Assembly (NCBI GenBank): GCA_030428385.1
Contig: JAUIDY010000018.1
Coordinates: 1-64,000 of the forward strand
Reading direction: 5' to 3'
Length of the DNA stretch: 64,000 nt
Source of the DNA: Rhodothermia bacterium
Lineage (GTDB): Bacteria; Bacteroidota; Rhodothermia; Rhodothermales; JAAAOL01
Shown here: piece by piece, positions 1 through 64,000 of the stretch
Layout of the letters: the number at the start of each line of letters is the position of its first letter
Numbering within the stretch: the first letter of the stretch is position 1
Notes under the pieces: generated by a model
Databases searched by the model: none
Told to the model about the DNA's origin: nothing
Seen by the model: the letters and a program-made list of their open reading frames with translations, nothing else
Translations under genes and position numbers: made by a program

Positions 1-1
1 C

Positions 2-799
2 CGAAAAACCCGGGGCGGTTCAAACTTTGAAGTGGGGCCTTTCAATACCTTGTCTTTTGTCGGGTATGTCACACAGGGTCCCGTTCTCTCTGTGGATGAG
101 CATGGTGAAGAGGAAGCCGAAGACGCACATCTATCATCACCAAAAGCCAATTTAGCCGCGGTCACTCCGTTTCTAGCGAGTTCTGTCAGCGAAAGCGGGG
201 ATGTTGCATTTGGAGGGAATGTGACAGACAACAACACCAACAAGCTTGTTGGCGGGCGCATTGCTTATCGCATGGCACCTCTTCTTGAGGCAAGTCTTTC
301 CGGGTTTACAAGTCGTTATGATGAACAGGGAGACCTCCAATTTAATGCACTCGCCATGCATCTGGAGTATCACGTGCGCAACATGGCATTCCACGGCGAA
401 TGGATCCAAACCTGGCAGGATGTGGAGGCCACGCATGAAGAGGATGATGACCACCTTGATGAAGAGGACCATAATGATGGAGAGGACCATGCGGCATTGC
501 GCACACAAGGCGCAGGCAAGCTTCTTGAAACGGACGACATCGGTACTCTCAGCCGGAGTGGTTATTGGATTCAAGCCAGCTACAAGCACAACCAATGGCA
601 ACCCGTGATTCGCTATTCCCAACTTTTCGAGGGTGAATTGGAAGGAGAACCAGCCTCGGAGGCGGGGTGGCAACTGGCCGTTGGGGTCGGTTATTGGTTC
701 CAGCCCGCGCTCGCGCTCAAAGTGGAGTATCTCCTGAACCAGGAAGACATGGAGGTCTCCAACAACCGTTTGGCGCTTCAACTCGCTTTCGGGTTCTAG
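2..799 (+). CDS. Outer-membrane beta-barrel porin, C-terminal part (5' end outside the window)
   Basis: The reading frame is open to the left edge, so the first visible residues are internal and the GTG at 32 is probably not the start. The product shows amphipathic strands, an acidic His/Asp/Glu-rich loop at 421-500 and a terminal Phe typical of an outer-membrane barrel. Phrases such as QGPVLSVDEHGEE, NNTNKLVGGR and SRSGYWIQ resemble the porin-like proteins found beside metal-resistance loci; the acidic loop could bind cations. The gene that is cut off at 62968-63282 looks like the N-terminal half of the same family, so the two may be one gene in a circular replicon. It precedes a cytochrome c and a cupredoxin on the same strand. 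The exact porin family is not certain. Confidence 0.6.
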   Translation, partial: RKTRGGSNFEVGPFNTLSFVGYVTQGPVLSVDEHGEEEAEDAHLSSPKANLAAVTPFLASSVSESGDVAFGGNVTDNNTNKLVGGRIAYRMAPLLEASLSGFTSRYDEQGDLQFNALAMHLEYHVRNMAFHGEWIQTWQDVEATHEEDDDHLDEEDHNDGEDHAALRTQGAGKLLETDDIGTLSRSGYWIQASYKHNQWQPVIRYSQLFEGELEGEPASEAGWQLAVGVGYWFQPALALKVEYLLNQEDMEVSNNRLALQLAFGF

Positions 800-859
800 T
801 GCTTTTCTCTGAACAAGCCCAACACCTGCCGTTTCCCCTTTCATCTTATCGCTACGATC

Positions 860-1513
860 ATGTATAGATACTCTCTCTCGCTCTTCCTATCCCTTCCATT
901 GTTGATCGGAGCTTATCTCGCACAAACTCCTCCCTACCCAGCGGATCAGGCGTTTCAACAAAGCGCCTCTAGCATGGCAGACACCGTCCTTACCAACCGT
1001 ATTGCGTTAGGAGCGGAACTGTATGCGCGTATTTGCGAAAGTTGCCATAACGCCCGAGGACCGGCTGAACGAACAGATCGTGAATGGGTGATTATTATGC
1101 AGCACATGCAAACACGCGCCAACCTAACCTACAAACAGGCCCGTTTGGTGCGAGATTTCTTGCTGGCCTCGAATGATGCAGCGCAGGCTCCAGGTAGATT
1201 GCGCACAGATCTCCCCACCACCCTGGCACCGATTACAGATGACCAGATCAGGGACGGTCGCCTAGTTTATCAACGTGCCGGAACCTGTTTCGCCTGTCAT
1301 GGGACCTCCCTTGAAGGGACCGCCATTGCGCCAAATCTAGATGATACCGTTTGGAAAAACGGCGACGGCGATTTTGAGTCGATCTTGAACATCGTACGCA
1401 ACGGGGTCGAAGGGACCGCAATGGCTGCCTATCCGGGAGGCATAAGCGACGAACAGGCCCAACAGGTGGCCGCCTACGTCTGGGCCGTGAGCCAAAGACA
1501 GGAACAACCCTGA
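860..1513 (+). CDS. Secreted dihaem cytochrome c
   Basis: A signal peptide occupies about residues 1-21. Two haem-binding motifs follow, CESCH at residues 59-63 and CFACH at 143-147, each in a class I cytochrome c domain, giving a 217-residue dihaem protein. A distal Met is available near the C-terminus in the stretch GTAMAAYPG. It would carry electrons in the periplasm. It sits between a porin and an azurin-like cupredoxin, so it may exchange electrons with the blue copper protein; that partner is inferred from position only. Confidence 0.9.
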   Translation: MYRYSLSLFLSLPLLIGAYLAQTPPYPADQAFQQSASSMADTVLTNRIALGAELYARICESCHNARGPAERTDREWVIIMQHMQTRANLTYKQARLVRDFLLASNDAAQAPGRLRTDLPTTLAPITDDQIRDGRLVYQRAGTCFACHGTSLEGTAIAPNLDDTVWKNGDGDFESILNIVRNGVEGTAMAAYPGGISDEQAQQVAAYVWAVSQRQEQP

Positions 1514-1612
1514 TTGATTCTTTTGCGGGTCACCTCTCCTGAGGCTTGCCTCGCGGTCGGTCATTTTCTGAGCGCACGGTCTGCTCAACCATTCACTATT
1601 GTACCTTGAACC

Positions 1613-2155
1613 ATGTTATCGAAACATACTTCCACCTATAGCTTGCATCTCGCAATGCTGGCTGCTTTTGGTGTATTTCTTTTCTCGTTACGCCCGTTCA
1701 CCATTTCCGCAAAAGCGCCCCTCCCCTATCGAATACCCGACGAGGCAACGGCGCTATCACCCACACGTGTTGATGCAACGCCCGTAACCATCGTTATCAA
1801 GTCTGAAGGCAATACCCTTGCTTTTGACAAGAAGGAAATAACTGTAAAAACGGGTCAAGAAGTTCGACTCGTGTTCAAGAATGAAGCCACGGTTACGGGC
1901 ATGCTCCATAATGTGGTCATCCTCACAAATGAGGCGGCTATTGACCGTGTGGGCATGGCTGCTATACAAGCTGCGCAATCAGAATACATCCCAGAAGATG
2001 ATGCCATCCTCTTTCATACGCCCCTTGCCGATGCAGGGGAAACCGTAGAGGTAACGTTTATCGCGCCAACGCCTGGACAATATGCCTACACCTGTACGTT
2101 TCCTGGCCACTATGTGTTGATGCGAGGTGTACTGAACGTCACTTCGGGTTCATAG
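1613..2155 (+). CDS. Azurin/plastocyanin-like blue copper protein (cupredoxin)
   Basis: A signal or membrane anchor lies at residues 10-30, followed by one cupredoxin domain at about 56-178. The type 1 copper ligands are visible: His99 in the phrase LHNVV, and Cys161, His166 and Met170 in CTFPGHYVLM. The family shuttles single electrons in the periplasm. The protein is separated by 99 bases from the dihaem cytochrome and followed 48 bases later by an exporter operon. It may work with the cytochrome or serve as a copper buffer in this metal-resistance setting. Confidence 0.88.
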   Translation: MLSKHTSTYSLHLAMLAAFGVFLFSLRPFTISAKAPLPYRIPDEATALSPTRVDATPVTIVIKSEGNTLAFDKKEITVKTGQEVRLVFKNEATVTGMLHNVVILTNEAAIDRVGMAAIQAAQSEYIPEDDAILFHTPLADAGETVEVTFIAPTPGQYAYTCTFPGHYVLMRGVLNVTSGS

Positions 2156-2203
2156 GACGACGGTAGGAGGTTTTGCTTTTCTTGACCTAGCGCTTAAATA
2201 TCC

Positions 2204-4801
2204 ATGCCCACCCGCTTTTACCAAGTCATCCTGGCATACCCGAAGACGGTGATAGCGGTCATCCTGGCTGTGACGCTTCTACTGGGCTGGCAGGCCACCA
2301 AGGTCGAGTTTAATAGCTCGATAGAGGCCATCTTGCCCGAAGACCACCCGGCACTGCTGCAAGACCATGAGGTCAAACAGGTCTTCGATAGCCGCGAGAT
2401 GATCCTGATCGGCATCTTGAATGATCCGAGCATCTTCCATTCCCGTACCCTCCAGAAAGTGGCGGATCTGACGGAGGCGATCTGGCAGGTAACCATCACG
2501 ACAGAAGAAGACGAGCAAGCACTCGTAGCGTGGAGCCAGAAACTTGGGGCACCCTACCAGGAACAACTCGTCGCCCTCTCAGAAGATGGGCTCAGCCCTC
2601 AAGACCGTGCGGGGGTCAACAATGTGTGGATCGAAGCACGGGACGACGCCACGCTCGACCCCGCTTTTCTGGAATTCATCGAGGAGCTGCGCCTGAAGCT
2701 CTCACCCATCAGCGATGTGCTGAGCCTTGCCCAGGTGGATAACATCACCGCAACGGCGGATGAATTGCGTATTGATCCGCCGATGTCGGTCGTACCTGCA
2801 TCGGAAGACGCGCTGGAGGCCTTCGCTGCGACCGTCTACGAGAATGAGATGTTCATCGATGGTTTGGTCGCACGCGACCGTTCCGGTACGCTGATTCTCG
2901 TGGAGCTTTCTTTTTACTACGACAACTACATCGATCTTGCCCATCGGTTATTCCAGACCTTGGAAGGGCTGGCTGAATCCTATCGGGGGCCTGAGGAAGT
3001 GCTGTTGGCGGGTGTACCTATGGTCAATGTATACACGTCCAACTATATGATGGGCGACCTGCAGCGACTCATGCCCTTGGTGGTCTTACTCGTGATGCTG
3101 GTCATGTGGGCCTTTTTCCGCACCGTGAAAGGTGCCTTGATTCCCATGGTGGTGGTGCTCGTCGCCCTGGTCTGGACACTTGGGTTCATGGCGCTGTTTG
3201 GGCGGCCCATTACCCTGGTGGTCTCTGCCATGCCCATCATTCTGATCGCTATAGGCGTGGCCGATGGCATCCATCTCATCACCGAATACCAGGTACTCTG
3301 GACGGAATACCGCGATCAGGACCAAGCCATCTTGGGTACCATGCACGCGATGCACCGCCCGATTATCTATACGTCGCTTACCGACATGGCAGGGTTTGGG
3401 TCGTTGGCAATCTCTAGCATCGCCTCCATTCGGGATTTCGGTGTTTTTACCTCGGTAGGCGTGTTGGCGGCCCTCGTGTTTTCGCTCACCTTCATCCCGG
3501 CAGTGCTCAAGTTAATGAAGCCGCCGCCGCCGCGGGCACACGTATCCCAAACGGGACCCTTTGCATCCCTCCTCAAGTGGCTTGGGGAACAGGCGCTTCT
3601 ACATCGACGCGGCGTGGTTGCAGGTGCATTCCTGATTGTTGTCTTCGCCGCCATCTTGCTACCACGCATTGAAGTCGGAAGCCGCATGGTGGGGATGTTC
3701 CACGAGGATAGCGAGATCGTGCAGGCCAGCAACATGATCAATGCGAAATTTGGCGGCACCGAGGTGCTGAACATCGTCCTTGACACCGGTGCGCCCGATG
3801 GCCTGAAAGACCCACAACGACTGTCCAAAATCGCGGCCTTGCAAGACACGCTCGAAGCACAGCCCCTCGTGGGCTACACCAGCTCCTTGGCCGATTACAT
3901 CAAACGGATCAACCTGGTCATGCATGAAGCGGACACCAGCTACAACCGGATCCCGGCCGAGATAGAACAGGTGCTGGAGTCTGATTGGGAGACCGTAGAC
4001 GGCGAAGAAATCGAGGTTCTCCGACCGGTGCCGGTGCACGGACGCGATGTGATTGCCCAGTACCTGTTGCTCTATGAAAATGCGGGCGGCAATGACGTGG
4101 AGAAACTGGCCGACTATGACTACCAAAAAGCCAACATCATTGCCCAGATTCGAACGGACCACACCCCGCACCTTACCCAAATCCGCCAGATCGCACAGGA
4201 CTATGCGTACCGGGCGTTTGGCCCGGAGGCGAAGGTTACGTTTGCAGGCTGTTCCAACCTGTGTATTGTCGCCGATGAACTCATTATTCCAAGCCAGCTC
4301 AAGAGTTTGGGGTTAGCACTGGTGGTTGTCTTTGTGCTGCTCATCCTCATCTTTCGGTCATTTCGGTATGGCGTGATCGGCTTACTCCCCCTGGCCCTGA
4401 CCGTGTTGGTTGTCTTTGGCCTGCTGAGTCTGTTTGGGGTTTATCTGGATGCAATCACCGCACTCATTGCCAGCATTGTCCTGGGCATCGGCATTGACTA
4501 CAGTATTCACTTTGTGTCACGCTACCAGCGTCTTCGGCAAGATGGCACCGAACCCCAAGCCGCGGTACTCGAGACCATGCACACATCCGGGCGGGCCATC
4601 CTGTTCAACTCGCTGGCGGTTGCGCTCGGGTTCCTGGTCTTGCTGTTTTCGAGCTTCTGGCCTGTCATCCACATCGGATGGATGGTCGCCATCAATATGG
4701 TGTTGGCGGCCTTGTTTACGCTCGTGTTGCTTCCTGCCGTCTTGCACGCCGACACCCGCAGAAAACGCCCGTCTCCTCCCAACGCTGACTTTGCATCATG
4801 A
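2204..4801 (+). CDS. RND/MMPL-family exporter (predicted lipid or hydrophobic-substrate transporter)
   Basis: The 865-residue inner-membrane protein has the duplicated architecture of the COG1033/MMPL-type exporters: one transmembrane helix at the N-terminus, a large periplasmic loop, five clustered helices (about 285-425), then a second helix, loop and cluster (about 690-850). The stretch VLGIGIDYSIHFVSRYQR is the conserved transmembrane segment of such exporters. The stop codon overlaps the ATG of the LolA-like gene (ATGA at 4798). An exporter, a LolA-like protein and a beta barrel in one operon suggest lipid or lipoprotein transfer across the envelope. It differs from the CusA/CzcA metal pumps in the window, and its substrate is not known. 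Confidence 0.85.
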   Translation: MPTRFYQVILAYPKTVIAVILAVTLLLGWQATKVEFNSSIEAILPEDHPALLQDHEVKQVFDSREMILIGILNDPSIFHSRTLQKVADLTEAIWQVTITTEEDEQALVAWSQKLGAPYQEQLVALSEDGLSPQDRAGVNNVWIEARDDATLDPAFLEFIEELRLKLSPISDVLSLAQVDNITATADELRIDPPMSVVPASEDALEAFAATVYENEMFIDGLVARDRSGTLILVELSFYYDNYIDLAHRLFQTLEGLAESYRGPEEVLLAGVPMVNVYTSNYMMGDLQRLMPLVVLLVMLVMWAFFRTVKGALIPMVVVLVALVWTLGFMALFGRPITLVVSAMPIILIAIGVADGIHLITEYQVLWTEYRDQDQAILGTMHAMHRPIIYTSLTDMAGFGSLAISSIASIRDFGVFTSVGVLAALVFSLTFIPAVLKLMKPPPPRAHVSQTGPFASLLKWLGEQALLHRRGVVAGAFLIVVFAAILLPRIEVGSRMVGMFHEDSEIVQASNMINAKFGGTEVLNIVLDTGAPDGLKDPQRLSKIAALQDTLEAQPLVGYTSSLADYIKRINLVMHEADTSYNRIPAEIEQVLESDWETVDGEEIEVLRPVPVHGRDVIAQYLLLYENAGGNDVEKLADYDYQKANIIAQIRTDHTPHLTQIRQIAQDYAYRAFGPEAKVTFAGCSNLCIVADELIIPSQLKSLGLALVVVFVLLILIFRSFRYGVIGLLPLALTVLVVFGLLSLFGVYLDAITALIASIVLGIGIDYSIHFVSRYQRLRQDGTEPQAAVLETMHTSGRAILFNSLAVALGFLVLLFSSFWPVIHIGWMVAINMVLAALFTLVLLPAVLHADTRRKRPSPPNADFAS

Positions 4802-5586
4802 AATATATTTATAGCATCCTCTCCCTCTTGTGTATCCTCGTTGCCCCGGCCTTGGCCCAGCAGCCCACCGGGCAGGCCATCATGGAGAACTACGAGGCAC
4901 AGAACCGCACACAGGATACCTTTGCTGAGGTTCACCTTACGCTTCGCGCTGCACGAGGCGGCACCCGTGAACGCGACCTTACAATGTGGACCCGTACCCT
5001 GGCAGATGACACACGCCAGCAACTGATCCGCTTCGATGCCCCTGCCGACGTGCGGGGAACCGGCTTTCTGTCGCTCGAAAACACTGACCGGGAAGACGAC
5101 AACTGGCTGTATCTGCCCGCGCTGCGGAAGACCCGCCGGATAGCAGGCACCGACAAACGAGACCGGTTTGCCGGCACCGACTTCTTCTATGAAGACCTAA
5201 CCCCGGAAAAGCTGGAGGATTTTACGTATGCCTTACAAGGCGAAGACACGGTGGAGGGTACCGCCGTGTGGGTGGTGGAGGCCGTTCCGGTGTTGGCAGA
5301 CCGGATCGCGGAGACCGCCTATGGCAAGCGGGAGCTGTGGATCAGCAAGGATCATGCGGTACTGCTTCAGGCGAAGTTTTACGATCATGGCGGCGGATAT
5401 ATGAAGCGCCTGGAGGCCCGCGACGTTCGGCAGGTGCCCGGCACCGCGATGTGGTGGGCCTATACCGTTACGATGGAAGATATGCAGGAAGGAAGCCAAA
5501 CGGAGTTGGTCTTCAACACACTTGAAATAGACCAGGGCGTGCCAGAGGATGTTTTTTCACAACGGTACCTGAAACGCGGTCAGTAA
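4798..5586 (+). CDS. LolA-like outer-membrane lipoprotein-sorting protein
   Basis: The 262-residue protein has a signal peptide (residues 1-20, ending ALA) and a LolA-like fold of the outer membrane lipoprotein-sorting family. Recognisable phrases are NWLYLPALRKTRRI, FAGTDFFYEDL and RELWISKDHAVLLQ, typical of the subgroup that accompanies RND/MMPL exporters. The ATG overlaps the exporter stop by four bases, and the next gene starts after one spacer base, so the three are probably co-translated. It likely acts as a periplasmic carrier between the exporter and the outer membrane. The substrate is unknown. Confidence 0.85.
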   Translation: MKYIYSILSLLCILVAPALAQQPTGQAIMENYEAQNRTQDTFAEVHLTLRAARGGTRERDLTMWTRTLADDTRQQLIRFDAPADVRGTGFLSLENTDREDDNWLYLPALRKTRRIAGTDKRDRFAGTDFFYEDLTPEKLEDFTYALQGEDTVEGTAVWVVEAVPVLADRIAETAYGKRELWISKDHAVLLQAKFYDHGGGYMKRLEARDVRQVPGTAMWWAYTVTMEDMQEGSQTELVFNTLEIDQGVPEDVFSQRYLKRGQ

Positions 5587-5587
5587 C

Positions 5588-6892
5588 ATGGTTCGCTGCC
5601 AAAGACTCCTCCTTGCTCTTGGGACCATGCTTTTCCCGCTGGTTGCGTTGGCCCAGGTTCATCTCGGTGGTTTTGTCGAGGGAGATGTCATTACGTATTT
5701 CGAAAACCCCAACCCGGAGGTTGTTAACGGACGAAACCAGGTCATCCTGCAAACCGAACTGCGTCATGAACAAGGGCAGCGTGCTGCGATTTTCGGAGCC
5801 ATCGAATTTCGCTATGACCAGGCAGATCTTACCCGCAACCGGGTGTATCTGGACGAAGCCTACATCAACCTGTATCTCGGTGCGCTCGATCTGCGGGTAG
5901 GCAAACAACGTATCGCCTGGGGACGCGCCGATGGGTTCAACCCTACCGATAACCTGTCGGCATGGGACTTCTCGGACCTGTTAGACACCGAGGATGAAAA
6001 GCTGGGCCTTGTCGCGGTCAGCGCCACGTATTACGTCGGCGATTGGTCGCTGGCGGCCGTGTTGGCTCCTTCCTTCGTGCCCAGTGTTCTTCCGGGGCAG
6101 CGTTCCCGTTGGTGGCCCACCTTGCCCATGCAGATCGATAATCCGGCCTATCCGTCTTCGGGTCCTCCTCTGATTCCCGTCACCTACACGCTGTCCCCAC
6201 CGCAGCTTCCCGATGCCCGCCCGCAAAACGCACAGTATGGCATCCGTCTGGATGGATTTGTGCGCGGCTGGGATGTCTCCGTAAGCTGGTTTGACGGCTT
6301 TGACGACTTGCCCACGCTACGCGAGTTTGTCGTGCCAGATCCGTCTCTAACCACCGTAGACATTCAGATTGAGCAGACGTACCATCGCCGCCGTGCTGTG
6401 GGCATGGATGCCGCCACCACGGTCGGAGCCCTGGGCATACATGCAGAGACGGCGTACTTCTTGACCGAAGACTGGGAGGGAACCGATCCTGCCGTGGACG
6501 ACCCCTACATACACTTCGTAGCAGGGCTGGATTACACCCTGAATGATCTGCTCGCGGATCATGATGTGTTTCTTGTGTTGGAGTGGAGCCAGGAAGTACA
6601 AATCCCCGATCGACAGATGAGCTACCGGGCAACCGATTTGAACCATGTCTTTCGCAAGGCGCTTTTTGGCAAAGCAGATTTAAAATGGGACACCTACAAA
6701 ACCCTCACCCTTGAAGGCGTCTATGCACACTCAGATCGTAGCTTTTACCTCCAGCCCGGTCTCGACTGGTCTATCGCGGATGGTATAGTCCTTCGCGTTG
6801 GGGTGGATCTACCTGGAGGACCCGCTTCGTCATTTTTCGGCGGCTACAAGACAAACAAGCGGGTGCAGGCACGGCTTAAGTACAGCTTTTAA
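5588..6892 (+). CDS. Outer-membrane beta-barrel protein (DUF1302-like)
   Basis: A signal peptide (residues 1-22) is followed by alternating beta strands, and the chain ends in LKYSF, a barrel C-terminal signature with terminal Phe. The conserved phrase GKQRIAWGRADGFNPTDNL is characteristic of DUF1302-type barrels that are encoded beside RND/MMPL exporters and LolA-like proteins. It is the third gene of a tightly packed operon with 2204 and 4798, and would supply the outer-membrane component. No channel function can be assigned from the sequence alone. Confidence 0.8.
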   Translation: MVRCQRLLLALGTMLFPLVALAQVHLGGFVEGDVITYFENPNPEVVNGRNQVILQTELRHEQGQRAAIFGAIEFRYDQADLTRNRVYLDEAYINLYLGALDLRVGKQRIAWGRADGFNPTDNLSAWDFSDLLDTEDEKLGLVAVSATYYVGDWSLAAVLAPSFVPSVLPGQRSRWWPTLPMQIDNPAYPSSGPPLIPVTYTLSPPQLPDARPQNAQYGIRLDGFVRGWDVSVSWFDGFDDLPTLREFVVPDPSLTTVDIQIEQTYHRRRAVGMDAATTVGALGIHAETAYFLTEDWEGTDPAVDDPYIHFVAGLDYTLNDLLADHDVFLVLEWSQEVQIPDRQMSYRATDLNHVFRKALFGKADLKWDTYKTLTLEGVYAHSDRSFYLQPGLDWSIADGIVLRVGVDLPGGPASSFFGGYKTNKRVQARLKYSF

Positions 6893-6927
6893 GCGACGTC
6901 GTATTGGCAACCCAAAGGAAAAACGCC

Positions 6928-9339
6928 ATGAAAGACCAGCCTACTCGACGTTTTTTCGTTGTCATTGCCGTGTTTGTGCTCTCGCTGAGTATACTTTGCT
7001 TCGAGGTGGTACTCACCCGCATTTTTTCGGTAATGCTGAGCTATCACTTTGTGTTTGCTATTATTTCGTTTGCGCTGCTTGGGCTGGGATTGGGTGGTTT
7101 GTTGCTGGCACGCTGGAGACGCCGGTTTCAGCGTGCCACCTTTGCCCACACGACCACCGTACTTGCTCTTTCCATCGGAGTGTCGGTCTATCTGATGACG
7201 CAGCTCCCCATCACAGGGCATGCTTTCCCGATGGAAGCAAGGCTTGCGATTTATCTCCTGCTGGCCATCACTCCTTTTTTGTTTGCCGGGATCGTCTTTG
7301 CTGAACTATTCCAGCGCTATGCAGATTTCAGTTCGATCCTCTACGGCACTGATCTTTTGGGGGCTACCCTGGGTGTGGTAGTGGCGGTGGTGTTGCTCGA
7401 CGCAATGGGAGGTGTTCGTGCCGCGCTGCTGGCTGGCGAAGGTGTTGCGGTGGCTGCGCTGGTGTTTCATGGCGCTTTTGCTGAGACAAGGGGGAAACGA
7501 TTGGTATTGGGGAAACGTTTGGTATTCCCGTCGCTTGTTGCGCTTGGGCTGCTGGCCTTGCTCCTGCTTCCGGGTGGTCTGGACGTACCCGTTGTGATGG
7601 ATGCCAACAAGGATATGTCCCGCTTCCTCAACAATCCGGCAGACGATGCCGAGATCGTAGAAAGCCGGTGGAGTGCATTTGGTCGCACCGATCTTGTTCG
7701 GAGTAGCCAAACGCCGGATCAAATGACGCTGTTTGTCGATGGGGCCGCCGGTTCTGCCATGTATAACCTGCCTCTCCTACTTGAGGACGACCAAAAGAGC
7801 CAGCACCTGCGCTCTCATTATGGTGCTTATTTCCCCTTCTTTTTTTTGGATGAAAAGGAAAAAGAGACGGCGTTGATTATCGGATCCGGCGGTGGCCGTG
7901 ATGTGGTGGTTGCGCTGCTCGGTGGCGTGCCATCCATTACAGCGGTAGAGGTAAATCCTGATGTCGTTGGTCTGGTACAGGATTATGCCGAATTCAATGG
8001 CGGGATCTATACCGATCATCCAAACGTCGCTGTCCAGGTACAGGAAGGGCGCAATTACCTGCGTACAACAGACGACCTGTATGACCTCATCATGATGGCG
8101 CTGCCCATTACCAAAAGCAGCCGTAGTGTGGAAGGATATGCGCTCACGGAAAACCACCTGTTCACCGTTGAAGCCTTTGGCGACTATTTAAATCATCTGA
8201 CCCCAGAAGGGCGGCTCCTTTTCGTCACCCACTCGAATATTGAGTTGTATCGTTTGGTGGTGCTGGCACTGGCCGCATTCGAGCAGCAAGGCATCGGTAC
8301 CCAAGCCGCCATGCAGCATATCTACACAGTGAATCCCGGAACGATGCCGACGCTGATTGTCAAAAAAACGGCCTTCGACGCTCTCGACATCGAACCGCGC
8401 CATGCCTTGATGCATGACCTGAATTATGATATGGGCAACTTTTTTGTGCCCTATGCGCCACAGGAGCCGCAAACAACGTTCGGGCAACTGAACCTTTTAG
8501 GCATGGATCGAATGTTTGATCAGATTCTAGTCGACATTTCCACGGGAAAACTCCCCGTCCAAGCATTGATCACGTATGCCCCTTTTGACCTTTCACCCGT
8601 CACCGACGACAGCCCTTTCTTCTTCAAATACACCCTCGGCTTACCTGCTCCCTTCCCTTTGTTGATGCTGCTCATCATCCTCGTGGTAGGCGTGTGGGTT
8701 ACTGTTATGGGGTTTCATCGGCGCTACGTACGAAGCCGCCATCCCGCGCTTGCTGCGCTGTCGGCTTCTCGGACGATGCGAACGTTGTTGTGGGTCGCCT
8801 TTTTTCTGGGTATAGGCTTCATGTTGCTTGAAATTGCGCTGTTTCAAAAGCTGGCGCTCTACATGCCCCATCCGATTTTTGCCCTTACGGTCCTGCTTTT
8901 TACACTCTTGTTGGGTACCGGACTGGGTAGTTTGTGCAGTGCACTGACCCACCACCGTCTCGCCGAGGTGCTCGTTGGGGCCGCGCTCGTCGTAGCCGTG
9001 TCCAGTTTCCTCGCGACCAAGCTTTTGCCTGTGGTCTTCGAAACGGTGCTGGAACCCAAGTTGGCGGCCACACTTTTCCTGGTCCCCGTTGGTTTTTTCC
9101 TCGGATTTCCCTTTCCCCTTTCCATCCGCCTGATGAGTAAGGCGGACCTGGCCCCGTTTGTGGATCTGTTGTGGGGTATCAACGGCATCGCTTCCGTGAT
9201 CGGCTCGTCCCTCGCCATGATAATTGGCATCACCTTCAACTTTACGGGGGCGTTGTTTTTGGGAGGCATCCTCTATCTCAGTATCGCGCTGGTGATGGGC
9301 TGGTCCTTACGCAACGACCCGAATCTTAAGAGTTTTTAG
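6928..9339 (+). CDS. Membrane-anchored spermidine-synthase-like SAM-binding protein
   Basis: I start at the ATG at 6928, preceded by an AAAGGA-type ribosome site, and not at the TTG at 6904. The protein of about 803 residues has some six N-terminal helices, a central spermidine-synthase/Rossmann domain and a C-terminal cluster of about six more helices. The SAM motif is IIGSGGGRDVVVALLGG, followed by ITAVEVNPDVV with the acidic ribose-binding residue. Such MFS/spermidine-synthase fusions are widespread and mostly uncharacterised; polyamine synthesis in the membrane is not proven. The gene follows the exporter triad by 35 bases and may belong to the same transcript. Confidence 0.82.
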   Translation: MKDQPTRRFFVVIAVFVLSLSILCFEVVLTRIFSVMLSYHFVFAIISFALLGLGLGGLLLARWRRRFQRATFAHTTTVLALSIGVSVYLMTQLPITGHAFPMEARLAIYLLLAITPFLFAGIVFAELFQRYADFSSILYGTDLLGATLGVVVAVVLLDAMGGVRAALLAGEGVAVAALVFHGAFAETRGKRLVLGKRLVFPSLVALGLLALLLLPGGLDVPVVMDANKDMSRFLNNPADDAEIVESRWSAFGRTDLVRSSQTPDQMTLFVDGAAGSAMYNLPLLLEDDQKSQHLRSHYGAYFPFFFLDEKEKETALIIGSGGGRDVVVALLGGVPSITAVEVNPDVVGLVQDYAEFNGGIYTDHPNVAVQVQEGRNYLRTTDDLYDLIMMALPITKSSRSVEGYALTENHLFTVEAFGDYLNHLTPEGRLLFVTHSNIELYRLVVLALAAFEQQGIGTQAAMQHIYTVNPGTMPTLIVKKTAFDALDIEPRHALMHDLNYDMGNFFVPYAPQEPQTTFGQLNLLGMDRMFDQILVDISTGKLPVQALITYAPFDLSPVTDDSPFFFKYTLGLPAPFPLLMLLIILVVGVWVTVMGFHRRYVRSRHPALAALSASRTMRTLLWVAFFLGIGFMLLEIALFQKLALYMPHPIFALTVLLFTLLLGTGLGSLCSALTHHRLAEVLVGAALVVAVSSFLATKLLPVVFETVLEPKLAATLFLVPVGFFLGFPFPLSIRLMSKADLAPFVDLLWGINGIASVIGSSLAMIIGITFNFTGALFLGGILYLSIALVMGWSLRNDPNLKSF

Positions 9340-9436
9340 TCTGTCGTTAAGCCAATCTTCAGACGACGACCGCGATGTTGCAGGCGTGAATCCTACACCT
9401 TTAGGTTACTTCGCTCACGGCAAACCGCATTGCATC

Positions 9437-9727
9437 ATGGCTACCCTGCACGGTCTCCCCGCACCTCCGCCTTTTGAACAACCTCCAGACCCGCTCCTTG
9501 AGGATCGACTCCTTGAGGATCCACCAACGCGAACCTCACCCCCTTCATTCGAAGCGCCACCCCATCATTCCACATCCAATATGGGAGGCATGCTGCTGCT
9601 GTGCCTGCTTGTCTTCGGAATTGTCTTTTGGATGGCATCCACGCCGAATCGTCCTTCGCAAGCGTGGATCTGGCTTCTCTTGCTCCTCTGTCCCTTGTTC
9701 CATCTCATCTTCCATCGCCATCACTAG
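9437..9727 (+). CDS. Small DUF2933-type membrane protein
   Basis: The product is about 96 residues from the ATG at 9437; an upstream GTG at 9386 would add 17 residues. The N-terminal half is Pro- and acid-rich with a tandem RLLEDP-type repeat, and the C-terminal half holds two transmembrane helices and ends in HLIFHRHH. The pair of helices plus a His-rich tail is typical of DUF2933, small proteins common in metal-resistance loci. The His tail may touch metal. Function is unknown. Confidence 0.6.
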   Translation: MATLHGLPAPPPFEQPPDPLLEDRLLEDPPTRTSPPSFEAPPHHSTSNMGGMLLLCLLVFGIVFWMASTPNRPSQAWIWLLLLLCPLFHLIFHRHH

Positions 9728-9775
9728 GCCGCCTGTTATTCTGTCTTTCTCGTCGGGTCTTCCTGCTCTTTATCT

Positions 9776-10936
9776 ATGTCTACCACGATGGTTCATCAAC
9801 TCGGACTGCGGCGTCAGTATAACCGCCTCTACTGGGGAATCAGTTTCATCTCGCTATGCGTGTTCCTTGTTTTGACGACCTGGATGAGCGCAGTGGATCA
9901 CCGCTGGTGGTATTACGTGGGACTCGCAGCAATCGCTACGCCCGGCTTGTTAGTATTTCTGCCTGGAAGTCCCCGCCGCCTGGAACACAAGGGGCATGCT
10001 CGATGGGCCAACCCCCGCGAATACCCAGACGTACCCACGGTTGATGCTCCTGGCGCTGCAACCCTGCCCTCAACAACGGCTACCCCACAAACAGAGCGCC
10101 CCGAAGCTTGCGCTCGTTATTCGGTACTTCTCTCCATCACCACCCCATCAAGTGGTCCTGAACTGTTGCGCGTAGCCCAATCCCTGTCCCCCCCCGATCA
10201 TCTTCACCTTACCGCTCTGCATATTTGGTCATCGCAAGCGTATCGGGCCGAGGCTTTTTCGTTTCGCGACGCGTCTCCTCACACGCACCCGCTACAACCG
10301 CTACTTACACAGGTAGACCCGAATCGGGTTACCCCTCTTTGTCTCGTCTCTGAAGATCCGGCCCAAGACTATCTGTTGACCATCAGTGAGCAACGGACCG
10401 ATCTCGTTGTTGCCGACTGGTATGAACCCGTAACAAGCGAGGCTTTCTTGCCGCCCCTGCTCCAAACGGTTGTTGACCATTCACCAGCGGGACTCGTCCT
10501 TTATCTTTCGAGAAGACGTGTTCCCTGGCGGCGTGTTTTGGTCCCCTTACTCGGCAGTTCTCGAGACCATGAAGCCGCCACCCTCGCGCTTCAGATGAAC
10601 AAGGCCTCGGGCATAGGGGTCACCTTTTTAATGTTCGACCCCGCTGATAAGGACCGCTTTTCGTATCTGTTGCACGAGCCGACCGCGTCGGAGGTTCGTT
10701 TAAATGTTCGTATTCTTTCCTCGGACGACCCGGTCGCGTTCACCATTCAGGAGGCGTGGCATGGTTATGACCTCATCGTGCTGGGGTCTGGCGAACGTAC
10801 CTCATTGTCTCCCCCCTCAACTCATGCCCTATTTGCTGACTTTCATGAACGCCTGGCCTACGCCACGCCAACCTCGCTTCTACTTGTGCATCAATTGCCC
10901 CACCATCAACTGCCCCACCATCAACGCGTGACGTAG
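9776..10936 (+). CDS. Membrane protein with tandem universal-stress-protein-like domains
   Basis: Two N-terminal helices (about residues 18-60) anchor a cytoplasmic region with two USP-like alpha/beta domains, at about 117-240 and 254-375. The second carries the clearest features: RRVLVPLLGSSRDHEAA at its start and DLIVLGSGER near its end, as in the nucleotide-binding USP fold, although the full ATP-binding G-2x-G-9x-G motif is not obvious. The family responds to stress or regulates transport. The last residues contain LPHHQLPHHQ from a 15-bp duplication. It converges on the DUF302 gene, with a perfect hairpin between them. Confidence 0.65.
   Translation: MSTTMVHQLGLRRQYNRLYWGISFISLCVFLVLTTWMSAVDHRWWYYVGLAAIATPGLLVFLPGSPRRLEHKGHARWANPREYPDVPTVDAPGAATLPSTTATPQTERPEACARYSVLLSITTPSSGPELLRVAQSLSPPDHLHLTALHIWSSQAYRAEAFSFRDASPHTHPLQPLLTQVDPNRVTPLCLVSEDPAQDYLLTISEQRTDLVVADWYEPVTSEAFLPPLLQTVVDHSPAGLVLYLSRRRVPWRRVLVPLLGSSRDHEAATLALQMNKASGIGVTFLMFDPADKDRFSYLLHEPTASEVRLNVRILSSDDPVAFTIQEAWHGYDLIVLGSGERTSLSPPSTHALFADFHERLAYATPTSLLLVHQLPHHQLPHHQRVT
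10896..10925 (+). repeat. Perfect 15-bp tandem duplication in the stress-protein gene
   Basis: The unit TGCCCCACCATCAAC occurs twice without a spacer. It duplicates five residues near the C-terminus of the USP-like protein, giving LPHHQLPHHQ. The copies are identical, which suggests a recent slippage event. Confidence 0.9.
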
Positions 10937-11001
10937 TGGTTACAGCGGCAACACAAACCAGCGGATAAGACAAGTAAAGTTTCTTCGTGCTGGCCTTTCA
11001 C

Positions 11002-11041
11002 CCATCGACCTCCCCGTCGTATGGTTTGGGGAGGTCGATGG
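11002..11041. terminator. Bidirectional hairpin between convergent genes
   Basis: A perfect 14-bp stem (CCATCGACCTCCCC and its complement) with a 12-base loop lies between the stops of the converging USP-like and DUF302 genes. No long T tract follows, so it may act as a transcript-end stabiliser as much as a terminator. Confidence 0.7.
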
Positions 11042-11078
11042 AGGCATCTTGGGTAGATGTGCAGACAAACAGCGCCGC

Positions 11079-11501
11079 TTACCCATGGGCAGTCGCTTCG
11101 ATGGGTTGTTCGGAAAGCCGACGGAGGCCGCGCTGCAGGCAGCGGGTCACATCCTGGGCCAGCTCGAACAATGCCTCATCCTCAACCACTTGAAGGGCCT
11201 GAGCCGGGTTGATCGCCGAAACCTGGGTCTGGTCTTCCCCCTGCGCCTGTACCACCACACTGCAGGGCAACATGGTGCCGATGTGCCGATCCAGTACCAG
11301 TGCTTGATAGGCAAAATGGGGATTACAGAAGCCGAGAATACGGTACGGTGCGATCGCTATGCCCAGTTTCTGGTCAATGGTTGCCTGCACATTGATGTCG
11401 GTGAGCAGCCCAAAGCCTTCCTCGCTTAGCGATTCGATGAGCCGTGTAATGGATTCCTCCAGAGGGAGGTTGAGCGTTTGTGCAAAGTAGTATCGGGGCA
11501 T
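11079..11501 (-). CDS. DUF302 family protein
   Basis: The start is the ATG at 11501, with GAGGTG six bases upstream; a GTG nine bases further up is less likely. The 140-residue product shows the DUF302 pattern: a segment around SLSEEGFGLLTDINVQATIDQKLG, then YRILGFCNPHFAYQAL and a phrase LPCSVVVQ. DUF302 proteins are frequent in metal and sulfur stress loci and may bind metal through conserved Cys/His, but their role is not settled. It is divergent from the PII-like gene. Confidence 0.85.
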   Translation of the reverse strand: MPRYYFAQTLNLPLEESITRLIESLSEEGFGLLTDINVQATIDQKLGIAIAPYRILGFCNPHFAYQALVLDRHIGTMLPCSVVVQAQGEDQTQVSAINPAQALQVVEDEALFELAQDVTRCLQRGLRRLSEQPIEATAHG

Positions 11502-11813
11502 GTGTGTCACCTCGGTTGCTGTTTTTTGGAAAAGCGCAGACCAGAATTACCAACCCGTGCTTCAGAACAAAAGGAATGAACAGACCACGGCCTTAAAAAC
11601 TCCTGAATGATGGCTTAAAAACCAGGTAAGAAAGCAAAGATGCACACACCCACTACATAAAAGCGCACCAGCTTAATTGTATTTAACCGGGCATTAATGG
11701 GATTTTCAGGTACTTGGGGCGATGCTGTTCCTACACACGGACTGATGTTGGCGGTACGCCCGTAACCATCTGCTCCGTGTGCATGCTCGGCATAACCAAC
11801 CATGGAGGATGCC
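11502..11813. other. Divergent intergenic region, no gene seen
   Basis: This 312-base stretch separates the leftward DUF302 gene and the rightward PII-like gene and must hold both promoters. I see AT-rich patches around 11585-11695 but no convincing promoter pair, operator or RNA. It lacks the TTAAG repeat found upstream of the neighbouring Cus operon. Confidence 0.5.
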
Positions 11814-12134
11814 ATGTCGCACTACAAGATCCATGCATACGTCCGTACCTACTTACGCAACCAGGTTGAGCAATCCCTCCTCGATCTGGGTATTTCCGGC
11901 TTCAGCTATTGCAAAGTGAAAGGGGTCGGTGAATACGCGAATTTCTTTAACCCCGACCCCCACGTCGAACACGCACGGCTGGAGATCTTTGTCACGCAAG
12001 AACAGGTGGATCCCGTGGTGCAAGGGATCGTCGATGCGGCCTGTACCCATGCCCCCGGAGATGGCCTGATCGCTGTGATGCCGGTCGAAAAACTGATACG
12101 GATTCGTGATTGTGTGACCACAAATAAAAACTGA
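11814..12134 (+). CDS. PII-like / DUF3240-type small signalling protein
   Basis: I start at the ATG at 11814, five bases after GGAGG; the ATG at 11802 lies inside that ribosome site. The 106-residue product looks like a PII/CutA-type ferredoxin fold: KIHAYVRTYLRNQVEQSL at the N-terminus, a short central loop instead of the full T-loop, then ARLEIFVTQEQVDPVVQ and a C-terminal GDGLIAVMPVEKLIRIR close to the PII B-loop pattern. PII-like proteins of this kind often sit beside RND metal pumps. Direct nitrogen regulation is unlikely in this setting. Confidence 0.75.
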   Translation: MSHYKIHAYVRTYLRNQVEQSLLDLGISGFSYCKVKGVGEYANFFNPDPHVEHARLEIFVTQEQVDPVVQGIVDAACTHAPGDGLIAVMPVEKLIRIRDCVTTNKN

Positions 12135-12159
12135 GCACCTCCGTTTTTCAGGTGCTGAT

Positions 12160-12187
12160 TTAAGGTTGCGCTAAGGTTAAGCATAAT
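12160..12187 (+). promoter_or_regulatory. TTAAG direct repeat and promoter of the Cus operon
   Basis: TTAAGGT at 12160 and CTAAGGT at 12171 are repeated at 11-bp spacing, with a further TTAAGC at 12177. A -10-like CATAAT follows at 12182-12187, and the first gene starts at 12232. An 11-bp repeat just above a -10 box is how OmpR/PhoB-type regulators bind when they activate. Nearly the same sequence stands upstream of 56152. Confidence 0.7.
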
Positions 12188-12231
12188 ACCTTTTCCTGCG
12201 AACCTACTGCCTCATCTAACCAAGTACGACC

Positions 12232-12648
12232 ATGCACTTCGGCCTTTTCACACAAAGCCTCATTTCGATGCTTCTGTGTGCATGCCTGGTTTGCCCAGCA
12301 TGGTTAACGCAATGTGGATGTGGCAGGTGTGAAATGGAAGAGACACATCCGCACGAGGAAGCCAGCATGTACGCCGGCCGTGCGCCCTGCTCACACCTTC
12401 AGGACGAAGAAATGACGGAACGACAGGCCTGCGATTCGTGTGTCTCGGCGGTCGTTTCCACATCCACCTACCTCGCGGTGTCCCCTTCGGACGATGCCGG
12501 TAACGTACCGCTCTCTCTTGCTCAAACCCGGTCGATCACGCCCATCCTTTTCCCACACATCAAAACCAAGGCGCTCGCCTTTTCGAACAGGGGCACAACC
12601 CACCCTCCAAGCGACTGGCAAGCCTTCGCGTCGGTACGGTTGATCTAA
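12232..12648 (+). CDS. Small secreted Cys-containing protein heading the Cus operon
   Basis: The 138-residue product has a signal peptide (residues 1-25) with cysteines on both sides of it, then QCGCGRCEMEETHPHEE, and two later Cys pairs (residues 50-70). It ends in ASVRLI. I do not recognise the family by name, but its position, a short Cys/His-containing secreted protein in front of a CzcC/CusC-type gene, matches a habit of Bacteroidota metal operons. A similar protein (49021-49494) precedes the second RND operon and ends in SVVLLI. A role in periplasmic metal binding or sensing is inferred. Confidence 0.6.
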   Translation: MHFGLFTQSLISMLLCACLVCPAWLTQCGCGRCEMEETHPHEEASMYAGRAPCSHLQDEEMTERQACDSCVSAVVSTSTYLAVSPSDDAGNVPLSLAQTRSITPILFPHIKTKALAFSNRGTTHPPSDWQAFASVRLI

Positions 12649-12732
12649 GCAACAGCACAAGGTTTGATGGCCTTCTCTGGCCTGTGACGCTGCTTGTCCG
12701 TTTCCCTGTTCGTTTGCTTTTTACGGTTGACC

Positions 12733-14058
12733 ATGAATGCTCGACGCTGGCATTGGCTCTTGCCGTTGCTGTTCTTCTCGACGCTGGTTCATGCCCAGGC
12801 TCCCCCTTCTTTATCCGTCGGAACCGAAGCTGACCTGCCCTTTCTTGATCTCACCACCTTGTTGGAAGAGGTCGCATCGTCCAATCCAACGCTCCAGGCG
12901 GCCTTCCTCGAACGTGAGGCATTACAAACACGCAAGGCGCAGGTAGCTACGTTGCCCGACCCACGAGTGATGGCGACCTACCAGCCTTTCCCGTTGATGA
13001 CGGCACGGGGCGCGCAGCGTTCACAGTGGCGGGTAGAGCAACCATTACCCTATCCGGGCAAGTTACGCCTGCAAGGCGAAATCGCTGACCTGAGTGCCGA
13101 AATCGCAGGCTGGGAGGCCCACACCCTTGAACAGGATCTCGTGTTGACGGTCAAGCAAGCCTACTATGATCTTTATCGAATCCAGGAACAGGAAGCCCTC
13201 ATCCATACCTTCCAAGAGCAACTGGAGACCTTCGAACAGGTGGCCCTTACCCAGTATGAAGTGGGAACGGGGATGCAACAGGCCATTCTGAAGGCACAGG
13301 TCGAAAAAAACACCCTACACCAGCGGCTGTTGAGTCTGTCCACCCAGCGCCGCTCAGCCCTTGAATCGCTGGCCCTGGCTGTCAACCGCCCTATCACAGG
13401 GCCGGTTGTCGTTCGGGTGACGATGCCCGATGAACCCCTGGTTTCGGAAGCAGCGCTGGTGGTCCTGGCCGAAGAATACCGGCCTGAGGCAGAGGCGCTC
13501 CGTGTCGCACAGACCCGTGCAAATCAAAGCATTGCGCTGGCCCAAAAGCAGTTTTTGCCGGACTTCGGGTTCAACCTGACCTACTTCGATCTGGCCTCCT
13601 CCGACCTGATGCCCACCGCGACAGGCCGCGATGCCCTCGCTGTGGGCGTGTCGATTCAGGTGCCGTTGCAGCGTGATCGCTTGCAGGCTCATCTGCGCGA
13701 GTCTCGGCTACGGGCGCTTCAGGTTCAGGCACGGCAGGAAGCCCTGCGTCAGAACTTTACTACCCAGATTGCCGACATGACCAACCGCCTGCGTCAGGAG
13801 GCGGAGCAGCTCGATCTGTTCGAAGCAACCCTGATCCCCCAGGCCGAGACCACCCTTCAGGCCACGCTGAGTGCGTACACCACCGGGCGTACGGATTTCC
13901 TCAACTTGCTAGATGCCGAGCGGATGCTGTTCACCCTGCGCATGAGCACGGAAGAAAGCCGGAGCCGGTATCTGATGGCTTCGGCACGGCTCGAACGCAC
14001 GTTGGGCCTGCCTGACCTGGCAGACGTACCGACCGCCCTGCCCCAAGAAAACCGATAG
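12733..14058 (+). CDS. cusC: CusC/CzcC-type outer-membrane factor (TolC family)
   Basis: Translation most likely starts at the ATG at 12733 because a signal peptide ending HAQA begins there; the TTG at 12694 only adds an unsupported leader. The 441-residue chain has the duplicated TolC pattern of long coiled-coil helices, with motifs such as ASSNPTLQAAFLEREAL and the second-repeat segment YTTGRTDFLNLLDAER. It forms the trimeric outer-membrane channel of a tripartite efflux pump. It is followed by the adaptor gene after 15 bases and by the CusA permease, which defines the metal. Confidence 0.9.
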   Translation: MNARRWHWLLPLLFFSTLVHAQAPPSLSVGTEADLPFLDLTTLLEEVASSNPTLQAAFLEREALQTRKAQVATLPDPRVMATYQPFPLMTARGAQRSQWRVEQPLPYPGKLRLQGEIADLSAEIAGWEAHTLEQDLVLTVKQAYYDLYRIQEQEALIHTFQEQLETFEQVALTQYEVGTGMQQAILKAQVEKNTLHQRLLSLSTQRRSALESLALAVNRPITGPVVVRVTMPDEPLVSEAALVVLAEEYRPEAEALRVAQTRANQSIALAQKQFLPDFGFNLTYFDLASSDLMPTATGRDALAVGVSIQVPLQRDRLQAHLRESRLRALQVQARQEALRQNFTTQIADMTNRLRQEAEQLDLFEATLIPQAETTLQATLSAYTTGRTDFLNLLDAERMLFTLRMSTEESRSRYLMASARLERTLGLPDLADVPTALPQENR

Positions 14059-14073
14059 ACCGGAGCTATTTCC

Positions 14074-15795
14074 ATGAAGTCCTCTCCTCGAAATAACACC
14101 ATTTTGGTCACGGTGATCGTGCTGCTCACCATCACGGTGGTGCTGCTCGTTTCGCTGATCAATAAGGATACGCCGACGGCCACGATGAACGAGCGAGCCG
14201 AAAACGCTGTCCAAACCGTTGCCGATACCACGGAACGTCCTCCTGCCAGTCCCGCTGGTTTGGCCGCTGCCGACAAAAACGGCGACGGGGTCGTCTTTCA
14301 AAGCGGGATGCACCCGTGGATCGTAGAAGATGAACCGGGAACCTGCCCGATTTGCGGGATGGACCTGATGCCTGTCCGTGTGGACGGTATGGAAGAAGGA
14401 ACGGTGCGCATCGATCCCGTCACCATGCAAAACATCGGGGTGCGTACCGCTCCGGTGACCATCGCCCCGCTGCGCCGTACGGTCCGCACCACGGGTCGTT
14501 TTGAAGTCAACGAGCAGGCGACAACCATCGTCTCTCCGAAGATCGGGGGATGGATCGAAACCCTGTATGTCAACTACGAAGGCGCGCGCGTTCGCAAGGG
14601 AGATCGGCTCTTTGAGGTATACAGCCCGGATCTTGTTTCGACGCAGGAAGAGTATTTGCTGGCCTTGCGCAATGCCCAGCGTCTGGCCGGGACAACCGGA
14701 GCAGCCGATGCACAGCGCCTCATGGAAGCCGCCCGCCGCCGCCTTAGCTTCTGGGACATTACCGACACGCAGATCGAGGCGCTCGTCCAAACAGGCACGC
14801 CCCAGAAGACCTTGACGTTTTTTGCGCCCGCTACCGGCACGCTCACCCGCACTGCAGTGACGGTGGGCCAACGCGTGATGGCAGGACAGGACGTCATGCA
14901 ACTCACGAACCTGAGCCAACTCTGGTTGATGGTTGATGTCTTCGAACAAGACCTGCACTGGGTGAAGCTTGGTACCGAGGCAACGATCCAGTTGCCCTAT
15001 GCGACGGGAAGCACGATGACAGGGCGCGTCGAATACATCTATGATGCCCTGGATCCGGCACTACGTGCCGTCAAGGCCCGCATAGTGGTACCAAATGCGT
15101 CCAACGTCCTCAAACCCGGTATGTATGCCACCGTCGAACTCAGCGGACATGAGACGGGGCTGCATCCCGTGGTGCCAAGCGAGGCCGTCATCACCACCGG
15201 AAAGAGAAGCGTGGTCATCCTTGCTTTGGGCGATGGTCGGTTTCAGCCGGTGGAGATTGATATGGGCATCGAAGCCGACGGGCAGACCCAAATCCTGCGT
15301 GGGCTTGTCGGTGATGAACAGGTCGTTACCAGCGCGCAGTTCCTCATCGACTCGGAAGCACGCCTGGCCAGTGCAGTCAGCGCCATGATGGGTGGACACA
15401 ACCATGGTGCCACTCCGGCCGCAACGACCGATGAGGTGCCCACCCCAACGATTGACCACGCCGCTATGATTCAGGATACGTCCCCAACGGCCCTGTCTTC
15501 GACAGCGAGTGATGCTGCCGTACAGGTGGTAAAGGTTGACATCATGGGCGCAGCCTTCACGCCCGATCATATCGATCTCCAGGCAGGCATACCAGCACAA
15601 CTCATCTTTACCCGACACACCGACCAGACGTGTGCAACCGATGTCATGATTCCCGCCCTGGGGATCGAGAAGACCCCTTTGCCGCTTCACGAATCTGTGA
15701 CCATCGCGTTCACGCCCACGGAACTAGGATCCTTCACGTTTGCCTGTGGGATGGATATGGTCAAGGGCACCCTGCTTGTCACGTCATCTCGTTGA
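14074..15795 (+). CDS. cusB: CusB-type periplasmic adaptor with metal-binding domain and fused cupredoxin-like domain
   Basis: An N-terminal helix (residues 9-29) anchors the protein. Residues 75-101 form the heavy-metal-binding domain, with SGMHPW and CPICGMDLMPV. The barrel-sandwich, hairpin and beta-barrel adaptor domains cover about 125-430. A His-rich linker (MGGHNHG) leads to a C-terminal cupredoxin-like domain at about 485-573 that contains TCATD and FACGMDMVKGTL. This extra domain is related to the whole of the small protein at 19140-19565. At 573 residues the protein is longer than simple CusB by this extension. It lies between CusC and CusA genes and would couple periplasmic copper or silver to the pump. 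Confidence 0.9.
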   Translation: MKSSPRNNTILVTVIVLLTITVVLLVSLINKDTPTATMNERAENAVQTVADTTERPPASPAGLAAADKNGDGVVFQSGMHPWIVEDEPGTCPICGMDLMPVRVDGMEEGTVRIDPVTMQNIGVRTAPVTIAPLRRTVRTTGRFEVNEQATTIVSPKIGGWIETLYVNYEGARVRKGDRLFEVYSPDLVSTQEEYLLALRNAQRLAGTTGAADAQRLMEAARRRLSFWDITDTQIEALVQTGTPQKTLTFFAPATGTLTRTAVTVGQRVMAGQDVMQLTNLSQLWLMVDVFEQDLHWVKLGTEATIQLPYATGSTMTGRVEYIYDALDPALRAVKARIVVPNASNVLKPGMYATVELSGHETGLHPVVPSEAVITTGKRSVVILALGDGRFQPVEIDMGIEADGQTQILRGLVGDEQVVTSAQFLIDSEARLASAVSAMMGGHNHGATPAATTDEVPTPTIDHAAMIQDTSPTALSSTASDAAVQVVKVDIMGAAFTPDHIDLQAGIPAQLIFTRHTDQTCATDVMIPALGIEKTPLPLHESVTIAFTPTELGSFTFACGMDMVKGTLLVTSSR

Positions 15796-15850
15796 CAATG
15801 AGGTGCACCTAACGCCTTCTCTACGGTAGTCTTTTTACTTGAATAGAGCC

Positions 15851-18800
15851 ATGCTTAAGCGAATCATCGAATGGAGTGCAAAGAATCGGCTGCTTGTCAT
15901 TCTCATGACGTTGCTCCTTTCCGTAGTGGGCATTTGGGCCACCCTGAATACGCCCGTCGATGCCATCCCGGATCTTTCCGATGTACAGGTCATCGTCAAG
16001 ACCGAATACGCAGGGCAAGGCCCTCAAATTGTTGAAGAGCAGGTCACGTACCCTCTGGCAACAGCCATGCTTTCGGTGCCCTACGCCAAAACGGTGCGGG
16101 GGTATTCCATGTTTGGCACCTCCTTCGTCTATGTCATCTTCGAGGATGGCACGGATATGTACTGGGCACGCAGCCGGGTGATTGAATACCTCAATCAGGT
16201 CGCCGGAGACCTTCCTGAAAGTGCACAGCCTGCCATTGGTCCCGATGCCACGGGGGTGGGATGGGTGTTTCAATATAGTCTACGAGACACCACGGGCACC
16301 TACGACCTCGCCCAGTTACGTTCTATCCAGGATTTCTTTCTCAAGTACGAGTTGCAAGCCATCGAGGGGGTGAGCGAGATCGCTACCGTGGGTGGATTTC
16401 AGAAGCAGTACCAGGTGGTTGTGGATCCCCAAAAACTGGCGGCGTATGAGATCCCCCTTTCGCATGTCAAGATGCAACTCAAGCAGAGCAACCAAGATGT
16501 GGGGGGACGGCTTCTTGAACTGAGTGAACGTGAATATATCGTACGTGGCAAAGGATACCTGCGTGGCCTGGATGATATACGGGCCGTCCCCCTAAAAACC
16601 GTAGGCGGCACCAGTATTCGCATCGGGGATGTTGCACAGGTACAGCTTGGTCCAGAAATACGACGCGGCATTGCCGAATCGAATGGCGAAGGCGAAGTTG
16701 TTGGGGGCATCGTCATCCTGCGCTATGGCGATAATGCACAGAAGGTCATTGAGCGCGTCAAGACAAGGCTGGTGGAACTGGAAGGCAGTCTTCCACCTGG
16801 GGTGGAGGTAGTGACCGAATATGATCGTTCCCAACTCATTAGCCGCGCGGTGAACACCCTGACGACCAAGATCTGGGAAGAACTGCTTGTTGTTGCCCTC
16901 ATCGTGATCGTTTTTCTGCTTCATGCCCGGAGTGCGTTTGTGGCAATCATCACCGTGCCGGTAGGCATTTTGGCTTCCTTGCTCATCATGAACAGCCTCA
17001 ACCTGAACGCCAACATTATGAGCCTGGGCGGTATAGCCATTGCCATTGGAGTGATGGTGGATGCGAGTCTGGTGATGGTGGAAAACGCGCACAAGCACAT
17101 CGAGCGCATGACCACTGCCCTGGGGAGAAGGCTGGAAACGAATGAACGAAGGCAAGCCGTACTGGACGCGGCAAAGGAAGTTGGGCCGAGCCTGTTTTTC
17201 TCCTTGCTCATCGTGACGGTGTCCTTTTTGCCGGTCTTTACGCTCGAACAGGTCGAAGGACGGCTTTTCCGGCCCTTGGCTTTGACCAAGACCTTTGCAA
17301 TGGGCACGGCTTCTATTCTTGCCGTAACGCTGGTGCCTGCCTTGATGGTCATCTTCGTGAAAGGCAAGATTCGCCCAGAACACAAAAACCCTATTGCCCG
17401 ATTCTTTATCAATGTGTACCGCCCCATCATTCAGAGTACGCTTCGCCATCCGTGGCTCGTTGTTACGCTCAGCGCACTCTTGCTCGTTGTGAGCCTCTTG
17501 CCCATTCAGCGTATGCTGATTGGACGCGCCGTCATTCCCTTTCCACAGATCGGCTCTGAGTTTATGCCCCCACTCAATGAAGGGGACATGCTCTATATGC
17601 CCACCACCTTACCGGGTGTGAGCCCGCAGAAGGCAAAAGAAATCCTGCAACAGACCGACCGCATCATCGCGTCGTTTCCTGAGGTGCAATCGGTTTTTGG
17701 CAAGATCGGCAGGGCCGAGACCGCCACCGACCCGGCTCCGTTGACGATGATCGAAACCACCATCATCCTCAAGCCGCGAACGGCTTGGCGGGACGGTATG
17801 ACCTGGGGGCAGTTGGTGACGGAACTCGACCGGGCGATTCAAATACCCGGTCTCACGAACGCCTGGACGATGCCCATCAAGACCCGCATTGATATGCTGG
17901 CAACCGGCATCAAAACTCCAGTCGGAATAAAGATTGCAGGCGAGGATTTGCAAGAGTTGCAACGCATTGGTGAACACGTGGAAGCAACCTTAAAAGGGTT
18001 GGAGGGCACCCTTTCGGTGTATGCCGAACGGGTCATGGGAGGTACGTTTCTCGACATCGAGATCGATCGAATGGAAGCTGGCCGGTACGGTCTCACCACG
18101 GGTAACGTGCAGGATGTCATCATGAGCGCCATCGGTGGTATGAACGTGACAGAAACCGTCGAAGGGCTCGAGCGCTATCCGGTCAACGTGCGGTATCCAC
18201 GCGATTTACGCAGCGACTTGCCCGCCCTCCGGCAGGTGTTAGTTCCAACCCCGGGCCGGGCACAAGTACCCCTGGGCCACCTCGCGCAGCTTTCTCTCGT
18301 GGAAGGTCCGCCCATGATCAAAAGCGAAAATGCGCGGCCCAACGCGTGGGTGTATGTAGACCTTCAGCAAGGGGTGGATGTGGGTAGCTACGTCCAACGT
18401 GCCCGTCAGGTGATCGATGAACAAGTGGTGCTCCCGTCCGGCTACTCGATCAAGTGGAGCGGGCAGTACGAATACATGGAACGCGCAAACAAGCGCCTTC
18501 AGATTCTGGTCCCCATCACCCTCGCCATCATCTTCTTGTTGCTGTTCCTGCATTTTAAGAACGCCACCGAGACCCTCATCCTGATGGTGACCCTCCCCTT
18601 TGCCCTCATTGGAGCCATCTGGCTGTTGGTCCTCCTCGATTTCAATATGAGCATCGCCGTCGGGGTCGGTTTTATTGCCGTAGCGGGGCTTGCCGCGGAA
18701 ACGGGCGTCGTGATGCAGGTCTACCTCGATGAAGCCATCGAGCGATACCGGCATGAGGGGCGTCTCACGACACAAAAGATGTTACGGGCCGCCTTAGAAG

Positions 18801-19099
18801 AGGGCGCGGTAGATCGGGTACGCCCCAAGCTCATGACCGTCTTTACCACCATCATTGGTTTATTGCCTGTTATGTTTGGTAGCGAGACCGGGTCTGAGGT
18901 GATGAAACGTATCGCGACACCTATGGTGGGTGGTTTGGTCAGTTCCACCATCCTTACCCTGGTCGTCATCCCGGCGATGTATGCCATCATCAAAGGTTTC
19001 CAGTTCCGCCGTCAGTTTCATGAAGGCACCAATGGCACGTCTCCAACCCCCATGATGCACGAGTCTGACGTGCCGCAGTTGGTGATATCATCAGAGTAA
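15851..19099 (+). CDS. cusA: CusA-type Cu(I)/Ag(I) efflux RND permease
   Basis: I start at the ATG at 15851, because MLKRIIEWSAKNRLLV is the standard N-terminus; the TTG at 15839 is not needed. The 1082-residue protein has the full RND plan of twelve helices and two large periplasmic loops. The TM4 segment reads AIAIGVMVDASLVMVEN, the D-A form typical of monovalent-cation (Cu/Ag) pumps. The stretch TMPIKTRIDMLATGIKTP matches the CusA region that carries a metal-binding Met. It is the third gene of the CusCBA set and is followed after 40 bases by a cupredoxin-like gene. Confidence 0.93.
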   Translation: MLKRIIEWSAKNRLLVILMTLLLSVVGIWATLNTPVDAIPDLSDVQVIVKTEYAGQGPQIVEEQVTYPLATAMLSVPYAKTVRGYSMFGTSFVYVIFEDGTDMYWARSRVIEYLNQVAGDLPESAQPAIGPDATGVGWVFQYSLRDTTGTYDLAQLRSIQDFFLKYELQAIEGVSEIATVGGFQKQYQVVVDPQKLAAYEIPLSHVKMQLKQSNQDVGGRLLELSEREYIVRGKGYLRGLDDIRAVPLKTVGGTSIRIGDVAQVQLGPEIRRGIAESNGEGEVVGGIVILRYGDNAQKVIERVKTRLVELEGSLPPGVEVVTEYDRSQLISRAVNTLTTKIWEELLVVALIVIVFLLHARSAFVAIITVPVGILASLLIMNSLNLNANIMSLGGIAIAIGVMVDASLVMVENAHKHIERMTTALGRRLETNERRQAVLDAAKEVGPSLFFSLLIVTVSFLPVFTLEQVEGRLFRPLALTKTFAMGTASILAVTLVPALMVIFVKGKIRPEHKNPIARFFINVYRPIIQSTLRHPWLVVTLSALLLVVSLLPIQRMLIGRAVIPFPQIGSEFMPPLNEGDMLYMPTTLPGVSPQKAKEILQQTDRIIASFPEVQSVFGKIGRAETATDPAPLTMIETTIILKPRTAWRDGMTWGQLVTELDRAIQIPGLTNAWTMPIKTRIDMLATGIKTPVGIKIAGEDLQELQRIGEHVEATLKGLEGTLSVYAERVMGGTFLDIEIDRMEAGRYGLTTGNVQDVIMSAIGGMNVTETVEGLERYPVNVRYPRDLRSDLPALRQVLVPTPGRAQVPLGHLAQLSLVEGPPMIKSENARPNAWVYVDLQQGVDVGSYVQRARQVIDEQVVLPSGYSIKWSGQYEYMERANKRLQILVPITLAIIFLLLFLHFKNATETLILMVTLPFALIGAIWLLVLLDFNMSIAVGVGFIAVAGLAAETGVVMQVYLDEAIERYRHEGRLTTQKMLRAALEEGAVDRVRPKLMTVFTTIIGLLPVMFGSETGSEVMKRIATPMVGGLVSSTILTLVVIPAMYAIIKGFQFRRQFHEGTNGTSPTPMMHESDVPQLVISSE

Positions 19100-19139
19100 A
19101 AACACCCCATACCCTACACCAAATCACAAGGTATCCATT

Positions 19140-19565
19140 ATGAAAACTAACAAACCCTACCTCTCCGTCCTTGCTGTAAGTATGTTTCTGCTGCTAGGCA
19201 CCTCAACGGTGCAGGCCCAACATCATGACCATCAAGGCGGCATGCATCAAATGACAGAAGAAGGGATTACGCATCCTACCCTCATAGACGGTGTGCAGGT
19301 CGTTGAGGTCACCGTTACCCCGGCCGGTTACAGTGTGGATCGTATCCTATTGCAACCGGGTGTTCCTGTCCGTCTCGTTTTCACGCGCACCGAAGAAGGG
19401 GGCTGTACCCAGCGGGTTCAAATTCCTCACTTTGGTATTGCTCCTACCGATTTGCCTCTCAATGAACCAACAGCACTGGAGTTTACACCCACGGAAGGGG
19501 GCGAATTCACCTTTGCGTGTGGGATGGATATGATAAAAGGGATCTTGGTGGTAAAGACAAGTTAA
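19140..19565 (+). CDS. Stand-alone secreted cupredoxin-like protein, related to the CusB C-terminal domain
   Basis: A signal peptide (residues 1-26, ending VQA) is followed by a His/Met stretch (HHDHQGGMHQM) and a single cupredoxin-like domain. Its sequence parallels the C-terminal domain of the CusB in this operon: VQVVEVTV versus VQVVKVDI at the start, and FTFACGMDMIKGILVV versus FTFACGMDMVKGTLLV at the end. Cys, Met and a mid-domain Cys could bind copper or silver. It is the last gene of the Cus operon and probably hands metal to the pump or stores it. Confidence 0.8.
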   Translation: MKTNKPYLSVLAVSMFLLLGTSTVQAQHHDHQGGMHQMTEEGITHPTLIDGVQVVEVTVTPAGYSVDRILLQPGVPVRLVFTRTEEGGCTQRVQIPHFGIAPTDLPLNEPTALEFTPTEGGEFTFACGMDMIKGILVVKTS

Positions 19566-19821
19566 CCGTCCCTGATACCAGCTTTTTATCTTCGTGAGGG
19601 TTCGTGTTTGTCGTGGGTTAGTGGGTCATAGGAAAGGCTGCTTGCCTAGATCTGTTGCCAGAGCGGCTTCCCTATTCCCCACACAGGCCGATCACTTCCA
19701 CAGGCGCAGCCCAAAGACGAACTGCATCTCCGGGGCGACCTTCGCCCGTGGCGCGGGCAGCATCGGTGGACGCGCGAGATTCAGCGATGCTGCCCACGTA
19801 AGGAGACACCTCACGTTTGAT

Positions 19822-19917
19822 CTAATAGCGCAGCCGGAGCTGTCCTCTCAGGTTGTTGAACCCGCTGCTGCTGCCCCAGTCTTCAACCTCCTTAAAGATC
19901 CACTTGTAGAGAATATG
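19822..19917 (-). pseudogene. Possible remnant of an outer-membrane beta-barrel C-terminus
   Basis: On the minus strand a short frame encodes [19 protein letters not shown] followed by RGQLRLRY and a stop, which looks like the last strands of an outer-membrane barrel. About 70 bases further downstream on the same strand another frame ends in MQFVFGLRLWK and a stop (about 19692-19726). Neither is a complete gene. The stretch 19566-19919 holds no other gene that I can support, so it may be a scar of a lost barrel gene. Confidence 0.3.
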
Positions 19918-19919
19918 CT

Positions 19920-20264
19920 ATGCCATACGTTGTAGCGGAGCCCTGCATCAACTGCAAATACACCGATTGTGTAGAGGTCTGTCCTGTTGATTGCTTCTAC
20001 GAGGGTCCTAACTTCCTCGTAATCCACCCAGACGAGTGCATCGACTGTAATGCCTGTGTTCCGGTTTGCCCAGTAGATGCCATCTACCCAGAGGATGAAC
20101 TGCCAGATGCATGGGTGCACTACGCGCAGTGGAATGCGTATCTCTCCGGCTTATGGAAAGCACAGGGTTATCACATCATGGAAACGAAAGAACAGGGTCC
20201 ACTACAGGAAGGCTGCACCGAAGAGGTCAAGTCTGAACAGGACATTCTTACTTGGGATGATTAA
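19920..20264 (+). CDS. fdxA: 7Fe-type ferredoxin
   Basis: The 114-residue protein has two cluster-binding segments. The first has Cys9, Cys12, Cys17, Cys21 and Cys25; the second has Cys40, Cys43, Cys46 and Cys50, each series ending in CP. This spacing is that of Azotobacter-type seven-iron ferredoxins ([3Fe-4S] plus [4Fe-4S]), and the start [20 protein letters not shown] is characteristic. It is a cytoplasmic electron carrier. It stands alone between the Cus operon and the first replication gene, and its reason for being on this replicon is unclear. Confidence 0.92.
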
Positions 20265-20342
20265 TGAAAGGCCGGACAGGCATAAGACGATACTGACTTG
20301 TACAAGATTTGAAATAAGGTTGAGGTTTGTATCTTGCCTCGT

Positions 20343-21233
20343 ATGGCAAAGAACGATCAAACCTCAAAGCTCGCGGATTCAGCGCAACTAATTCGCCATT
20401 TTGACGCCCGCGGTTCGGATGAACTGGCGTTTATGGCACGCATGCTGGTGCAGGCCACCCTCCCCCACTCCGACCCCGGAAAGGTCGCGGAGTTCAGCCG
20501 CGTCAACGGCTCCTATCGGTTGAGTATTCAGCCCGGCGTAGGGGTTGGTGTACCCTATGGTTCCTATCCTCGCCTCGTGCTGGCCTGGCTCACCACCGAG
20601 GCCGTACAGAAAAAATCAAGACGCCTCGTCCTTGGCGATTCGCTCAGCAGCTTCATGGGCGAATTAGGACTCATGCCCACCGGCGGCCGCTGGGGTACCA
20701 TCACGCGCCTACGTGAGCAAATGAAGCGGCTCTTTTCCGCACGTATCGCTGCCATTTACGACGATCAGGATGCCTTTCAGATGCGCTCGATGGAGGTGGC
20801 CACCGACGTTGATCTCTGGTGGAGTCCGAAGCATCCCGATCAGGCCACCATCTTTGAAAGTGTGGTCGTTTTAGGCGAGCGGTTCTATCGCGCCATTTTG
20901 GAGCGACCTGTCCCGATTGACATGCGTGTTTTAAAGGCCCTCAAACGCTCGCCACTGGGCTTAGACCTCTATACGTGGCTCACGTACCGAGTGAGCTATT
21001 TGGACGCGCCTACGGCGATTTCATGGGACGACCTGCATGAGCAGTTTGGGGCGGACTACAACGACACCAAAAACTTCGCCCGGAAATGCAAGCGTGAACT
21101 CACCAAAATTGCCCTTGTCTGGCCGGAGTTGAAGTACAAAACACCGCGCGGTCGCCTTGTCCTCTCCCCTACCCCGCCGCACGTAGCGAAGCTGGGGCCC
21201 AAGCTGGAGCAGCAAAACGCTTCACGCTCCTGA
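20343..21233 (+). CDS. repA: Plasmid replication initiator RepA (RepA_C type)
   Basis: The start is the ATG at 20343; a TTG nine bases upstream is less likely. The 296-residue product matches the plasmid RepA_C family: the central VPYGSYPRLVLAWLTTEA, a winged-helix segment around LGLMPTGGRWGTITRLREQM, and the C-terminal SPLGLDLYTWLTYR. Such proteins bind iterons and open the origin. Three 19-bp iterons and two DnaA boxes lie just downstream at 21248-21354, as expected for a RepA origin. A second, unrelated initiator is encoded at 24513. Confidence 0.85.
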   Translation: MAKNDQTSKLADSAQLIRHFDARGSDELAFMARMLVQATLPHSDPGKVAEFSRVNGSYRLSIQPGVGVGVPYGSYPRLVLAWLTTEAVQKKSRRLVLGDSLSSFMGELGLMPTGGRWGTITRLREQMKRLFSARIAAIYDDQDAFQMRSMEVATDVDLWWSPKHPDQATIFESVVVLGERFYRAILERPVPIDMRVLKALKRSPLGLDLYTWLTYRVSYLDAPTAISWDDLHEQFGADYNDTKNFARKCKRELTKIALVWPELKYKTPRGRLVLSPTPPHVAKLGPKLEQQNASRS

Positions 21234-21247
21234 TCTCACATTATTTA

Positions 21248-21354
21248 TGTGGATAAGCGGGTTTTCTAAAAGTTATCCACGCATAAACGGTACACCAAGC
21301 CTACGCATAAACGGTACACCAACACCCCTATTTTCACGCATAAACGGTACACCA
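21248..21354 (+). other. Candidate replication origin 1: inverted DnaA boxes and three iterons
   Basis: A perfect DnaA box on the minus strand (TGTGGATAA, 21248-21256) faces TTATCCACG at 21273-21281. Three perfect copies of ACGCATAAACGGTACACCA follow at 21279-21297, 21303-21321 and 21336-21354, spaced 24 and 33 bases. This combination immediately behind repA is the usual arrangement of an iteron origin. An AT-rich run follows at 21355-21390. Confidence 0.85.
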
Positions 21355-21484
21355 TCCTGTAATAAGTAATTTAATACCTGTAATAGAATCCCTTTTCGTG
21401 TGGAAAACCCCTTCTCAGCGTTTCCGGCATTTCCCCATCGACACCGCCCTCGCGAACGAGAATTTAAAAGGCTTATAAGGGACT

Positions 21485-21516
21485 CCGTTATTGCAAGGGA
21501 GACTTTACAATAACGG
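21485..21516. promoter_or_regulatory. Inverted repeat between origin 1 and radC
   Basis: CCGTTATTG and CAATAACGG form a perfect 9-bp inverted repeat with a 14-base loop. It lies in the 449-base gap between repA and the RadC gene that otherwise holds the iteron origin. It may be part of the origin or an operator for radC; I cannot decide. Confidence 0.5.
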
Positions 21517-21682
21517 AAATAGACCACCCTACCTTGTAGGCATCCCTGTTTTTCTTGTGCTGCCCCTCCCCTGGTATACTCTCCTGTAGCACCGGCTCTT
21601 TAACCAACGGGGGGCTTTCAGTGCGGCAAACACCAAAAGCCCCGATCCCCCTAACCACCGCTATGACAGATAGGAGGTTTTC

Positions 21683-22174
21683 ATGGCTACGAAATCTACG
21701 GGGAGAAGTGCCTACCAGCTCGCGCTTTTTTCCCACCTCCCCTTCTACACCACCCGCCTTGTTTGCGAGCAGCACTTCCCTTTTTGCGACCGCTTGCGCG
21801 TCACTACACCGGAAGAAATAGCCCTCTTTCTCATGGACTACTTTGCAGACAAAGACCGGGAAGAATTCCTCGTTGTGCTGCTCGACACCGCCAACACCGT
21901 GTTCGGGCTGGTGCAGGTCAGCGTCGGCGGCCTTGCGGCAAGCATCGTAGAACCACGGCAGGTTTTTAAGACGGCTATTCTTTCCAATGCGGCCGCGGTC
22001 ATCCTGGCGCATCAGCATCCCAGTCAGAATCCCGAACCCAGCCGTGAGGACATCCGCATCACGCAGCAACTCGTAGAGGCAGGTAAGCTGATGGGGATTC
22101 CCGTCCACGATCATTTGATCATAGCGGGAGCTACCTACACCAGCCTCAGAGAGCGAGGACTTATGAACACATAA
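21683..22174 (+). CDS. radC: RadC-like JAB-domain protein
   Basis: The 163-residue protein consists of a RadC JAB/MPN-type domain. The zinc site motif is AHQHPSQNPEPSREDIRIT (H at about residue 108-110 with the following S and D), preceded by EEFLVVLLDTANTVFG and a conserved KTAILSNAAAVI. The N-terminal helix-hairpin-helix of chromosomal RadC is absent, as in many mobile-element copies. The start has a strong AGGAGG eight bases upstream. Plasmid-borne RadC proteins are common but their function is unsettled; roles in DNA repair or anti-restriction are suggested. Confidence 0.9.
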   Translation: MATKSTGRSAYQLALFSHLPFYTTRLVCEQHFPFCDRLRVTTPEEIALFLMDYFADKDREEFLVVLLDTANTVFGLVQVSVGGLAASIVEPRQVFKTAILSNAAAVILAHQHPSQNPEPSREDIRITQQLVEAGKLMGIPVHDHLIIAGATYTSLRERGLMNT

Positions 22175-22208
22175 TCTGCGCTCGCCCTTATGAGGTCCCG
22201 CTCAAAAG

Positions 22209-22241
22209 CCCACCAGCGACCATCGCCGGTGGGTCTTTTTT
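22209..22241 (+). terminator. Rho-independent terminator after radC
   Basis: CCCACC and GGTGGG form a stem that can extend inward past one mismatch, followed by TCTTTTTTAT. It lies 35 bases behind the radC stop and faces the end of the leftward RHH gene. Confidence 0.85.
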
Positions 22242-22288
22242 ATTCGATGACGAGGCACCGATCCTCGTGCCTTCTGATTTGAAACGAA

Positions 22289-22558
22289 CTACCCTTCTCC
22301 CCTACCCTGAAGCGCTGCATAGGCAGCCTCGGCTAACCACTGGTTGCGGGATATCGAGATGGGACGTTTGGCAATGGCCTCGTCGATCTCACGTACGAGG
22401 TTTGTTGGAAGCCGAACGGTGATTTTCTGAATATCATCGACCGGTGCCTTTTCTTCGCCACCGGCGTGCGACCCCCCTTTCTCAATCAGCGCGTCTACAT
22501 CGACGCCGGATGATTTTTGATCCGGTGTGTTTTTGCTTGCTTTGCGTCCAATAGCCAT
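22289..22558 (-). CDS. Ribbon-helix-helix protein, partner of ParA
   Basis: The 89-residue protein has a flexible N-terminal half and a C-terminal ribbon-helix-helix domain: QKITVRLPTNLVREIDEAI as beta strand and first helix, then RPISISRNQWLAEAAYAAL. It is encoded just behind ParA on the same strand. In ParA systems of this size the second gene is the centromere-binding protein, so it likely binds the repeats at 22579-22630 and 23278-23333 and activates ParA. It may also repress its own promoter. Confidence 0.75.
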   Translation of the reverse strand: MAIGRKASKNTPDQKSSGVDVDALIEKGGSHAGGEEKAPVDDIQKITVRLPTNLVREIDEAIAKRPISISRNQWLAEAAYAALQGRGEG

Positions 22559-22578
22559 AGGTTAGCTTGATGTCGTTG

Positions 22579-22630
22579 TGAGGTCACAATAAGGTCATGT
22601 TGGTGTCACTATGCCACTGATGTGACCTCA
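22579..22630. repeat. GGTCA repeat cluster between parA and the RHH gene
   Basis: TGAGGTCACA (22579-22588) has a perfect inverted copy, TGTGACCTCA, at 22621-22630. AAGGTCATG and TGGTGTCAC lie between. The same opening, TGAGGTCACAAT, occurs upstream of parA at 23278. These are candidate centromere or operator sites for the RHH protein. Confidence 0.65.
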
Positions 22631-23262
22631 TTTAAGTGCCGAAACAAGGTCTCTACCTCGTGAATGGCTTTTTTGTCTTTTGGCTTGTATTCCACAACAC
22701 CGAGACCTTCAGCGACTGCGGTCGCAAATGCTTTGCGATTGCCCAGGTAGGCCGGGATAAAACCAAGCACGTCAGATTCTTGCAGAAAGGCCGCGGCCTC
22801 GTCGTTGTCACTCCCCTGATGATCGGCGCGGTTGATAAAGGCAAAGGCTCGCAGGCCAGGGTTCGCCGGGGTCATTTCTTCGATGAGATGTTCGACGTGT
22901 TCAAATGTCCACACATCGAGCGAGCGCGGTGCAAACGGAACGAGCAGGATATCGGCTACTGTCAGCGCGGCGCGTTGACTGACCGTATCCCGACCACCGG
23001 TGTCGATGATGATATCGTCGTACTTATCCTTCAGGCGAAGCACCTGGTCGCGTACCGCCTTCCCTGTTAGCTTGATGCTTGTATAGCCGGGATCACCTCC
23101 AAAGCGCTCGCTACGAAGCGCGGTGAAGTCCGTAGCGCTTTCCTGATCATCGGCATCGATGAGGAGGACATCCCGATCTGCAAGCGAGGACATTACGGCA
23201 AGGTTGGTTGCAACGAGGGTCTTCCCTACTCCCCCTTTAATTCCGCCCGATACGATTATCAT
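22609..23262 (-). CDS. parA: ParA-type partition ATPase
   Basis: The 217-residue protein is a small ParA/Soj-like Walker ATPase. The deviant Walker A motif GGIKGGVGKT is at residues 6-15, followed by VLLIDADDQESATDF (Walker A') and DIIIDTGGRD (Walker B region). There is no N-terminal HTH domain, which makes this a short ParA that depends on a separate DNA-binding partner. The RHH gene downstream is that partner. Together they would segregate the plasmid. Confidence 0.92.
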   Translation of the reverse strand: MIIVSGGIKGGVGKTLVATNLAVMSSLADRDVLLIDADDQESATDFTALRSERFGGDPGYTSIKLTGKAVRDQVLRLKDKYDDIIIDTGGRDTVSQRAALTVADILLVPFAPRSLDVWTFEHVEHLIEEMTPANPGLRAFAFINRADHQGSDNDEAAAFLQESDVLGFIPAYLGNRKAFATAVAEGLGVVEYKPKDKKAIHEVETLFRHLNEVTSVA

Positions 23263-23277
23263 GTGTGATGCCAGAAT

Positions 23278-23333
23278 GAGGTCACAATGGGGTCAATATG
23301 TTGTCTTGTTGCCATCAATATAAGGTCATTATA
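23278..23333. repeat. GGTCA repeat cluster upstream of parA
   Basis: TGAGGTCACAATGGGGTCAAT at 23278 repeats the sequence at 22579, and AAGGTCATT follows near 23323-23331. The cluster occupies the parA promoter region. The rest of the 311-base gap to 23574 shows no gene. Confidence 0.6.
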
Positions 23334-23573
23334 GGGCCAGTGCAATTCCTGGTTAGCACTTATGTATCCTTCCCAATCATTGACAACTCGTTCAAGGCCA
23401 GGTACGCTTGGGGGTAGGTAAGCTCCCATGGCCTACCGCACTTCCCTCCCCTGTTTCCCTGAGCTTGACAGGAAGCATAGCACGTAGATATGGCTTAACA
23501 GCAATGCTTTCCAGGCCTTCCTGCTTCGCTTCCCCAGGGAACAGTGGGAAGCGAAGGGGAGCGTGATTATCAT

Positions 23574-24275
23574 ATGAATGGATTTCAGCACAGCATTGAA
23601 GACATCGCAGAAGCGACCGGTTTAACGCGGAAATACATCGACCGCTGTTATCAGTTGATGCCTTTCTTGGAGGCCTACCGGCGCATGGCCGCTGACGAAA
23701 ACAAGTATTATTACAACAGCGGAGCCTTTGACGTTTTTCAGCAGATCGCTTCTTTAAAAGCGCAGCACAACAATCGCCAGCAGATAAAAGAAATCCTCGA
23801 ATCGTCGGGGCTAGGAAACCAAGGGGAAGCTGAGGAAGAGGGGAGGGAAGAGCAGGGAAGTGCCATGGAAAGTCTGGAAATGGAACCCGCCTCGGTACAG
23901 CCACCACCAGACACAAAGCTCTGGATCGATGCGCTTCAGACGTCAAGCCGCCAGGCTATCGACGCACTTAGAGAAGCGATGGCCGCAAAGGATGTCGTGA
24001 TCGAAGAGAAAGACTCCAGAATCCACGCCCTTGAAGACCGTATTCTGGCACTACCAGATGGCCGCACCCCTGAAGAAATCAAGGCGGGGCTTGCCGAGAA
24101 AGAACGGCAGGAACAGGAAATCGAAGCCCTGAAAAAAAAGGTAGGGGAGGAGCAGGGACGCGCTGCCGAGCGCAAGCGGCTAATAGGAGCGTTGGAGCAG
24201 CTTCCCACCTGGGGAAAGCGCAAGCAAAAGAAAGAACTTCTTTCTGCCATCAAGGCCCTCGATGGGCAGACCTAG
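23574..24275 (+). CDS. MerR-like helix-turn-helix protein with C-terminal coiled coil (KfrA-like plan)
   Basis: I start at the ATG at 23574, since the GTG at 23544 adds ten residues that do not fit. Residues 1-80 resemble a MerR-type winged helix: SIEDIAEATGLTRKYIDRC, then YYYNSGAFDVFQQIASLKA. After an acidic linker, residues 120-230 are a long charged coiled coil. A DNA-binding head with a coiled-coil tail recalls KfrA, a plasmid-stability factor of other replicons, but direct homology is not shown. Its gene ends two bases before the first iteron of origin 2, so it may act at that origin or in partition. Confidence 0.6.
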   Translation: MNGFQHSIEDIAEATGLTRKYIDRCYQLMPFLEAYRRMAADENKYYYNSGAFDVFQQIASLKAQHNNRQQIKEILESSGLGNQGEAEEEGREEQGSAMESLEMEPASVQPPPDTKLWIDALQTSSRQAIDALREAMAAKDVVIEEKDSRIHALEDRILALPDGRTPEEIKAGLAEKERQEQEIEALKKKVGEEQGRAAERKRLIGALEQLPTWGKRKQKKELLSAIKALDGQT

Positions 24276-24276
24276 A

Positions 24277-24401
24277 ATGATCGTGCTTTTGAGTTCAAAG
24301 TATTTACATGATCGTGCTTTTGGGTTCAAAAAGAGGCCAGATGATCGTGCTTTTGAGTTCAAAACATCGTGCTTTTGAGTTCAAAAAAGGCCTGTGGATA
24401 A
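24277..24401 (+). other. Candidate replication origin 2: four iterons and a DnaA box
   Basis: Copies of ATGATCGTGCTTTTGAGTTC followed by AAA stand at 24277-24299, 24308-24330 (one mismatch) and 24341-24363, and a fourth lacking the first three bases at 24366-24385. The spacings are 31, 33 and about 22 bases, close to whole helical turns. A perfect DnaA box (TGTGGATAA) is at 24393-24401. The RPA-type initiator starts at 24513. The iteron sequence is unrelated to that of origin 1. Confidence 0.85.
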
Positions 24402-24512
24402 CCGGGGAAAGTCGCCCAGCCTTGCCCGTTTTATTCCTTGAAGTAGGGAAGCCTCACGTATATCTCACTACTCGTCTTTCACTAACGTAAAGGGAAATGA
24501 TAGAATGGGTCT

Positions 24513-25724
24513 ATGAAGCAGAAAGACCCTGAAACCACAAAAAAAGGAAAGTGCGGGGTTGTTCGACTAGAGCGCAATGTAGACAGCTTGCCCATCTGGG
24601 CGCCCAAAGCCTACGCAGGCATGTTAGAGCGGACGTATACGCTTTCCTGGAAAGGGGAGGGGGCAGAAGTACAGGTGATGGCACTTCCGAAATATGGACA
24701 ACTCCGGTCACTCGACAAACTCGTACTCACGGCGCTTATTTATTTGTGGAACGAACAAGGCCGTAGGGCAGATGGCCGCATTGCATTTCAGATTGCTGGA
24801 CTCATCAAGCTACTAGGGCACAGTCATCAAGGCGGGCGGGTGTACCGGCGCATCAAGCAAAGCCTTCGCCGCCTCAAACATACCGGCCTCCAGTTCATCA
24901 ACTGTTTTTATGACAAACAAGAAGAGACCTACAAGACCACACGGGATACCAACATCCTCTATGAACTGCTTATCGTGGAGCCCAAAAAAGACCAAACGGG
25001 GTATGAATGGACCGTTGCGTATCTCAACCTTGATGTAGCAAACAACCTGCTCGGCAATTACACCCGGCCCATTTCGTTGCCGCTACTTCTCCGCCTAAGC
25101 GAACGCGGTATTCTGTTCGAGTCCTACATAAACGGCGTGCTTTGGCGCAGGCCGGTGATTACAAAAGACGTCTTTGAACTGTGGCAAGAGCTTGGACTCA
25201 GCACAAAAGGATACGGGTACGGATCACGCCTTGCAGCGAAGATGCGCGTGGATCTGGATACCATTGCCGCAGCCTCAAGTAGCTTGTTGGAGCGCTATGA
25301 ATTCTCGGATTCAAAGACCAGGGCGCGAAGCAAGAATCTTGTGTTGTACCGCAAAGCACGTATGCCAAGGCTGCCCCGTTCCTCTTATGGAGACGAGGCA
25401 TTGGATGAAGTGGATATTCAGGTGGAGCAAATTCGCTCGATGCTCCGGGACGCCAGCAACAATGATTCAAACATTCGGCGCATTGCTGAGCGCATGCCTG
25501 CTCCGGTGATCGACAAAGGCGTATTTGATGCCTGGGGACGCTACCGTGACCGGCAGACCTCCAACCCGGCAGCGTATTTTGTCGGCATCATGAAAAAGAA
25601 AGCGATTGAGCTCGATATTGATCTTGGGATGGGTCGGAGATCAAAGCAGGAGGGAGGACGAGGTGAAATCCAGCATGCCCTGGAGACGCCCTCAGATTGC
25701 CGTGGTGAAGACGTTGTCCGCTAG
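24513..25724 (+). CDS. Second plasmid replication initiator (RPA, replication initiator protein A type)
   Basis: The 403-residue protein resembles the RPA family of plasmid initiators. Indicators are the segment RSLDKLVLTALIYLWNEQGR, followed by FQIAGLIKLLGH and a winged-helix-rich middle part with FINCFYDKQEETY and NILYELLIVE. Its C-terminus (about 330-375) carries APVIDKGVFDAWGRYRDRQ and NPAAYFVGIMKK, as seen in replication proteins that end in a helical tail. It lies just behind four iterons and a DnaA box. Two different initiators in one molecule point to a fused or dual-origin plasmid. Confidence 0.78.
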   Translation: MKQKDPETTKKGKCGVVRLERNVDSLPIWAPKAYAGMLERTYTLSWKGEGAEVQVMALPKYGQLRSLDKLVLTALIYLWNEQGRRADGRIAFQIAGLIKLLGHSHQGGRVYRRIKQSLRRLKHTGLQFINCFYDKQEETYKTTRDTNILYELLIVEPKKDQTGYEWTVAYLNLDVANNLLGNYTRPISLPLLLRLSERGILFESYINGVLWRRPVITKDVFELWQELGLSTKGYGYGSRLAAKMRVDLDTIAAASSSLLERYEFSDSKTRARSKNLVLYRKARMPRLPRSSYGDEALDEVDIQVEQIRSMLRDASNNDSNIRRIAERMPAPVIDKGVFDAWGRYRDRQTSNPAAYFVGIMKKKAIELDIDLGMGRRSKQEGGRGEIQHALETPSDCRGEDVVR

Positions 25725-25873
25725 ACGCGGGTCACCACCTTTTCGGTCAAAACTCATTGCCAGACTCCGATTAGAAGGTGAAGAGGTTAATACGTAAACG
25801 GGATTTGGGCATTTTAGAGAAAGACTATATTTTTGTTTAATCTGAATATCAGCACAAAACTTTTTTACCAGCA

Positions 25874-26212
25874 ATGTCTGAATTGAACTTCGTTTTCCCT
25901 GATCCCCGAGAAAAATTTATTCTAGTCGAGGAGTATAGCGGCTGGAAACTCCAAGGGAGGCATATCAAAAGCTTGCCGGAAGGACGACGTACAAAATATT
26001 CCCTATGGGTAGAGAATGAAGTAGCAACATTCTTTGTCGATGTTGAATCCCCAAAGGTGGTTTTAATTCCTTTGGGCCGCGAAGAAGAGTGGGAGGAGTT
26101 GTTGAAATATCAAGCTGTCCTCAAAGCAAAGGAATTAATAGAAGCGGGTGAATTCGGATCAGGAGAGACATATACGTACAATTTTGCCGATCTGATTGAA
26201 CCTGAGAGCTAG
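25874..26212 (+). CDS. Hypothetical protein, 112 residues
   Basis: I do not recognise this family. The product is soluble, acidic and without signal or helices of membrane type; FVFPDPREKFILVEEYSGWK and a C-terminal YTYNFADLIEPES stand out. The upstream region is AT-rich with TATATTTTTG near 25828. It lies directly ahead of ParDE on the same strand but with its own spacing, so it is not clearly part of that module. Confidence 0.5.
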   Translation: MSELNFVFPDPREKFILVEEYSGWKLQGRHIKSLPEGRRTKYSLWVENEVATFFVDVESPKVVLIPLGREEEWEELLKYQAVLKAKELIEAGEFGSGETYTYNFADLIEPES

Positions 26213-26232
26213 GGTGCCCACAAAAGAAACCG

Positions 26233-26270
26233 ATGTCAAAGATTGACATTGAAGCAAGTGGGTATATACT
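26233..26270 (+). promoter_or_regulatory. ParDE promoter with overlapping palindrome
   Basis: TTGACA (26243-26248) and TATACT (26265-26270) are near-perfect sigma-70 elements with a 16-base spacer. The palindrome ATGTCAA-AGA-TTGACAT (26233-26249) covers the -35 box and is a likely ParD operator for autoregulation. Transcription would begin about 26277, which favours the antitoxin start at 26298. Confidence 0.75.
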
Positions 26271-26297
26271 GGAGCTATGACAACCAAGGTACAAGCC

Positions 26298-26558
26298 ATG
26301 AATGTATCACTAACGCCGCAGCTCGAAGCCTTTGTGCGCGAGTTGGTTGGTTCGGGGCGGTACAACTCTGCCAGTGAGGTGGTACGCGAAGCGCTGCGTT
26401 TTGCCCAGGAGCGGGAGCAGGTGCGTGCCATTAAGCTAGAAGCACTACGCGAAGAAATCCGCAGAGGTCTTGAAAGCCCGTCGCTCGGGGAGTGGGATGT
26501 CGAGGCGTTCTTGAACGAAGCCCGTGAGACCTTCGCCGAGGGTAACGTAGCAACCTGA
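26298..26558 (+). CDS. parD: ParD-family antitoxin
   Basis: I choose the ATG at 26298 because the core family sequence MNVSLTPQLEAFVRELV starts there and the promoter leaves no leader for the ATG at 26277. The 86-residue protein has a ribbon-helix-helix N-terminus (residues 1-45, with YNSASEVVREALRF) and a C-terminal tail that would wrap the toxin. Its stop overlaps the ParE start by one base (TGATG), the usual coupling of these pairs. Confidence 0.9.
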   Translation: MNVSLTPQLEAFVRELVGSGRYNSASEVVREALRFAQEREQVRAIKLEALREEIRRGLESPSLGEWDVEAFLNEARETFAEGNVAT

Positions 26559-26863
26559 TGGGCCGCATTGAACGAAGACAACAGGCTAACCTTGACCTGT
26601 ACGACATCTGGGAGCACATCGCACGGGAAAACAGCGCGGCGGCTGATAACGTCATCCGTCGCATCCACAGGACACTTCAAAAGCTCGCCGATATGCCAGG
26701 GTTAGGACGCACTCGCAGAGAACTTGCCCCTAACCTCCGCAGCTTCGTCGTCATGCAATTTGTGGTTTACTACGTGCCTCTTATAGATGGCATAGAAGTG
26801 GTTCGGGTACTCCATAGCAGGCAGGACGTGGACGATGCCTTTGGATTTGAATCCGATGAATAG
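26558..26863 (+). CDS. parE: ParE/RelE-family toxin
   Basis: The 101-residue product has the ParE toxin pattern: RQQANLDLYDIWEHIARENS at the N-terminus, then LADMPGLGRTRREL and RSFVVMQFVVYYVPLIDGIE with VVRVLHSRQD at the C-terminus. ParE toxins poison DNA gyrase; RelE relatives cleave mRNA. The ParE assignment rests on the partner and on GLGRTR. It would act as a plasmid-addiction module. Confidence 0.9.
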   Translation: MGRIERRQQANLDLYDIWEHIARENSAAADNVIRRIHRTLQKLADMPGLGRTRRELAPNLRSFVVMQFVVYYVPLIDGIEVVRVLHSRQDVDDAFGFESDE

Positions 26864-26865
26864 AA

Positions 26866-26895
26866 AAAACCCGGCTATGCAGTCGGGTTTTGTGT
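26866..26895. terminator. Terminator behind ParE, usable in both directions
   Basis: AACCCG and CGGGTT form the stem around the loop GCTATGCAGT, with an A run before and a T run after. It separates ParE from the leftward gene ending at 26906. Confidence 0.8.
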
Positions 26896-26905
26896 TTGGT
26901 GCAAG

Positions 26906-27214
26906 TCAATACTCTAGGGGCAAGAGCATCGTCCAGTAGTCGTAATCTGTGAGCTGCTCTTCCGTGAACTCACCGGAGCGCTTCATGCGGCCGCTAAGCT
27001 GGCAAATGCACCAGACCACGCGGCCATCATCAGACTCGTAGACTTGCAGGTAATCAACACCGTTCTCTGCTTCCACAACGTGTAAGAGATCACGGTAGAT
27101 TTCAGCGATTTCGGGCGATGTGAGCGCGTTTGCGACCCCCTGTGTGATCACGCCCCGGCCGTCGAAGTGATAATCGCCTTCGCATTCTTGCAGCTTTCGT
27201 GTCCATGTTGCCAT
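26906..27214 (-). CDS. Hypothetical plasmid protein, 102 residues
   Basis: The family is not recognised. The soluble acidic product contains CEGDYHFDGRGVITQGVANA, DYLQVYESDDGRVVWCICQ and the ending DYWTMLLPLEY. Two cysteines are spaced as CIC. It has an upstream purine-rich site (GGAGACAAAAGG). Its leftward neighbour at 27305 is on the same strand, so the two may be co-transcribed. Confidence 0.55.
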   Translation of the reverse strand: MATWTRKLQECEGDYHFDGRGVITQGVANALTSPEIAEIYRDLLHVVEAENGVDYLQVYESDDGRVVWCICQLSGRMKRSGEFTEEQLTDYDYWTMLLPLEY

Positions 27215-27304
27215 TGCCTTTTGTCTCCTTTGGCCTGTGGAACTGTTCCAGCGTCCAGTATGAGGGAAGGGGAGCAGACGTCAAGCAGGAGACATCAAGG
27301 TTGG

Positions 27305-27505
27305 CTATGCGTGGATGTCGGATGGTTCGCCGTGTTCGCGAAGCACCACCCGGCCGCTTAGGGGCAAGGCATCAAGCATGATCGACAGGCCTTTGCCATC
27401 GCTGTGCATCCAGGCGGCCCCGATCTTTGTCCAGCTACCATTTGCCTCGTCCTCCTGCACTACATAGGCGATATAGGAGGGCTTGTTGGTTGGGTTGTTT
27501 TCCAT
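27305..27505 (-). CDS. Small hypothetical plasmid protein, 66 residues
   Basis: I start at the ATG at 27505 (MENNPTNKPSY); a longer frame upstream is not supported. The core SWTKIGAAWMHSDGKGLSIM followed by LDALPLSGRVVLRE is a pattern seen in many small plasmid and phage proteins of unknown function. It lies at the downstream end of the structured region 27614-27970 on the same strand. Confidence 0.6.
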   Translation of the reverse strand: MENNPTNKPSYIAYVVQEDEANGSWTKIGAAWMHSDGKGLSIMLDALPLSGRVVLREHGEPSDIHA

Positions 27506-27613
27506 AGACGTATGTAAAAACTGATAACGAGCGCTATTAGGCTCAGCAGTCAGTATAGCATGAACGCGGCAAATGGTCGGTGCTCTCAGATGCCGGGCAT
27601 CCACCAGCACCGA

Positions 27614-27970
27614 TGCGGGCAAGGCCCGCAGGTATGAAGTGGGCTATTCCAACCTGTTTCCATACGCCACTTCATACCTAAAAACGAGGAAAAGCCCGAT
27701 GGGCTTTGCTGTTTTCTTTTTGCGCCGTCGGTCGCTCCGCTCCCGACTTCGACCCGCTTCCACCTCCTTCGCTGCTTACTACCCGTGCGCTACTTCGGAC
27801 ACAGGCACTCCGCTGACGCTGCGTGGGTGGACGACGCGTTGCTTGGACGAGGCGTGCTCTTTTGCCAGATCCAGCCGAACGCCTCGCCAGCGTGCCGAAG
27901 TCGGGAGCTTGTCGCCCCGCACACCTCACCTACGTTCGGGATGCGTGGCAACCCCGACGGCGCAAAAAGA
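27614..27970 (-). ncRNA. Densely structured non-coding segment: candidate large ncRNA or origin of transfer
   Basis: The 636-base gap between 27505 and 28142 has four nested or adjacent inverted repeats. They are TGCGGGC/GCCCGCA (27614-27630); GGTATGAAGTGG and its complement (27631-27642 with 27667-27678); a minus-strand terminator (27691-27707); and a long-range pair of 17 bp perfect (27715-27731 with 27954-27970) that encloses a 13-bp perfect pair (27739-27751 with 27896-27908) and an 8-bp hairpin (27848-27855 with 27879-27886). On the minus strand this makes a closed RNA of about 256 bases followed by a terminator. Frames through it are low-complexity Arg/Ser-rich and look non-coding. An oriT is the main alternative because a coupling-type ATPase follows. 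Confidence 0.5.
27691..27707 (-). terminator. Terminator at the 3' end of the structured segment (minus strand)
   Basis: AAAGCCC and GGGCTTT pair around a short loop; on the minus strand the hairpin is followed by TCCTCGTTTTT. It would end a leftward transcript that covers the closed structure at 27715-27970. Confidence 0.6.
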
Positions 27971-28141
27971 GGGACCGCACTTGCGTGCGCGCAGGAGTTA
28001 TCCACGGATGCGCTAAGACAACGCGCGTGTGCTACACTAGAGGCTCAAAAAAACGAAAGGCTCCGAAGTATACGTCAGCCCCGTTTATGTGCCGTGCTGG
28101 CCCCACACAAGCCCATGTACGGCTCGTTTTGGGGTTGTCTT

Positions 28142-29425
28142 ATGGCTCGTGAGTCCAACACAAATCATGTCACGACGATTGCCAAGCGCGAAGGCTATGG
28201 GGGTAGGGGAGAGATCGTTACGCTAGATGCCGAGGCTAGGCGTCGGCATCTTTACGTTGTGGGAAAATCCGGCAGCGGCAAATCGACCCTGATCGGCAAC
28301 ATGATCGTGCAGGACATCCACCAGGGGAGAGGCCTTACCTTTTTAGACCCGCACGGGGATCTGGCGCTGGATCTGTTAGATCAGATTCCACCGGAGCGCA
28401 TCACCGACGTGCTTTATTTCGACGCGGCGTGTGCGGATTATCCGGTTGGATTTAACCTGCTGGAGAAAAAGCGGGCAGCCAATCATCTTGTGACATCAAG
28501 CGTGATCGACGTGCTGCGCTCAATGTGGCAAGACTCGTGGGGGCCGCGCATGGAATACATCTTGTCCAACGTGGTTGCAGCGCTTGGTGAGCGGGAGGGG
28601 AGTACGCTTTTGGGCGTGCAGAAACTCCTGGTTAATCGGGATTACCGGCAGCACACGCTGCGTTTTGTGCACGATCCGATCATCCAGGCCTTCTGGCATC
28701 ACGAGTTTGACCGGTGGCCGCAGCGATTGCAGCAGGAAGCCATCGCGCCGATTCAGAACAAAGTCGGTCGCATCACCGGGCACCCAGTCTTGCGTAATAT
28801 TGTCGGGCAGGTGCGCTCGACGTTCGACCCGCGCCGGGTGATGGATGAAAAACGGATCGTGATTGTCAACCTCGCGCGGGGCGTGTTGGGAGCCGATGCT
28901 TCCAACCTGCTGGGGTCGCTCCTGGTGGCGGCCTACAGTCTGGCTGCCTTTTCACGCGCCGACACGCCCTCAGATCGACGCTCACGGCACAGCCTTTACA
29001 TTGATGAGGTGCAGCATGTAGGGGCGGGAGCGCTGTCTACGCTGCTTTCAGAGGGCGCTAAGTATGGGGCAGAGATAATTGCGGCGAACCAGTTCACCTC
29101 GCAGCTCGATGAAAGGGTGCGTGATGCCATCTTTGGCAACGTGCAGACCATTATGTCCTTCAGTGTAGGAGCGAGTGACAGCCTGCATCTGGAGCGTGAG
29201 TTCAGCCAGGACGTGAAGCAGCAGCAATTCACCGAGCTTGCCCCCCACGAGGTGTTTATCAAGACAGGAAGCTTGCCCGAGGAGCGGGTGCCTTTTCGGG
29301 CAAGGACGCTTCCAGCGCTCGGTATGTATTACGGCCGTAGCAGATCGGTTGTCGGGCGAAGCAGGACGCAATTTACGAGGCCAAGACAGAAAGTGGAGGA
29401 GAAAATAGCCCGGTTCTTACAATAG
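28142..29425 (+). CDS. HerA/TraD-like mobilisation ATPase (DUF87 type)
   Basis: I start at the ATG at 28142 since the open frame upstream runs through the structured segment and looks non-coding. The 427-residue protein has Walker A VVGKSGSGKST (about 37-47), the phrase GLTFLDPHGDLALDLL typical of VirD4/TraD/HerA ATPases, and Walker B SLYIDEVQHVG (about 284). No transmembrane helix is seen, so it may be a soluble coupling or pumping ATPase. A decayed copy of its Walker B downstream region lies at 31337-31431. A second, membrane-anchored relative is at 38869-40494. Confidence 0.85.
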   Translation: MARESNTNHVTTIAKREGYGGRGEIVTLDAEARRRHLYVVGKSGSGKSTLIGNMIVQDIHQGRGLTFLDPHGDLALDLLDQIPPERITDVLYFDAACADYPVGFNLLEKKRAANHLVTSSVIDVLRSMWQDSWGPRMEYILSNVVAALGEREGSTLLGVQKLLVNRDYRQHTLRFVHDPIIQAFWHHEFDRWPQRLQQEAIAPIQNKVGRITGHPVLRNIVGQVRSTFDPRRVMDEKRIVIVNLARGVLGADASNLLGSLLVAAYSLAAFSRADTPSDRRSRHSLYIDEVQHVGAGALSTLLSEGAKYGAEIIAANQFTSQLDERVRDAIFGNVQTIMSFSVGASDSLHLEREFSQDVKQQQFTELAPHEVFIKTGSLPEERVPFRARTLPALGMYYGRSRSVVGRSRTQFTRPRQKVEEKIARFLQ

Positions 29426-29497
29426 TAAATGAGGTAGGCTTCCGCTATATTGCCGGAAACGTTTACAGACAGAAATACTGTTTTTCAAAGATAGGGA

Positions 29498-30130
29498 ATG
29501 AGCCGTTTTCTCTTTATTATTTTTCTACTCGGCCTTGTTTCATGGCCTCGCTTAGTTTCAGCGCAGTACGGGTTCGATGTCAAAACACATTTGGCCGACA
29601 AACACGAGTTGAAGGTGGTGAAAGAAGGGGTGTTGTATGCCATTGAGGAAGCGCCGTGGGCCACCATGAAAGAAATAGGGGAGGACTATTCTCTCTGGCT
29701 AAAAGGCATACAGCGCCAGCATGCGGGAGACTCCTTGCGCATTTACGTTGATGTGGAGCTTCGTTCGCCTGCAATGTTTACCTCCGGCGAACTGATCGGG
29801 CGATACAGATCGAGCATTTCATACCACTGGGGGGAGGCTAAAGAATATGCTCAAGAAAGCATTGATACAGACTTGTTCTTGTCTTCATCCGCTACGGATT
29901 ATGAAAGCATTTCCGAGGATATGGGACGTATGATCAAGCTGGTTTCTAGTTTTACAGGAGAGCCTATCATAGGAAATGTGTCCGCCACACTTTTAGCTCA
30001 GCTAATAGAATCATTGCCCAGCACCATGCAAGGAAATCCATCTCCCGTCGAGCTTATGGAAAGCATGCTTTTGGGACACCAGGTGCTCGCTGACCTTGAA
30101 TCGGTGATTCCTAGTATCCGCTCTTATTGA
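29498..30130 (+). CDS. Secreted hypothetical protein, 210 residues
   Basis: A signal peptide (residues 1-22, ending VSA) is followed by a mixed alpha/beta chain with no family that I recognise. It contains EAPWATMKEIGEDYSLWLKG and SLRIYVDVELRSPAMFTSGE, and a single-domain plan without Cys. A terminator stands 30 bases downstream. It lies behind the ATPase gene, with 72 bases between, and might be a conjugation-associated envelope protein, but nothing in the sequence shows this. Confidence 0.55.
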   Translation: MSRFLFIIFLLGLVSWPRLVSAQYGFDVKTHLADKHELKVVKEGVLYAIEEAPWATMKEIGEDYSLWLKGIQRQHAGDSLRIYVDVELRSPAMFTSGELIGRYRSSISYHWGEAKEYAQESIDTDLFLSSSATDYESISEDMGRMIKLVSSFTGEPIIGNVSATLLAQLIESLPSTMQGNPSPVELMESMLLGHQVLADLESVIPSIRSY

Positions 30131-30159
30131 TTTTTGCCTGGGTGTTTTGGCGTGAACTT

Positions 30160-30185
30160 CCATCCTGCTTGGGATGGGGATTTTT
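30160..30185 (+). terminator. Terminator after the secreted protein gene
   Basis: CCATCC and GGATGG pair around TGCTTG, followed by GGGATTTTT. It fits the end of the gene at 29498-30130. Confidence 0.75.
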
Positions 30186-30225
30186 GACAGGACACTGACC
30201 AGATACCAAATCTACGTCTTTTACA

Positions 30226-30465
30226 TTAATCGTCACCGTTGGATACGGGGTCACCATCGTAAGCACGCGCCCCTTCTTGGGGTCTCCACACGGATTCGCC
30301 GTGTTCGAGGACTTCGATCAGGGTGCGACCCTTGTAGCGCATAGAGCGCGGAGCAGGCTGGTTTCCGGTATGAACCTGAACCATTTCGGCGGCTCCCGCC
30401 AGAAGCTTGTCAAAATTGAAACCCAGAGTTTCTTCTTGCTGGGTTGCTTTGGGTTGGTCAGGCAT
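30226..30465 (-). CDS. Small hypothetical plasmid protein, 79 residues
   Basis: The family is not recognised. The product is hydrophilic, with LGFNFDKLLAGAAEMVQVHT and a C-terminal YKGRTLIEVLEHGESVWRPQ. Small proteins of this look are common near mobilisation genes. It is read against its neighbours, with 95 bases to the upstream secreted gene's stop and 241 to the NYN gene. Confidence 0.5.
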   Translation of the reverse strand: MPDQPKATQQEETLGFNFDKLLAGAAEMVQVHTGNQPAPRSMRYKGRTLIEVLEHGESVWRPQEGARAYDGDPVSNGDD

Positions 30466-30581
30466 GGTGGAAGTATTTGAGGTCTTCTATTTCAGTACTC
30501 CATTGGGAGAGTGAGGTAGCATAAAAAACAGGCAAGCCGTCCATGTGAAAGTCATTACAGAAGAGGGTGGGGGAGAAACTC

Positions 30582-30615
30582 TTGACTCCAGATCAAGTAC
30601 CATTTATTATCTTTG
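30582..30615 (+). promoter_or_regulatory. Bacteroidota-type promoter (-33/-7) upstream of the NYN gene
   Basis: TTGAC at 30582 and TATCTTTG at 30608-30615 are separated by about 21 bases and fit the -33 TTG and -7 TAnnTTTG elements of Bacteroidota. A terminator-like hairpin lies between it and the start codon at 30707. Confidence 0.6.
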
Positions 30616-30649
30616 CATACCCCCCCTGTTCCTTTCGAGGGCAGGGCGC

Positions 30650-30686
30650 GAGGCCGCATCGGGAAACCGGTGCGGTCTCTGCTTTT
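30650..30686 (+). terminator. Leader hairpin with T tract in front of the NYN gene
   Basis: A 13-bp stem from GAGGCCGCATCGG with its near-complement (two G-T pairs) is followed by TGCTTTTTT and then the start at 30707. Its placement after the promoter and before the gene suggests attenuation. The terminator at 31477-31516 behind the gene has a nearly identical stem and flank. Confidence 0.65.
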
Positions 30687-30706
30687 TTATGCTACGCTGA
30701 CGCTTT

Positions 30707-31336
30707 ATGAAGCCCCGTACCCACATCTACATTGATGGCTTTAACCTTTTCTATGGTGCTCTCAAAGGCACTCCTTACAAATGGCTGGATCTAAATCGTC
30801 TCTGCGAATTGCTCCTGCCGCACAATGACATACAGTCGATCAAATACTTTACGGCCCGAGTGACGGCGCGATCAAACAAACCAAACCAAGCCACCAACCA
30901 GCAATTCTATCTGCGAGCGCTCCAGACGCTTCCGAACCTGGATATCATCTATGGTCACTTTCTCTCGAATGAAGTGCGGATGCCTTTAGCCAAACCAATC
31001 CGTGGCCAATCAGCAATGGTGAAAGTCATCAAAACCGAAGAGAAAGGGTCGGATGTCAACATCGCAGCTCACCTCGTGAACGATGCACATAGAGGCCTCT
31101 TCGATGTAGCCGTCCTGATTACGAATGATTCAGATCTATTAACTCCCATGCAAATTGTTCAAAGAGAACTTCATTTACCTGTAGGTCTCATCAGTCCATA
31201 CAAACGTATTGCGCACGTCCTGGCACGGGAGGCAGCATTTAAGAAGAAAATCCGAAGCGGGGTGCTCGGAGCGAGTCAGCTTCCGCACACGCTTCGAGAT
31301 GGGCAGGGGATGTTCCATAAACCAGCGTCATGGTAG
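30707..31336 (+). CDS. NYN-domain (PIN-like) ribonuclease
   Basis: The 209-residue protein is a NYN/LabA-type nuclease. Acidic active-site residues are visible in YIDGFNLFYGALKG (Asp at about residue 10), EEKGSDVNIAAHLVNDA (two Asp) and DVAVLITNDSDLLTPMQ (Asp-Asp). Such enzymes cut RNA and occur in defence and mobile elements. It is flanked by two similar hairpins, and a fragment of a second NYN copy lies at 35153-35233. A defence or RNA-turnover role is inferred. Confidence 0.88.
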   Translation: MKPRTHIYIDGFNLFYGALKGTPYKWLDLNRLCELLLPHNDIQSIKYFTARVTARSNKPNQATNQQFYLRALQTLPNLDIIYGHFLSNEVRMPLAKPIRGQSAMVKVIKTEEKGSDVNIAAHLVNDAHRGLFDVAVLITNDSDLLTPMQIVQRELHLPVGLISPYKRIAHVLAREAAFKKKIRSGVLGASQLPHTLRDGQGMFHKPASW

Positions 31337-31431
31337 AGGACGTAAAATATGACGCAGAGATCATCGTGGCGAACCAGTTCTTCTCGCAACTCTCGATCGT
31401 TTTCGGTGAGAGGCTCTGGCTAGACCTATGA
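31337..31431 (+). pseudogene. Fragment of the HerA/TraD-like ATPase gene
   Basis: Directly after the NYN stop the frame encodes KYDAEIIVANQFFSQL, which parallels KYGAEIIAANQFTSQL of the ATPase at 28142-29425. It ends at a TGA at 31429. About 20 aligned residues match with two or three differences, and no start or P-loop is present, so this is a remnant of a lost copy. Confidence 0.75.
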
Positions 31432-31476
31432 CCCGAGCCCCTGACACACTAACTAATTGAAACACCCCCGGGCCGC

Positions 31477-31516
31477 GAGGCCACATCGGTTTCCAGATGT
31501 GGCCTCAGCATTTTTT
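31477..31516 (+). terminator. Terminator behind the NYN region
   Basis: A perfect 11-bp stem (GAGGCCACATC with GATGTGGCCTC) is followed by AGCATTTTTT. Stem, flank and the trailing GCTACGC match the hairpin at 30650, so the NYN gene and the fragment are framed by a repeated unit. Confidence 0.8.
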
Positions 31517-31583
31517 GCTACGCCTCTGTGAGGCCCCAATCATAGACTTCTCCAATTCAGAATCGGAACAAGAAATCAAAGTA

Positions 31584-31618
31584 GAAAAAAAGCCCCGGCA
31601 CTAAATAATACCGGGGCT
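31584..31618 (-). terminator. Terminator of the M4 peptidase gene (minus strand)
   Basis: AGCCCCGG and CCGGGGCT pair with a 12-base loop, and on the minus strand seven T residues follow. It lies 22 bases behind the peptidase stop. Confidence 0.85.
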
Positions 31619-31639
31619 GTTGGGCGGCAATTGATAAGC

Positions 31640-33880
31640 CTATTTCGTGAGAATCATCCGTTGGGTCTCTACATATCCACCAGAGGCCAGTTGGTACATG
31701 TAGACACCACTTGGAAGGTTGGTTGCCTCCCAAGACACCTCGTGGTACCCAGCTTCCACCGGGCCATCAATCAGTTGCGTGACCTCACGACCCATCATGT
31801 CGTAGACCACCAGGGAAACATCAGCCGCCTCCGGCAACGCAAAGCGGATTTGTGTGGATGGATTGAACGGGTTGGGATAGTTGGGAAGCAGTTCAAACCG
31901 TGCTGGAGGGAGCGTCTCCTCCGTCATAGCAGGAGCGTCTTCCTCGTTTTTGCACCACTGGCAGGAGGTTTTTTGCACATAGATCTCATCCTCAGCGGTC
32001 TCGCTACCCGCACTAATAACGAGCTTGAGCCTGAAGGAGTCGTCTCCCATCGTGTAATCATAGGATAGGCCGGTGTCCACTTGCACCCAGGTAGAACTTG
32101 TTGCAGGCTCTTTCTTGTACCAGGTATAGCTGGGAGTTCCTTCCCCACCGAGAGCATCGGCGCTCCAAGTTCCTTGTTGATTATAAGAAAGCGTTGTGGG
32201 GCCGGTAATATTGGCAAAGAGTGGAGCATAGACTCCCTTCTGATTGAATTGGTACTCAATCGTGTTGATGTAGGAACCGCTGGTTTCGACGTAGTCTACC
32301 TGCAACATGCCAAGCAGAAAATCACCGAAGGTGGCATCGGAGGAGAGAAGTTGGAGCGTGGATAGGACAAGATCATCAGCGTAAGAGCTTGATAGAACGC
32401 CCCTTACATCCCAAAGAATCGAGGAGAAGAATTCACCACCCATGTGTGGGTCTTGAAAATCACGTCCACGAAACCAGAGAGGATGCTGAGTATTGGTATA
32501 ATCGTTGTAATCATTAATCTGAGGGTTTGTTACGCTACGCTGCCAACCTGGATAAGTAGAGCGAGCACTAAATTCCTGATAGGCGTATTGTCCTTTTAGC
32601 GTACGACCAGACCAAGCTGCTGTATAATAATCCGCCACACCTTCATCAATCGCTCCTGCTTCTGAGTATCCTGTTCCTAGAGAAGAAACACTACTAATGA
32701 TCGCATGGGTATATTCATGCGAAATCGTCTGGTTGGCACGATTTAGATCATAAACCGTTTTGGAAACGTAACTTTGGGTAAGGTAATTATAGACGAGTTG
32801 ATTGTCATTTTGTAAGCCAAGCGTGATTCGATGGGCTCCAGGATTGTAGTTCGCTGATCCTGGAGCTGTCGGATCATTGGTGTCAACAAATACCTGCCCT
32901 ACATAGGGCGATGCAACATTGTTATTAAACCAATTTCTGAATTCGTTGAGATGATAGTAGACATTCGCCTCATTAAAACGATATTCATCGCCGTTTATGT
33001 CATCAGGATCATATAGAAATTCTAATGACGCATTATAAACGGGTAAATTAGCATAATTTGAGATGGTCAGATCTTCCGTCTCCACATGTGCATAGGTGCC
33101 TTGCAGGTAACCACTTCCATCTAAATTAGTTAGGGTTACTGTAGTCTCACTGGACGTATGGAAAGGGTTTTCGGGATATGCCTTTCCCGTCCCGTTATCA
33201 TCCCGCAAATTGTTGCGCTCATCAAGTACCTCTCCGGTAAAGGCATCAACATAGTATGTCCTGTCGTAGGCTGGACGACGATGCCAAACCGTGACCTTCC
33301 ACGATAACCGAAAAGATTCTTCATTAGGAAGAATCACGAGCTCGGTTTTGGTCTCATCGGGTACAGGTAGTGGTGCAAGAGCAACATATGCAACGCTTGT
33401 TGCCTGCTGGGCAGAAAGGCGCGGTGTATGCTCAACAGATACATCAGGATGATACGTCCCATTGGCCATGAACACGCGGCCATCTGGAAGGAGGTGCACA
33501 AGATATTCAGCACCTTCAACAGGAATGCCGTTCACCGTTTGTTGAAAACGAACATGGTTTCGGCCTGATTCCTGTTCCTGCTGCACGTTCATAAGCCGCA
33601 GCGTAGAAAGGTCGTCAGGTAGGCCAAAGGCCGCACGGAGGTCGTACATGAACTGCCGAGCGGCGACCTCGGGCCGGGCTCCTTTTGATGTAGAAGTTAT
33701 CCCTAGGAGATGACTGGGTGTACCGGTGTGAGGATTCCAACGGACTTGCCAATCATTCCCCTGCACCTCGTCAAAGGCAACCCATGCATCACGTTGCCCA
33801 GCATCGGGTACTCGCTGTGCAGAGACTACTTGTGAAGAAAGAAGTAAGAGTAGACAGGTAATGTTTATGAACGTTCTCAT
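31640..33880 (-). CDS. Secreted M4 (thermolysin-like) metallopeptidase with T9SS sorting domain
   Basis: The 746-residue protein has a signal peptide (residues 1-21), an FTP-type propeptide (about 30-190), and a thermolysin-like catalytic domain. The zinc motif HEYTH is at about residue 386, and GAIDEGVADYY supplies the third ligand Glu about 25 residues on. An Ig/PKD-like domain follows. The C-terminal 80 residues (PNYPNPFNPSTQIRFALPE to the end) form a type A T9SS sorting domain with Gly-Val-Tyr and a final Lys. The protein would be exported and attached or released at the cell surface, and it ties the replicon to a T9SS-bearing lineage. Confidence 0.92.
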   Translation of the reverse strand: MRTFINITCLLLLLSSQVVSAQRVPDAGQRDAWVAFDEVQGNDWQVRWNPHTGTPSHLLGITSTSKGARPEVAARQFMYDLRAAFGLPDDLSTLRLMNVQQEQESGRNHVRFQQTVNGIPVEGAEYLVHLLPDGRVFMANGTYHPDVSVEHTPRLSAQQATSVAYVALAPLPVPDETKTELVILPNEESFRLSWKVTVWHRRPAYDRTYYVDAFTGEVLDERNNLRDDNGTGKAYPENPFHTSSETTVTLTNLDGSGYLQGTYAHVETEDLTISNYANLPVYNASLEFLYDPDDINGDEYRFNEANVYYHLNEFRNWFNNNVASPYVGQVFVDTNDPTAPGSANYNPGAHRITLGLQNDNQLVYNYLTQSYVSKTVYDLNRANQTISHEYTHAIISSVSSLGTGYSEAGAIDEGVADYYTAAWSGRTLKGQYAYQEFSARSTYPGWQRSVTNPQINDYNDYTNTQHPLWFRGRDFQDPHMGGEFFSSILWDVRGVLSSSYADDLVLSTLQLLSSDATFGDFLLGMLQVDYVETSGSYINTIEYQFNQKGVYAPLFANITGPTTLSYNQQGTWSADALGGEGTPSYTWYKKEPATSSTWVQVDTGLSYDYTMGDDSFRLKLVISAGSETAEDEIYVQKTSCQWCKNEEDAPAMTEETLPPARFELLPNYPNPFNPSTQIRFALPEAADVSLVVYDMMGREVTQLIDGPVEAGYHEVSWEATNLPSGVYMYQLASGGYVETQRMILTK

Positions 33881-33912
33881 GGTTCCAGGTGGTTTATGTG
33901 AACGGTTTCAGG

Positions 33913-34965
33913 CTAGAACACCGGATCTTCCCAAGACCAGTCGGGAAAATCGGCGGTCGGAATATCGACAACGCGGCGAAGATCCGTGCCGTCGAGGTTT
34001 ACTGTGTGGATGTACAGATTGCGGTCGCTTGGGACACGTCCTGTGAAGCGAGAAGAAAAGACAAGCCGTGTGCCATCCGGTGACCATCGTGGAAAGTCAA
34101 AATGCCGCTCATCAGAATGCTCGGTCACCCGGTTTACCTCGCCTGTCGTCAGATCGTAGTAATAAATCTCGACGAGCCGCTCTCCTTCGGGTATTCTTCC
34201 AAAAGCAATCCTGCATCCATCCGGTGACCACGCAGGCCAGTTCCCCGCCTCGGTCGTTTCAAAGCGGCGCAGGTTCGTGCCATCCGCGTCCGCAACCAGC
34301 AACCGTCGTGAGGTAGTATCCGCCCACGAAAAAGCGATCATCGATCCATCCGGCGAAAGCGTACTCCCACTCACATTAAACGGCACCTCTGGCGTTGCCG
34401 TAAGCTGAAAAGGCGGCACCGCACCCGTTAGATCGAGAAGAAACTGGAAGGAGACGGGAAAGGGATCACACAGTTCACAGGCTAAAGCCAACAAAAAGCG
34501 ATTGTCGGGCGACCAATCACGAACGACACCTGCCATGTGAAAACCGGAGCCATAGTAGTCGGGGACTGCGGGTTGGATGCTCCCAGATGCATCCATCACA
34601 TACATCATCGGCCCGATGGTGGTGTCGATGCTATCGGATTGGAACGCGAGCATGGTGCCATCACGCGACCACCGCGCTTTGGTGCTGTTGTAGTTACCGC
34701 TCGTCACCACACGCAGATCAGACCCATCGGGGTTGACGGTATAGAGCCGGGTGTTTTCATCCTCAGCACGGGCCTGAAATACGATGCGGCCTTCGACGTT
34801 GTTAACCGGTTGCGGCGTACAGCCCGCATCGTATAGAGGAAGCCAGTCGAGGGGATGCGTTGTCTCCTCATCAGGTGGCTCGACGCCGGTGGGGTTTTCT
34901 GAGCAGCCCGCGAGGAGGTAGGCTGTGGTAAGCAAGACAAGCAGGAGCAAGCGAAAGTATGACAC
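33913..34965 (-). CDS. TolB-like beta-propeller lipoprotein (PD40 repeats)
   Basis: The N-terminus ends in a lipobox LLAGC (Cys at about residue 21), followed by a linker and a beta propeller of at least five repeats. Typical blades are ARWSRDGTMLAFQSD, GSTLSPDGSMIAFSW, PAWSPDGCRIAFGR and PRWSPDGTRLVFSS. The family binds proteins or peptides at the envelope. It lies 32 bases upstream of the M4 peptidase on the same strand and probably shares its transcript; the two may be a processing pair. Confidence 0.85.
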   Translation of the reverse strand: MSYFRLLLLVLLTTAYLLAGCSENPTGVEPPDEETTHPLDWLPLYDAGCTPQPVNNVEGRIVFQARAEDENTRLYTVNPDGSDLRVVTSGNYNSTKARWSRDGTMLAFQSDSIDTTIGPMMYVMDASGSIQPAVPDYYGSGFHMAGVVRDWSPDNRFLLALACELCDPFPVSFQFLLDLTGAVPPFQLTATPEVPFNVSGSTLSPDGSMIAFSWADTTSRRLLVADADGTNLRRFETTEAGNWPAWSPDGCRIAFGRIPEGERLVEIYYYDLTTGEVNRVTEHSDERHFDFPRWSPDGTRLVFSSRFTGRVPSDRNLYIHTVNLDGTDLRRVVDIPTADFPDWSWEDPVF

Positions 34966-35152
34966 AGCAGAGAACTACGATGGCTATAACAAATAGGGTG
35001 TCAAGCGTTGTGCTACGAGTAATGGTAAGAAAGAAAAAAATCGGATATGTAGGCGAGAGGAGGCGCTAACTATCTAGTGTTCGCCTATCCACATGTAGGA
35101 AGAATCCCTACGTCTCTGCATCAAGAAGAATAGATTGAATTAAGCCTGCTCA

Positions 35153-35233
35153 AAACAACACCAGCCCGCCAATCAGCAATTCTATCAGCGCGCAAAGCAG
35201 ATGCTTCTGAACCAGCGTTTTGGTAAGTGGTAA
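35153..35233 (+). pseudogene. Fragment of a second NYN-domain gene
   Basis: The frame reads KQHQPANQQFYQRAKQMLLN, close to KPNQATNQQFYLRALQTLPN of the intact NYN protein at 30707-31336, and ends in a TAA at 35231. The DNA is also alike. It occupies the 297-base gap between the propeller gene and the replication-relaxation gene, where I see nothing else. Confidence 0.65.
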
Positions 35234-35262
35234 GCGGACAAACGGGGGATATTTTTCAGAGA

Positions 35263-36210
35263 TCAAGTTGTAAGAAGCCGGCTTTGCTTGTCATCACGGG
35301 CATTGTTCCATGCATGGTGCAGAGCACCACCAATTGCCTCTTTTTGCGTTGAAAAAAGTAGGTGCTTTCCGTTCTTACGCGGATAGGGCTGCTCGTCAGT
35401 TATTATCTTCGCTGCCTGGATAAAGTGATCCCGTCGCTCTGCACTGGTTGTCAGAAAGAGCGTGCGCACGCCCGCAACGCCGAAGTGCTTTTTGTGTAAG
35501 CCTTGCTTCCACGACTCATGGTACGACATGAGCTTCTTATATATCGACGAGCGGTCTGGATTCGCTGAATGCACCGGCATCGTCCCTCGATCCACTTCGA
35601 CAAAGTAGTACGACGAAGCAATCTTCTCGGGCCTTCCATTTTGCTTCAGGCCGAAGGCTGCGTCCGGCATGAGTCCTACGTCCTCGGCCCCAAAGTCATA
35701 CCCCGATATATCCACTCGCCAGGAGAGGGGAGAGGTGCCGGTGAACTCGCGCTGTGGAATAAACGTCACATCGTTTCGGCTTTTACAATCAACCTCGATG
35801 CCGACTAGGAAGTCGGCTACGGCCAATTCATGGGCAAGGAAGAGGCGTCCCACAGATCGATTTTTCCATTGCCAGTTTACGCTGCCGCGCGGGAGGCCTT
35901 TTCTCACGCGCAGGGCCTCCGCGCCCTGGTCTGCCAAGGCATACACCATCGTGCTTTTGCCACCAAAGCGCTGATAATCGAGTTGCACTTTGGGGCGGCC
36001 CAAGAAGCCCGCGTGGAAGAGTTCTCTAAGGCGGTCGATGAGCCGCTTGCTTCCATAGCCACCCGGCGGGCACAGCAAAGAAACCAGATGGTCAGAACGG
36101 AGGAATCTCTGCCGGTAGAGATAATCCAGAATCGCGTAATCCCGCTCCGTGAGATGGACGTTCTTTTTCTGTGGCCCGCGTACAAAGCGCCGCCTTTTCT
36201 TCAGAGTCAT
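35263..36210 (-). CDS. Replication-relaxation family protein, copy 1
   Basis: The chosen start is the ATG at 36210 (MTLKKRRRFVRG); a longer frame upstream lacks support. The 315-residue protein has an N-terminal winged helix (LTERDYAILDYLYRQRFLRS and KRLIDRLRELFHAGFL) and a C-terminal domain with MPDAAFGL followed by YYFVEVDRGT. This pattern, Pro-Asp then Glu-x-Asp in a beta strand, recalls PD-(D/E)XK nucleases; that link is my inference. Family members are plasmid mobilisation or replication factors. A second copy is at 37987-38853. Confidence 0.8.
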   Translation of the reverse strand: MTLKKRRRFVRGPQKKNVHLTERDYAILDYLYRQRFLRSDHLVSLLCPPGGYGSKRLIDRLRELFHAGFLGRPKVQLDYQRFGGKSTMVYALADQGAEALRVRKGLPRGSVNWQWKNRSVGRLFLAHELAVADFLVGIEVDCKSRNDVTFIPQREFTGTSPLSWRVDISGYDFGAEDVGLMPDAAFGLKQNGRPEKIASSYYFVEVDRGTMPVHSANPDRSSIYKKLMSYHESWKQGLHKKHFGVAGVRTLFLTTSAERRDHFIQAAKIITDEQPYPRKNGKHLLFSTQKEAIGGALHHAWNNARDDKQSRLLTT

Positions 36211-36451
36211 ATACTGGCAGTGTAACAGATGGCCCCACGCTTTTGCGGCTGACATCCTCGCACCGCGAGGCATGTGGTTTCCAAGAGGGGAAGCCTGAGG
36301 TGTTGATGGAGGCATTCTAGGGGGGCAAGGCGGGGGAGGGTCTACCAAGCGACATGCTACCCGTTGAACGCCACGGGGTGACCGAAGCACAGGGTTATGC
36401 TACGCTGGGATCGGAATGCTCTTTTTGCTTTAACCAACCCAGACGAAAGCT

Positions 36452-37360
36452 ATGACTTTGCATGCTGCATTCGATGCTCAGAGGATAGGAGACGGGGACC
36501 TTAATGGCCGCGTCGAGATTGTTCACCAAGACCGTCCGCATGGCCCTGTGCTTCACACCGCAGATGCCCTAGAGGACCTCTTCACCAGCCAGCGCTGGAT
36601 GCCCTCCAACCGGCGAAGCCGCATTGCGTACCCAGCGCCGCAAGAACTGGTCGTGCCATTCCTAAAGCGTCTCGAACCGCTCCATGATCTGGGCATCGAC
36701 CTTCATGTCGAAACGTCGCATCCAACCTCGGTGCAAGACCCCGCGACCGAAGAGGTGCGCACCGCCGTTGGTCGTTTTTTGGTCGAAGCACGCATTGGAA
36801 GACACGATGAAACCGACCACCAGCAGGTCATTGGTTTCGTGGCAGCGCTCGACATTAAAGTGCCAGAGGTGCAGGTCTACTACGGCCGTAACGCCAAGGC
36901 CTGTATAAACCTTGCCATCTTCCGCCGGGATCACTATGCCAAGGAGAGCCTCCTTACGGGCGGCGAAGATGTCATTTTTGCCATGACCGAACGCTTCGTG
37001 AGTGGCTTTGGCAGCGACGAACGTACGTTCATCGAACACGTAAACCGCCTCAAGGAAACAGTATGGAACGAGGCGCAGATCAACGAACGGGTGGGGCGGC
37101 TCTACCGGCGTTTTCTAACACGCGGCAACCTGACCCAGACGCTCAACTATGCGATCAAACTTCTCAGTGAGCCCAACAGCCGCTACGCCATAAATCCCGA
37201 CGGCACAACAACTGCCTGGAACTTCTTTTCTGCCATGACCCAGTACGTTACCGATAAGGCGTACCTGAACACAAAGGCGGAGAAGACGCTTCAGATTGCC
37301 GAAGAGGTGTGCGCAGACCTACTGGGACTGGCCTTCGATGGGCAGGCTGATCCTACATGA
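36452..37360 (+). CDS. Hypothetical protein, DUF932-like
   Basis: The 302-residue cytosolic protein resembles the DUF932 plasmid and phage proteins in length and in its C-terminal phrase TAWNFFSAMTQYVTDKAY, which corresponds to the family's NxxN or WxxxNAxTxY-like tail. The N-terminal half is not distinctive. A terminator follows at 37376. Divergent from the replication-relaxation gene, it shares a short promoter region with it (36211-36451). Family assignment is tentative. Confidence 0.5.
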   Translation: MTLHAAFDAQRIGDGDLNGRVEIVHQDRPHGPVLHTADALEDLFTSQRWMPSNRRSRIAYPAPQELVVPFLKRLEPLHDLGIDLHVETSHPTSVQDPATEEVRTAVGRFLVEARIGRHDETDHQQVIGFVAALDIKVPEVQVYYGRNAKACINLAIFRRDHYAKESLLTGGEDVIFAMTERFVSGFGSDERTFIEHVNRLKETVWNEAQINERVGRLYRRFLTRGNLTQTLNYAIKLLSEPNSRYAINPDGTTTAWNFFSAMTQYVTDKAYLNTKAEKTLQIAEEVCADLLGLAFDGQADPT

Positions 37361-37375
37361 GGCCACATTTTTCAA

Positions 37376-37404
37376 GACCTACGGTGCCACCCGTGGGTCT
37401 TTTT
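37376..37404 (+). terminator. Terminator of the DUF932-like gene
   Basis: GACCTACGG and CCGTGGGTC form a 9-bp stem with one G-T pair around TGCCA, followed by TTTTT. It lies 16 bases behind the stop. Confidence 0.85.
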
Positions 37405-37440
37405 CCCCACGGTGCTATTTGCGTGGCCACAGGGGTGTGT

Positions 37441-37917
37441 TTACCAGGCTTTGAGTACGTCTTTGATCCCTTTCTCGTCGAGATCGGTGTTTTCAAGCAG
37501 GTCTTGTACCGCATCCATGACGGCAAGGTGAACAACCGTATTAAAAAGGTGGCTTATGTCGTCTCTCAAATAATCTTCAGACCTTAACCGATAGTCGTCG
37601 TCAGTCTTAAGTTTTCGCATCCAAAGGAGCCGTCTCAAGGCTAGATATTTTCCAAAATCCCATGCTCCGATAACGATGGCTGCATGCTGGTTGGTGCCTC
37701 TAACGACCAGACACTTGCGGGAAATCCCCTTGCCCTTGCCCGTAAGGAGCCCCACTTTCTCGGCAAAAACCTCGTACCCACACGAAATACCACCCACGTC
37801 AATGTCATTGAGGTGGGTGATTACGTATTCATAGAATTGATCCCTCATTCCGCGGGCTCCGTAGATTAGTTGCCCCCATTCATTGAGGATGTCCCGGTTG
37901 TTTAGCGCCTCTGGCAT
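37441..37917 (-). CDS. Hypothetical protein, 158 residues
   Basis: I do not recognise this family. The soluble product contains YGARGMRDQFYEYVITHLND, a Cys-Gly-Tyr phrase, and a central basic patch KGKGISRKCLVVRGTNQHAA. It lies 69 bases downstream of the second replication-relaxation gene on the same strand and is probably the last gene of the leftward mobilisation operon. Confidence 0.55.
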   Translation of the reverse strand: MPEALNNRDILNEWGQLIYGARGMRDQFYEYVITHLNDIDVGGISCGYEVFAEKVGLLTGKGKGISRKCLVVRGTNQHAAIVIGAWDFGKYLALRRLLWMRKLKTDDDYRLRSEDYLRDDISHLFNTVVHLAVMDAVQDLLENTDLDEKGIKDVLKAW

Positions 37918-37986
37918 GCGTCTAGGTTAGCTGGTGGAAAGGCCTGACTTAATAATAGACACAAATGGGAGGGAAGTATAACCTTT

Positions 37987-38853
37987 TCAGGCGATTTTAT
38001 ACCGCCGGTCGTCGTTTGCGTCGAGTGAACACCATACGTGGTCAAAGGCCGTTTCTTCCGTAACCTGGTCAAACGTGGTGAGCCAGAAGAAACGGTAGAG
38101 CGGAGGGGCACTGGTGCCCAGCATGGAGCGGATATTCTCAACCCGCCGCGGCGACGTGGTCACGATCAACAGACGAAACCGGGAAAAGGGAGCGCAATGA
38201 AAGTCCTCGGCGTACCCTTTGTATTTGCCTTCACGGGCGTACCCTTCATAGAAGCGTATCATTTTCCGGATGCCTTTTTCGGGGTTGCTGATGGTCTCCG
38301 TACCCCGGTCGATCTCCAGGAAATAAAGGGCCTGCTTGCTTTCTTTTCCGAGGGCAAACACCGCGTCGGGCGTGTGGGATATTTTCTCCTTCGGGTCGGT
38401 GATGCTGAAGGCCACGTCCTTGATGTACTTGGTTACGCGCCCCGATAGATGCTTGGCCCCGTAGTGTTCAGGAATGAAACCAAGGAGAGTAACCGGTGAC
38501 CGCTCTGTAGCCTTTGTGAGGGTGATGCGAAAGTCGCTGATGGCACAAAAGTGCTTCATGAAATAATAGTCCTTCGGAGGCTTGGTGCCTGCACTCCAAA
38601 GGAGGTCATCCGGGGAGACGTTCAAGAGTTCAGCTACAAGGTTTGCGCCCCGTGTAGTAAGCATGTACGTCCGCTCGTTGAGGTTCGGGACGGTGAAGTG
38701 TCGAAGGAGCTTGTGGGTCGCAAGGGTAGACAAGCGGCGCTGCGCCGTACGCGCGGAGGGGAAGTGAAGGCGCATGACCTGGGACGTCGTCAGGTAGCGG
38801 TACCTGTAGACAGAGAGGAGGACGTCGGTGTCTCGTTCGGTGATCGGGTACAT
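37987..38853 (-). CDS. Replication-relaxation family protein, copy 2
   Basis: The 288-residue product has an N-terminal winged helix (ITERDTDVLLSVYRYRYLTT and RTAQRRLSTLATHKLL) and the family C-terminal domain with HTPDAVFALG followed by LYFLEIDRGTETI. The Pro-Asp and Glu-Ile-Asp positions match those of copy 1, with low identity elsewhere. The gene is 15 bases behind the membrane-anchored ATPase and belongs to its operon. A nicking or relaxation role at a transfer origin is plausible but not shown. Confidence 0.8.
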   Translation of the reverse strand: MYPITERDTDVLLSVYRYRYLTTSQVMRLHFPSARTAQRRLSTLATHKLLRHFTVPNLNERTYMLTTRGANLVAELLNVSPDDLLWSAGTKPPKDYYFMKHFCAISDFRITLTKATERSPVTLLGFIPEHYGAKHLSGRVTKYIKDVAFSITDPKEKISHTPDAVFALGKESKQALYFLEIDRGTETISNPEKGIRKMIRFYEGYAREGKYKGYAEDFHCAPFSRFRLLIVTTSPRRVENIRSMLGTSAPPLYRFFWLTTFDQVTEETAFDHVWCSLDANDDRRYKIA

Positions 38854-38868
38854 ACCGCCTCGCTTTTG

Positions 38869-40494
38869 TTAGAACTCATCAGGATCAGACCAATCAAACG
38901 GGGCAGGGGAGCCGTCCGGTGAACCTTCCTCCGGTGTGGTAGGGGCACGTCGGGTGCCTTGGGCCGGGGTTCCGTAGTTGGTGCGTGAGCGCTCGACGGC
39001 GTCTTCCTTGATAGCCCAATTGGGCGAACGCGTAACGAGCTGCGTTCGCATGGGAAGGGTGGTGGTGCCAATCTTGGCGTAGGTCGATCCCACCCTGAGC
39101 GCAACCAGCGCGTCGGGATCGACTTTCTCCACCTCCAGGCCTGACGTAGAAATGAGTTCAGGGGAAAGGCGCTTGGCATCTTCGCGGGACACGACAAAAC
39201 TGATCATGGTGGAGACGTTGCCGAAAATCTCCTTGAGCAGCCCCGGCGGGATCTGCCCGGTTTGTTGGTGGGCCAAGGTGAGGGAGAGGCGGTATTTGCG
39301 AGCGCGGGAAAGGAGCTTTTCGTAGGACGTGCTCGCGGTTGAGGTGAATGCCTGAAACTCATCGATGTAGAGATAAAAGCGTCGGCGTTTTTTCTTCGCC
39401 ATGTTGGCGCGGCCCATGACGGCAAGCTGAAACTTCGAGACAATAAGCTGGCCTAGAAGCTGGCTGGTCTGCTCGCCTAAGATGCCATCGGAGAGGTTGA
39501 AGAATGCAATTTTCCCCTCATCCATAATGCGCCGAAAGCTGAGGCTCGACTGGGGTTGGCAAAGCACGTTTTTGACGTACCGAGGCCTCGTGAACCGAGA
39601 GAGCCGGTAGACGATGGGATGGTGCGCGTTCTTCGGAAACTGCACATATACGTCGCGCCAGAAGTGCAGGGTGTCGTGGTCATCTAGCTGCGACAGGATT
39701 TGGTTTCTAAAGTGGGTGTTTTCGCGGTCGAGCAGGCGCGGGATGTCGAGCAGGGTGGTGCCGGGGAGGGGGAGGAGGGCGTAGAAGGATTGCCGTAGAA
39801 TCTCATTGGTGCGCGGGGTGGATTCACTTCCCATGAGCCGGTTGAAAATGGTCATGTTTTCGTCGGCCCGGAGGTCGAGGTCTTCGCCTTCGTCAAGGTG
39901 TAAGGGGTTGAGCGATACAGGGAAGTGGGTGTCTGCCGGGTTGAAGTAGATGACATCATCTAGGCGGTGCGCAGGGACATAGGGCAGGAGTTCTTCGGTG
40001 ATCATTTCTTGTTCAGGAGCGATCACCCCGACGCCGTTACCCGCCTCCATATCCTGTATGATCATCTGCCGAAGGAGGGTGGTTTTGCCAGAGCCAGACT
40101 TGCCCACGATGTAGACGTGCCGGTCGCGGAAATCTTGCTTGAGCTTCACCGGCACATCGCTGTCTCTCCAGGTGCCAAGCTGGAGGGCTTCATAGTCCAT
40201 CATCTCCATCGCGATCATGCCGAAGAGGTCGTCAGCTTCCACCTTTTCGTCTTTAACGAGGGCTTCTATGACGCCGCTTGAGATGACCTCGCGAACGATA
40301 AAGCCGAAGTTGGACAGGTAGAACTCAACAACCTCCGCACACGCTGCCAGGCGCTCCTGTTCGGCGCGCTCGAGGTGATCTTCTTGGAAGCGTTCGCGTT
40401 GTTTTTTAGCTTCGCGATCCCTGTTCCACAAGCTAATAAAGAGGACAAGGCCAGCAAGTACAACAGCGCCAATACATAGCTCTTCCAAGTCCAT
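38869..40494 (-). CDS. Membrane-anchored TraD/HerA-like coupling ATPase
   Basis: One helix at residues 7-23 is followed by a basic/acidic coiled segment and an ATPase domain. Walker A is GKSGSGKTT at 131-139, Walker B is YLYIDEFQAF (about 385-395), and a sensor segment SLTLAHQQTGQIPPGLL follows, as in TraD/VirD4-type pumps. The tail (490-541) is Pro/Gly/Asp-rich. It heads the leftward operon with replication-relaxation copy 2 and the 158-residue protein. It would couple DNA to a transfer channel, yet no channel genes are present in the window. Confidence 0.88.
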   Translation of the reverse strand: MDLEELCIGAVVLAGLVLFISLWNRDREAKKQRERFQEDHLERAEQERLAACAEVVEFYLSNFGFIVREVISSGVIEALVKDEKVEADDLFGMIAMEMMDYEALQLGTWRDSDVPVKLKQDFRDRHVYIVGKSGSGKTTLLRQMIIQDMEAGNGVGVIAPEQEMITEELLPYVPAHRLDDVIYFNPADTHFPVSLNPLHLDEGEDLDLRADENMTIFNRLMGSESTPRTNEILRQSFYALLPLPGTTLLDIPRLLDRENTHFRNQILSQLDDHDTLHFWRDVYVQFPKNAHHPIVYRLSRFTRPRYVKNVLCQPQSSLSFRRIMDEGKIAFFNLSDGILGEQTSQLLGQLIVSKFQLAVMGRANMAKKKRRRFYLYIDEFQAFTSTASTSYEKLLSRARKYRLSLTLAHQQTGQIPPGLLKEIFGNVSTMISFVVSREDAKRLSPELISTSGLEVEKVDPDALVALRVGSTYAKIGTTTLPMRTQLVTRSPNWAIKEDAVERSRTNYGTPAQGTRRAPTTPEEGSPDGSPAPFDWSDPDEF

Positions 40495-40498
40495 AACG

Positions 40499-40528
40499 GT
40501 ATACGGTTTAGGTATACAGAGGGTATAC
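40499..40528. promoter_or_regulatory. Triple GTATAC repeat before the coupling ATPase gene
   Basis: GTATAC occurs at 40499, 40512 and 40523, spaced 13 and 11 bases, immediately upstream of the leftward start at 40494. Palindromic hexamers on one helix face suggest an operator for the mobilisation operon. Confidence 0.55.
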
Positions 40529-40602
40529 GCTCGCGATGTATATAGAACGTGTTAATAACATCTATAAATATAAAGGCATAGAACGAGGGGTAATTGCCCG
40601 AC

Positions 40603-40732
40603 TACATACCATTAAAGGTATGTACGCTACGCGAATCAAACAACAAACTCCTTTTTCAATCCTTTCTCCTTTCTCAACGTAGAGGCTTTTTTCAATATAT
40701 GAATTGGTCAATGCAAGAGTTGTTGTTTGATT
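40603..40732. repeat. Palindrome and 13-bp inverted repeat in the AT-rich gap 40495-40839
   Basis: TACATACC-ATTAAA-GGTATGTA (40603-40624) is a perfect palindrome with 8-bp arms. AATCAAACAACAA (40634-40646) has a perfect inverted copy at 40720-40732, 73 bases away. The gap is AT-rich and carries no gene. These could be regulatory sites or a transfer or recombination end. Confidence 0.55.
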
Positions 40733-40839
40733 TACCCTAAGGAATTAGGGCTCATGGTGACCGTGTAGTTTTTTATATCTGTACTATTGGTTTTGCGGCC
40801 GCCCAAAATATTCTGACATAAGCTATCACAGAAATAGTG

Positions 40840-42993
40840 CTACTGCGGCGTTGCCGTGGGCGGTCGTCGAAGGAGCCGAAGACCATTAAAAGTGACAAGC
40901 AGACTCGCGCCCATATCTGCAAATACTGCCATCCAAAGTGTCGCAATTCCGCCAAGCGCCAGGGCAAAGAATACGACTTTGATTCCAATGGCGAAGGCGA
41001 TGTTTTGCCACAGCACCCGCGCGGTTTGACGCGAAAGCCGGAGGAAGGCAGGCAGCTTTCTTAGATCATCTTCCATGAGTGCGATGTCTGCCGTCTCGAT
41101 GGCTGTATCGGTTCCAGCGGCTCCCATCGCAAAACCAATATCTGCCTTTGCGAGGGCGGGTGCATCGTTGATGCCATCGCCTACCATGCCCACGGTGCCG
41201 TAACGATCGCGAAGCTTTTCAATGGCGTCCAACTTGTCTTCCGGCAGCAGATCTCCCCGCGCATCATCAATACCTGCGGCGCGGGCGATGGCCTGCGCCG
41301 TCGTTTGGTTATCGCCCGTGAGCATCACGGTTTTTAATCCCATTTCGTGGAGTCCTTGCAGGGCTTCGGTACTGGTATCTCGAAGCTTATCCGCGATACC
41401 AAAGACTGCTACCGCGCGTTCGGTATCGAAAAGAACAATGGCTGTTTTTCCATCCTCTTCCAGTCGGCGAAGAACGTCTTCGAGAGCTGGTGTGCATACC
41501 CCGCTTATATGTGCATAGCGATGATTACCAAGATGAAACTCGTTGCCGTCAAGAGTGGCTGAGACACCATGTCCGGTGACGGATTCAAAGGCGGTAACCG
41601 GGGGCAGGGGGCCGGTCGGTTCTTGTTCGTTGTACGCTTCGAGAATGGCTCTTGCTATGGGGTGTTCACTTGGTGCCTCCAAACGAGCGGCCAGTTGTAA
41701 AACGGCCAGTTTTGTCACGCGATCCACAAGGGGAATAATGTCCGTCACGAAGGGACGCCCCTCTGTCAGGGTGCCGGTTTTGTCAAGCGCAAGAACACGC
41801 AGTTTATATCCACTTTCAAGATACGCGCCCCCTTTGATGAGCATGCCGCGACGAGCGGCAGCCGCTAATCCACTCACGATCGTCACGGGTGTAGAAATCA
41901 CTAATGCGCACGGGCAGGCAATAACCAGTAAAACAAGGGCGCGGTAAAACCAGGTCGTAAACGGGCCACCCAAAAACAATGGGGGGAGTGTTGCAATCAA
42001 CACGGCGGCTATGACAACGGCAGGCGTATAGAACTGTGCAAACTGATCGACAAACCGCTGGGTAGTACCACGTTCCGCCTGGGCGTCCTGCACGGCCCGG
42101 ATAATCCGTGAAAGGGTGGTGTCTTGCTTTTGGTGAGTAACCTCAATTTCAAGCGAACCGCGTTCATTGATTGTCCCGGCGAAAACGTCTTTGCCTGAAG
42201 ACTTTTCTACCGGCATCGATTCACCGGTGATGGGAGCCTGGTTAACCGTGGAGGTACCGGCTACGACCGTGCCATCCAGGGGAATACGTTCGCCGGGGCG
42301 AATGCGAAGTCGCTGTCCCACCTTTACAGCGGCAGTGCGGATTTCTTGCCACATCCCGTCTGCTTGCTGCACCAATGCTGTGTCGGGGGACAATTCCATC
42401 AGGCTGCGGATGGCCCCTCTGGAACGATCGAGGGCGTAGACTTCGATTTTCTCTGCCAGTGCAAAAAGTACCGTTACCATCGCGGCTTCGGGCCATTCTT
42501 GAATCAAGAGCGCCCCTGTGACGGCAATGGTCATCAAGAAGTTGATCCCCAGCGAAAAGGCCCGCACGGCCCGCCAGCCTTTTACGAGCATTTCACGCCC
42601 ACCAAGTGCAATGGCAATGAGCGCCAATGCCGCCACCATGAGGTTGTCTTCGGCTGTTAAAAGGGCCAGTATTTCCGCGAAGAGAGCAAGCAGGAGTGCG
42701 AGTCCCAGTTGCATCCATTCGCTTCGGGAAACGACCGGTTTGCGCTTCCAAGCTTTGGTCGATTCTGATGCCACGTCAGCCGTAGCATGAGGCACGGCCT
42801 CGGCCTCCATGCCGATGCTTGCCAGCGCCGTGATCAGCGTCTGGGTGCTAGATAGTTGGTGCGAAATGGTGAGGTTTCGGCGTACCAGGTCAAACGATAG
42901 ATGGTCGATGCCCTCCATGCCTTTCAAGCGGCTACGAATGAGTTGCTCCTCGGTGGGGCAATCCATCTTTTCTATGTGATAGGTTGTCTTCAT
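40840..42993 (-). CDS. zntA: ZntA/CadA-type Zn(II)/Cd(II)/Pb(II)-exporting P-type ATPase
   Basis: The 717-residue P1B ATPase has an N-terminal metal-binding domain with MDCPTEEQ, the membrane motif CPCALVIST (about residue 361), the phosphorylation motif DKTGTLTEG (about 403), SEHPIARAI and GDGINDAPAL. The last helices read NIAFAIGIKVVFFALALGG and ADMGASLLVTFNGLRLL; the Lys and Asp there are the P1B-2 signature for divalent soft metals. It lies 69 bases behind CzcA and is the last gene of the leftward Czc operon, so cytosolic export feeds the periplasmic pump. Confidence 0.93.
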   Translation of the reverse strand: MKTTYHIEKMDCPTEEQLIRSRLKGMEGIDHLSFDLVRRNLTISHQLSSTQTLITALASIGMEAEAVPHATADVASESTKAWKRKPVVSRSEWMQLGLALLLALFAEILALLTAEDNLMVAALALIAIALGGREMLVKGWRAVRAFSLGINFLMTIAVTGALLIQEWPEAAMVTVLFALAEKIEVYALDRSRGAIRSLMELSPDTALVQQADGMWQEIRTAAVKVGQRLRIRPGERIPLDGTVVAGTSTVNQAPITGESMPVEKSSGKDVFAGTINERGSLEIEVTHQKQDTTLSRIIRAVQDAQAERGTTQRFVDQFAQFYTPAVVIAAVLIATLPPLFLGGPFTTWFYRALVLLVIACPCALVISTPVTIVSGLAAAARRGMLIKGGAYLESGYKLRVLALDKTGTLTEGRPFVTDIIPLVDRVTKLAVLQLAARLEAPSEHPIARAILEAYNEQEPTGPLPPVTAFESVTGHGVSATLDGNEFHLGNHRYAHISGVCTPALEDVLRRLEEDGKTAIVLFDTERAVAVFGIADKLRDTSTEALQGLHEMGLKTVMLTGDNQTTAQAIARAAGIDDARGDLLPEDKLDAIEKLRDRYGTVGMVGDGINDAPALAKADIGFAMGAAGTDTAIETADIALMEDDLRKLPAFLRLSRQTARVLWQNIAFAIGIKVVFFALALGGIATLWMAVFADMGASLLVTFNGLRLLRRPPTATPQ

Positions 42994-43062
42994 ATTCTGT
43001 AAGCGGTGTTTAAACGGCGGCTATTCTGTTGTACATGCTCCTCTCCGTGATGCCCGTAATGG

Positions 43063-46000
43063 TCAACCGGTTTCTCCTGTTTCGAGCGTGGAGGGTGCTA
43101 GTCCTTCAGGTGGTAGGGTCACCTCGGCTGCTGGCAATGGGGCAAACCACTTATACAGGGCTGGCAGTACCAATAGGGTGAGAATGGTTGAGGTGACAAG
43201 CCCTCCCACCACCACGGTTGCCAGCGGTCGTTGAACTTCTGAACCCGTGCTTGTCGAAAACAGAAGCGGAATCAATCCCAGTGCGGTGGTTATCGCTGTC
43301 ATCAGCACAGGACGCAAACGTAGCAGGGCCCCTTGCACGGAAGCCTTGTCTAAAGGCACTCCGTCGCGGATGAGTTGGTTGAGGTAGGTTACCAGCACCA
43401 TTCCATTCTCTAGGGCAATGCCAAACAGGGCGATGAAACCCACAGAGGCAGGCACGGACAGGTTTTGACCGGTAATAATCAAAGCCACGATGCCGCCCAC
43501 AAGTGCAAGCGGGATGTTGAGCACAATCAGGGTTGCGTTCTTGAAGGAACTAAAGCTGCTGTAGAGCAAGAGAAAAATAATGAGCAGGGTGAAGGGCACG
43601 ACGAGGAGCAGTCTTCGGTTCGCCTCTTGTTGCAAGCGAAACTGTCCGCCCCACGTTGTGAAGTAACCGGCAGGAAGGGTTACCTCTTGCGCGATGACCT
43701 GCTGGGCCTCTTCGACAAAGGAGCCGATATCTCGATCCTCTACATTGAGTTGGATCGTAATAAAGCGTTGGTTGTTCTCGCGTGTGATCTGACGCGGCCC
43801 TATGATCTCGTTCACCTGAGCCAGGTCGGAGAGAGGGACAAGCGCTCCTCCTGGTGTAGGGATAAGGATGCTTTTGATGGCCGTAGGCGATGACCGGGCG
43901 TGGGGAGCGAAGCGTGCATAAATATCAAAACGGCGTATCCCTTCGAAGATCTGACCGGCTGTAACCCCACCAATGGCAGACTGAATGGTTCGCTGTACAT
44001 CCGCCACGTTTACGCCATAGCGGGCAATCGCTGTCCGGTCGACCTGGATGTATAGTTGCGGGGTGCCCGTGATCTGGTCTGCCTGCACATCGGCGGCACC
44101 CCGTACCCGCTGAACAACAGCCGCTATTTCATCTGCTTTGAGCTTGAGTTGCTCCAGGTCGTCACCAAAGAGCTTGATGGCTAGTTCGGCGCGTACGCCT
44201 TCGAGCAATTCGTCAACGGTCATTTGGATGGGCTGTGTAAAGTTGGTCAATACACCGGGGATTTCACCTACCTCATCACGAATAGCCTCTTGAAGATCGG
44301 CTTGACTATGGAAGCGCCACGTTTCTTCTGGAGCCAAGATCAGGTACATTTCTGCACTGTTGATGGGGTCGGTGTGTGCCCCTACCTCGCCCCGTCCGAT
44401 CCGGCTTACAACACTTACTACCTCCGGAATACGCATCAATCGGCGCTCCACCCGCAGGGTGGTTTCCGTACTCTCACGCAATGAGATCGAGGGAGCCATT
44501 GTCAAACGGAGTACCAACGTGCCCTCTTGCAACGTCGGCGTGAACTCTGATCCAAGGAAAGGGAACAGGGCTGCCCCCATGAGAAGGAGTGCCCCGGCAA
44601 GCCCTAAGGCCCAACGGCGCTTACGAACAAAAAACGAGACCAGGGGCCGATAGGCATCGACCAGGAAGGAAAGAACACGGTTCGCCAGGTTGGGCTTCTC
44701 GGGATCGTTCTCGTTATCCCGCCGCGGTCGCCTCATGAGAAGGTCGGACAAAACCGGCGCGAAGAAGAGGGCGAAGAAAAGTGAGCCCAGCATCGCGAGC
44801 GCCACGGTATAGGCCAAGGGGCGAAAGGTTTTTCCTTCTACCCCTTGTAGGGTAAAAAGGGGCAGGAATACGACAACGATGATCGTGATAGCGAAAACAA
44901 CAGGGCGAGCTACCTCGCTGCAAGCACGGGCTACGACGTGTGCGCGGGACTCGTCAGGCGTTGCTTCACGAAGCATACGGTCTACATTTTCCACCATCAC
45001 AATGGTGCCATCGACCATCATACCGATGGCAATAGCAAGACCGCCGAGCGACATCAGGTTGGCCGAAATACCAAACTGATTCATCCAAAGGGTCGCAAAC
45101 AACACAGAGAACGGAATGGCCAAGGCGACAACCACGCTTGGCCGAATACTGCCGAGGAAGGCAAAAAGCACGAGAATGACGAGCACAATGCCTTGCCACA
45201 GGGCGTTCGTTACGGTAGAGACAGCCCCTTCTACCAGCGATTTTTGCTCATAGTAGGGGACAATCGCGACCCCGTCGGGCAGGATGTTATTGATCTCCTG
45301 AACCTTCTCTTCAACACGACTTATTACGGTGGAGGCATTGGTGCCATAGAGTTTCACCACCATGCCAGAGACCACTTCTCCTGTTCCGTTGCGGGTTTGG
45401 ACACCCCGACGAATGGCACCTCCGACTTCAACCTGAGCCAGATCGCGCAGGTAGATAGGCGTGCCGTCGAACGTTTTAATGACCATGTTTTCCAGGTCTT
45501 CAATGCCTGTGGCAAGCCCCACCGAGCGAACCGTGTACTCTTCCTGGTTACGCTCGATGAACTGTGCCCCCACGTTGAGATTGTTTGCCTCAATCGTTTC
45601 AAGCAGTTCGCTCATAGTGACGCCATATTGCAACAGGGCCTCTGGTTCGACGACAACATGAAACTGCTTTTCATGGCCACCAATACCTAAAACCTCTGTG
45701 ACACCGGGAACGGTTTGAAGGTTAAACTTGACGATCCAGTCCTGCATCGTCCGCAGCTCTTCCAGGGAGTATTGCCCGGTTGTATCGTCGAGGTAGTAAA
45801 AAAGCACCAGCCCCATGCCGGTCGAAATCGGGCCCATTTCGGGTTCGCCGAAGCCTTCAGGAATCTGGTCTCGTGCTTCCTGTAGCCGTTCCCCTAATAC
45901 CTGGCGGGCAAAGTAAATGTCGGTACCGTCCTCGAAATAAACGTTTACAACGGAAAGGCCGAAGTTAGATACGCTACGGATCTGTTTGAGCCGGGGAAGC

Positions 46001-46221
46001 CCATTCATGGCCGTTTCGATGGGGTACGTGACATATTGTTCGATTTCCTCAGGTGCTAGGCCCTCCGTGACGGTGAACACCTGTACAAGCGAGGGCGAAA
46101 CATCAGGAAACGCATCGACGGGGAGCCGCTGGTAACTGAGCCAGCCCGCCCCCATCACGAGCACGCCCAGCACAAGTATGAAGAGGCGGCTATTGAGTGA
46201 AAAACTGAAGAGACTATGCAT
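43063..46221 (-). CDS. czcA: CzcA-type heavy-metal efflux RND permease
   Basis: The 1052-residue protein has the twelve-helix RND plan and the HME-family hallmarks. The TM4 segment reads AIAIGMMVDGTIVMVENVDR; the D-G form differs from the D-A of the CusA at 15851, and the classical DFG of CzcA is replaced by AIAIG. This fits a divalent-cation pump, but the exact metal (Zn, Co, Cd, Ni) cannot be fixed. The adaptor gene lies 17 bases upstream and the ZntA-type gene follows. Confidence 0.88.
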   Translation of the reverse strand: MHSLFSFSLNSRLFILVLGVLVMGAGWLSYQRLPVDAFPDVSPSLVQVFTVTEGLAPEEIEQYVTYPIETAMNGLPRLKQIRSVSNFGLSVVNVYFEDGTDIYFARQVLGERLQEARDQIPEGFGEPEMGPISTGMGLVLFYYLDDTTGQYSLEELRTMQDWIVKFNLQTVPGVTEVLGIGGHEKQFHVVVEPEALLQYGVTMSELLETIEANNLNVGAQFIERNQEEYTVRSVGLATGIEDLENMVIKTFDGTPIYLRDLAQVEVGGAIRRGVQTRNGTGEVVSGMVVKLYGTNASTVISRVEEKVQEINNILPDGVAIVPYYEQKSLVEGAVSTVTNALWQGIVLVILVLFAFLGSIRPSVVVALAIPFSVLFATLWMNQFGISANLMSLGGLAIAIGMMVDGTIVMVENVDRMLREATPDESRAHVVARACSEVARPVVFAITIIVVVFLPLFTLQGVEGKTFRPLAYTVALAMLGSLFFALFFAPVLSDLLMRRPRRDNENDPEKPNLANRVLSFLVDAYRPLVSFFVRKRRWALGLAGALLLMGAALFPFLGSEFTPTLQEGTLVLRLTMAPSISLRESTETTLRVERRLMRIPEVVSVVSRIGRGEVGAHTDPINSAEMYLILAPEETWRFHSQADLQEAIRDEVGEIPGVLTNFTQPIQMTVDELLEGVRAELAIKLFGDDLEQLKLKADEIAAVVQRVRGAADVQADQITGTPQLYIQVDRTAIARYGVNVADVQRTIQSAIGGVTAGQIFEGIRRFDIYARFAPHARSSPTAIKSILIPTPGGALVPLSDLAQVNEIIGPRQITRENNQRFITIQLNVEDRDIGSFVEEAQQVIAQEVTLPAGYFTTWGGQFRLQQEANRRLLLVVPFTLLIIFLLLYSSFSSFKNATLIVLNIPLALVGGIVALIITGQNLSVPASVGFIALFGIALENGMVLVTYLNQLIRDGVPLDKASVQGALLRLRPVLMTAITTALGLIPLLFSTSTGSEVQRPLATVVVGGLVTSTILTLLVLPALYKWFAPLPAAEVTLPPEGLAPSTLETGETG

Positions 46222-46238
46222 CGTTGTGGACTCCTGGT

Positions 46239-47429
46239 TTAGTGTGCGTGGCCTTCGCCGTGTTCGCTTTTTTCGAGTTCAGCCTTCAAGGCAAAGCCAC
46301 CACGCGCCACATAACGCGCACCCGGTTCTAGCCCGTCTGTGATTTCAGCGAGCTGGTCATTCGCTCTCCCCACGGTGACGGCTTGGGGGGAGAATCCCTC
46401 CGCCCCCTGCACAAAAACCACGGTCTGGTCATCCATCGTAATCAGTGCCGATGTGGGAACCGCAAGGGGTACTTCAATGGCGTCTACAGCAATGGAGCCA
46501 CTTATGAACAAGCCGGGCTTCCATCGTCCTTCTTCATTGTCGAGGATGATGCGGGCAGTGGCTGTTCGGGTATCTTCGCCTACAATCGGGCGAACATATG
46601 CAATGGTACCGGTGGTGCGAAGCTGTCCTCCGGTTGTGACAAGGGCGACGCGTTGCCCTTCGCGGACGAGATCCAAATCTTTTTGGAAGACATTCAAATC
46701 AGCCCACACAATCCTCAAATCGGCAATCGCAAAAGCTTCCGCATCAGCAGGCAGGGCCTCGCCCAGGCTAATGTGTTTCTCGATAACGACACCGGCGAAG
46801 GGTGACCGGAGTTCATAATGCACAAGGGCGTGTTCTGGTTGTTCGGGGAGGGATTCGATGTAGCCTTCAGAAAACCCGAGGGCGAGTAACTTCTGACGGG
46901 ACGAACGGAGGGCAATACGTCTTTCTGCGAGTGCCTGGCGTGCTTCGAGGTACTCCTGTTCTGATGAGATTTTCTTTTCAAACAGGCTTTCTTCGCGTCG
47001 AAAGGTCGCTTCCGCCAGATCCACCCGTTCCAGGTTAGCCAGGTACTCAGACTTCGTGTCTGCAAGATCACGGCTGTCAATGACAGCCAGCACCTCTCCT
47101 GCCCGTACGGCATCGCCCACCGACTTGGAAGCCGTGTGCACTACCCCCGATACACGGGGGACGATGTGGGCAAAGCGGTCTTGGTTTACCCTGATTTCGC
47201 CTGGAAGTGTTACCGTGACACCCAACGTGCCAGGGGCGGCTGTTTCAAGCGAGATGTCAAATTCATCAAGTTCCTCAGGGGTTAAAGAGACAAGCAGTTC
47301 GTCATCATGCTCGTCTTCATGTTGATGCTGTTGTTCGGCCGGAATCTCCTTGCTGCCACAAGCGGGCAGGATCAGTGCGACCACGGCGAGCAAAGCCAGA
47401 AAGGGAAGGACGGATCTAGGGGTATTCAT
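46239..47429 (-). CDS. czcB: CzcB-type periplasmic adaptor lipoprotein
   Basis: A lipobox (ILPAC, Cys at about residue 25) is followed by a His/acid-rich stretch (HQHEDEHDDE) that may bind metal, and then by the adaptor core: barrel-sandwich VSGVVHTASKSVGDAV, a helical hairpin with SEQEYLEARQALAERR, and a beta barrel. The tail GEGHAH adds His residues. The 396-residue length is normal for CzcB. It lacks the metal-binding and cupredoxin additions of the CusB at 14074. Confidence 0.9.
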   Translation of the reverse strand: MNTPRSVLPFLALLAVVALILPACGSKEIPAEQQHQHEDEHDDELLVSLTPEELDEFDISLETAAPGTLGVTVTLPGEIRVNQDRFAHIVPRVSGVVHTASKSVGDAVRAGEVLAVIDSRDLADTKSEYLANLERVDLAEATFRREESLFEKKISSEQEYLEARQALAERRIALRSSRQKLLALGFSEGYIESLPEQPEHALVHYELRSPFAGVVIEKHISLGEALPADAEAFAIADLRIVWADLNVFQKDLDLVREGQRVALVTTGGQLRTTGTIAYVRPIVGEDTRTATARIILDNEEGRWKPGLFISGSIAVDAIEVPLAVPTSALITMDDQTVVFVQGAEGFSPQAVTVGRANDQLAEITDGLEPGARYVARGGFALKAELEKSEHGEGHAH

Positions 47430-47441
47430 GGTGGTATCGGG

Positions 47442-48800
47442 TTAAATATCTGAAAGCGGTGTGCCAATGAGTCGTTCGACGTCGGCCAGGGCCAGGTGGT
47501 AGGCGGCGAGGGCGTGCACGTATTGATTCGTTACCTCAAAGAGGGTGCGCCGGGCGTCAAGTACAGTGAGCAGGTCGAACTTTCCCTCCCGGTACCCCTC
47601 TTCTGTTGCCTCGTAGTTTTCTTGTGCGGCGGCCAGAATGTTTTCTTGAATCGCCGTCGCTTCTTCATAGGCTGTCGTGAGTCGCCCGTACGCCCCGGCA
47701 AGCATCTCTTGTGCCTGAAGAAAGAGTGCTTGTTGTGCCGCTTCTCCTTGCCGGAGGCGATATTTCGCCTCACGGATGGCTCCTTGATTCCGATCAAAAA
47801 GGGGGAGAGGGAGCGTGATGCTGGCCAAAAAAGCCGACGTGTCCAGTTCACGGAGGTGACGCGTGCCGAAAGAAACCGTGGGGTTGGGAATCCCTTGGGC
47901 TTGGGCTACCGATAGCTGGGCTTGCCGCAGTACCATCTCGTCGCGCCACCGTGCCACGTCAGGATTGCGTGCTATGAAGGATGTGAGTTCCGAATAGGGA
48001 GGTACTGCCTCTATGGCCCTCAAATTACCTTCGACCTGCGTGAACGTGGGCAGGGTAGCCCCCCACATTGCGGCAAGGCGCGTGCGGTTTAGGGTAAGAT
48101 CCCTTACTAGATTTGCCCGTCTTAGGGCCGTCGTCGTAAGCTCAATGCGTGCCCGCTGCTCTTCAAGTGCAGAGACTTTGCCTGCCTCTACTCTAGCTTC
48201 AACGCTTTGATAAAACCGCTCGGCCTCGGCGAGTAAGCTGTCAGCAAGGATCAGTCGCTGCTGGGAAGCCAGTACATCAATGAAGGCTTGTCGGGTTGCG
48301 GTAAACACATCAAGCCGGACGGCCTCATAGTCCCACCGTGCTAAGTCCTGCTGGGCAACAGTCGCCCGTCGCCGTCGGTGCCGGTCGCCACCAAGTTCGA
48401 TAAGCTGGCTGAAGGAAAGGGTTACCTCGGAGCCATCCTGACCGGCGAAGGGGCCGCCACCACCAAAGTTTTCCAGTTCGTAGACAATTTCGGGATTGGA
48501 GAGCAACCCCGCCTGGAGTGTCCGGGCTTCATGCACCCGAATTTCCCACGCGAAGGTCTGAAGGGTTGGGTTATGCAACAGGGCCAATTCAAGGGCATCG
48601 GACAAGGCTAGCCGTTGAGGGGGAGTAGGTGTAGATTGCGGGAGGGTGCCCCGGGATGTTGGCGAGACCGGGGATTGATAGGCAGGAAAATCTGTGGCCA
48701 GTGGGCTAGGTGGACTCCACGCTGCATCCCGAGATGCCGAGCAACCGGAAGCAAACAGGAGGAGCACCAGTCCCCACGGTAAAAGGAAGATTGACTTCAT
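47442..48800 (-). CDS. czcC: CzcC-type outer-membrane factor lipoprotein (TolC family)
   Basis: The lipobox FASGC gives an acylated Cys at about residue 20. The rest shows two TolC repeats with LELALLHNPTLQTFAWEIRV and, in the second, YREGKFDLLTVLDARRTLFE. The length of 452 residues is typical. It heads the czcCBA order of the leftward operon, with a palindrome (CCGTGATCACGG, 48838-48849) about 40 bases upstream of its start. Confidence 0.92.
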   Translation of the reverse strand: MKSIFLLPWGLVLLLFASGCSASRDAAWSPPSPLATDFPAYQSPVSPTSRGTLPQSTPTPPQRLALSDALELALLHNPTLQTFAWEIRVHEARTLQAGLLSNPEIVYELENFGGGGPFAGQDGSEVTLSFSQLIELGGDRHRRRRATVAQQDLARWDYEAVRLDVFTATRQAFIDVLASQQRLILADSLLAEAERFYQSVEARVEAGKVSALEEQRARIELTTTALRRANLVRDLTLNRTRLAAMWGATLPTFTQVEGNLRAIEAVPPYSELTSFIARNPDVARWRDEMVLRQAQLSVAQAQGIPNPTVSFGTRHLRELDTSAFLASITLPLPLFDRNQGAIREAKYRLRQGEAAQQALFLQAQEMLAGAYGRLTTAYEEATAIQENILAAAQENYEATEEGYREGKFDLLTVLDARRTLFEVTNQYVHALAAYHLALADVERLIGTPLSDI

Positions 48801-48837
48801 AGGGGCGCTTCAAGAAGAAACTCCGTCAGATAGCACC

Positions 48838-48849
48838 CCGTGATCACGG
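48838..48849. promoter_or_regulatory. 12-bp palindrome upstream of czcC
   Basis: CCGTGATCACGG is a perfect palindrome between the small secreted gene (49021-49494) and czcC. It may be an operator or a fortuitous site. No TTAAG repeat is present here, so this operon is probably controlled separately from the copper genes. Confidence 0.4.
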
Positions 48850-49020
48850 TCAACAGGCAACTATCGGAGAGCAATTGGAGAATGGACAGACGTGTTGCAC
48901 GAAAATGTCGCATGCACATACGTCGGCCAGGAGAATCATCTTTTGAGATCGCCGACTGGAAGGGCTAACGGGGATGCCAGTGATGTACATCCCCCGGTTG
49001 GTCGGCAATCTTGAAGCGAA

Positions 49021-49494
49021 TCAGATCAGGAGTACGACCGATCGAAGGGCGAAGAGCGATGGGGGAGGGGAAGTCGGTTCGAGATGCTTGAACGTCATAG
49101 AAGCCCGCCGTAAATCGGAAACAGGTTCCCATGTTGCGGCAAGGGAGAGGTCGTTTGCTAGCTGCGGTGTGTACGAAAGCGTAGAGGCGGCCTGTCCATC
49201 GGCAGGACTGGTGAAGAGCAGGATATCAATACAAGACGACAGGCAGGTAGTGATCGACGTATCATCAACGCTCCGGTCGGCATATGTTGCATGGACTTCT
49301 TGTACCACGGCGTAGGTTTTCGACGCGCAGTCACCGAAACGGCTGCTTTCTATCTCGACGCGCCCGTCGCTTTCAATGCATAGCAACACACCGGGGAGCG
49401 CATGAACGCTGACTGGAAAGAAGAGGAGCATACCCACCAGTAACCACACCAGCGTGGTTGCTTTTTTTCTGATTGTATGCTGAAGACGGTGCAA
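49021..49494 (-). CDS. Small secreted Cys-containing protein upstream of the Czc operon
   Basis: The 157-residue product has a signal peptide (about residues 16-32), then LCIESDGRVEIESSRFGDC, a Cys-x3-Cys motif (TTCLSSCIDILLF) and a C-terminal LRSVVLLI. The family is not recognised by name. It has the same position and plan as the protein at 12232 that precedes the Cus operon, including the hydrophobic ending. Small periplasmic proteins with conserved Cys pairs in this place may sense or sequester metal. Confidence 0.6.
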   Translation of the reverse strand: MHRLQHTIRKKATTLVWLLVGMLLFFPVSVHALPGVLLCIESDGRVEIESSRFGDCASKTYAVVQEVHATYADRSVDDTSITTCLSSCIDILLFTSPADGQAASTLSYTPQLANDLSLAATWEPVSDLRRASMTFKHLEPTSPPPSLFALRSVVLLI

Positions 49495-49646
49495 GAGAAG
49501 AGGCGACTTGTGTTTGGGCAGGGCAGTATATTATTCCAAAGCGTGGTTTGTTTCGAGCGCTAAGTTGCTGCATTCGTAGGATAAAAGTTACTTCTGTCGA
49601 AACTATTTTTGTTGGTCGGAACGACGATGAAGGCATGATGGCTTTT

Positions 49647-49718
49647 ATGGAACTCAGAATACCCCCCGTCCTGGTAGTCCTTATTTTTATGGGATTCATG
49701 TGGCTATCCAAGGAGTAG
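49647..49718 (+). pseudogene. N-terminal stub of an ICMT-like membrane methyltransferase
   Basis: The frame gives MELRIPPVLVVLIFMGFMWL and stops three residues later. This is the usual N-terminus of isoprenylcysteine carboxylmethyltransferase-family membrane proteins, and the remaining 150 or more residues are missing. The break lies 113 bases before a dif-like site and a tyrosine recombinase, so the gene may have been cut by an integration or deletion event. Confidence 0.5.
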
Positions 49719-49831
49719 GACAGGCCTCATTTTATCTAGAGTGCGCCGCTGGTTTTAGGCGCTATGCTTCATGAGGAGATGAGCAACGACGAGATACGTT
49801 CGAAAGAGCTATTGTGTACTAGGGATATTTG

Positions 49832-49859
49832 GTATAACATAAAGGACGTTATGTTGCGC
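49832..49859 (+). other. dif-like recombination site beside a tyrosine recombinase
   Basis: Two 11-bp arms, GTATAACATAA and TTATGTTGCGC, flank a 6-bp spacer AGGACG. The inner arm halves ACATAA and TTATGTT are the same as in Xer dif sites, and the 11-6-11 arrangement fits. The site ends 18 bases before the recombinase start at 49878. It is likely the crossover site for the recombinase, or a Xer site for resolving plasmid dimers. Confidence 0.7.
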
Positions 49860-49877
49860 CAATAAAGCTTGACACAC

Positions 49878-50843
49878 ATGAACGAAATCATCATCCATCA
49901 CAACGCAGATCTACCCGAACGTCAAGGAGCGTTCCCCGGTCTTATTAATAACGCCGGTGAAAAAGCACGGCGCACATTCCTGGAGTTCTTTATTGCCGAT
50001 ATTGAAAACGACAACACGCGTCAGGCCTATGCCCGTGCCGTGCGCACATTTTTCGGCTGGTGTCAAGACCACGAGCTTGAATTGAGCACTATCGCACCGG
50101 CGCATGTCGCCGTGTACTTCAAACAACACCCGGGATCGAAGCCGACAAGGAAGCAGCACCTGGCCGCCGTGCGTAGGCTGTTCGACTATTTGGTGACGAA
50201 CCAGGTCGTGCCTTTCAACCCTGCCAGTTCGGTGCGCGGGCCGCGCTATTCCATCCGCAAAGGTAAGACGCCGGTGATCAGCGCTGAAGATATGCGGAGG
50301 CTCTTGGATAGCATTGATATTAGTCAAGTCATTGGACTACGCGACCGGGCGCTGATTGCCACGATGTTTTACAGCTTTGGCCGGGTTGGAGCCGTCACTG
50401 GGATGAACGCCCAAGACTATTACCACAATGGCAAACGCTCCTACCTTCGACTGGATGAGAAAGGAGGAAAAGTGCTCGAAATACCGGTACATCACAGTGC
50501 CCAGGCCTACCTCGATGCGTATGTAGAGCAGACAGGCATTATCCATGAACCCACCTCTCCCCTCTTCCGAAGTGTTGATCGCTCCCGCAACTTGACAGAT
50601 CGTCGTTTAGATCGTGTAAATGCGTGGCGTGTCATGAAAAGACGGGCTAACGAAGCGGGGCTGTATGAAAAGATTAGTCCTCACTCGCTCCGAGCTACGG
50701 GCATAACGATTTATCTCGGAAACGGTGGGTCGCTAGAACATGCACAGACCATCGCGGGGCATGCAGATCCGCGCACGACAAAGCTCTACGACCGGACGAG
50801 CGATCAGGTGTCACTCGATGAGATCGAGAAAATTGTGATTTAG
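49878..50843 (+). CDS. Tyrosine recombinase (integrase/XerD-like)
   Basis: I start at the ATG at 49878; a TTG nine bases upstream is less likely. The 321-residue protein has a SAM-like N-terminal domain (about 30-110) and a catalytic domain. The catalytic Arg is in FGRVGAVTGM (about 169), HSLRATG holds the HxxR box (about 268-271), AGHADPRTT the second His (about 294), and the nucleophile Tyr is in KLYDRTSDQ (about 304). It resembles plasmid-borne recombinases that resolve multimers or move cassettes. A dif-like site stands at its promoter. Confidence 0.93.
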   Translation: MNEIIIHHNADLPERQGAFPGLINNAGEKARRTFLEFFIADIENDNTRQAYARAVRTFFGWCQDHELELSTIAPAHVAVYFKQHPGSKPTRKQHLAAVRRLFDYLVTNQVVPFNPASSVRGPRYSIRKGKTPVISAEDMRRLLDSIDISQVIGLRDRALIATMFYSFGRVGAVTGMNAQDYYHNGKRSYLRLDEKGGKVLEIPVHHSAQAYLDAYVEQTGIIHEPTSPLFRSVDRSRNLTDRRLDRVNAWRVMKRRANEAGLYEKISPHSLRATGITIYLGNGGSLEHAQTIAGHADPRTTKLYDRTSDQVSLDEIEKIVI

Positions 50844-51010
50844 AGCCTTTACCTTGGGGGATTTCCGTTTTCTTTGGGCGCTGCCAAGACATAGAAACAA
50901 ACGCAGCTACCTTGCTGGAACGGTCCGCAAAACCCCTTTGAGACCTCACTCTTTGCTTCTTTTCGAATAGTCGCCCCTATTCCATTAAAGACGATGAGAT
51001 GAGCACTTTT

Positions 51011-52441
51011 TTAGGTACTCTTAGCTTTAGGCAACAGCACCAAAAAGCGACTCCCTTGGTTAGGCCCTGCGCTATGGGCTGAAACGGTACCACCATATGC
51101 AGCGACAATAGCAGCCAGGATGGACAGCCCCAGTCCACTACCAGTTCTCGCTTTTACCTCGGGAGATTCGGAACGATAGAAACGGTCAAACAGGTGACCT
51201 TCCTCCTCAGGACGGAATCCCAATCCACTATCGACTACCTCTAACAGTACGTTGTCATCACGTTGCGCAACACGAGTTTCTACACGTCCGCCATTCGGGG
51301 TATACTTCAAGGCATTATCGATTAGGTTGTCTATCACTTCTCCTATGCGTACAGGCTCAGCCTCGATCCATACCGCTTCTTCGAGTGAGAGGACGAAATC
51401 AATCTGTTGTTCTTGCGCGCGTACGATAAACCGTTCAAAATGCTCACGGCATAGATGGGTCAGGTTCACAGATAGGCGGGGTAACTCTTCTGCCCGTTCC
51501 AGGCGGGCAAGTTGAAGCAAGCTGCGTACGGTCGCACTCATTTCTCTCACATCGACGAGTGCTGTTTGGATCACCTGTTGATAGGCCTCGGGAGTGCGTT
51601 CACGGCGAAGCGAGATTTCGAGGACGTTGCGAAGTGATGCCAGCGGATTTTGCAATTCGTGGGCTGCATTGTCCGTAAAACGTCGTTCTCTATTAAACGA
51701 GGCTTCCAGACGTGCGATCAAATCATTGAAGGTCTCCGCCATATCGGTCAGCTCATCATGGACGCCGAATTGAGCCGGAAGACGTTGGCTGAGGTTACTG
51801 GCCCCAATATGGCGCGCCGACTCGGTGAGAGTAGCGACGGGACGAAGTGTCCTTCGAGCCAGTCCATATCCCGCGATTGCAACAAGCGTTACACTAAAGA
51901 GGATACCCAGAATCAGCGCGCGCCCCAGTTGCTCCAGACCTTGATGCAGTGACCATTCGAACCCGGTAACTTCTAACCATCCAGCTACCGTCTCGTTTTC
52001 GTAGACTAGAGCGGTATATAACGAACGAGCGGGATTTCCTTCCCATTCGAAACTAACGGATTGCGCATCCGGCGAATCTGGTATTTGAATGCGCAGGCTT
52101 TCATGGTGCTCGAAGTTGGGGCTTTGGTAGACGACCCGACCGCTGGCATCGAGTAGACGTACATAGGTGCCAAAGATACCATCTGTCTGATACGCAACCG
52201 AACGCACGTTGCCTAAATCCTCAAACATGGGGCCTTCAGGATCCAGGCGAATGAACGGTTCCAGTTCACGCGCTTCGTGGGTCAGATGCCGGTCGAAATC
52301 CTGATGCATGCGTTCGTGAAAGGCAACATAGCTGAAGGCGGCGAACAGGCTGAGTAAGAGCAGCAACGTGGTGCCAAACCAAAGCGTCAGCCTTGTTGAA
52401 ATGGACCAACGCATCTTCTGCCAGAAACGAACACGACTCAT
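51011..52441 (-). CDS. Sensor histidine kinase (heavy-metal type)
   Basis: The ATG at 52441 lies just after the response-regulator stop and is the best start. The 476-residue protein has two helices (about 18-40 and 165-190) enclosing a periplasmic sensor domain, a HAMP domain, an H-box NAAHELQNPLASLRN (His about 260), an N-box VIDNLIDNALKYTPNGG and G-boxes DSGLGFRPEEEG and GSGLGLSI. This is the CusS/CopS architecture. It would sense periplasmic metal and phosphorylate the neighbouring regulator. Confidence 0.92.
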   Translation of the reverse strand: MSRVRFWQKMRWSISTRLTLWFGTTLLLLLSLFAAFSYVAFHERMHQDFDRHLTHEARELEPFIRLDPEGPMFEDLGNVRSVAYQTDGIFGTYVRLLDASGRVVYQSPNFEHHESLRIQIPDSPDAQSVSFEWEGNPARSLYTALVYENETVAGWLEVTGFEWSLHQGLEQLGRALILGILFSVTLVAIAGYGLARRTLRPVATLTESARHIGASNLSQRLPAQFGVHDELTDMAETFNDLIARLEASFNRERRFTDNAAHELQNPLASLRNVLEISLRRERTPEAYQQVIQTALVDVREMSATVRSLLQLARLERAEELPRLSVNLTHLCREHFERFIVRAQEQQIDFVLSLEEAVWIEAEPVRIGEVIDNLIDNALKYTPNGGRVETRVAQRDDNVLLEVVDSGLGFRPEEEGHLFDRFYRSESPEVKARTGSGLGLSILAAIVAAYGGTVSAHSAGPNQGSRFLVLLPKAKST

Positions 52442-52445
52442 GGGA

Positions 52446-53153
52446 TCACCTCGAAAAACCATCAGGCTCGTGCTCAAGGCAGTACCCAACCCCTCGCACG
52501 GTGGTGATACGAACGGTCTTTCGGGAAGCATGGGTTTGGGCTTCTAATACTTTTTGTCGTAATCCAAAGATGGTGACATCGATGACGTTATCCGTCACAT
52601 AAAAAGGATCACCCCAGACCCGCTCGGCAATCACCGTTCGCGAAAGGGCTTCGCCTGGATGGCGGGCCAACAGCTCCAACAACTCATATTCTTTGGGTCT
52701 GAGCGCGAGAACCTGCTCAAAGAATCGCGCCTGTCGTCGTTTGGTATTCACTTCCAGTGGCCCGAGAAGAATCACGGCTTCCAGTACATCGAGGGGAGGA
52801 CGCCGCAAAAGTGCCCGTAGTCGCGCAAGAAGCTCTTCGAATGAAAACGGCTTAGGGAGATAATCATCTGCGCCTGCATCCAACCCCGCAATGCGATGGT
52901 CGATATCGTCGAGGGCCGTCAGCATCAGGATGGGCATGGAGCGCTCCGCTGCACGCAAGTGCTCAATCAGCGTTTTACCGTCTTGTCGCGGTAGGCGCCA
53001 GTCCACGATGAGAATATCATAGCTATTGGCCAAGGCCATGGCTTCTCCTTCCAGGCCATCTTTCGCCCAATCCACTGTATATCCTTCTTCGGACAAGCCA
53101 CCCACCAGCGAATGTCCCAACCGCTCTTCGTCTTCAATAAGTAGTATCCACAT
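52446..53153 (-). CDS. OmpR/PhoB-family response regulator
   Basis: The 235-residue protein has a receiver domain with acidic residues at 7-10, phospho-acceptor Asp51 in LIVDWRLP and the conserved Lys in YLPKPFSFEELLAR. A winged-helix DNA-binding domain follows (about 130-230), with EYELLELLARHPGEALSRT and TVRGVGYCLE at its end. The gene precedes the kinase by four bases. Its own promoter carries a TTAAG repeat at 11-bp spacing, as do several copper genes, which makes it the probable regulator of that set. Confidence 0.93.
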   Translation of the reverse strand: MWILLIEDEERLGHSLVGGLSEEGYTVDWAKDGLEGEAMALANSYDILIVDWRLPRQDGKTLIEHLRAAERSMPILMLTALDDIDHRIAGLDAGADDYLPKPFSFEELLARLRALLRRPPLDVLEAVILLGPLEVNTKRRQARFFEQVLALRPKEYELLELLARHPGEALSRTVIAERVWGDPFYVTDNVIDVTIFGLRQKVLEAQTHASRKTVRITTVRGVGYCLEHEPDGFSR

Positions 53154-53176
53154 CGTTAATACATTTTAACTCACCC

Positions 53177-53193
53177 TTAAGGCGACATTAAGG
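53177..53193. promoter_or_regulatory. TTAAG repeat upstream of the two-component operon
   Basis: TTAAGG at 53177 and TTAAGG at 53188 are spaced 11 bp, within 40 bases of the regulator start at 53153. An AT-rich stretch (TTAAAATG on the minus strand) lies between them and the gene. It suggests autoregulation. Confidence 0.65.
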
Positions 53194-53279
53194 TTCAGGC
53201 CTGCATCTTGGCACCAGCCTTTGTCCTACCGGCCCCTTTGTTAGGGAAATCGTCAGCGGGCAACTTCTGAAAGAGCACC

Positions 53280-53296
53280 TTAAGAACACCTTAAGG
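53280..53296 (+). promoter_or_regulatory. TTAAG repeat upstream of the Met-rich protein operon
   Basis: TTAAG at 53280 and TTAAGG at 53291 are spaced 11 bp. They face the rightward genes starting at 53348 and 53514. Together with 53177 they mark a divergent, jointly regulated promoter region. Confidence 0.65.
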
Positions 53297-53347
53297 CGGT
53301 CCTGGAGTCGGTAGGTACTTTTTGTACATCACAATCCTGGCGGCACC

Positions 53348-53434
53348 ATGCTATGGATGTCAATCGGTGGTCTCGTGTGGATACTGATCCTACTGGTGGG
53401 ATGGATCCTGCTGTTTCGTGGTCTTCGCACGTAA
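53348..53434 (+). CDS. 28-residue single-helix membrane peptide
   Basis: The ATG at 53348 starts a 28-codon frame that reads MLWMSIGGLVWILILLVGWI followed by LLFRGLRT and a TAA. It is almost entirely one transmembrane helix with a basic C-terminal end. Position directly behind the TTAAG repeat and before the Met-rich gene argues that it is translated. Small membrane peptides of this kind occur in metal loci; its function is unknown. Confidence 0.5.
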   Translation: MLWMSIGGLVWILILLVGWILLFRGLRT

Positions 53435-53513
53435 CGCCACAAGATTACTCAGGGATGCTGTTGGTCAAGCTGTCAGGAACATCCAAGCACACAACCTTCC
53501 ACGGAGGTTTTCA

Positions 53514-54254
53514 ATGAAACGGACACCCTTTTTGTTTGCCATCCTGACGGCCTTTGTTTGGAGCCTCGGCCCCTCTCATGCCCTGTTTGCACAACAACCA
53601 AACCATCCAATGGAGGAAGAAGCGAACGCCTCAATGATGGGTCATGATATGATGCAAGGAAGTATGATGGAGATGATGCAAGGAAGCATGATGGAGATGC
53701 ATCAAAACATGATGACCACTATGATGGCCGACCCTGTGCAACGTTCCATGCTTCTTACCTATGCATTGCCTTCCCTACAAACCCCGCTTGATCTTGGTGA
53801 TACGCAGGTGGCTTCGCTTGAGCAACTAAAGCAACGCTTTATTGACCAGCGAATGATGCTAGCCGAGACATCACAACGTCATGTCACGTCGGCTCAGGAA
53901 ACACTGACACCGGCCCCCCCTGATCTTATAGACTTAAGGAAACATCTTCGTGCTGCGTATGAAGCACAGGCCGATATACAGACTGCTGCTGTCGAAACGG
54001 CTTTGCAGATGTACGAAGTGTTAACACCTGAACAACAAGCACAACTCGATCAGGTAGCACCCATGGAGCTACACAAAGCCATGATGCAGGCCCTGCCCAT
54101 GATGGAGATGATGCAGGCCATGCACGACGGAATGGGTTGCGCTGGAATGATGGGCGAAATGATGCAGGGCGAGATGATGGGATCCATGCCTTCCAATGAC
54201 GCATCAGGACATGAACAAAAACCTTCAACCGACCACGAACAACACCATCGTTGA
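53514..54254 (+). CDS. Met-rich periplasmic protein (CpxP/Spy-like)
   Basis: The ATG at 53514 follows GGAGGTTTTCA and opens a signal peptide (residues 1-26, ending FAQ). Beyond it are many Met-Met and Met-x-Met pairs, including the duplicated MMQGSMME and the C-terminal MEMMQAMHDGMGCAGMMGEM, with a helical middle part holding LTPEQQAQLDQ, the LTxxQ motif of CpxP/Spy proteins. Met clusters bind Cu(I) and Ag(I). It probably buffers copper or protects periplasmic proteins, under the adjacent two-component system. Confidence 0.82.
   Translation: MKRTPFLFAILTAFVWSLGPSHALFAQQPNHPMEEEANASMMGHDMMQGSMMEMMQGSMMEMHQNMMTTMMADPVQRSMLLTYALPSLQTPLDLGDTQVASLEQLKQRFIDQRMMLAETSQRHVTSAQETLTPAPPDLIDLRKHLRAAYEAQADIQTAAVETALQMYEVLTPEQQAQLDQVAPMELHKAMMQALPMMEMMQAMHDGMGCAGMMGEMMQGEMMGSMPSNDASGHEQKPSTDHEQHHR
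53649..53696 (+). repeat. 24-bp tandem repeat coding for Met-rich units
   Basis: Two copies of a 24-base unit (53649-53672 and 53673-53696) differ at one base and encode MMQGSMME twice. The duplication adds Met ligands to the periplasmic protein. Confidence 0.85.
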
Positions 54255-54357
54255 TGTTCATCATTAAGGTCCATCATGAATAGGAACCGGCATCACCCGG
54301 ACCTCCCAGACGGACTTCCCAGACATAGACGAATCAACAAAGCGAACGGCTCTTTTT

Positions 54358-55440
54358 ATGACGTTTCTTCCTGAATGGGCACCCGGCATCCATCCCCTGC
54401 TGGTACATTTTCCCATTGTTCTCCTGATTGTGGCCGTGTTGGTAGACGCCCTATCGGTGGTGCGCCCTGCCAACACGGCCTTTCGCCGTGCAGCGGTGGT
54501 CTTCTTTGTCGTGGGTGCTCTCGCTGCGACGGTCACCTTCTTTACGGGGCGCGCCGCCGCCGATGCCCTTTCGCTTCCGACTTTTGCCGTAGCCGACGTC
54601 ACCGACCATGCCGACTGGGCCACGCGAACGCTATGGTTTTTTGGTCTGTATGCCCTCGTCCGACTCGGACTTCTTGCATGGGAGCGTAAACGGGAAAACC
54701 CATGGGGAAGGGGCATACAGGTCCTGCTGCTGCTGGTGGGGTTGGGAGGCTTATTCCTTGTTGTTGAAACGGGTGAGCATGGAGCCAAACTCGTATTTGA
54801 TCATGGCCTCGGGGTTCGGTCTGTTTCGACGCTTCAGGCCGAGCTTGATTCCCTGCACGCGCGTCTGTCGGCGTTGGAGGTCAAGGAAGCACAGGCCCAG
54901 TTCCTCCAGGACGAAACGGGATCCTGGACCTGGACACCGGAGGAAGGAGCCGATCTGCTGCTTAACGCTTCGTTTCAGTTTATACAAGGAACTGCCGCTG
55001 ATCTCAACATGAACGCTTCCGAAAGCGGCGGCGTGCGCATGACACCCTCGGAGACGGTACTGATGATCGTTCCGGGTGCACTGGAAAGCCTTGCGGCAGA
55101 GATTCGCCTTGATGTGTCCGGATTTACGGGTACGGTGCGGCTGGTGCACCATATGCAGGATGCACACACCTACGACTTTCTCGAGATAGCCCAGGGACGG
55201 CTACGCCAAGGGCGCTTGTCGGAGGGTGAAGAAACGATTTTTGATGAAGCAACCATCGACACACCATCCTGGATCTCACTGCGCGCTGTGAGTGACGGTA
55301 CCCACTTTCGGGGTTATGCCAATGATGAGTTGTTGACGCATGGGCATGGTTCGAAGCCTCTTGCCGGACCAGTAGGACTCTACTTCGACGGGCACGGTGA
55401 GGTACTCCTTTCGCAACTTTCTGCAACGGTCTTGAGGTAA
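54358..55440 (+). CDS. DUF2231 membrane protein with C-terminal beta-sandwich-like domain
   Basis: The N-terminal 150 residues match DUF2231: GIHPLLVHFPIVLLIVAVLV, then further helices and a final segment LFLVVETGEHGAKLVFDHG, with conserved His residues that may bind haem or metal. After a short coiled segment, residues 180-360 form a soluble region (SFQFIQGTAADL, GPVGLYFDGHGEVLLSQL) that resembles a LamG or concanavalin-type sandwich. The fusion is unusual for DUF2231. The protein probably sits in the inner membrane with the extra domain in the periplasm. Confidence 0.75.
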   Translation: MTFLPEWAPGIHPLLVHFPIVLLIVAVLVDALSVVRPANTAFRRAAVVFFVVGALAATVTFFTGRAAADALSLPTFAVADVTDHADWATRTLWFFGLYALVRLGLLAWERKRENPWGRGIQVLLLLVGLGGLFLVVETGEHGAKLVFDHGLGVRSVSTLQAELDSLHARLSALEVKEAQAQFLQDETGSWTWTPEEGADLLLNASFQFIQGTAADLNMNASESGGVRMTPSETVLMIVPGALESLAAEIRLDVSGFTGTVRLVHHMQDAHTYDFLEIAQGRLRQGRLSEGEETIFDEATIDTPSWISLRAVSDGTHFRGYANDELLTHGHGSKPLAGPVGLYFDGHGEVLLSQLSATVLR

Positions 55441-55467
55441 TCTTTTGGCCCCAATCCTCTTTCTCTT

Positions 55468-55995
55468 ATGAAAACGACCTTCTCGAAATTGACCAAAGAG
55501 ATTGTGTTTCTTCTTGTGGCAGGCACCGCCATTTGGGGTGTCTGGTACGTTTCGCAACCCCAGACTGAGGTTCAGGCAACACAACCGGCACCGACTGTCG
55601 TTGGGGCCGCCGCCGACTTACCCGTCGTCAAGGTGTTCAAGAGTGCCACGTGCGGGTGCTGCAATGATTGGATCGCGCATCTTCAAACGGCTGGTTTTTC
55701 TGTGGAGTCGGTCAACACAAACGATATGCAAGGCGTCAAGAGGGATCATGGTGTCCCTCCTTCCATGACTTCCTGCCACACGGCCCTCGTTGGTCCTTAT
55801 GTCGTTGAGGGACATGTGCCCGCCGAGGACATCAAGCGTCTACTGAGCGAACAACGCGAAGTGGCGGGGTTGGCCGTTCCAGGTATGCCAATCGGCTCTC
55901 CGGGTATGGAACAGGGCCACCGCCATGATGCCTACCGGGTCTACACGTTCACGGCGCAGGGAGATACCACCGTATTTGCCCGACACCATGAGTAG
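55468..55995 (+). CDS. DUF411 family metal-binding protein
   Basis: One N-terminal helix (about 11-28) anchors a periplasmic DUF411 domain. The motif SATCGCCNDWIAHL has Cys62, Cys64 and Cys65, and a further Cys and His lie in MTSCHTALVGPYVVEGHVP. The C-terminus has GMEQGHRHDAY and ARHHE. DUF411 members are copper- or mercury-linked, thioredoxin-like proteins of unknown detail. It follows the DUF2231 gene by 27 bases in the copper island. Confidence 0.88.
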   Translation: MKTTFSKLTKEIVFLLVAGTAIWGVWYVSQPQTEVQATQPAPTVVGAAADLPVVKVFKSATCGCCNDWIAHLQTAGFSVESVNTNDMQGVKRDHGVPPSMTSCHTALVGPYVVEGHVPAEDIKRLLSEQREVAGLAVPGMPIGSPGMEQGHRHDAYRVYTFTAQGDTTVFARHHE

Positions 55996-56049
55996 CTCCC
56001 GGCGCGCCGTTTGGGAGACACACGTTTCTTAAATGTTTGAAAGGCAATT

Positions 56050-56066
56050 TTAAGGTAGCGCTAAGT
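56050..56066 (+). promoter_or_regulatory. TTAAG repeat upstream of the ICMT-CopB operon
   Basis: TTAAGGT at 56050 and CTAAGTT at 56061 are spaced 11 bp, and the whole is nearly the same as the repeat at 12160 (TTAAGGTAGCG versus TTAAGGTTGCG). It lies about 85 bases before the methyltransferase start at 56152. Confidence 0.68.
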
Positions 56067-56151
56067 TAGTCTTCGGTTTTATGCGGTCAGCATCAACGAG
56101 CCAGGTGTTCTTATCTGGTGTTTCTCCTGACTAGCTCCACCGATTCCGACG

Positions 56152-56847
56152 ATGAATAGTCCTTACGAATATGGATACTGGCCCCAGGTAGTCATCTTCT
56201 CCCTGATCTTTGTGGTTTTCGCTTTCAGCTTCACGCGCCCGAAGCATTGGCGGGACTGGAGACAATTTGGGACGTTTGCCGCCTTCATGGTCGCTCTTTT
56301 TACCGAAATGTATGGGTTCCCTCTCACCATCTATCTTCTCTCAGGATGGCTGAGCAGCAGTTACCCGGGTTTAAACCTGTATGCGCATGAGAACGGCCAC
56401 CTTTGGCAAACGCTCTTAGGTATTGGAAGCGAAAGCCCCCTAGCGGCCCACTTCAATCTGCTACACATTTTTAGCAATTTGCTCATCGCGGGCGGTGTTC
56501 TGCTTATTATGAATGCATGGCGCATTCTGTATCAGGCCCAGCGCAGCGAGCAGGTCGCAACGACCGGCCCGTATGCCTATGTTCGACATCCTCAGTATGT
56601 GGGCTTCGTTGCGGTATTAACAGGGTTCATACTCCAATGGCCCACCTTACTCACGGTGCTCATGTTTCCCGTTCTGGTGTGGATGTACGCCCGCCTAGCT
56701 GTGGTTGAAGAAAAGGAAATACATGCCCGTTTTGGTGCGACCTATCAGGCATATGCCGAGGAGACACCCCGGTTTATTCCCCATCGCCGGAATAGGCTTC
56801 AGACCTTCACCCGGGCGGTAACACCACCGGAGGAACGTCATGGATAA
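56152..56847 (+). CDS. Isoprenylcysteine-carboxylmethyltransferase-like membrane methyltransferase
   Basis: The 231-residue protein has about five helices and the ICMT/PEMT C-terminal signature: TTGPYAYVRHPQYVGFV, then EEKEIHARFGATYQAYAEET. This is the SAM-binding region of the family. The substrate is unknown; bacterial members are often in metal or lipid-modification loci. Its stop overlaps the start of the nuclease-like gene by eight bases. A truncated gene of the same family lies at 49647-49718. Confidence 0.85.
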   Translation: MNSPYEYGYWPQVVIFSLIFVVFAFSFTRPKHWRDWRQFGTFAAFMVALFTEMYGFPLTIYLLSGWLSSSYPGLNLYAHENGHLWQTLLGIGSESPLAAHFNLLHIFSNLLIAGGVLLIMNAWRILYQAQRSEQVATTGPYAYVRHPQYVGFVAVLTGFILQWPTLLTVLMFPVLVWMYARLAVVEEKEIHARFGATYQAYAEETPRFIPHRRNRLQTFTRAVTPPEERHG

Positions 56848-57496
56848 CGCGGTTGCGCTCGTCCGGTCATACCTGCAAGTGAATGGGTACTTTACGGTGT
56901 GTGAATACCCGGTTCTCGAACGTACCCACGCGCATGGCTTTCAGACGGCCACCGACTTTGACGTGTTGGCCTTCCGGTTTGCTCATGCGGGACAGCTTGT
57001 GCCTGCACCCGATGGCAACCCCTGGCATACCCGGTATGTGCTGGACGAGACCCTGGGGGTCAACCCGGATGAATCGGATATGATTATCGGAGAAGTAAAA
57101 GAAGGACGCGCCCAACTCAACAAGCGTGCTACCGATCCATCCATTCTGGAAGCCGCCCTTGCACGTTTTGGCTGCTGTCGTCCCGGTGAGGCCCCCCATG
57201 TGGTCAAACGGTTGCTGGAAAAAGGATATGTGACCTCTCCGACAAGCCATCGCCTCCGTCTGGTTGTGTTTGCTTCCGATCTGCCATCCTCTCACAAGCA
57301 AGGGATCCGGATGATCTCGCTGGGCCACATTGTTTCGTTTCTAAACACCTACATCGCTACTTACTGGGACGTGCTGCGACGTACGCAAGTGAAGGATCCG
57401 GGTCTGGGTTTTTTGATGACCCTCTACAAAGCCCGACTTCATGCGGAGGCAACTCCCATCAACCCGCCACTACCCGCTAACCCTACGGTGCCATGA
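56840..57496 (+). CDS. PD-(D/E)XK-like nuclease-fold protein of unknown role
   Basis: The 218-residue protein begins inside the methyltransferase gene and its end overlaps the start of CopB, so it is embedded in the operon. The phrases TATDFDVLAFRF and DMIIGEVKEGRAQLN place an Asp and a Glu-x-Lys as in restriction-endonuclease-like folds (D, E-x-K), and LRLVVFASD follows as another core strand. No DNA-binding domain or signal peptide is seen. The family is not known to me, and its link to copper resistance is only positional. Confidence 0.55.
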   Translation: MDNAVALVRSYLQVNGYFTVCEYPVLERTHAHGFQTATDFDVLAFRFAHAGQLVPAPDGNPWHTRYVLDETLGVNPDESDMIIGEVKEGRAQLNKRATDPSILEAALARFGCCRPGEAPHVVKRLLEKGYVTSPTSHRLRLVVFASDLPSSHKQGIRMISLGHIVSFLNTYIATYWDVLRRTQVKDPGLGFLMTLYKARLHAEATPINPPLPANPTVP

Positions 57497-59646
57497 ACCA
57501 CTCGCATCACCATCCTCATAATGAAATAGATAAAGAAAAACGGTCCGATCATGACCATCATCACGATGGGCATCGCCATCATGAGGGGCATACCTCCGTC
57601 CCCTCACACAAAGACGCGCATCGTCCTGCTGATCATGGGGCGCATGGGCACCAGCATGAGGGGCATCGTGAGGGGCATCGTGGACACAGCCACCACGATC
57701 ATCACGCCCACATGGTGGCCGACTTCCGCAAGCGATTCTGGGTCGCTATCGGGCTCACCCTCCCGATCTTAGCCCTCTCGCCCATGATCCAGGCATTCCT
57801 GGGATTGGGCGAAAGTTGGCGATTTACGGGCGATCTCTACATACTCTGGGCACTTTCCTCCGTTGTTTTTTTCTATGGCGGCTGGCCGTTTCTCAAAGGC
57901 CTGTTCGATGAGGTGAGCAAGCGCAATCCGGGGATGATGACCCTCATCGCTATTGCGATCACCACGGCTTATGTGTACTCAAGCGCGGTGGTGTTTGGAC
58001 TTGCTGGCAAGATGTTCTTCTGGGAGTTGGCCACCCTGATTGATGTGATGCTGCTCGGGCATTGGATCGAGATGAAATCGGTGATGGGCGCTTCCCGTGC
58101 CCTGGAGGAACTGGCGAAACTGATGCCCAGCGAAGCCCATCGCCTGTTGGACGATGGAAGTATCGAGGACATCCCGCTGGACCAGCTTCGTTCTGGCGAC
58201 CGGGTACTGATTAAGCCGGGAGAGAAAATCCCTGCCGATGGACAGGTGGTTGCCGGACAGTCCTCGGTCAACGAAGCCATGCTCACCGGCGAGTCGGTGC
58301 CGGTGACGAAAACAACCGGCACGGATGTGATCGGGGGTGCCATCAATGGCGAAGGCTCCCTGACCATCGCGGTGCAACGAACCGGAGCGGAAAGCTACCT
58401 TTCCCAGGTCATCGATTTAGTTCGTCAGGCGCAAGAAACAAAGTCGAAGACACAGAATCTGGCGAACCGCGCAGCCCGATGGCTTACCGGGGTCGCCCTG
58501 GGCGGTGGTGCCCTGACCATGTTCGTCTGGGCGGTGGTGCTGGATGCTGAGTTTGCCTTTGCGCTCGAACGCACCGTTACGGTGATGGTCATTGCGTGCC
58601 CGCACGCGCTGGGGCTGGCTGTTCCGTTGGTGGTGGCCGTCTCCACTGCGCTGTCTGCTCAAAATGGCTTGCTCATCCGCGACCGTACGGCCTTTGAGGC
58701 TGCACGCCATCTCAACGCCATCATCTTTGACAAGACCGGCACCCTGACGGAGGGGCGCTTTGGTGTGACCGACACCATCCTGTTTGACTCCGATTTTGGC
58801 AGCGAACAGGTACTTCGGCTTGCCGCCTCCGTCGAGCAGCATTCCGAGCACCCCATTGCGCGCGGAATCACCGAGGCCACATCCAATATCCCCAACGTAG
58901 CTGATTTTAGAGCCATTCCTGGCAAAGGCGCAGAAGGCAAAGTGGAGGGCATGCACGTCCAGATCGTCAGCCCCGGATTCCTGCACGAAAAAGGCATTTC
59001 CATGACCGATGCGCGGTACGAAGCCTTTTCTGAGCAAGGGAAAACGGTGGTGTTTGTCCTTGTGGACGACCATCTCACAGGAGCGATTGCCCTGGCCGAC
59101 GTGATCCGCCCCGAATCGAAACAGGCGATTGCTGAACTCCGGGCCATGGGCATCCAGACGATGATGCTCACGGGAGACAACCGGAAAGTGGCAGCCTGGG
59201 TGAGTCAGGAGATAGGCTTGGACGACACCTTCGCGGAAGTTCTCCCCGACGAGAAAGCCAGCAAAGTCAAAGAAGTACAAGGGCGCGGCCTGACCGTTGC
59301 CATGACGGGCGATGGCGTCAATGATGCACCGGCGCTCGCACAAGCCAACGTGGGAATTGCCATTGGTGCCGGTACGGATGTGGCTGTCGAAACCGCCGAC
59401 ATTGTGTTGGTGCGGAGCAATCCGCTCGATGTGGTTTCGATTCTGAAGCTCTCGCGTGCGACCTATCGCAAGATGGTGCAGAATCTGTGGTGGGCGGCAG
59501 GGTACAACATTGTGGCCATCCCCATAGCCGCCGGGGTGCTCTCCGGCTTTGGAATCATCCTTGGCCCTGCCGCAGGCGCGGCGTTAATGAGCCTGAGCAC
59601 GGTCATCGTTGCCATCAACGCCCGCTTCCTGAATGTGGAACGCTAG
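57493..59646 (+). CDS. copB: CopB-type copper-exporting P-type ATPase with His-rich N-terminus
   Basis: The first 80 residues are His-rich, with many His-Asp and Gly-His pairs. The core has TGES (about 265), the membrane motif CPHALGLAVPLV (about 367), DKTGTLTEG (about 412), SEHPIARGI and GDGVNDAPAL. The CPH motif and His-rich head are the P1B-3 (CopB) signature, which exports Cu(II)/Cu(I) or Ag(I). A CXXC-type N-terminal domain is absent, as expected. It is the third gene of the ICMT-nuclease-CopB operon under the TTAAG repeat at 56050. Confidence 0.92.
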   Translation: MNHSHHHPHNEIDKEKRSDHDHHHDGHRHHEGHTSVPSHKDAHRPADHGAHGHQHEGHREGHRGHSHHDHHAHMVADFRKRFWVAIGLTLPILALSPMIQAFLGLGESWRFTGDLYILWALSSVVFFYGGWPFLKGLFDEVSKRNPGMMTLIAIAITTAYVYSSAVVFGLAGKMFFWELATLIDVMLLGHWIEMKSVMGASRALEELAKLMPSEAHRLLDDGSIEDIPLDQLRSGDRVLIKPGEKIPADGQVVAGQSSVNEAMLTGESVPVTKTTGTDVIGGAINGEGSLTIAVQRTGAESYLSQVIDLVRQAQETKSKTQNLANRAARWLTGVALGGGALTMFVWAVVLDAEFAFALERTVTVMVIACPHALGLAVPLVVAVSTALSAQNGLLIRDRTAFEAARHLNAIIFDKTGTLTEGRFGVTDTILFDSDFGSEQVLRLAASVEQHSEHPIARGITEATSNIPNVADFRAIPGKGAEGKVEGMHVQIVSPGFLHEKGISMTDARYEAFSEQGKTVVFVLVDDHLTGAIALADVIRPESKQAIAELRAMGIQTMMLTGDNRKVAAWVSQEIGLDDTFAEVLPDEKASKVKEVQGRGLTVAMTGDGVNDAPALAQANVGIAIGAGTDVAVETADIVLVRSNPLDVVSILKLSRATYRKMVQNLWWAAGYNIVAIPIAAGVLSGFGIILGPAAGAALMSLSTVIVAINARFLNVER

Positions 59647-59724
59647 ATTTTGTATCCGAAGCCTTGCTCACCCGAGCGTCTTGGATGACCTCCAGGCACC
59701 ACCTTAAACCGATTAAAGCTGTCG

Positions 59725-59740
59725 TTAAGCGCTTCTTAAG
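59725..59740 (+). promoter_or_regulatory. TTAAG repeat upstream of the site-2 protease
   Basis: TTAAG at 59725 and TTAAG at 59736 are spaced 11 bp, with two more TTAAA units at 59704 and 59713. The protease start follows within 65 bases. Confidence 0.6.
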
Positions 59741-59802
59741 TTGCCTTGGAGGATTCTTCGTGCAGTTCACCGGACCTTGCGATCATAACGGCGCTTGTCA
59801 TT

Positions 59803-61143
59803 ATGGCTACTTCATTGCGACGCACGATGCTCATTGTATTACTGGGCTTAACACCCGTAGCGGTGCTAGGGATTATGCTGGGTAGCCCTGCAAACCTACC
59901 AGCTTGGGTATTCGCTGTCCTATTCGGACTCCTTGTCGGCCTTGCTTTGGTGGGCGTGTACTTCCTACTTCCTCGTACGCGGTTAGCTGATGCGCCTACT
60001 CTTTCGGTGCGCCCCCTTCAACAGGAGGTTCCAGAAGCAATGATCCTCAAGACCATCGATGTCATCTATCCGCATGCCAGCTATCGCCGGAATGACACGC
60101 TGGTCATTGAAGGGCCCCTTCTTCTCCGGTCCGATGCCGCGTATGAAGCCTTCCAGGCACGATTCGCTGGAAGCGGGTTCACACCGTGGCTGCAAGAACG
60201 TGACCACGGGCGGGTGGCGCTGGTGCTAACCCCCTCCCAACGTCCGCCATCGCCCGATGGTGCCCAGCGGGGATGGCTGCATCTGGGGCTTCTGTTTGCC
60301 ACGCTGCTCACCATGATCTGGGCCGGTGCTGCGCACCAGGGCATCAACCTGCTTGAAAATCCGAGCCTTTGGGGAGTGGGGCTGCCCTATGCCCTGGCCC
60401 TGCTCGTAATTCTCGGAGCACATGAACTGGGACACTTCATGATGGCCCAGCGATATGGGATGGACGTGTCTTGGCCCTTTTTTATCCCGATGCCCTTTGC
60501 GTTAGGTACCTTTGGTGCCTTCATCCAGATGCGTTCTCCGGCGCCTCATCGGCGGGCCCTGTTTGATGTGGCCCTTGCTGGTCCGCTTGCGGGTTTGCTC
60601 GTCGCACTGCCTGCCTTGCTTATCGGGCTTCGCTACTCCACCCTTGTGGGACAGGACGCAGGGGTATCCCACATAATGGGGGGTGCCGACGTCGGAGCCT
60701 CGGTGCTGTTTGCCTTTGTGGCAAAACTCGCGCTGGGTGATGCGTTACTCGAAGGACATCGCCTGATCCTGCATCCGCTGGCCTTCGCAGGATGGTTGGG
60801 TTTGTTGCTGACGGCGCTCAACCTGATCCCGGTTGGGCAGCTTGATGGTGGTCATATCGCGCACGCCGTCTTGGGTAAAGGTCCGGCACGCATTATTGGT
60901 ATGGCTACGCTGGTCGGGTTGGTACTGCTTGGATTGTTCGTTTGGAAAGGACTATTGATCTGGGCGTTGGTGGTCTTCTTCATTGCGGGTATCCGCGACG
61001 TGCCCCCGCTTGACGCTGTGACCCCCCTGCATCAAGGGCGAATGGTGTTGGCGGTAGCCGCCTTAGCCCTTCTGCTTCTCATCATCCTTCCGGTACCACC
61101 CTCGTTGTACACGACGCTGGGGTTACATAGCCCATACGCCTGA
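59803..61143 (+). CDS. Site-2 protease family (M50) metallopeptidase
   Basis: I prefer the ATG at 59803; the TTG at 59746 would add 19 residues. The 446-residue protein has several helices, the zinc motif HELGH (about residue 207-211) in LVILGAHELGHFMMA, and the second motif NLIPVGQLDGGHIAHAVLG (Asp at about 348). A soluble domain occupies residues 75-150. Site-2 proteases cut membrane-bound factors, as in sigma release. No anti-sigma factor is visible nearby, so the target is unknown. It lies between CopB and small membrane proteins under a TTAAG repeat. Confidence 0.88.
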   Translation: MATSLRRTMLIVLLGLTPVAVLGIMLGSPANLPAWVFAVLFGLLVGLALVGVYFLLPRTRLADAPTLSVRPLQQEVPEAMILKTIDVIYPHASYRRNDTLVIEGPLLLRSDAAYEAFQARFAGSGFTPWLQERDHGRVALVLTPSQRPPSPDGAQRGWLHLGLLFATLLTMIWAGAAHQGINLLENPSLWGVGLPYALALLVILGAHELGHFMMAQRYGMDVSWPFFIPMPFALGTFGAFIQMRSPAPHRRALFDVALAGPLAGLLVALPALLIGLRYSTLVGQDAGVSHIMGGADVGASVLFAFVAKLALGDALLEGHRLILHPLAFAGWLGLLLTALNLIPVGQLDGGHIAHAVLGKGPARIIGMATLVGLVLLGLFVWKGLLIWALVVFFIAGIRDVPPLDAVTPLHQGRMVLAVAALALLLLIILPVPPSLYTTLGLHSPYA

Positions 61144-61195
61144 CCACGCCATGCCGATGCGCATGTTATTCTTCCCTCTGACCTCTGGTGACATC

Positions 61196-61357
61196 ATGGA
61201 ATGGCTATCTGAAAATCTATTTTTCGTCCTCTTCTTACTCCTTTTTATCGGTCTTCACCTGTTTGGTCATGGGATGCATGGAGGACACGGCAATCATGGA
61301 ACGGGTCGTCCACCAAGCAATCCTAACGATGTACCTCCAGTAGGGCATCATCATTAA
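61196..61357 (+). CDS. Small His-rich membrane peptide (DUF2933-like)
   Basis: The ATG at 61196 (MEWLSENLFFVLFLLLFIGL) starts a product of 53 residues with one or two helices and a His/Gly-rich tail with HGMHGGHGNHG and a terminal HHH. A longer frame from 61151 is possible. The tail may bind copper or nickel. It is similar in plan to the protein at 9437. Confidence 0.6.
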   Translation: MEWLSENLFFVLFLLLFIGLHLFGHGMHGGHGNHGTGRPPSNPNDVPPVGHHH

Positions 61358-61369
61358 ATCAAAGAGACA

Positions 61370-61645
61370 ATGCTACCTACGAAACATGTGACCTGGTCAC
61401 TCGCGCTATTTACCAGCGTAAGCTATCTACTGTGTGTGCTCTTTGGCCTGTTAACACCAGAACCTGTGCATATGCACCAGTTTCTCGAGGCCGTTCTTCC
61501 AGCGTTCACCTGGATCAGTCTGGACAGTTTTGTACTGGGTCTTATTGAAAGCTTTGTTTGGGGGGTTTATATCGGCCTTGTCTTCTGTTTCATTTACAAT
61601 GGCCTTCACCGCTTCTGGCCCTCCCTGAAATCGCCCACAAGCTGA
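61370..61645 (+). CDS. DUF5676-type small membrane protein
   Basis: The 91-residue product has two long helices with TPEPVHMHQFLEAVLPAFTW between them and VYIGLVFCFIYNGLHRFW at the C-terminus. This is the DUF5676 plan, small membrane proteins of unknown function frequent in copper and mercury loci. It follows the His-rich peptide by 12 bases and may be co-expressed with it. Confidence 0.75.
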   Translation: MLPTKHVTWSLALFTSVSYLLCVLFGLLTPEPVHMHQFLEAVLPAFTWISLDSFVLGLIESFVWGVYIGLVFCFIYNGLHRFWPSLKSPTS

Positions 61646-61706
61646 GTGTATGGAGCACGCCCACCCAAGCGGTCTCCTGAATCATACAGTGCTTTTTGAT
61701 TGAGCC

Positions 61707-62834
61707 ATGAATGCCCACCGACAACATCGGCAGCCATTACTGTCTCTCTTGCTGGCCTTTCTGCTTCTAGCAACGGGCTTTGCAGGAGGGGTGCTGTGGC
61801 AGACGCCCTCAAGCACAAACCACCAGATAAGCAAGGTCGTACGCCCCATCAGCCCACGTTCGTCTTTCTCCGTTTCAGAGCAATCAACCATCAACCTGTT
61901 TGAGGCGGCATCACCCTCTGTCGTTTTCATCACCTCCTTAGCGATACAACGTGACTTCAGAACACGCAATGTGATGGAAATTCCTCGCGGAAGCGGAAGC
62001 GGCTTCGTTTGGGATTCGCTAGGACATATCGTCACCAACTACCATGTGATCCAAGATGCGTCCAGCATTCGTGTTACCCTATCCGACCAAAGTACCTGGG
62101 CAGCTCGTCTTGTGGGGGCGGCCCCTGAAAAAGATGTCGCCGTACTCCAGATTGATTCATCCCACGAGCATCTCCTGCCGTTACCACTCGGGCGATCCGC
62201 TGATCTACGGGTCGGGCAAAAGGTGCTTGCTATCGGCAATCCATTCGGACTAGACCAAACCCTTACTACCGGAATCATCAGTGCACTCGGGCGTGAAATA
62301 GAGTCCGTCGCGCGTATCCCTATTCGTGATGTCATCCAAACCGACGCCGCAATTAATCCGGGCAACTCCGGGGGGCCGTTGCTTGATTCGGCGGGCCGTC
62401 TCATTGGGATCAATACCGCGATTTACAGTCCCTCTGGTACATTTGCAGGGATTGGCTTTGCCATTCCGGTTGATGCGGTCAACTGGGTCGTACCAGATCT
62501 GATTGCATACGGACGTGTCCAGCGGCCCACGCTGGGCGTTGAACTGGCTTCTCTACAGGTAACACGAAGGCTTGGATTAGAGGGTGCGCTCATCCTTAAC
62601 GTGGAGCCAGGTAGCCCTGCCGAACAACAGGGACTCCGCCCTACTTCTCGCGATCAACGAGGAAGAATTGACATAGGAGATGTCATTACACGGATAGAGG
62701 ATACACCGATTCGATCCGCAGTAGACCTGATCCTTGCACTCGAATGGCGCAAGCCCGGAGACGAAGTCGAACTGACAGTGGTGCGAGCAGAGAACGAGCG
62801 GACGTTGCATATTATTCTGGCCCAACCCCGATGA
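61707..62834 (+). CDS. HtrA/DegP-type periplasmic serine protease with one PDZ domain
   Basis: The 375-residue protein has an N-terminal signal anchor (about 10-30), a trypsin-like domain with His in VTNYHVIQD (about 113), Asp in KDVAVLQID (about 143) and Ser in NPGNSGGPL (about 220), and one PDZ domain at about 270-370 with ALILNVEPGSPAEQQGLRP. It is a DegS/DegP-like quality-control protease. With the site-2 protease it gives the copper island two envelope proteases. It ends 43 bases before the triple TTAAG repeat. Confidence 0.93.
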   Translation: MNAHRQHRQPLLSLLLAFLLLATGFAGGVLWQTPSSTNHQISKVVRPISPRSSFSVSEQSTINLFEAASPSVVFITSLAIQRDFRTRNVMEIPRGSGSGFVWDSLGHIVTNYHVIQDASSIRVTLSDQSTWAARLVGAAPEKDVAVLQIDSSHEHLLPLPLGRSADLRVGQKVLAIGNPFGLDQTLTTGIISALGREIESVARIPIRDVIQTDAAINPGNSGGPLLDSAGRLIGINTAIYSPSGTFAGIGFAIPVDAVNWVVPDLIAYGRVQRPTLGVELASLQVTRRLGLEGALILNVEPGSPAEQQGLRPTSRDQRGRIDIGDVITRIEDTPIRSAVDLILALEWRKPGDEVELTVVRAENERTLHIILAQPR

Positions 62835-62877
62835 TGCCTGATATGTATTTGATGAAGGGCCCCTTCCTTTAGGTTCT

Positions 62878-62904
62878 TTAAGCAGACTTTAAGAAGACGT
62901 TAAG
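62878..62904 (+). promoter_or_regulatory. Triple TTAAG repeat upstream of the terminal porin
   Basis: TTAAG occurs at 62878, 62889 and 62900, each 11 bp apart, followed by GTTGACACG. This is the fullest example of the repeat in the window. The porin start is at 62968. Confidence 0.72.
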
Positions 62905-62967
62905 GTTGACACGAGAAGATTGCTTGGGACACGGATAACTCCTGTTTCACCAAGCCACATCACCCTC

Positions 62968-63282
62968 ATGCGTACTTTCGTCCTTCTCCTCATGAGCCTC
63001 TTCTTATTGGTGTTACCGGTACGATGGGGGCTTGCCCAATCCTCCTCCCCACCTCCGGTTGAACAATTCTTTCCACGGCAAGGGTCGCTTCTTGCTGGTT
63101 ACGGGGGTGCCGGATACCACATGCTTTTTGCTGAAGAGGACACCCCCAATAATTTTTCGGTGGTATTTGCTCCCATCATGTTGTTCCAGATATCAGACCG
63201 GTTTCTGTTTGAAAGCGAATTTGAGTTCGAGATCGAAGAAGGCGTAACCATGACTAGGCCGTGTCTGAAAAATGGATTTTGA
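62968..63282 (+). pseudogene. Porin-like gene cut off by an insertion sequence (N-terminal part)
   Basis: The ATG at 62968 begins a signal peptide (residues 1-24, ending GLAQ) and then an outer-membrane type sequence with QGSLLAGYGGAGYHML and RFLFESEFEFEIEEGV. The insertion sequence begins at about 63257, and the frame runs ten codons into it before a stop at 63282. The family appears the same as that of the porin C-terminal part at 2-799. If the replicon is circular, the two would be one gene split by the IS. Confidence 0.6.
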
Positions 63283-63787
63283 AGATACGCCGGATACAGG
63301 CCAACTTGACCATGGCCACGTAATGCCGTGCCAGTTTCTCATAGCGTGTGGCCAAACGACGACACTCCTTCAAGTGACCGATCAAACGCTCAATAACGTT
63401 GCGACGACGGTAACGCACCGAGCACACGGGCGCTGGAACAGATTTGGTGCGTCTTCTCGGAATCACCGACTCAACACCCAAGTCGTCGAGGTAAGCACGG
63501 ATCGCGGCGCTGTCGTAGCCTTTGTCAGCCACCAACGTCTCTGGCAGAACGGCCAAGGAGACCGCTTCGAACGTCGGGGTGAACTGTGGGCTGTCGTGAC
63601 GCTGCCCCGCGCTCACGTGCACGGACAAGGGCGTGCCGACGCCGTCGCAAATCAGGTGCACCTTCGTCGTAAAACCGCCTCGACTACGCCCCAAGGCTTG
63701 TTGGGCAGCATTTTCTTTGGCCTCAAGACCTTGCTTTTTTTTTCGCTCCGGCAGCGGCTCGGCTGGCACGCACCGTGGTTGAATCAA
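63254..63787 (-). CDS. IS5-family transposase, second frame (orfB)
   Basis: The C-terminal half of an IS427-group DDE transposase is read in its own frame: GRSRGGFTTKVHLICDGVG, ADKGYDSAAIRAYLDD (Asp of the DDE triad), then RYRRRNVIERLIGHLKECRR (Glu). It is in the +1 frame relative to orfA, joined at a run of nine A residues (63735-63743 on the minus strand), so the full enzyme is probably made by slippage. Its stop TAG lies at the IS edge, 63254-63256. Confidence 0.9.
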   Translation of the reverse strand: MIQPRCVPAEPLPERKKKQGLEAKENAAQQALGRSRGGFTTKVHLICDGVGTPLSVHVSAGQRHDSPQFTPTFEAVSLAVLPETLVADKGYDSAAIRAYLDDLGVESVIPRRRTKSVPAPVCSVRYRRRNVIERLIGHLKECRRLATRYEKLARHYVAMVKLACIRRIFKIHFSDTA

Positions 63788-64000
63788 CGAACCATGTCTC
63801 TAGATCGATCGTGCCGTCATCAAGTAGGCGAAGCTGGAGCAGGTGAAGCATGCGGTCGATTGTGCCGTCGTCGCTCCAGCGTCGATAGCGGTCGTAGACG
63901 GTCTGCCAGGGCCCAAAGCGTTCAGGCAGGTCTCGCCATGCTGCCCCGGAGCAAAGCACCCAGAAGATGCCGTTTAGCATCAAGCGGTCGTCGCGTCGGG
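63257..64000 (-). mobile_element. Insertion sequence of the IS5 family (IS427-like group), partial
   Basis: The element begins at about 63257 with GGCCGTGTCTGAAAAATGG, which has the look of the IS427-group terminal repeat, with CTA or TA as the flanking target. It runs past the right end of the window. It carries a two-frame transposase and interrupts a porin gene. Confidence 0.85.
63723..64000 (-). CDS. IS5-family transposase, first frame (orfA), partial
   Basis: The reading frame is open to the right edge, so the N-terminus is outside the window. It has the N-terminal part of the IS427-type transposase: RRDDRLMLNGIFWVLCSGAA, PERFGPWQTVYDRYRRW, and ETWFVDSTTVRASRA with the first Asp of the DDE triad. 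It ends in KKKARS at a nine-A run, where slippage would lead into orfB. Confidence 0.9.
   Translation of the reverse strand, partial: RRDDRLMLNGIFWVLCSGAAWRDLPERFGPWQTVYDRYRRWSDDGTIDRMLHLLQLRLLDDGTIDLETWFVDSTTVRASRAAAGAKKKARS

Follow-up and report, generated by a model that had tools for sequence, protein, structure and literature searches.

The question raised by this locus is what is carried by the densely paired non-coding gap in front of a coupling-ATPase-like gene, and on which strand. The window, that is, the whole stretch of DNA analysed, covers 64,000 bases of the 64,990-base contig C184 from a draft genome of 6.19 Mb. The gap is flanked by a minus-strand gene (27305-27622) and by the start of the coupling-ATPase gene at 28142. 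The latter gene (P0001, 28142-29425, plus strand, 427 aa) was annotated as coupling-ATPase-like from a TrwB_AAD_bind match (2.4e-7, obtained with the longer ORF), a sequence match to the TrwB structure 1e9r and a relative in genome G066. Plasmid-type genes of the contig comprise RepA_C, ParA, a tyrosine recombinase, two Replic_Relax and a second coupling ATPase; the neighbours of the paired element itself are the coupling ATPase and small uncharacterised genes. The second coupling ATPase (33% identical to the first) is encoded with two Replic_Relax-family proteins at 35263-40494 (minus strand), possibly as a separate mobilization module. An NYN-domain protein encoded just downstream of the coupling-ATPase region (30707-31336, plus strand) matched the PADLOC candidate defence family HEC-09 at 7e-42. 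A ParD-like/ParE toxin-antitoxin pair is located at 26277-26863 (plus strand); the ParE toxin was matched at 1.6e-16, and the 93-aa protein upstream of ParE was assigned by eye as a ParD-type antitoxin. A metal-resistance-type cluster including efflux genes spans 40840-62834 (two P-type ATPases, an RND pump, DUF411, LTXXQ and an M50 protease).

The initial annotation had described the segment 27614-27970 as holding perfect inverted pairs of 17, 13 and 8 bp, an upstream hairpin with 12-bp arms and a minus-strand terminator. All of these were located. The 17-bp perfect pair joins 27715-27731 to 27954-27970 with 222 nt between the arms. Nested in it is an inner pair with a 13-bp perfect core (27739-27751/27896-27908) that lengthens to 20 nt at 90% identity (27739-27758 with 27889-27908), and inside the inner pair lies the 8-bp pair (27848-27855/27879-27886). 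So many pairings had been judged unexpected by chance, and this was borne out: when the 636-base gap was dinucleotide-shuffled 400 times, the longest perfect inverted pair to arise had 12 bp, compared with 17 bp in the real sequence. The structure in the segment was thus confirmed and its extent corrected, the conserved element being 27715-27970.

Read on the minus strand, the whole conserved structured element (27715-27970, the proposed body of a non-coding RNA) is supported by its foldability and by a covariance-model match found only here and in G066. Just 5' of it is a small hairpin, CGCAC-GCAA-GTGCG (27976-27993), identified from the sequence and as a stem at 27994-27975 in the terminator scan; its loop is of GNRA type on the minus strand only. 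The 5' arm of the outer closing stem P1 (TCTTTTTGCGCCGTCGG, 27954-27970) was assigned from the perfect pair and its conservation in G066. It is followed by the predicted hairpin P2 (27911-27953), placed between the outer and inner stems by folding and alignment, and by the 5' arm of the inner stem P3 (GCTCCCGACTTCGGCACGC, 27890-27908), which is 13 bp perfect within 20 nt at 90% and is conserved in G066 with two compensatory pairs. The P3 interior (27758-27888) is poorly conserved in sequence; it includes the 8-bp pair, and two more hairpin domains were predicted there. The 3' arm of P3 (27739-27757), defined by the inverted pair, motif order and alignment, holds the conserved string GGTCGAAGTCGGG. 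The 3' arm of P1 (CCGACGGCGCAAAAAGA, 27715-27731) completes the 17-bp perfect pair, and its core (U)GCGC-N-GUCG is conserved in G066 with a compensatory C-G/A-U change. The terminator scan recovered the annotated terminator as a terminator-like hairpin (27707-27691, minus strand) immediately beyond the element's 3' end.

The upstream hairpin of the initial annotation is a separate, imperfect one (27630-27647/27662-27679), with a 13-bp perfect core AGGTATGAAGTGG inside 18 nt. It sits between the terminator and the minus-strand gene and is a different feature from the element, since it lies beyond the terminator. In G066 a hairpin, TGTAGTTACC/GGTAACTACA, is found on the same side of its element and differs in sequence from the one at 27630-27679.

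The nearest relative of P0001 within the order (probably Rhodothermales, judged by contents and kinship; 38% identity) is encoded in G066, the MAG B33T1B8, on contig C71 (JADFHF010000016.1, 'Bacteroidetes bacterium isolate B33T1B8'). Within the 430 bases before this ATPase gene a counterpart of 194 nt with nested inverted arms was found (contig positions 74986-75179). Two nested stems are common to both copies, as is the order of motifs: TGCGC-N-GTCG, then CCCGACTTCG, a variable interior, GGTCGAAGTCGGG and CGAC-N-GCGCA. The aligned arms are identical at 12/15, 17/22 and 15/19 positions (counted by eye); the P3 interior and the P2 hairpin are not alignable, and the alignment of the two copies gives no hairpin in G066 at the position of P2. 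When the element was aligned locally half by half, 0 and 5 of 2000 shuffles scored as well. From the end of the element to the ATPase start is 171 bp in the window and about 182 bp in G066 (152 to an alternative GTG). Inside the G066 element the arm motif occurs a third time (GAAGTCGGG-ACGCAGTCGC), and the contig ends about 90 bases beyond the element.

A 30-pair structure was laid over the aligned arms, and 95% of its cells were paired. Four of the 30 pairs are altered on both sides between window and G066, with none in slid controls; the same number was reached in 33 of 500 column shuffles, and with only two sequences the compensatory changes carry modest weight. The initial annotation had named beforehand two outcomes that would speak against a structured RNA, the absence of a homologue with covarying stems and a protein frame conserved in relatives. 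The G066 copy is such a homologue, with its four compensatory pairs, and it shares no frame with the window element.

Coding potential was considered on this basis. The segment might encode a small basic protein, or it might extend the coupling ATPase at its N-terminus, since the ATPase frame is open back to 27785 and a 147-aa frame spans the segment. The initial annotation had read the frames here as giving only Arg/Ser-rich sequence; several of them are open by chance, but none is conserved in G066. The translations are of low-complexity Arg/Ser type, most frames of the G066 counterpart are interrupted by stops, and the G066 ATPase frame begins after its element; a coding function is therefore extremely unlikely.

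The same alignment bears on whether the element could be a MITE-like non-autonomous insertion, with the 17-bp terminal and the inner repeats as transposase-binding ends. The terminal inverted repeats do match in sequence between the copies, and the G066 element has CTTCT on both flanks, a possible target duplication. The window copy, however, has no flanking direct repeat, and the element is single-copy both in its own genome and in G066. Both copies occupy the same place beside a coupling-ATPase gene, and the compensatory changes extend through the inner stem. This origin is disfavoured and was rated highly improbable.

Folding was analysed next to the comparison. In a 256-nt scan of both strands the element, on the minus strand, was the most structured 256 nt of the 64-kb window, at 6.2-6.5 sd below the window mean (3.6 for the next other location) and -39 to -41 kcal/mol relative to shuffles (-23 at the next other place). 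RNA folding of 27715-27970 gave z scores of -9.26 (minus strand) and -5.35 (plus strand). The G066 element gave z -8.16 on the strand opposite its ATPase gene and -7.16 on the other. The stronger folding of this strand is due to G-U pairs in both copies: the gain from allowing them was 23.5 kcal/mol on the minus strand against 3.0 on the plus strand in the window, and 12.1 against 1.9 on the corresponding strands in G066. When G-U pairs were forbidden, the two strands of the window element folded similarly. The G-U-favoured strand also has a purine excess. A stable, strand-specific fold followed by a terminator, the pattern of an intrinsically terminated RNA gene, was seen in the window copy only; the G066 element has no recognisable terminator. 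Neither copy has a good visible promoter on the minus strand, where only weak -10-like boxes were seen. As the arms are quasi-palindromic, alignment of window and G066 in inverted orientation scores nearly as well as in the direct one, which weakens the strand argument; the strand of the G066 copy was accordingly assigned from synteny and folding, not from alignment.

From the G-U strand bias of both copies, the purine excess and the terminator directly after the closing stem, a minus-strand RNA gene was favoured. We give roughly an even chance to the reading that 27715-27970 is the body of a new structured non-coding RNA gene, putatively about 260-290 nt long, on the minus strand. Its start of transcription would lie in the 170 bases that separate the element from the coupling-ATPase gene; transcription would proceed in the direction leading away from that gene and end at the terminator at 27707-27691. 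The resulting RNA, of that length, would close on itself by the 17-bp outer stem and a 13-19-bp inner stem enclosing the variable domain. We infer both this transcription and a role, namely that the RNA would serve DNA transfer of its own mobile element. The coupling ATPase or relaxosome proteins would most plausibly bind it as a scaffold or accessory RNA. A role of the element in transfer is suggested by its place beside the transfer motor in two mobile elements, one of which, in G066, also carries a NikA/MobC-like gene and an integrase gene.

The position of the element between two divergent transcription units could instead indicate regulatory DNA or a leader for the coupling-ATPase gene and the minus-strand genes (operator palindromes plus an attenuator), and the separate hairpin with the 13-bp core (27630-27679), close to the minus-strand gene, would suit such a region. 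A putative promoter of the coupling-ATPase gene, however, lies downstream of the element in both copies. It is an extended -10-like box, TGCTACACT (28030-28038, plus strand), 63 bp past the element; the G066 box, TGGTACAAT, is 55 bp past its element. Both have the form TG-N-TACAnT and fall between the element and the ATPase start, and no convincing -35 hexamer accompanies the box at 28030-28038. Because it is upstream of this promoter, and because the more strongly folding strand points away from the gene, the element would not be part of the ATPase leader. Operators, moreover, need no closed 256-nt fold with nested stems 150-220 nt apart. A regulatory region of this kind was judged improbable. 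For the proposed RNA, control of the coupling-ATPase gene through base pairing is a less likely role, since the element is upstream of the proposed promoter and not antisense to the gene.

The main rival is a cis-acting DNA site, most likely an oriT, or a relaxosome-binding region, of a mobile element. The nested repeats would then fold on the transferred single strand or bind NikA/MobC-like proteins and the coupling ATPase. We consider this possible, at clearly less than an even chance. Inverted repeats commonly make up oriT regions. The oriT of SGI1 has three (PMC9299015). Intergenic inverted repeats next to transfer genes, as looked for in an oriT, are present here, the element being directly upstream of the coupling-ATPase gene, and short motifs recur in both arms. 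Folded as single-stranded DNA, the element is also far more stable than shuffles (z -4.9). In G066 the gene next downstream of the ATPase encodes a NikA/MobC-like mobilization protein and is followed by an integrase gene; the product of the latter, a tyrosine recombinase encoded about 2 kb from the element, is an ordinary integrase by its domains. Against an oriT, the closed structure of 256 nt exceeds the usual oriT hairpins, and the G-U-dependent strand bias of both copies, with the terminator abutting the 3' stem, fits RNA better. No NikA/MobC-like neighbour of the ATPase was found in the window; the only relaxase-like genes detected (Replic_Relax) are at a distance of several kb, and one of these directly adjoins a coupling ATPase of its own. 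A known nic consensus was not recognised by eye. Between the two readings of the initial annotation, a closed minus-strand RNA with a terminator or a complex oriT, the strand bias and the terminator thus favour the RNA, and the oriT stays as its rival.

Searches for further members were made with the window, the element and models of it. The window had no match above the gathering threshold among 4227 Rfam families, and a relaxed Rfam search with the window and G066 elements returned chance matches only, outside the element, in agreement with the earlier remark that it resembles no named RNA family. A CRISPR-like repeat was rejected (Rfam CRISPR-DR28, score 17.7 against a threshold of 35), as was a retron RNA, no reverse transcriptase being present among the neighbouring proteins scanned. 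Strict and relaxed blastn searches against plasmids and phages gave chance matches only, and blastn against the 98 other most related genomes gave a single 35-bp match, inside an acetolactate-synthase gene (L003). A motif scan of viral contigs yielded no real match. In the motif scan of GTDB species representatives only the G066 contig was real; the other matches lacked the return arms or, where inspected, were in coding-like sequence. A first covariance model (R1, 98 columns, interior removed) did not recover its own members because their interior is too long. A second (R2) was derived from the two copies after their interiors had been trimmed, so that its recovery of both, at 102 and 69-75 bits, is by construction. 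R2 was run on 114 genomes from the order, 245 from the class and a phylum sample of 394, and gave no credible match beyond the two known copies; weak matches in G090, G038, G361 and G450 were inside protein genes. In total two members were obtained in 1,834 genome searches (overlapping sets) and in pattern scans of GTDB representatives and viral contigs. Coupling ATPases of greater similarity (40-42% identity; L015-L018, L023), from other Bacteroidota families, have no such nested pair upstream; in L015 and L023, whose gene maps were read, the ATPase gene is directly adjoined by a divergent gene, so that the element would have no space. The corresponding region of the G008 relative is AT-rich and unstructured. 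The element is real, conserved and without a name, a pair of members being too small a basis for naming a family.

Among described RNAs the closest in kind is sgm-sRNA of SGI1, which is encoded in the mobilization module and required for transfer; the study describing it suggests that it may work through binding to transfer proteins, helping to assemble or couple the transfer complex (PMC9299015). Like the RNA proposed here, it is structured, non-coding and intergenic beside transfer genes; it belongs to an integrative element and has a core of about 280 nt or less (PMC9299015). It differs in maturing from a longer transcript beside mpsA (a tyrosine-recombinase-type relaxase gene) and oriT, in Gammaproteobacteria (PMC9299015). 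Here the neighbour is a coupling ATPase, no position between an mpsA-type relaxase gene and an oriT is found, and the RNA looks self-contained with its own terminator; the two are likened by description only. With the oriT regions of conjugative and mobilizable elements the element shares an intergenic, inverted-repeat-rich position adjoining transfer genes, whereas its nested closed fold is larger, its G-U pairing is strand-specific and it has no recognised nic site or adjacent relaxase gene. The raiA-motif, GOLLD, ROOL and similar Rfam RNAs are likewise long, closed, multi-helix and intergenic, some of them on mobile elements; the present element has no covariance-model match to them at the gathering level or with relaxed E-values and has so far been found in two species only.

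More broadly, an undescribed RNA family may travel with the coupling-ATPase genes of Bacteroidota (Rhodothermales) mobile elements, forming a ribonucleoprotein that selects or delivers DNA for conjugation; we regard this extension as doubtful. Accounts of bacterial conjugation deal almost entirely with proteins and DNA sites, and we know of no transfer origin described for this group. The element is an interesting, unproven lead on RNA in conjugation. In the literature searched, one required mobilization RNA is reported, that of SGI1 (PMC9299015). If the element does specify a mobilization RNA of this kind, it would be a second, independent case of RNA in conjugation, in a phylum far from Salmonella; if it is an oriT instead, it would be a new kind of transfer origin for this group.
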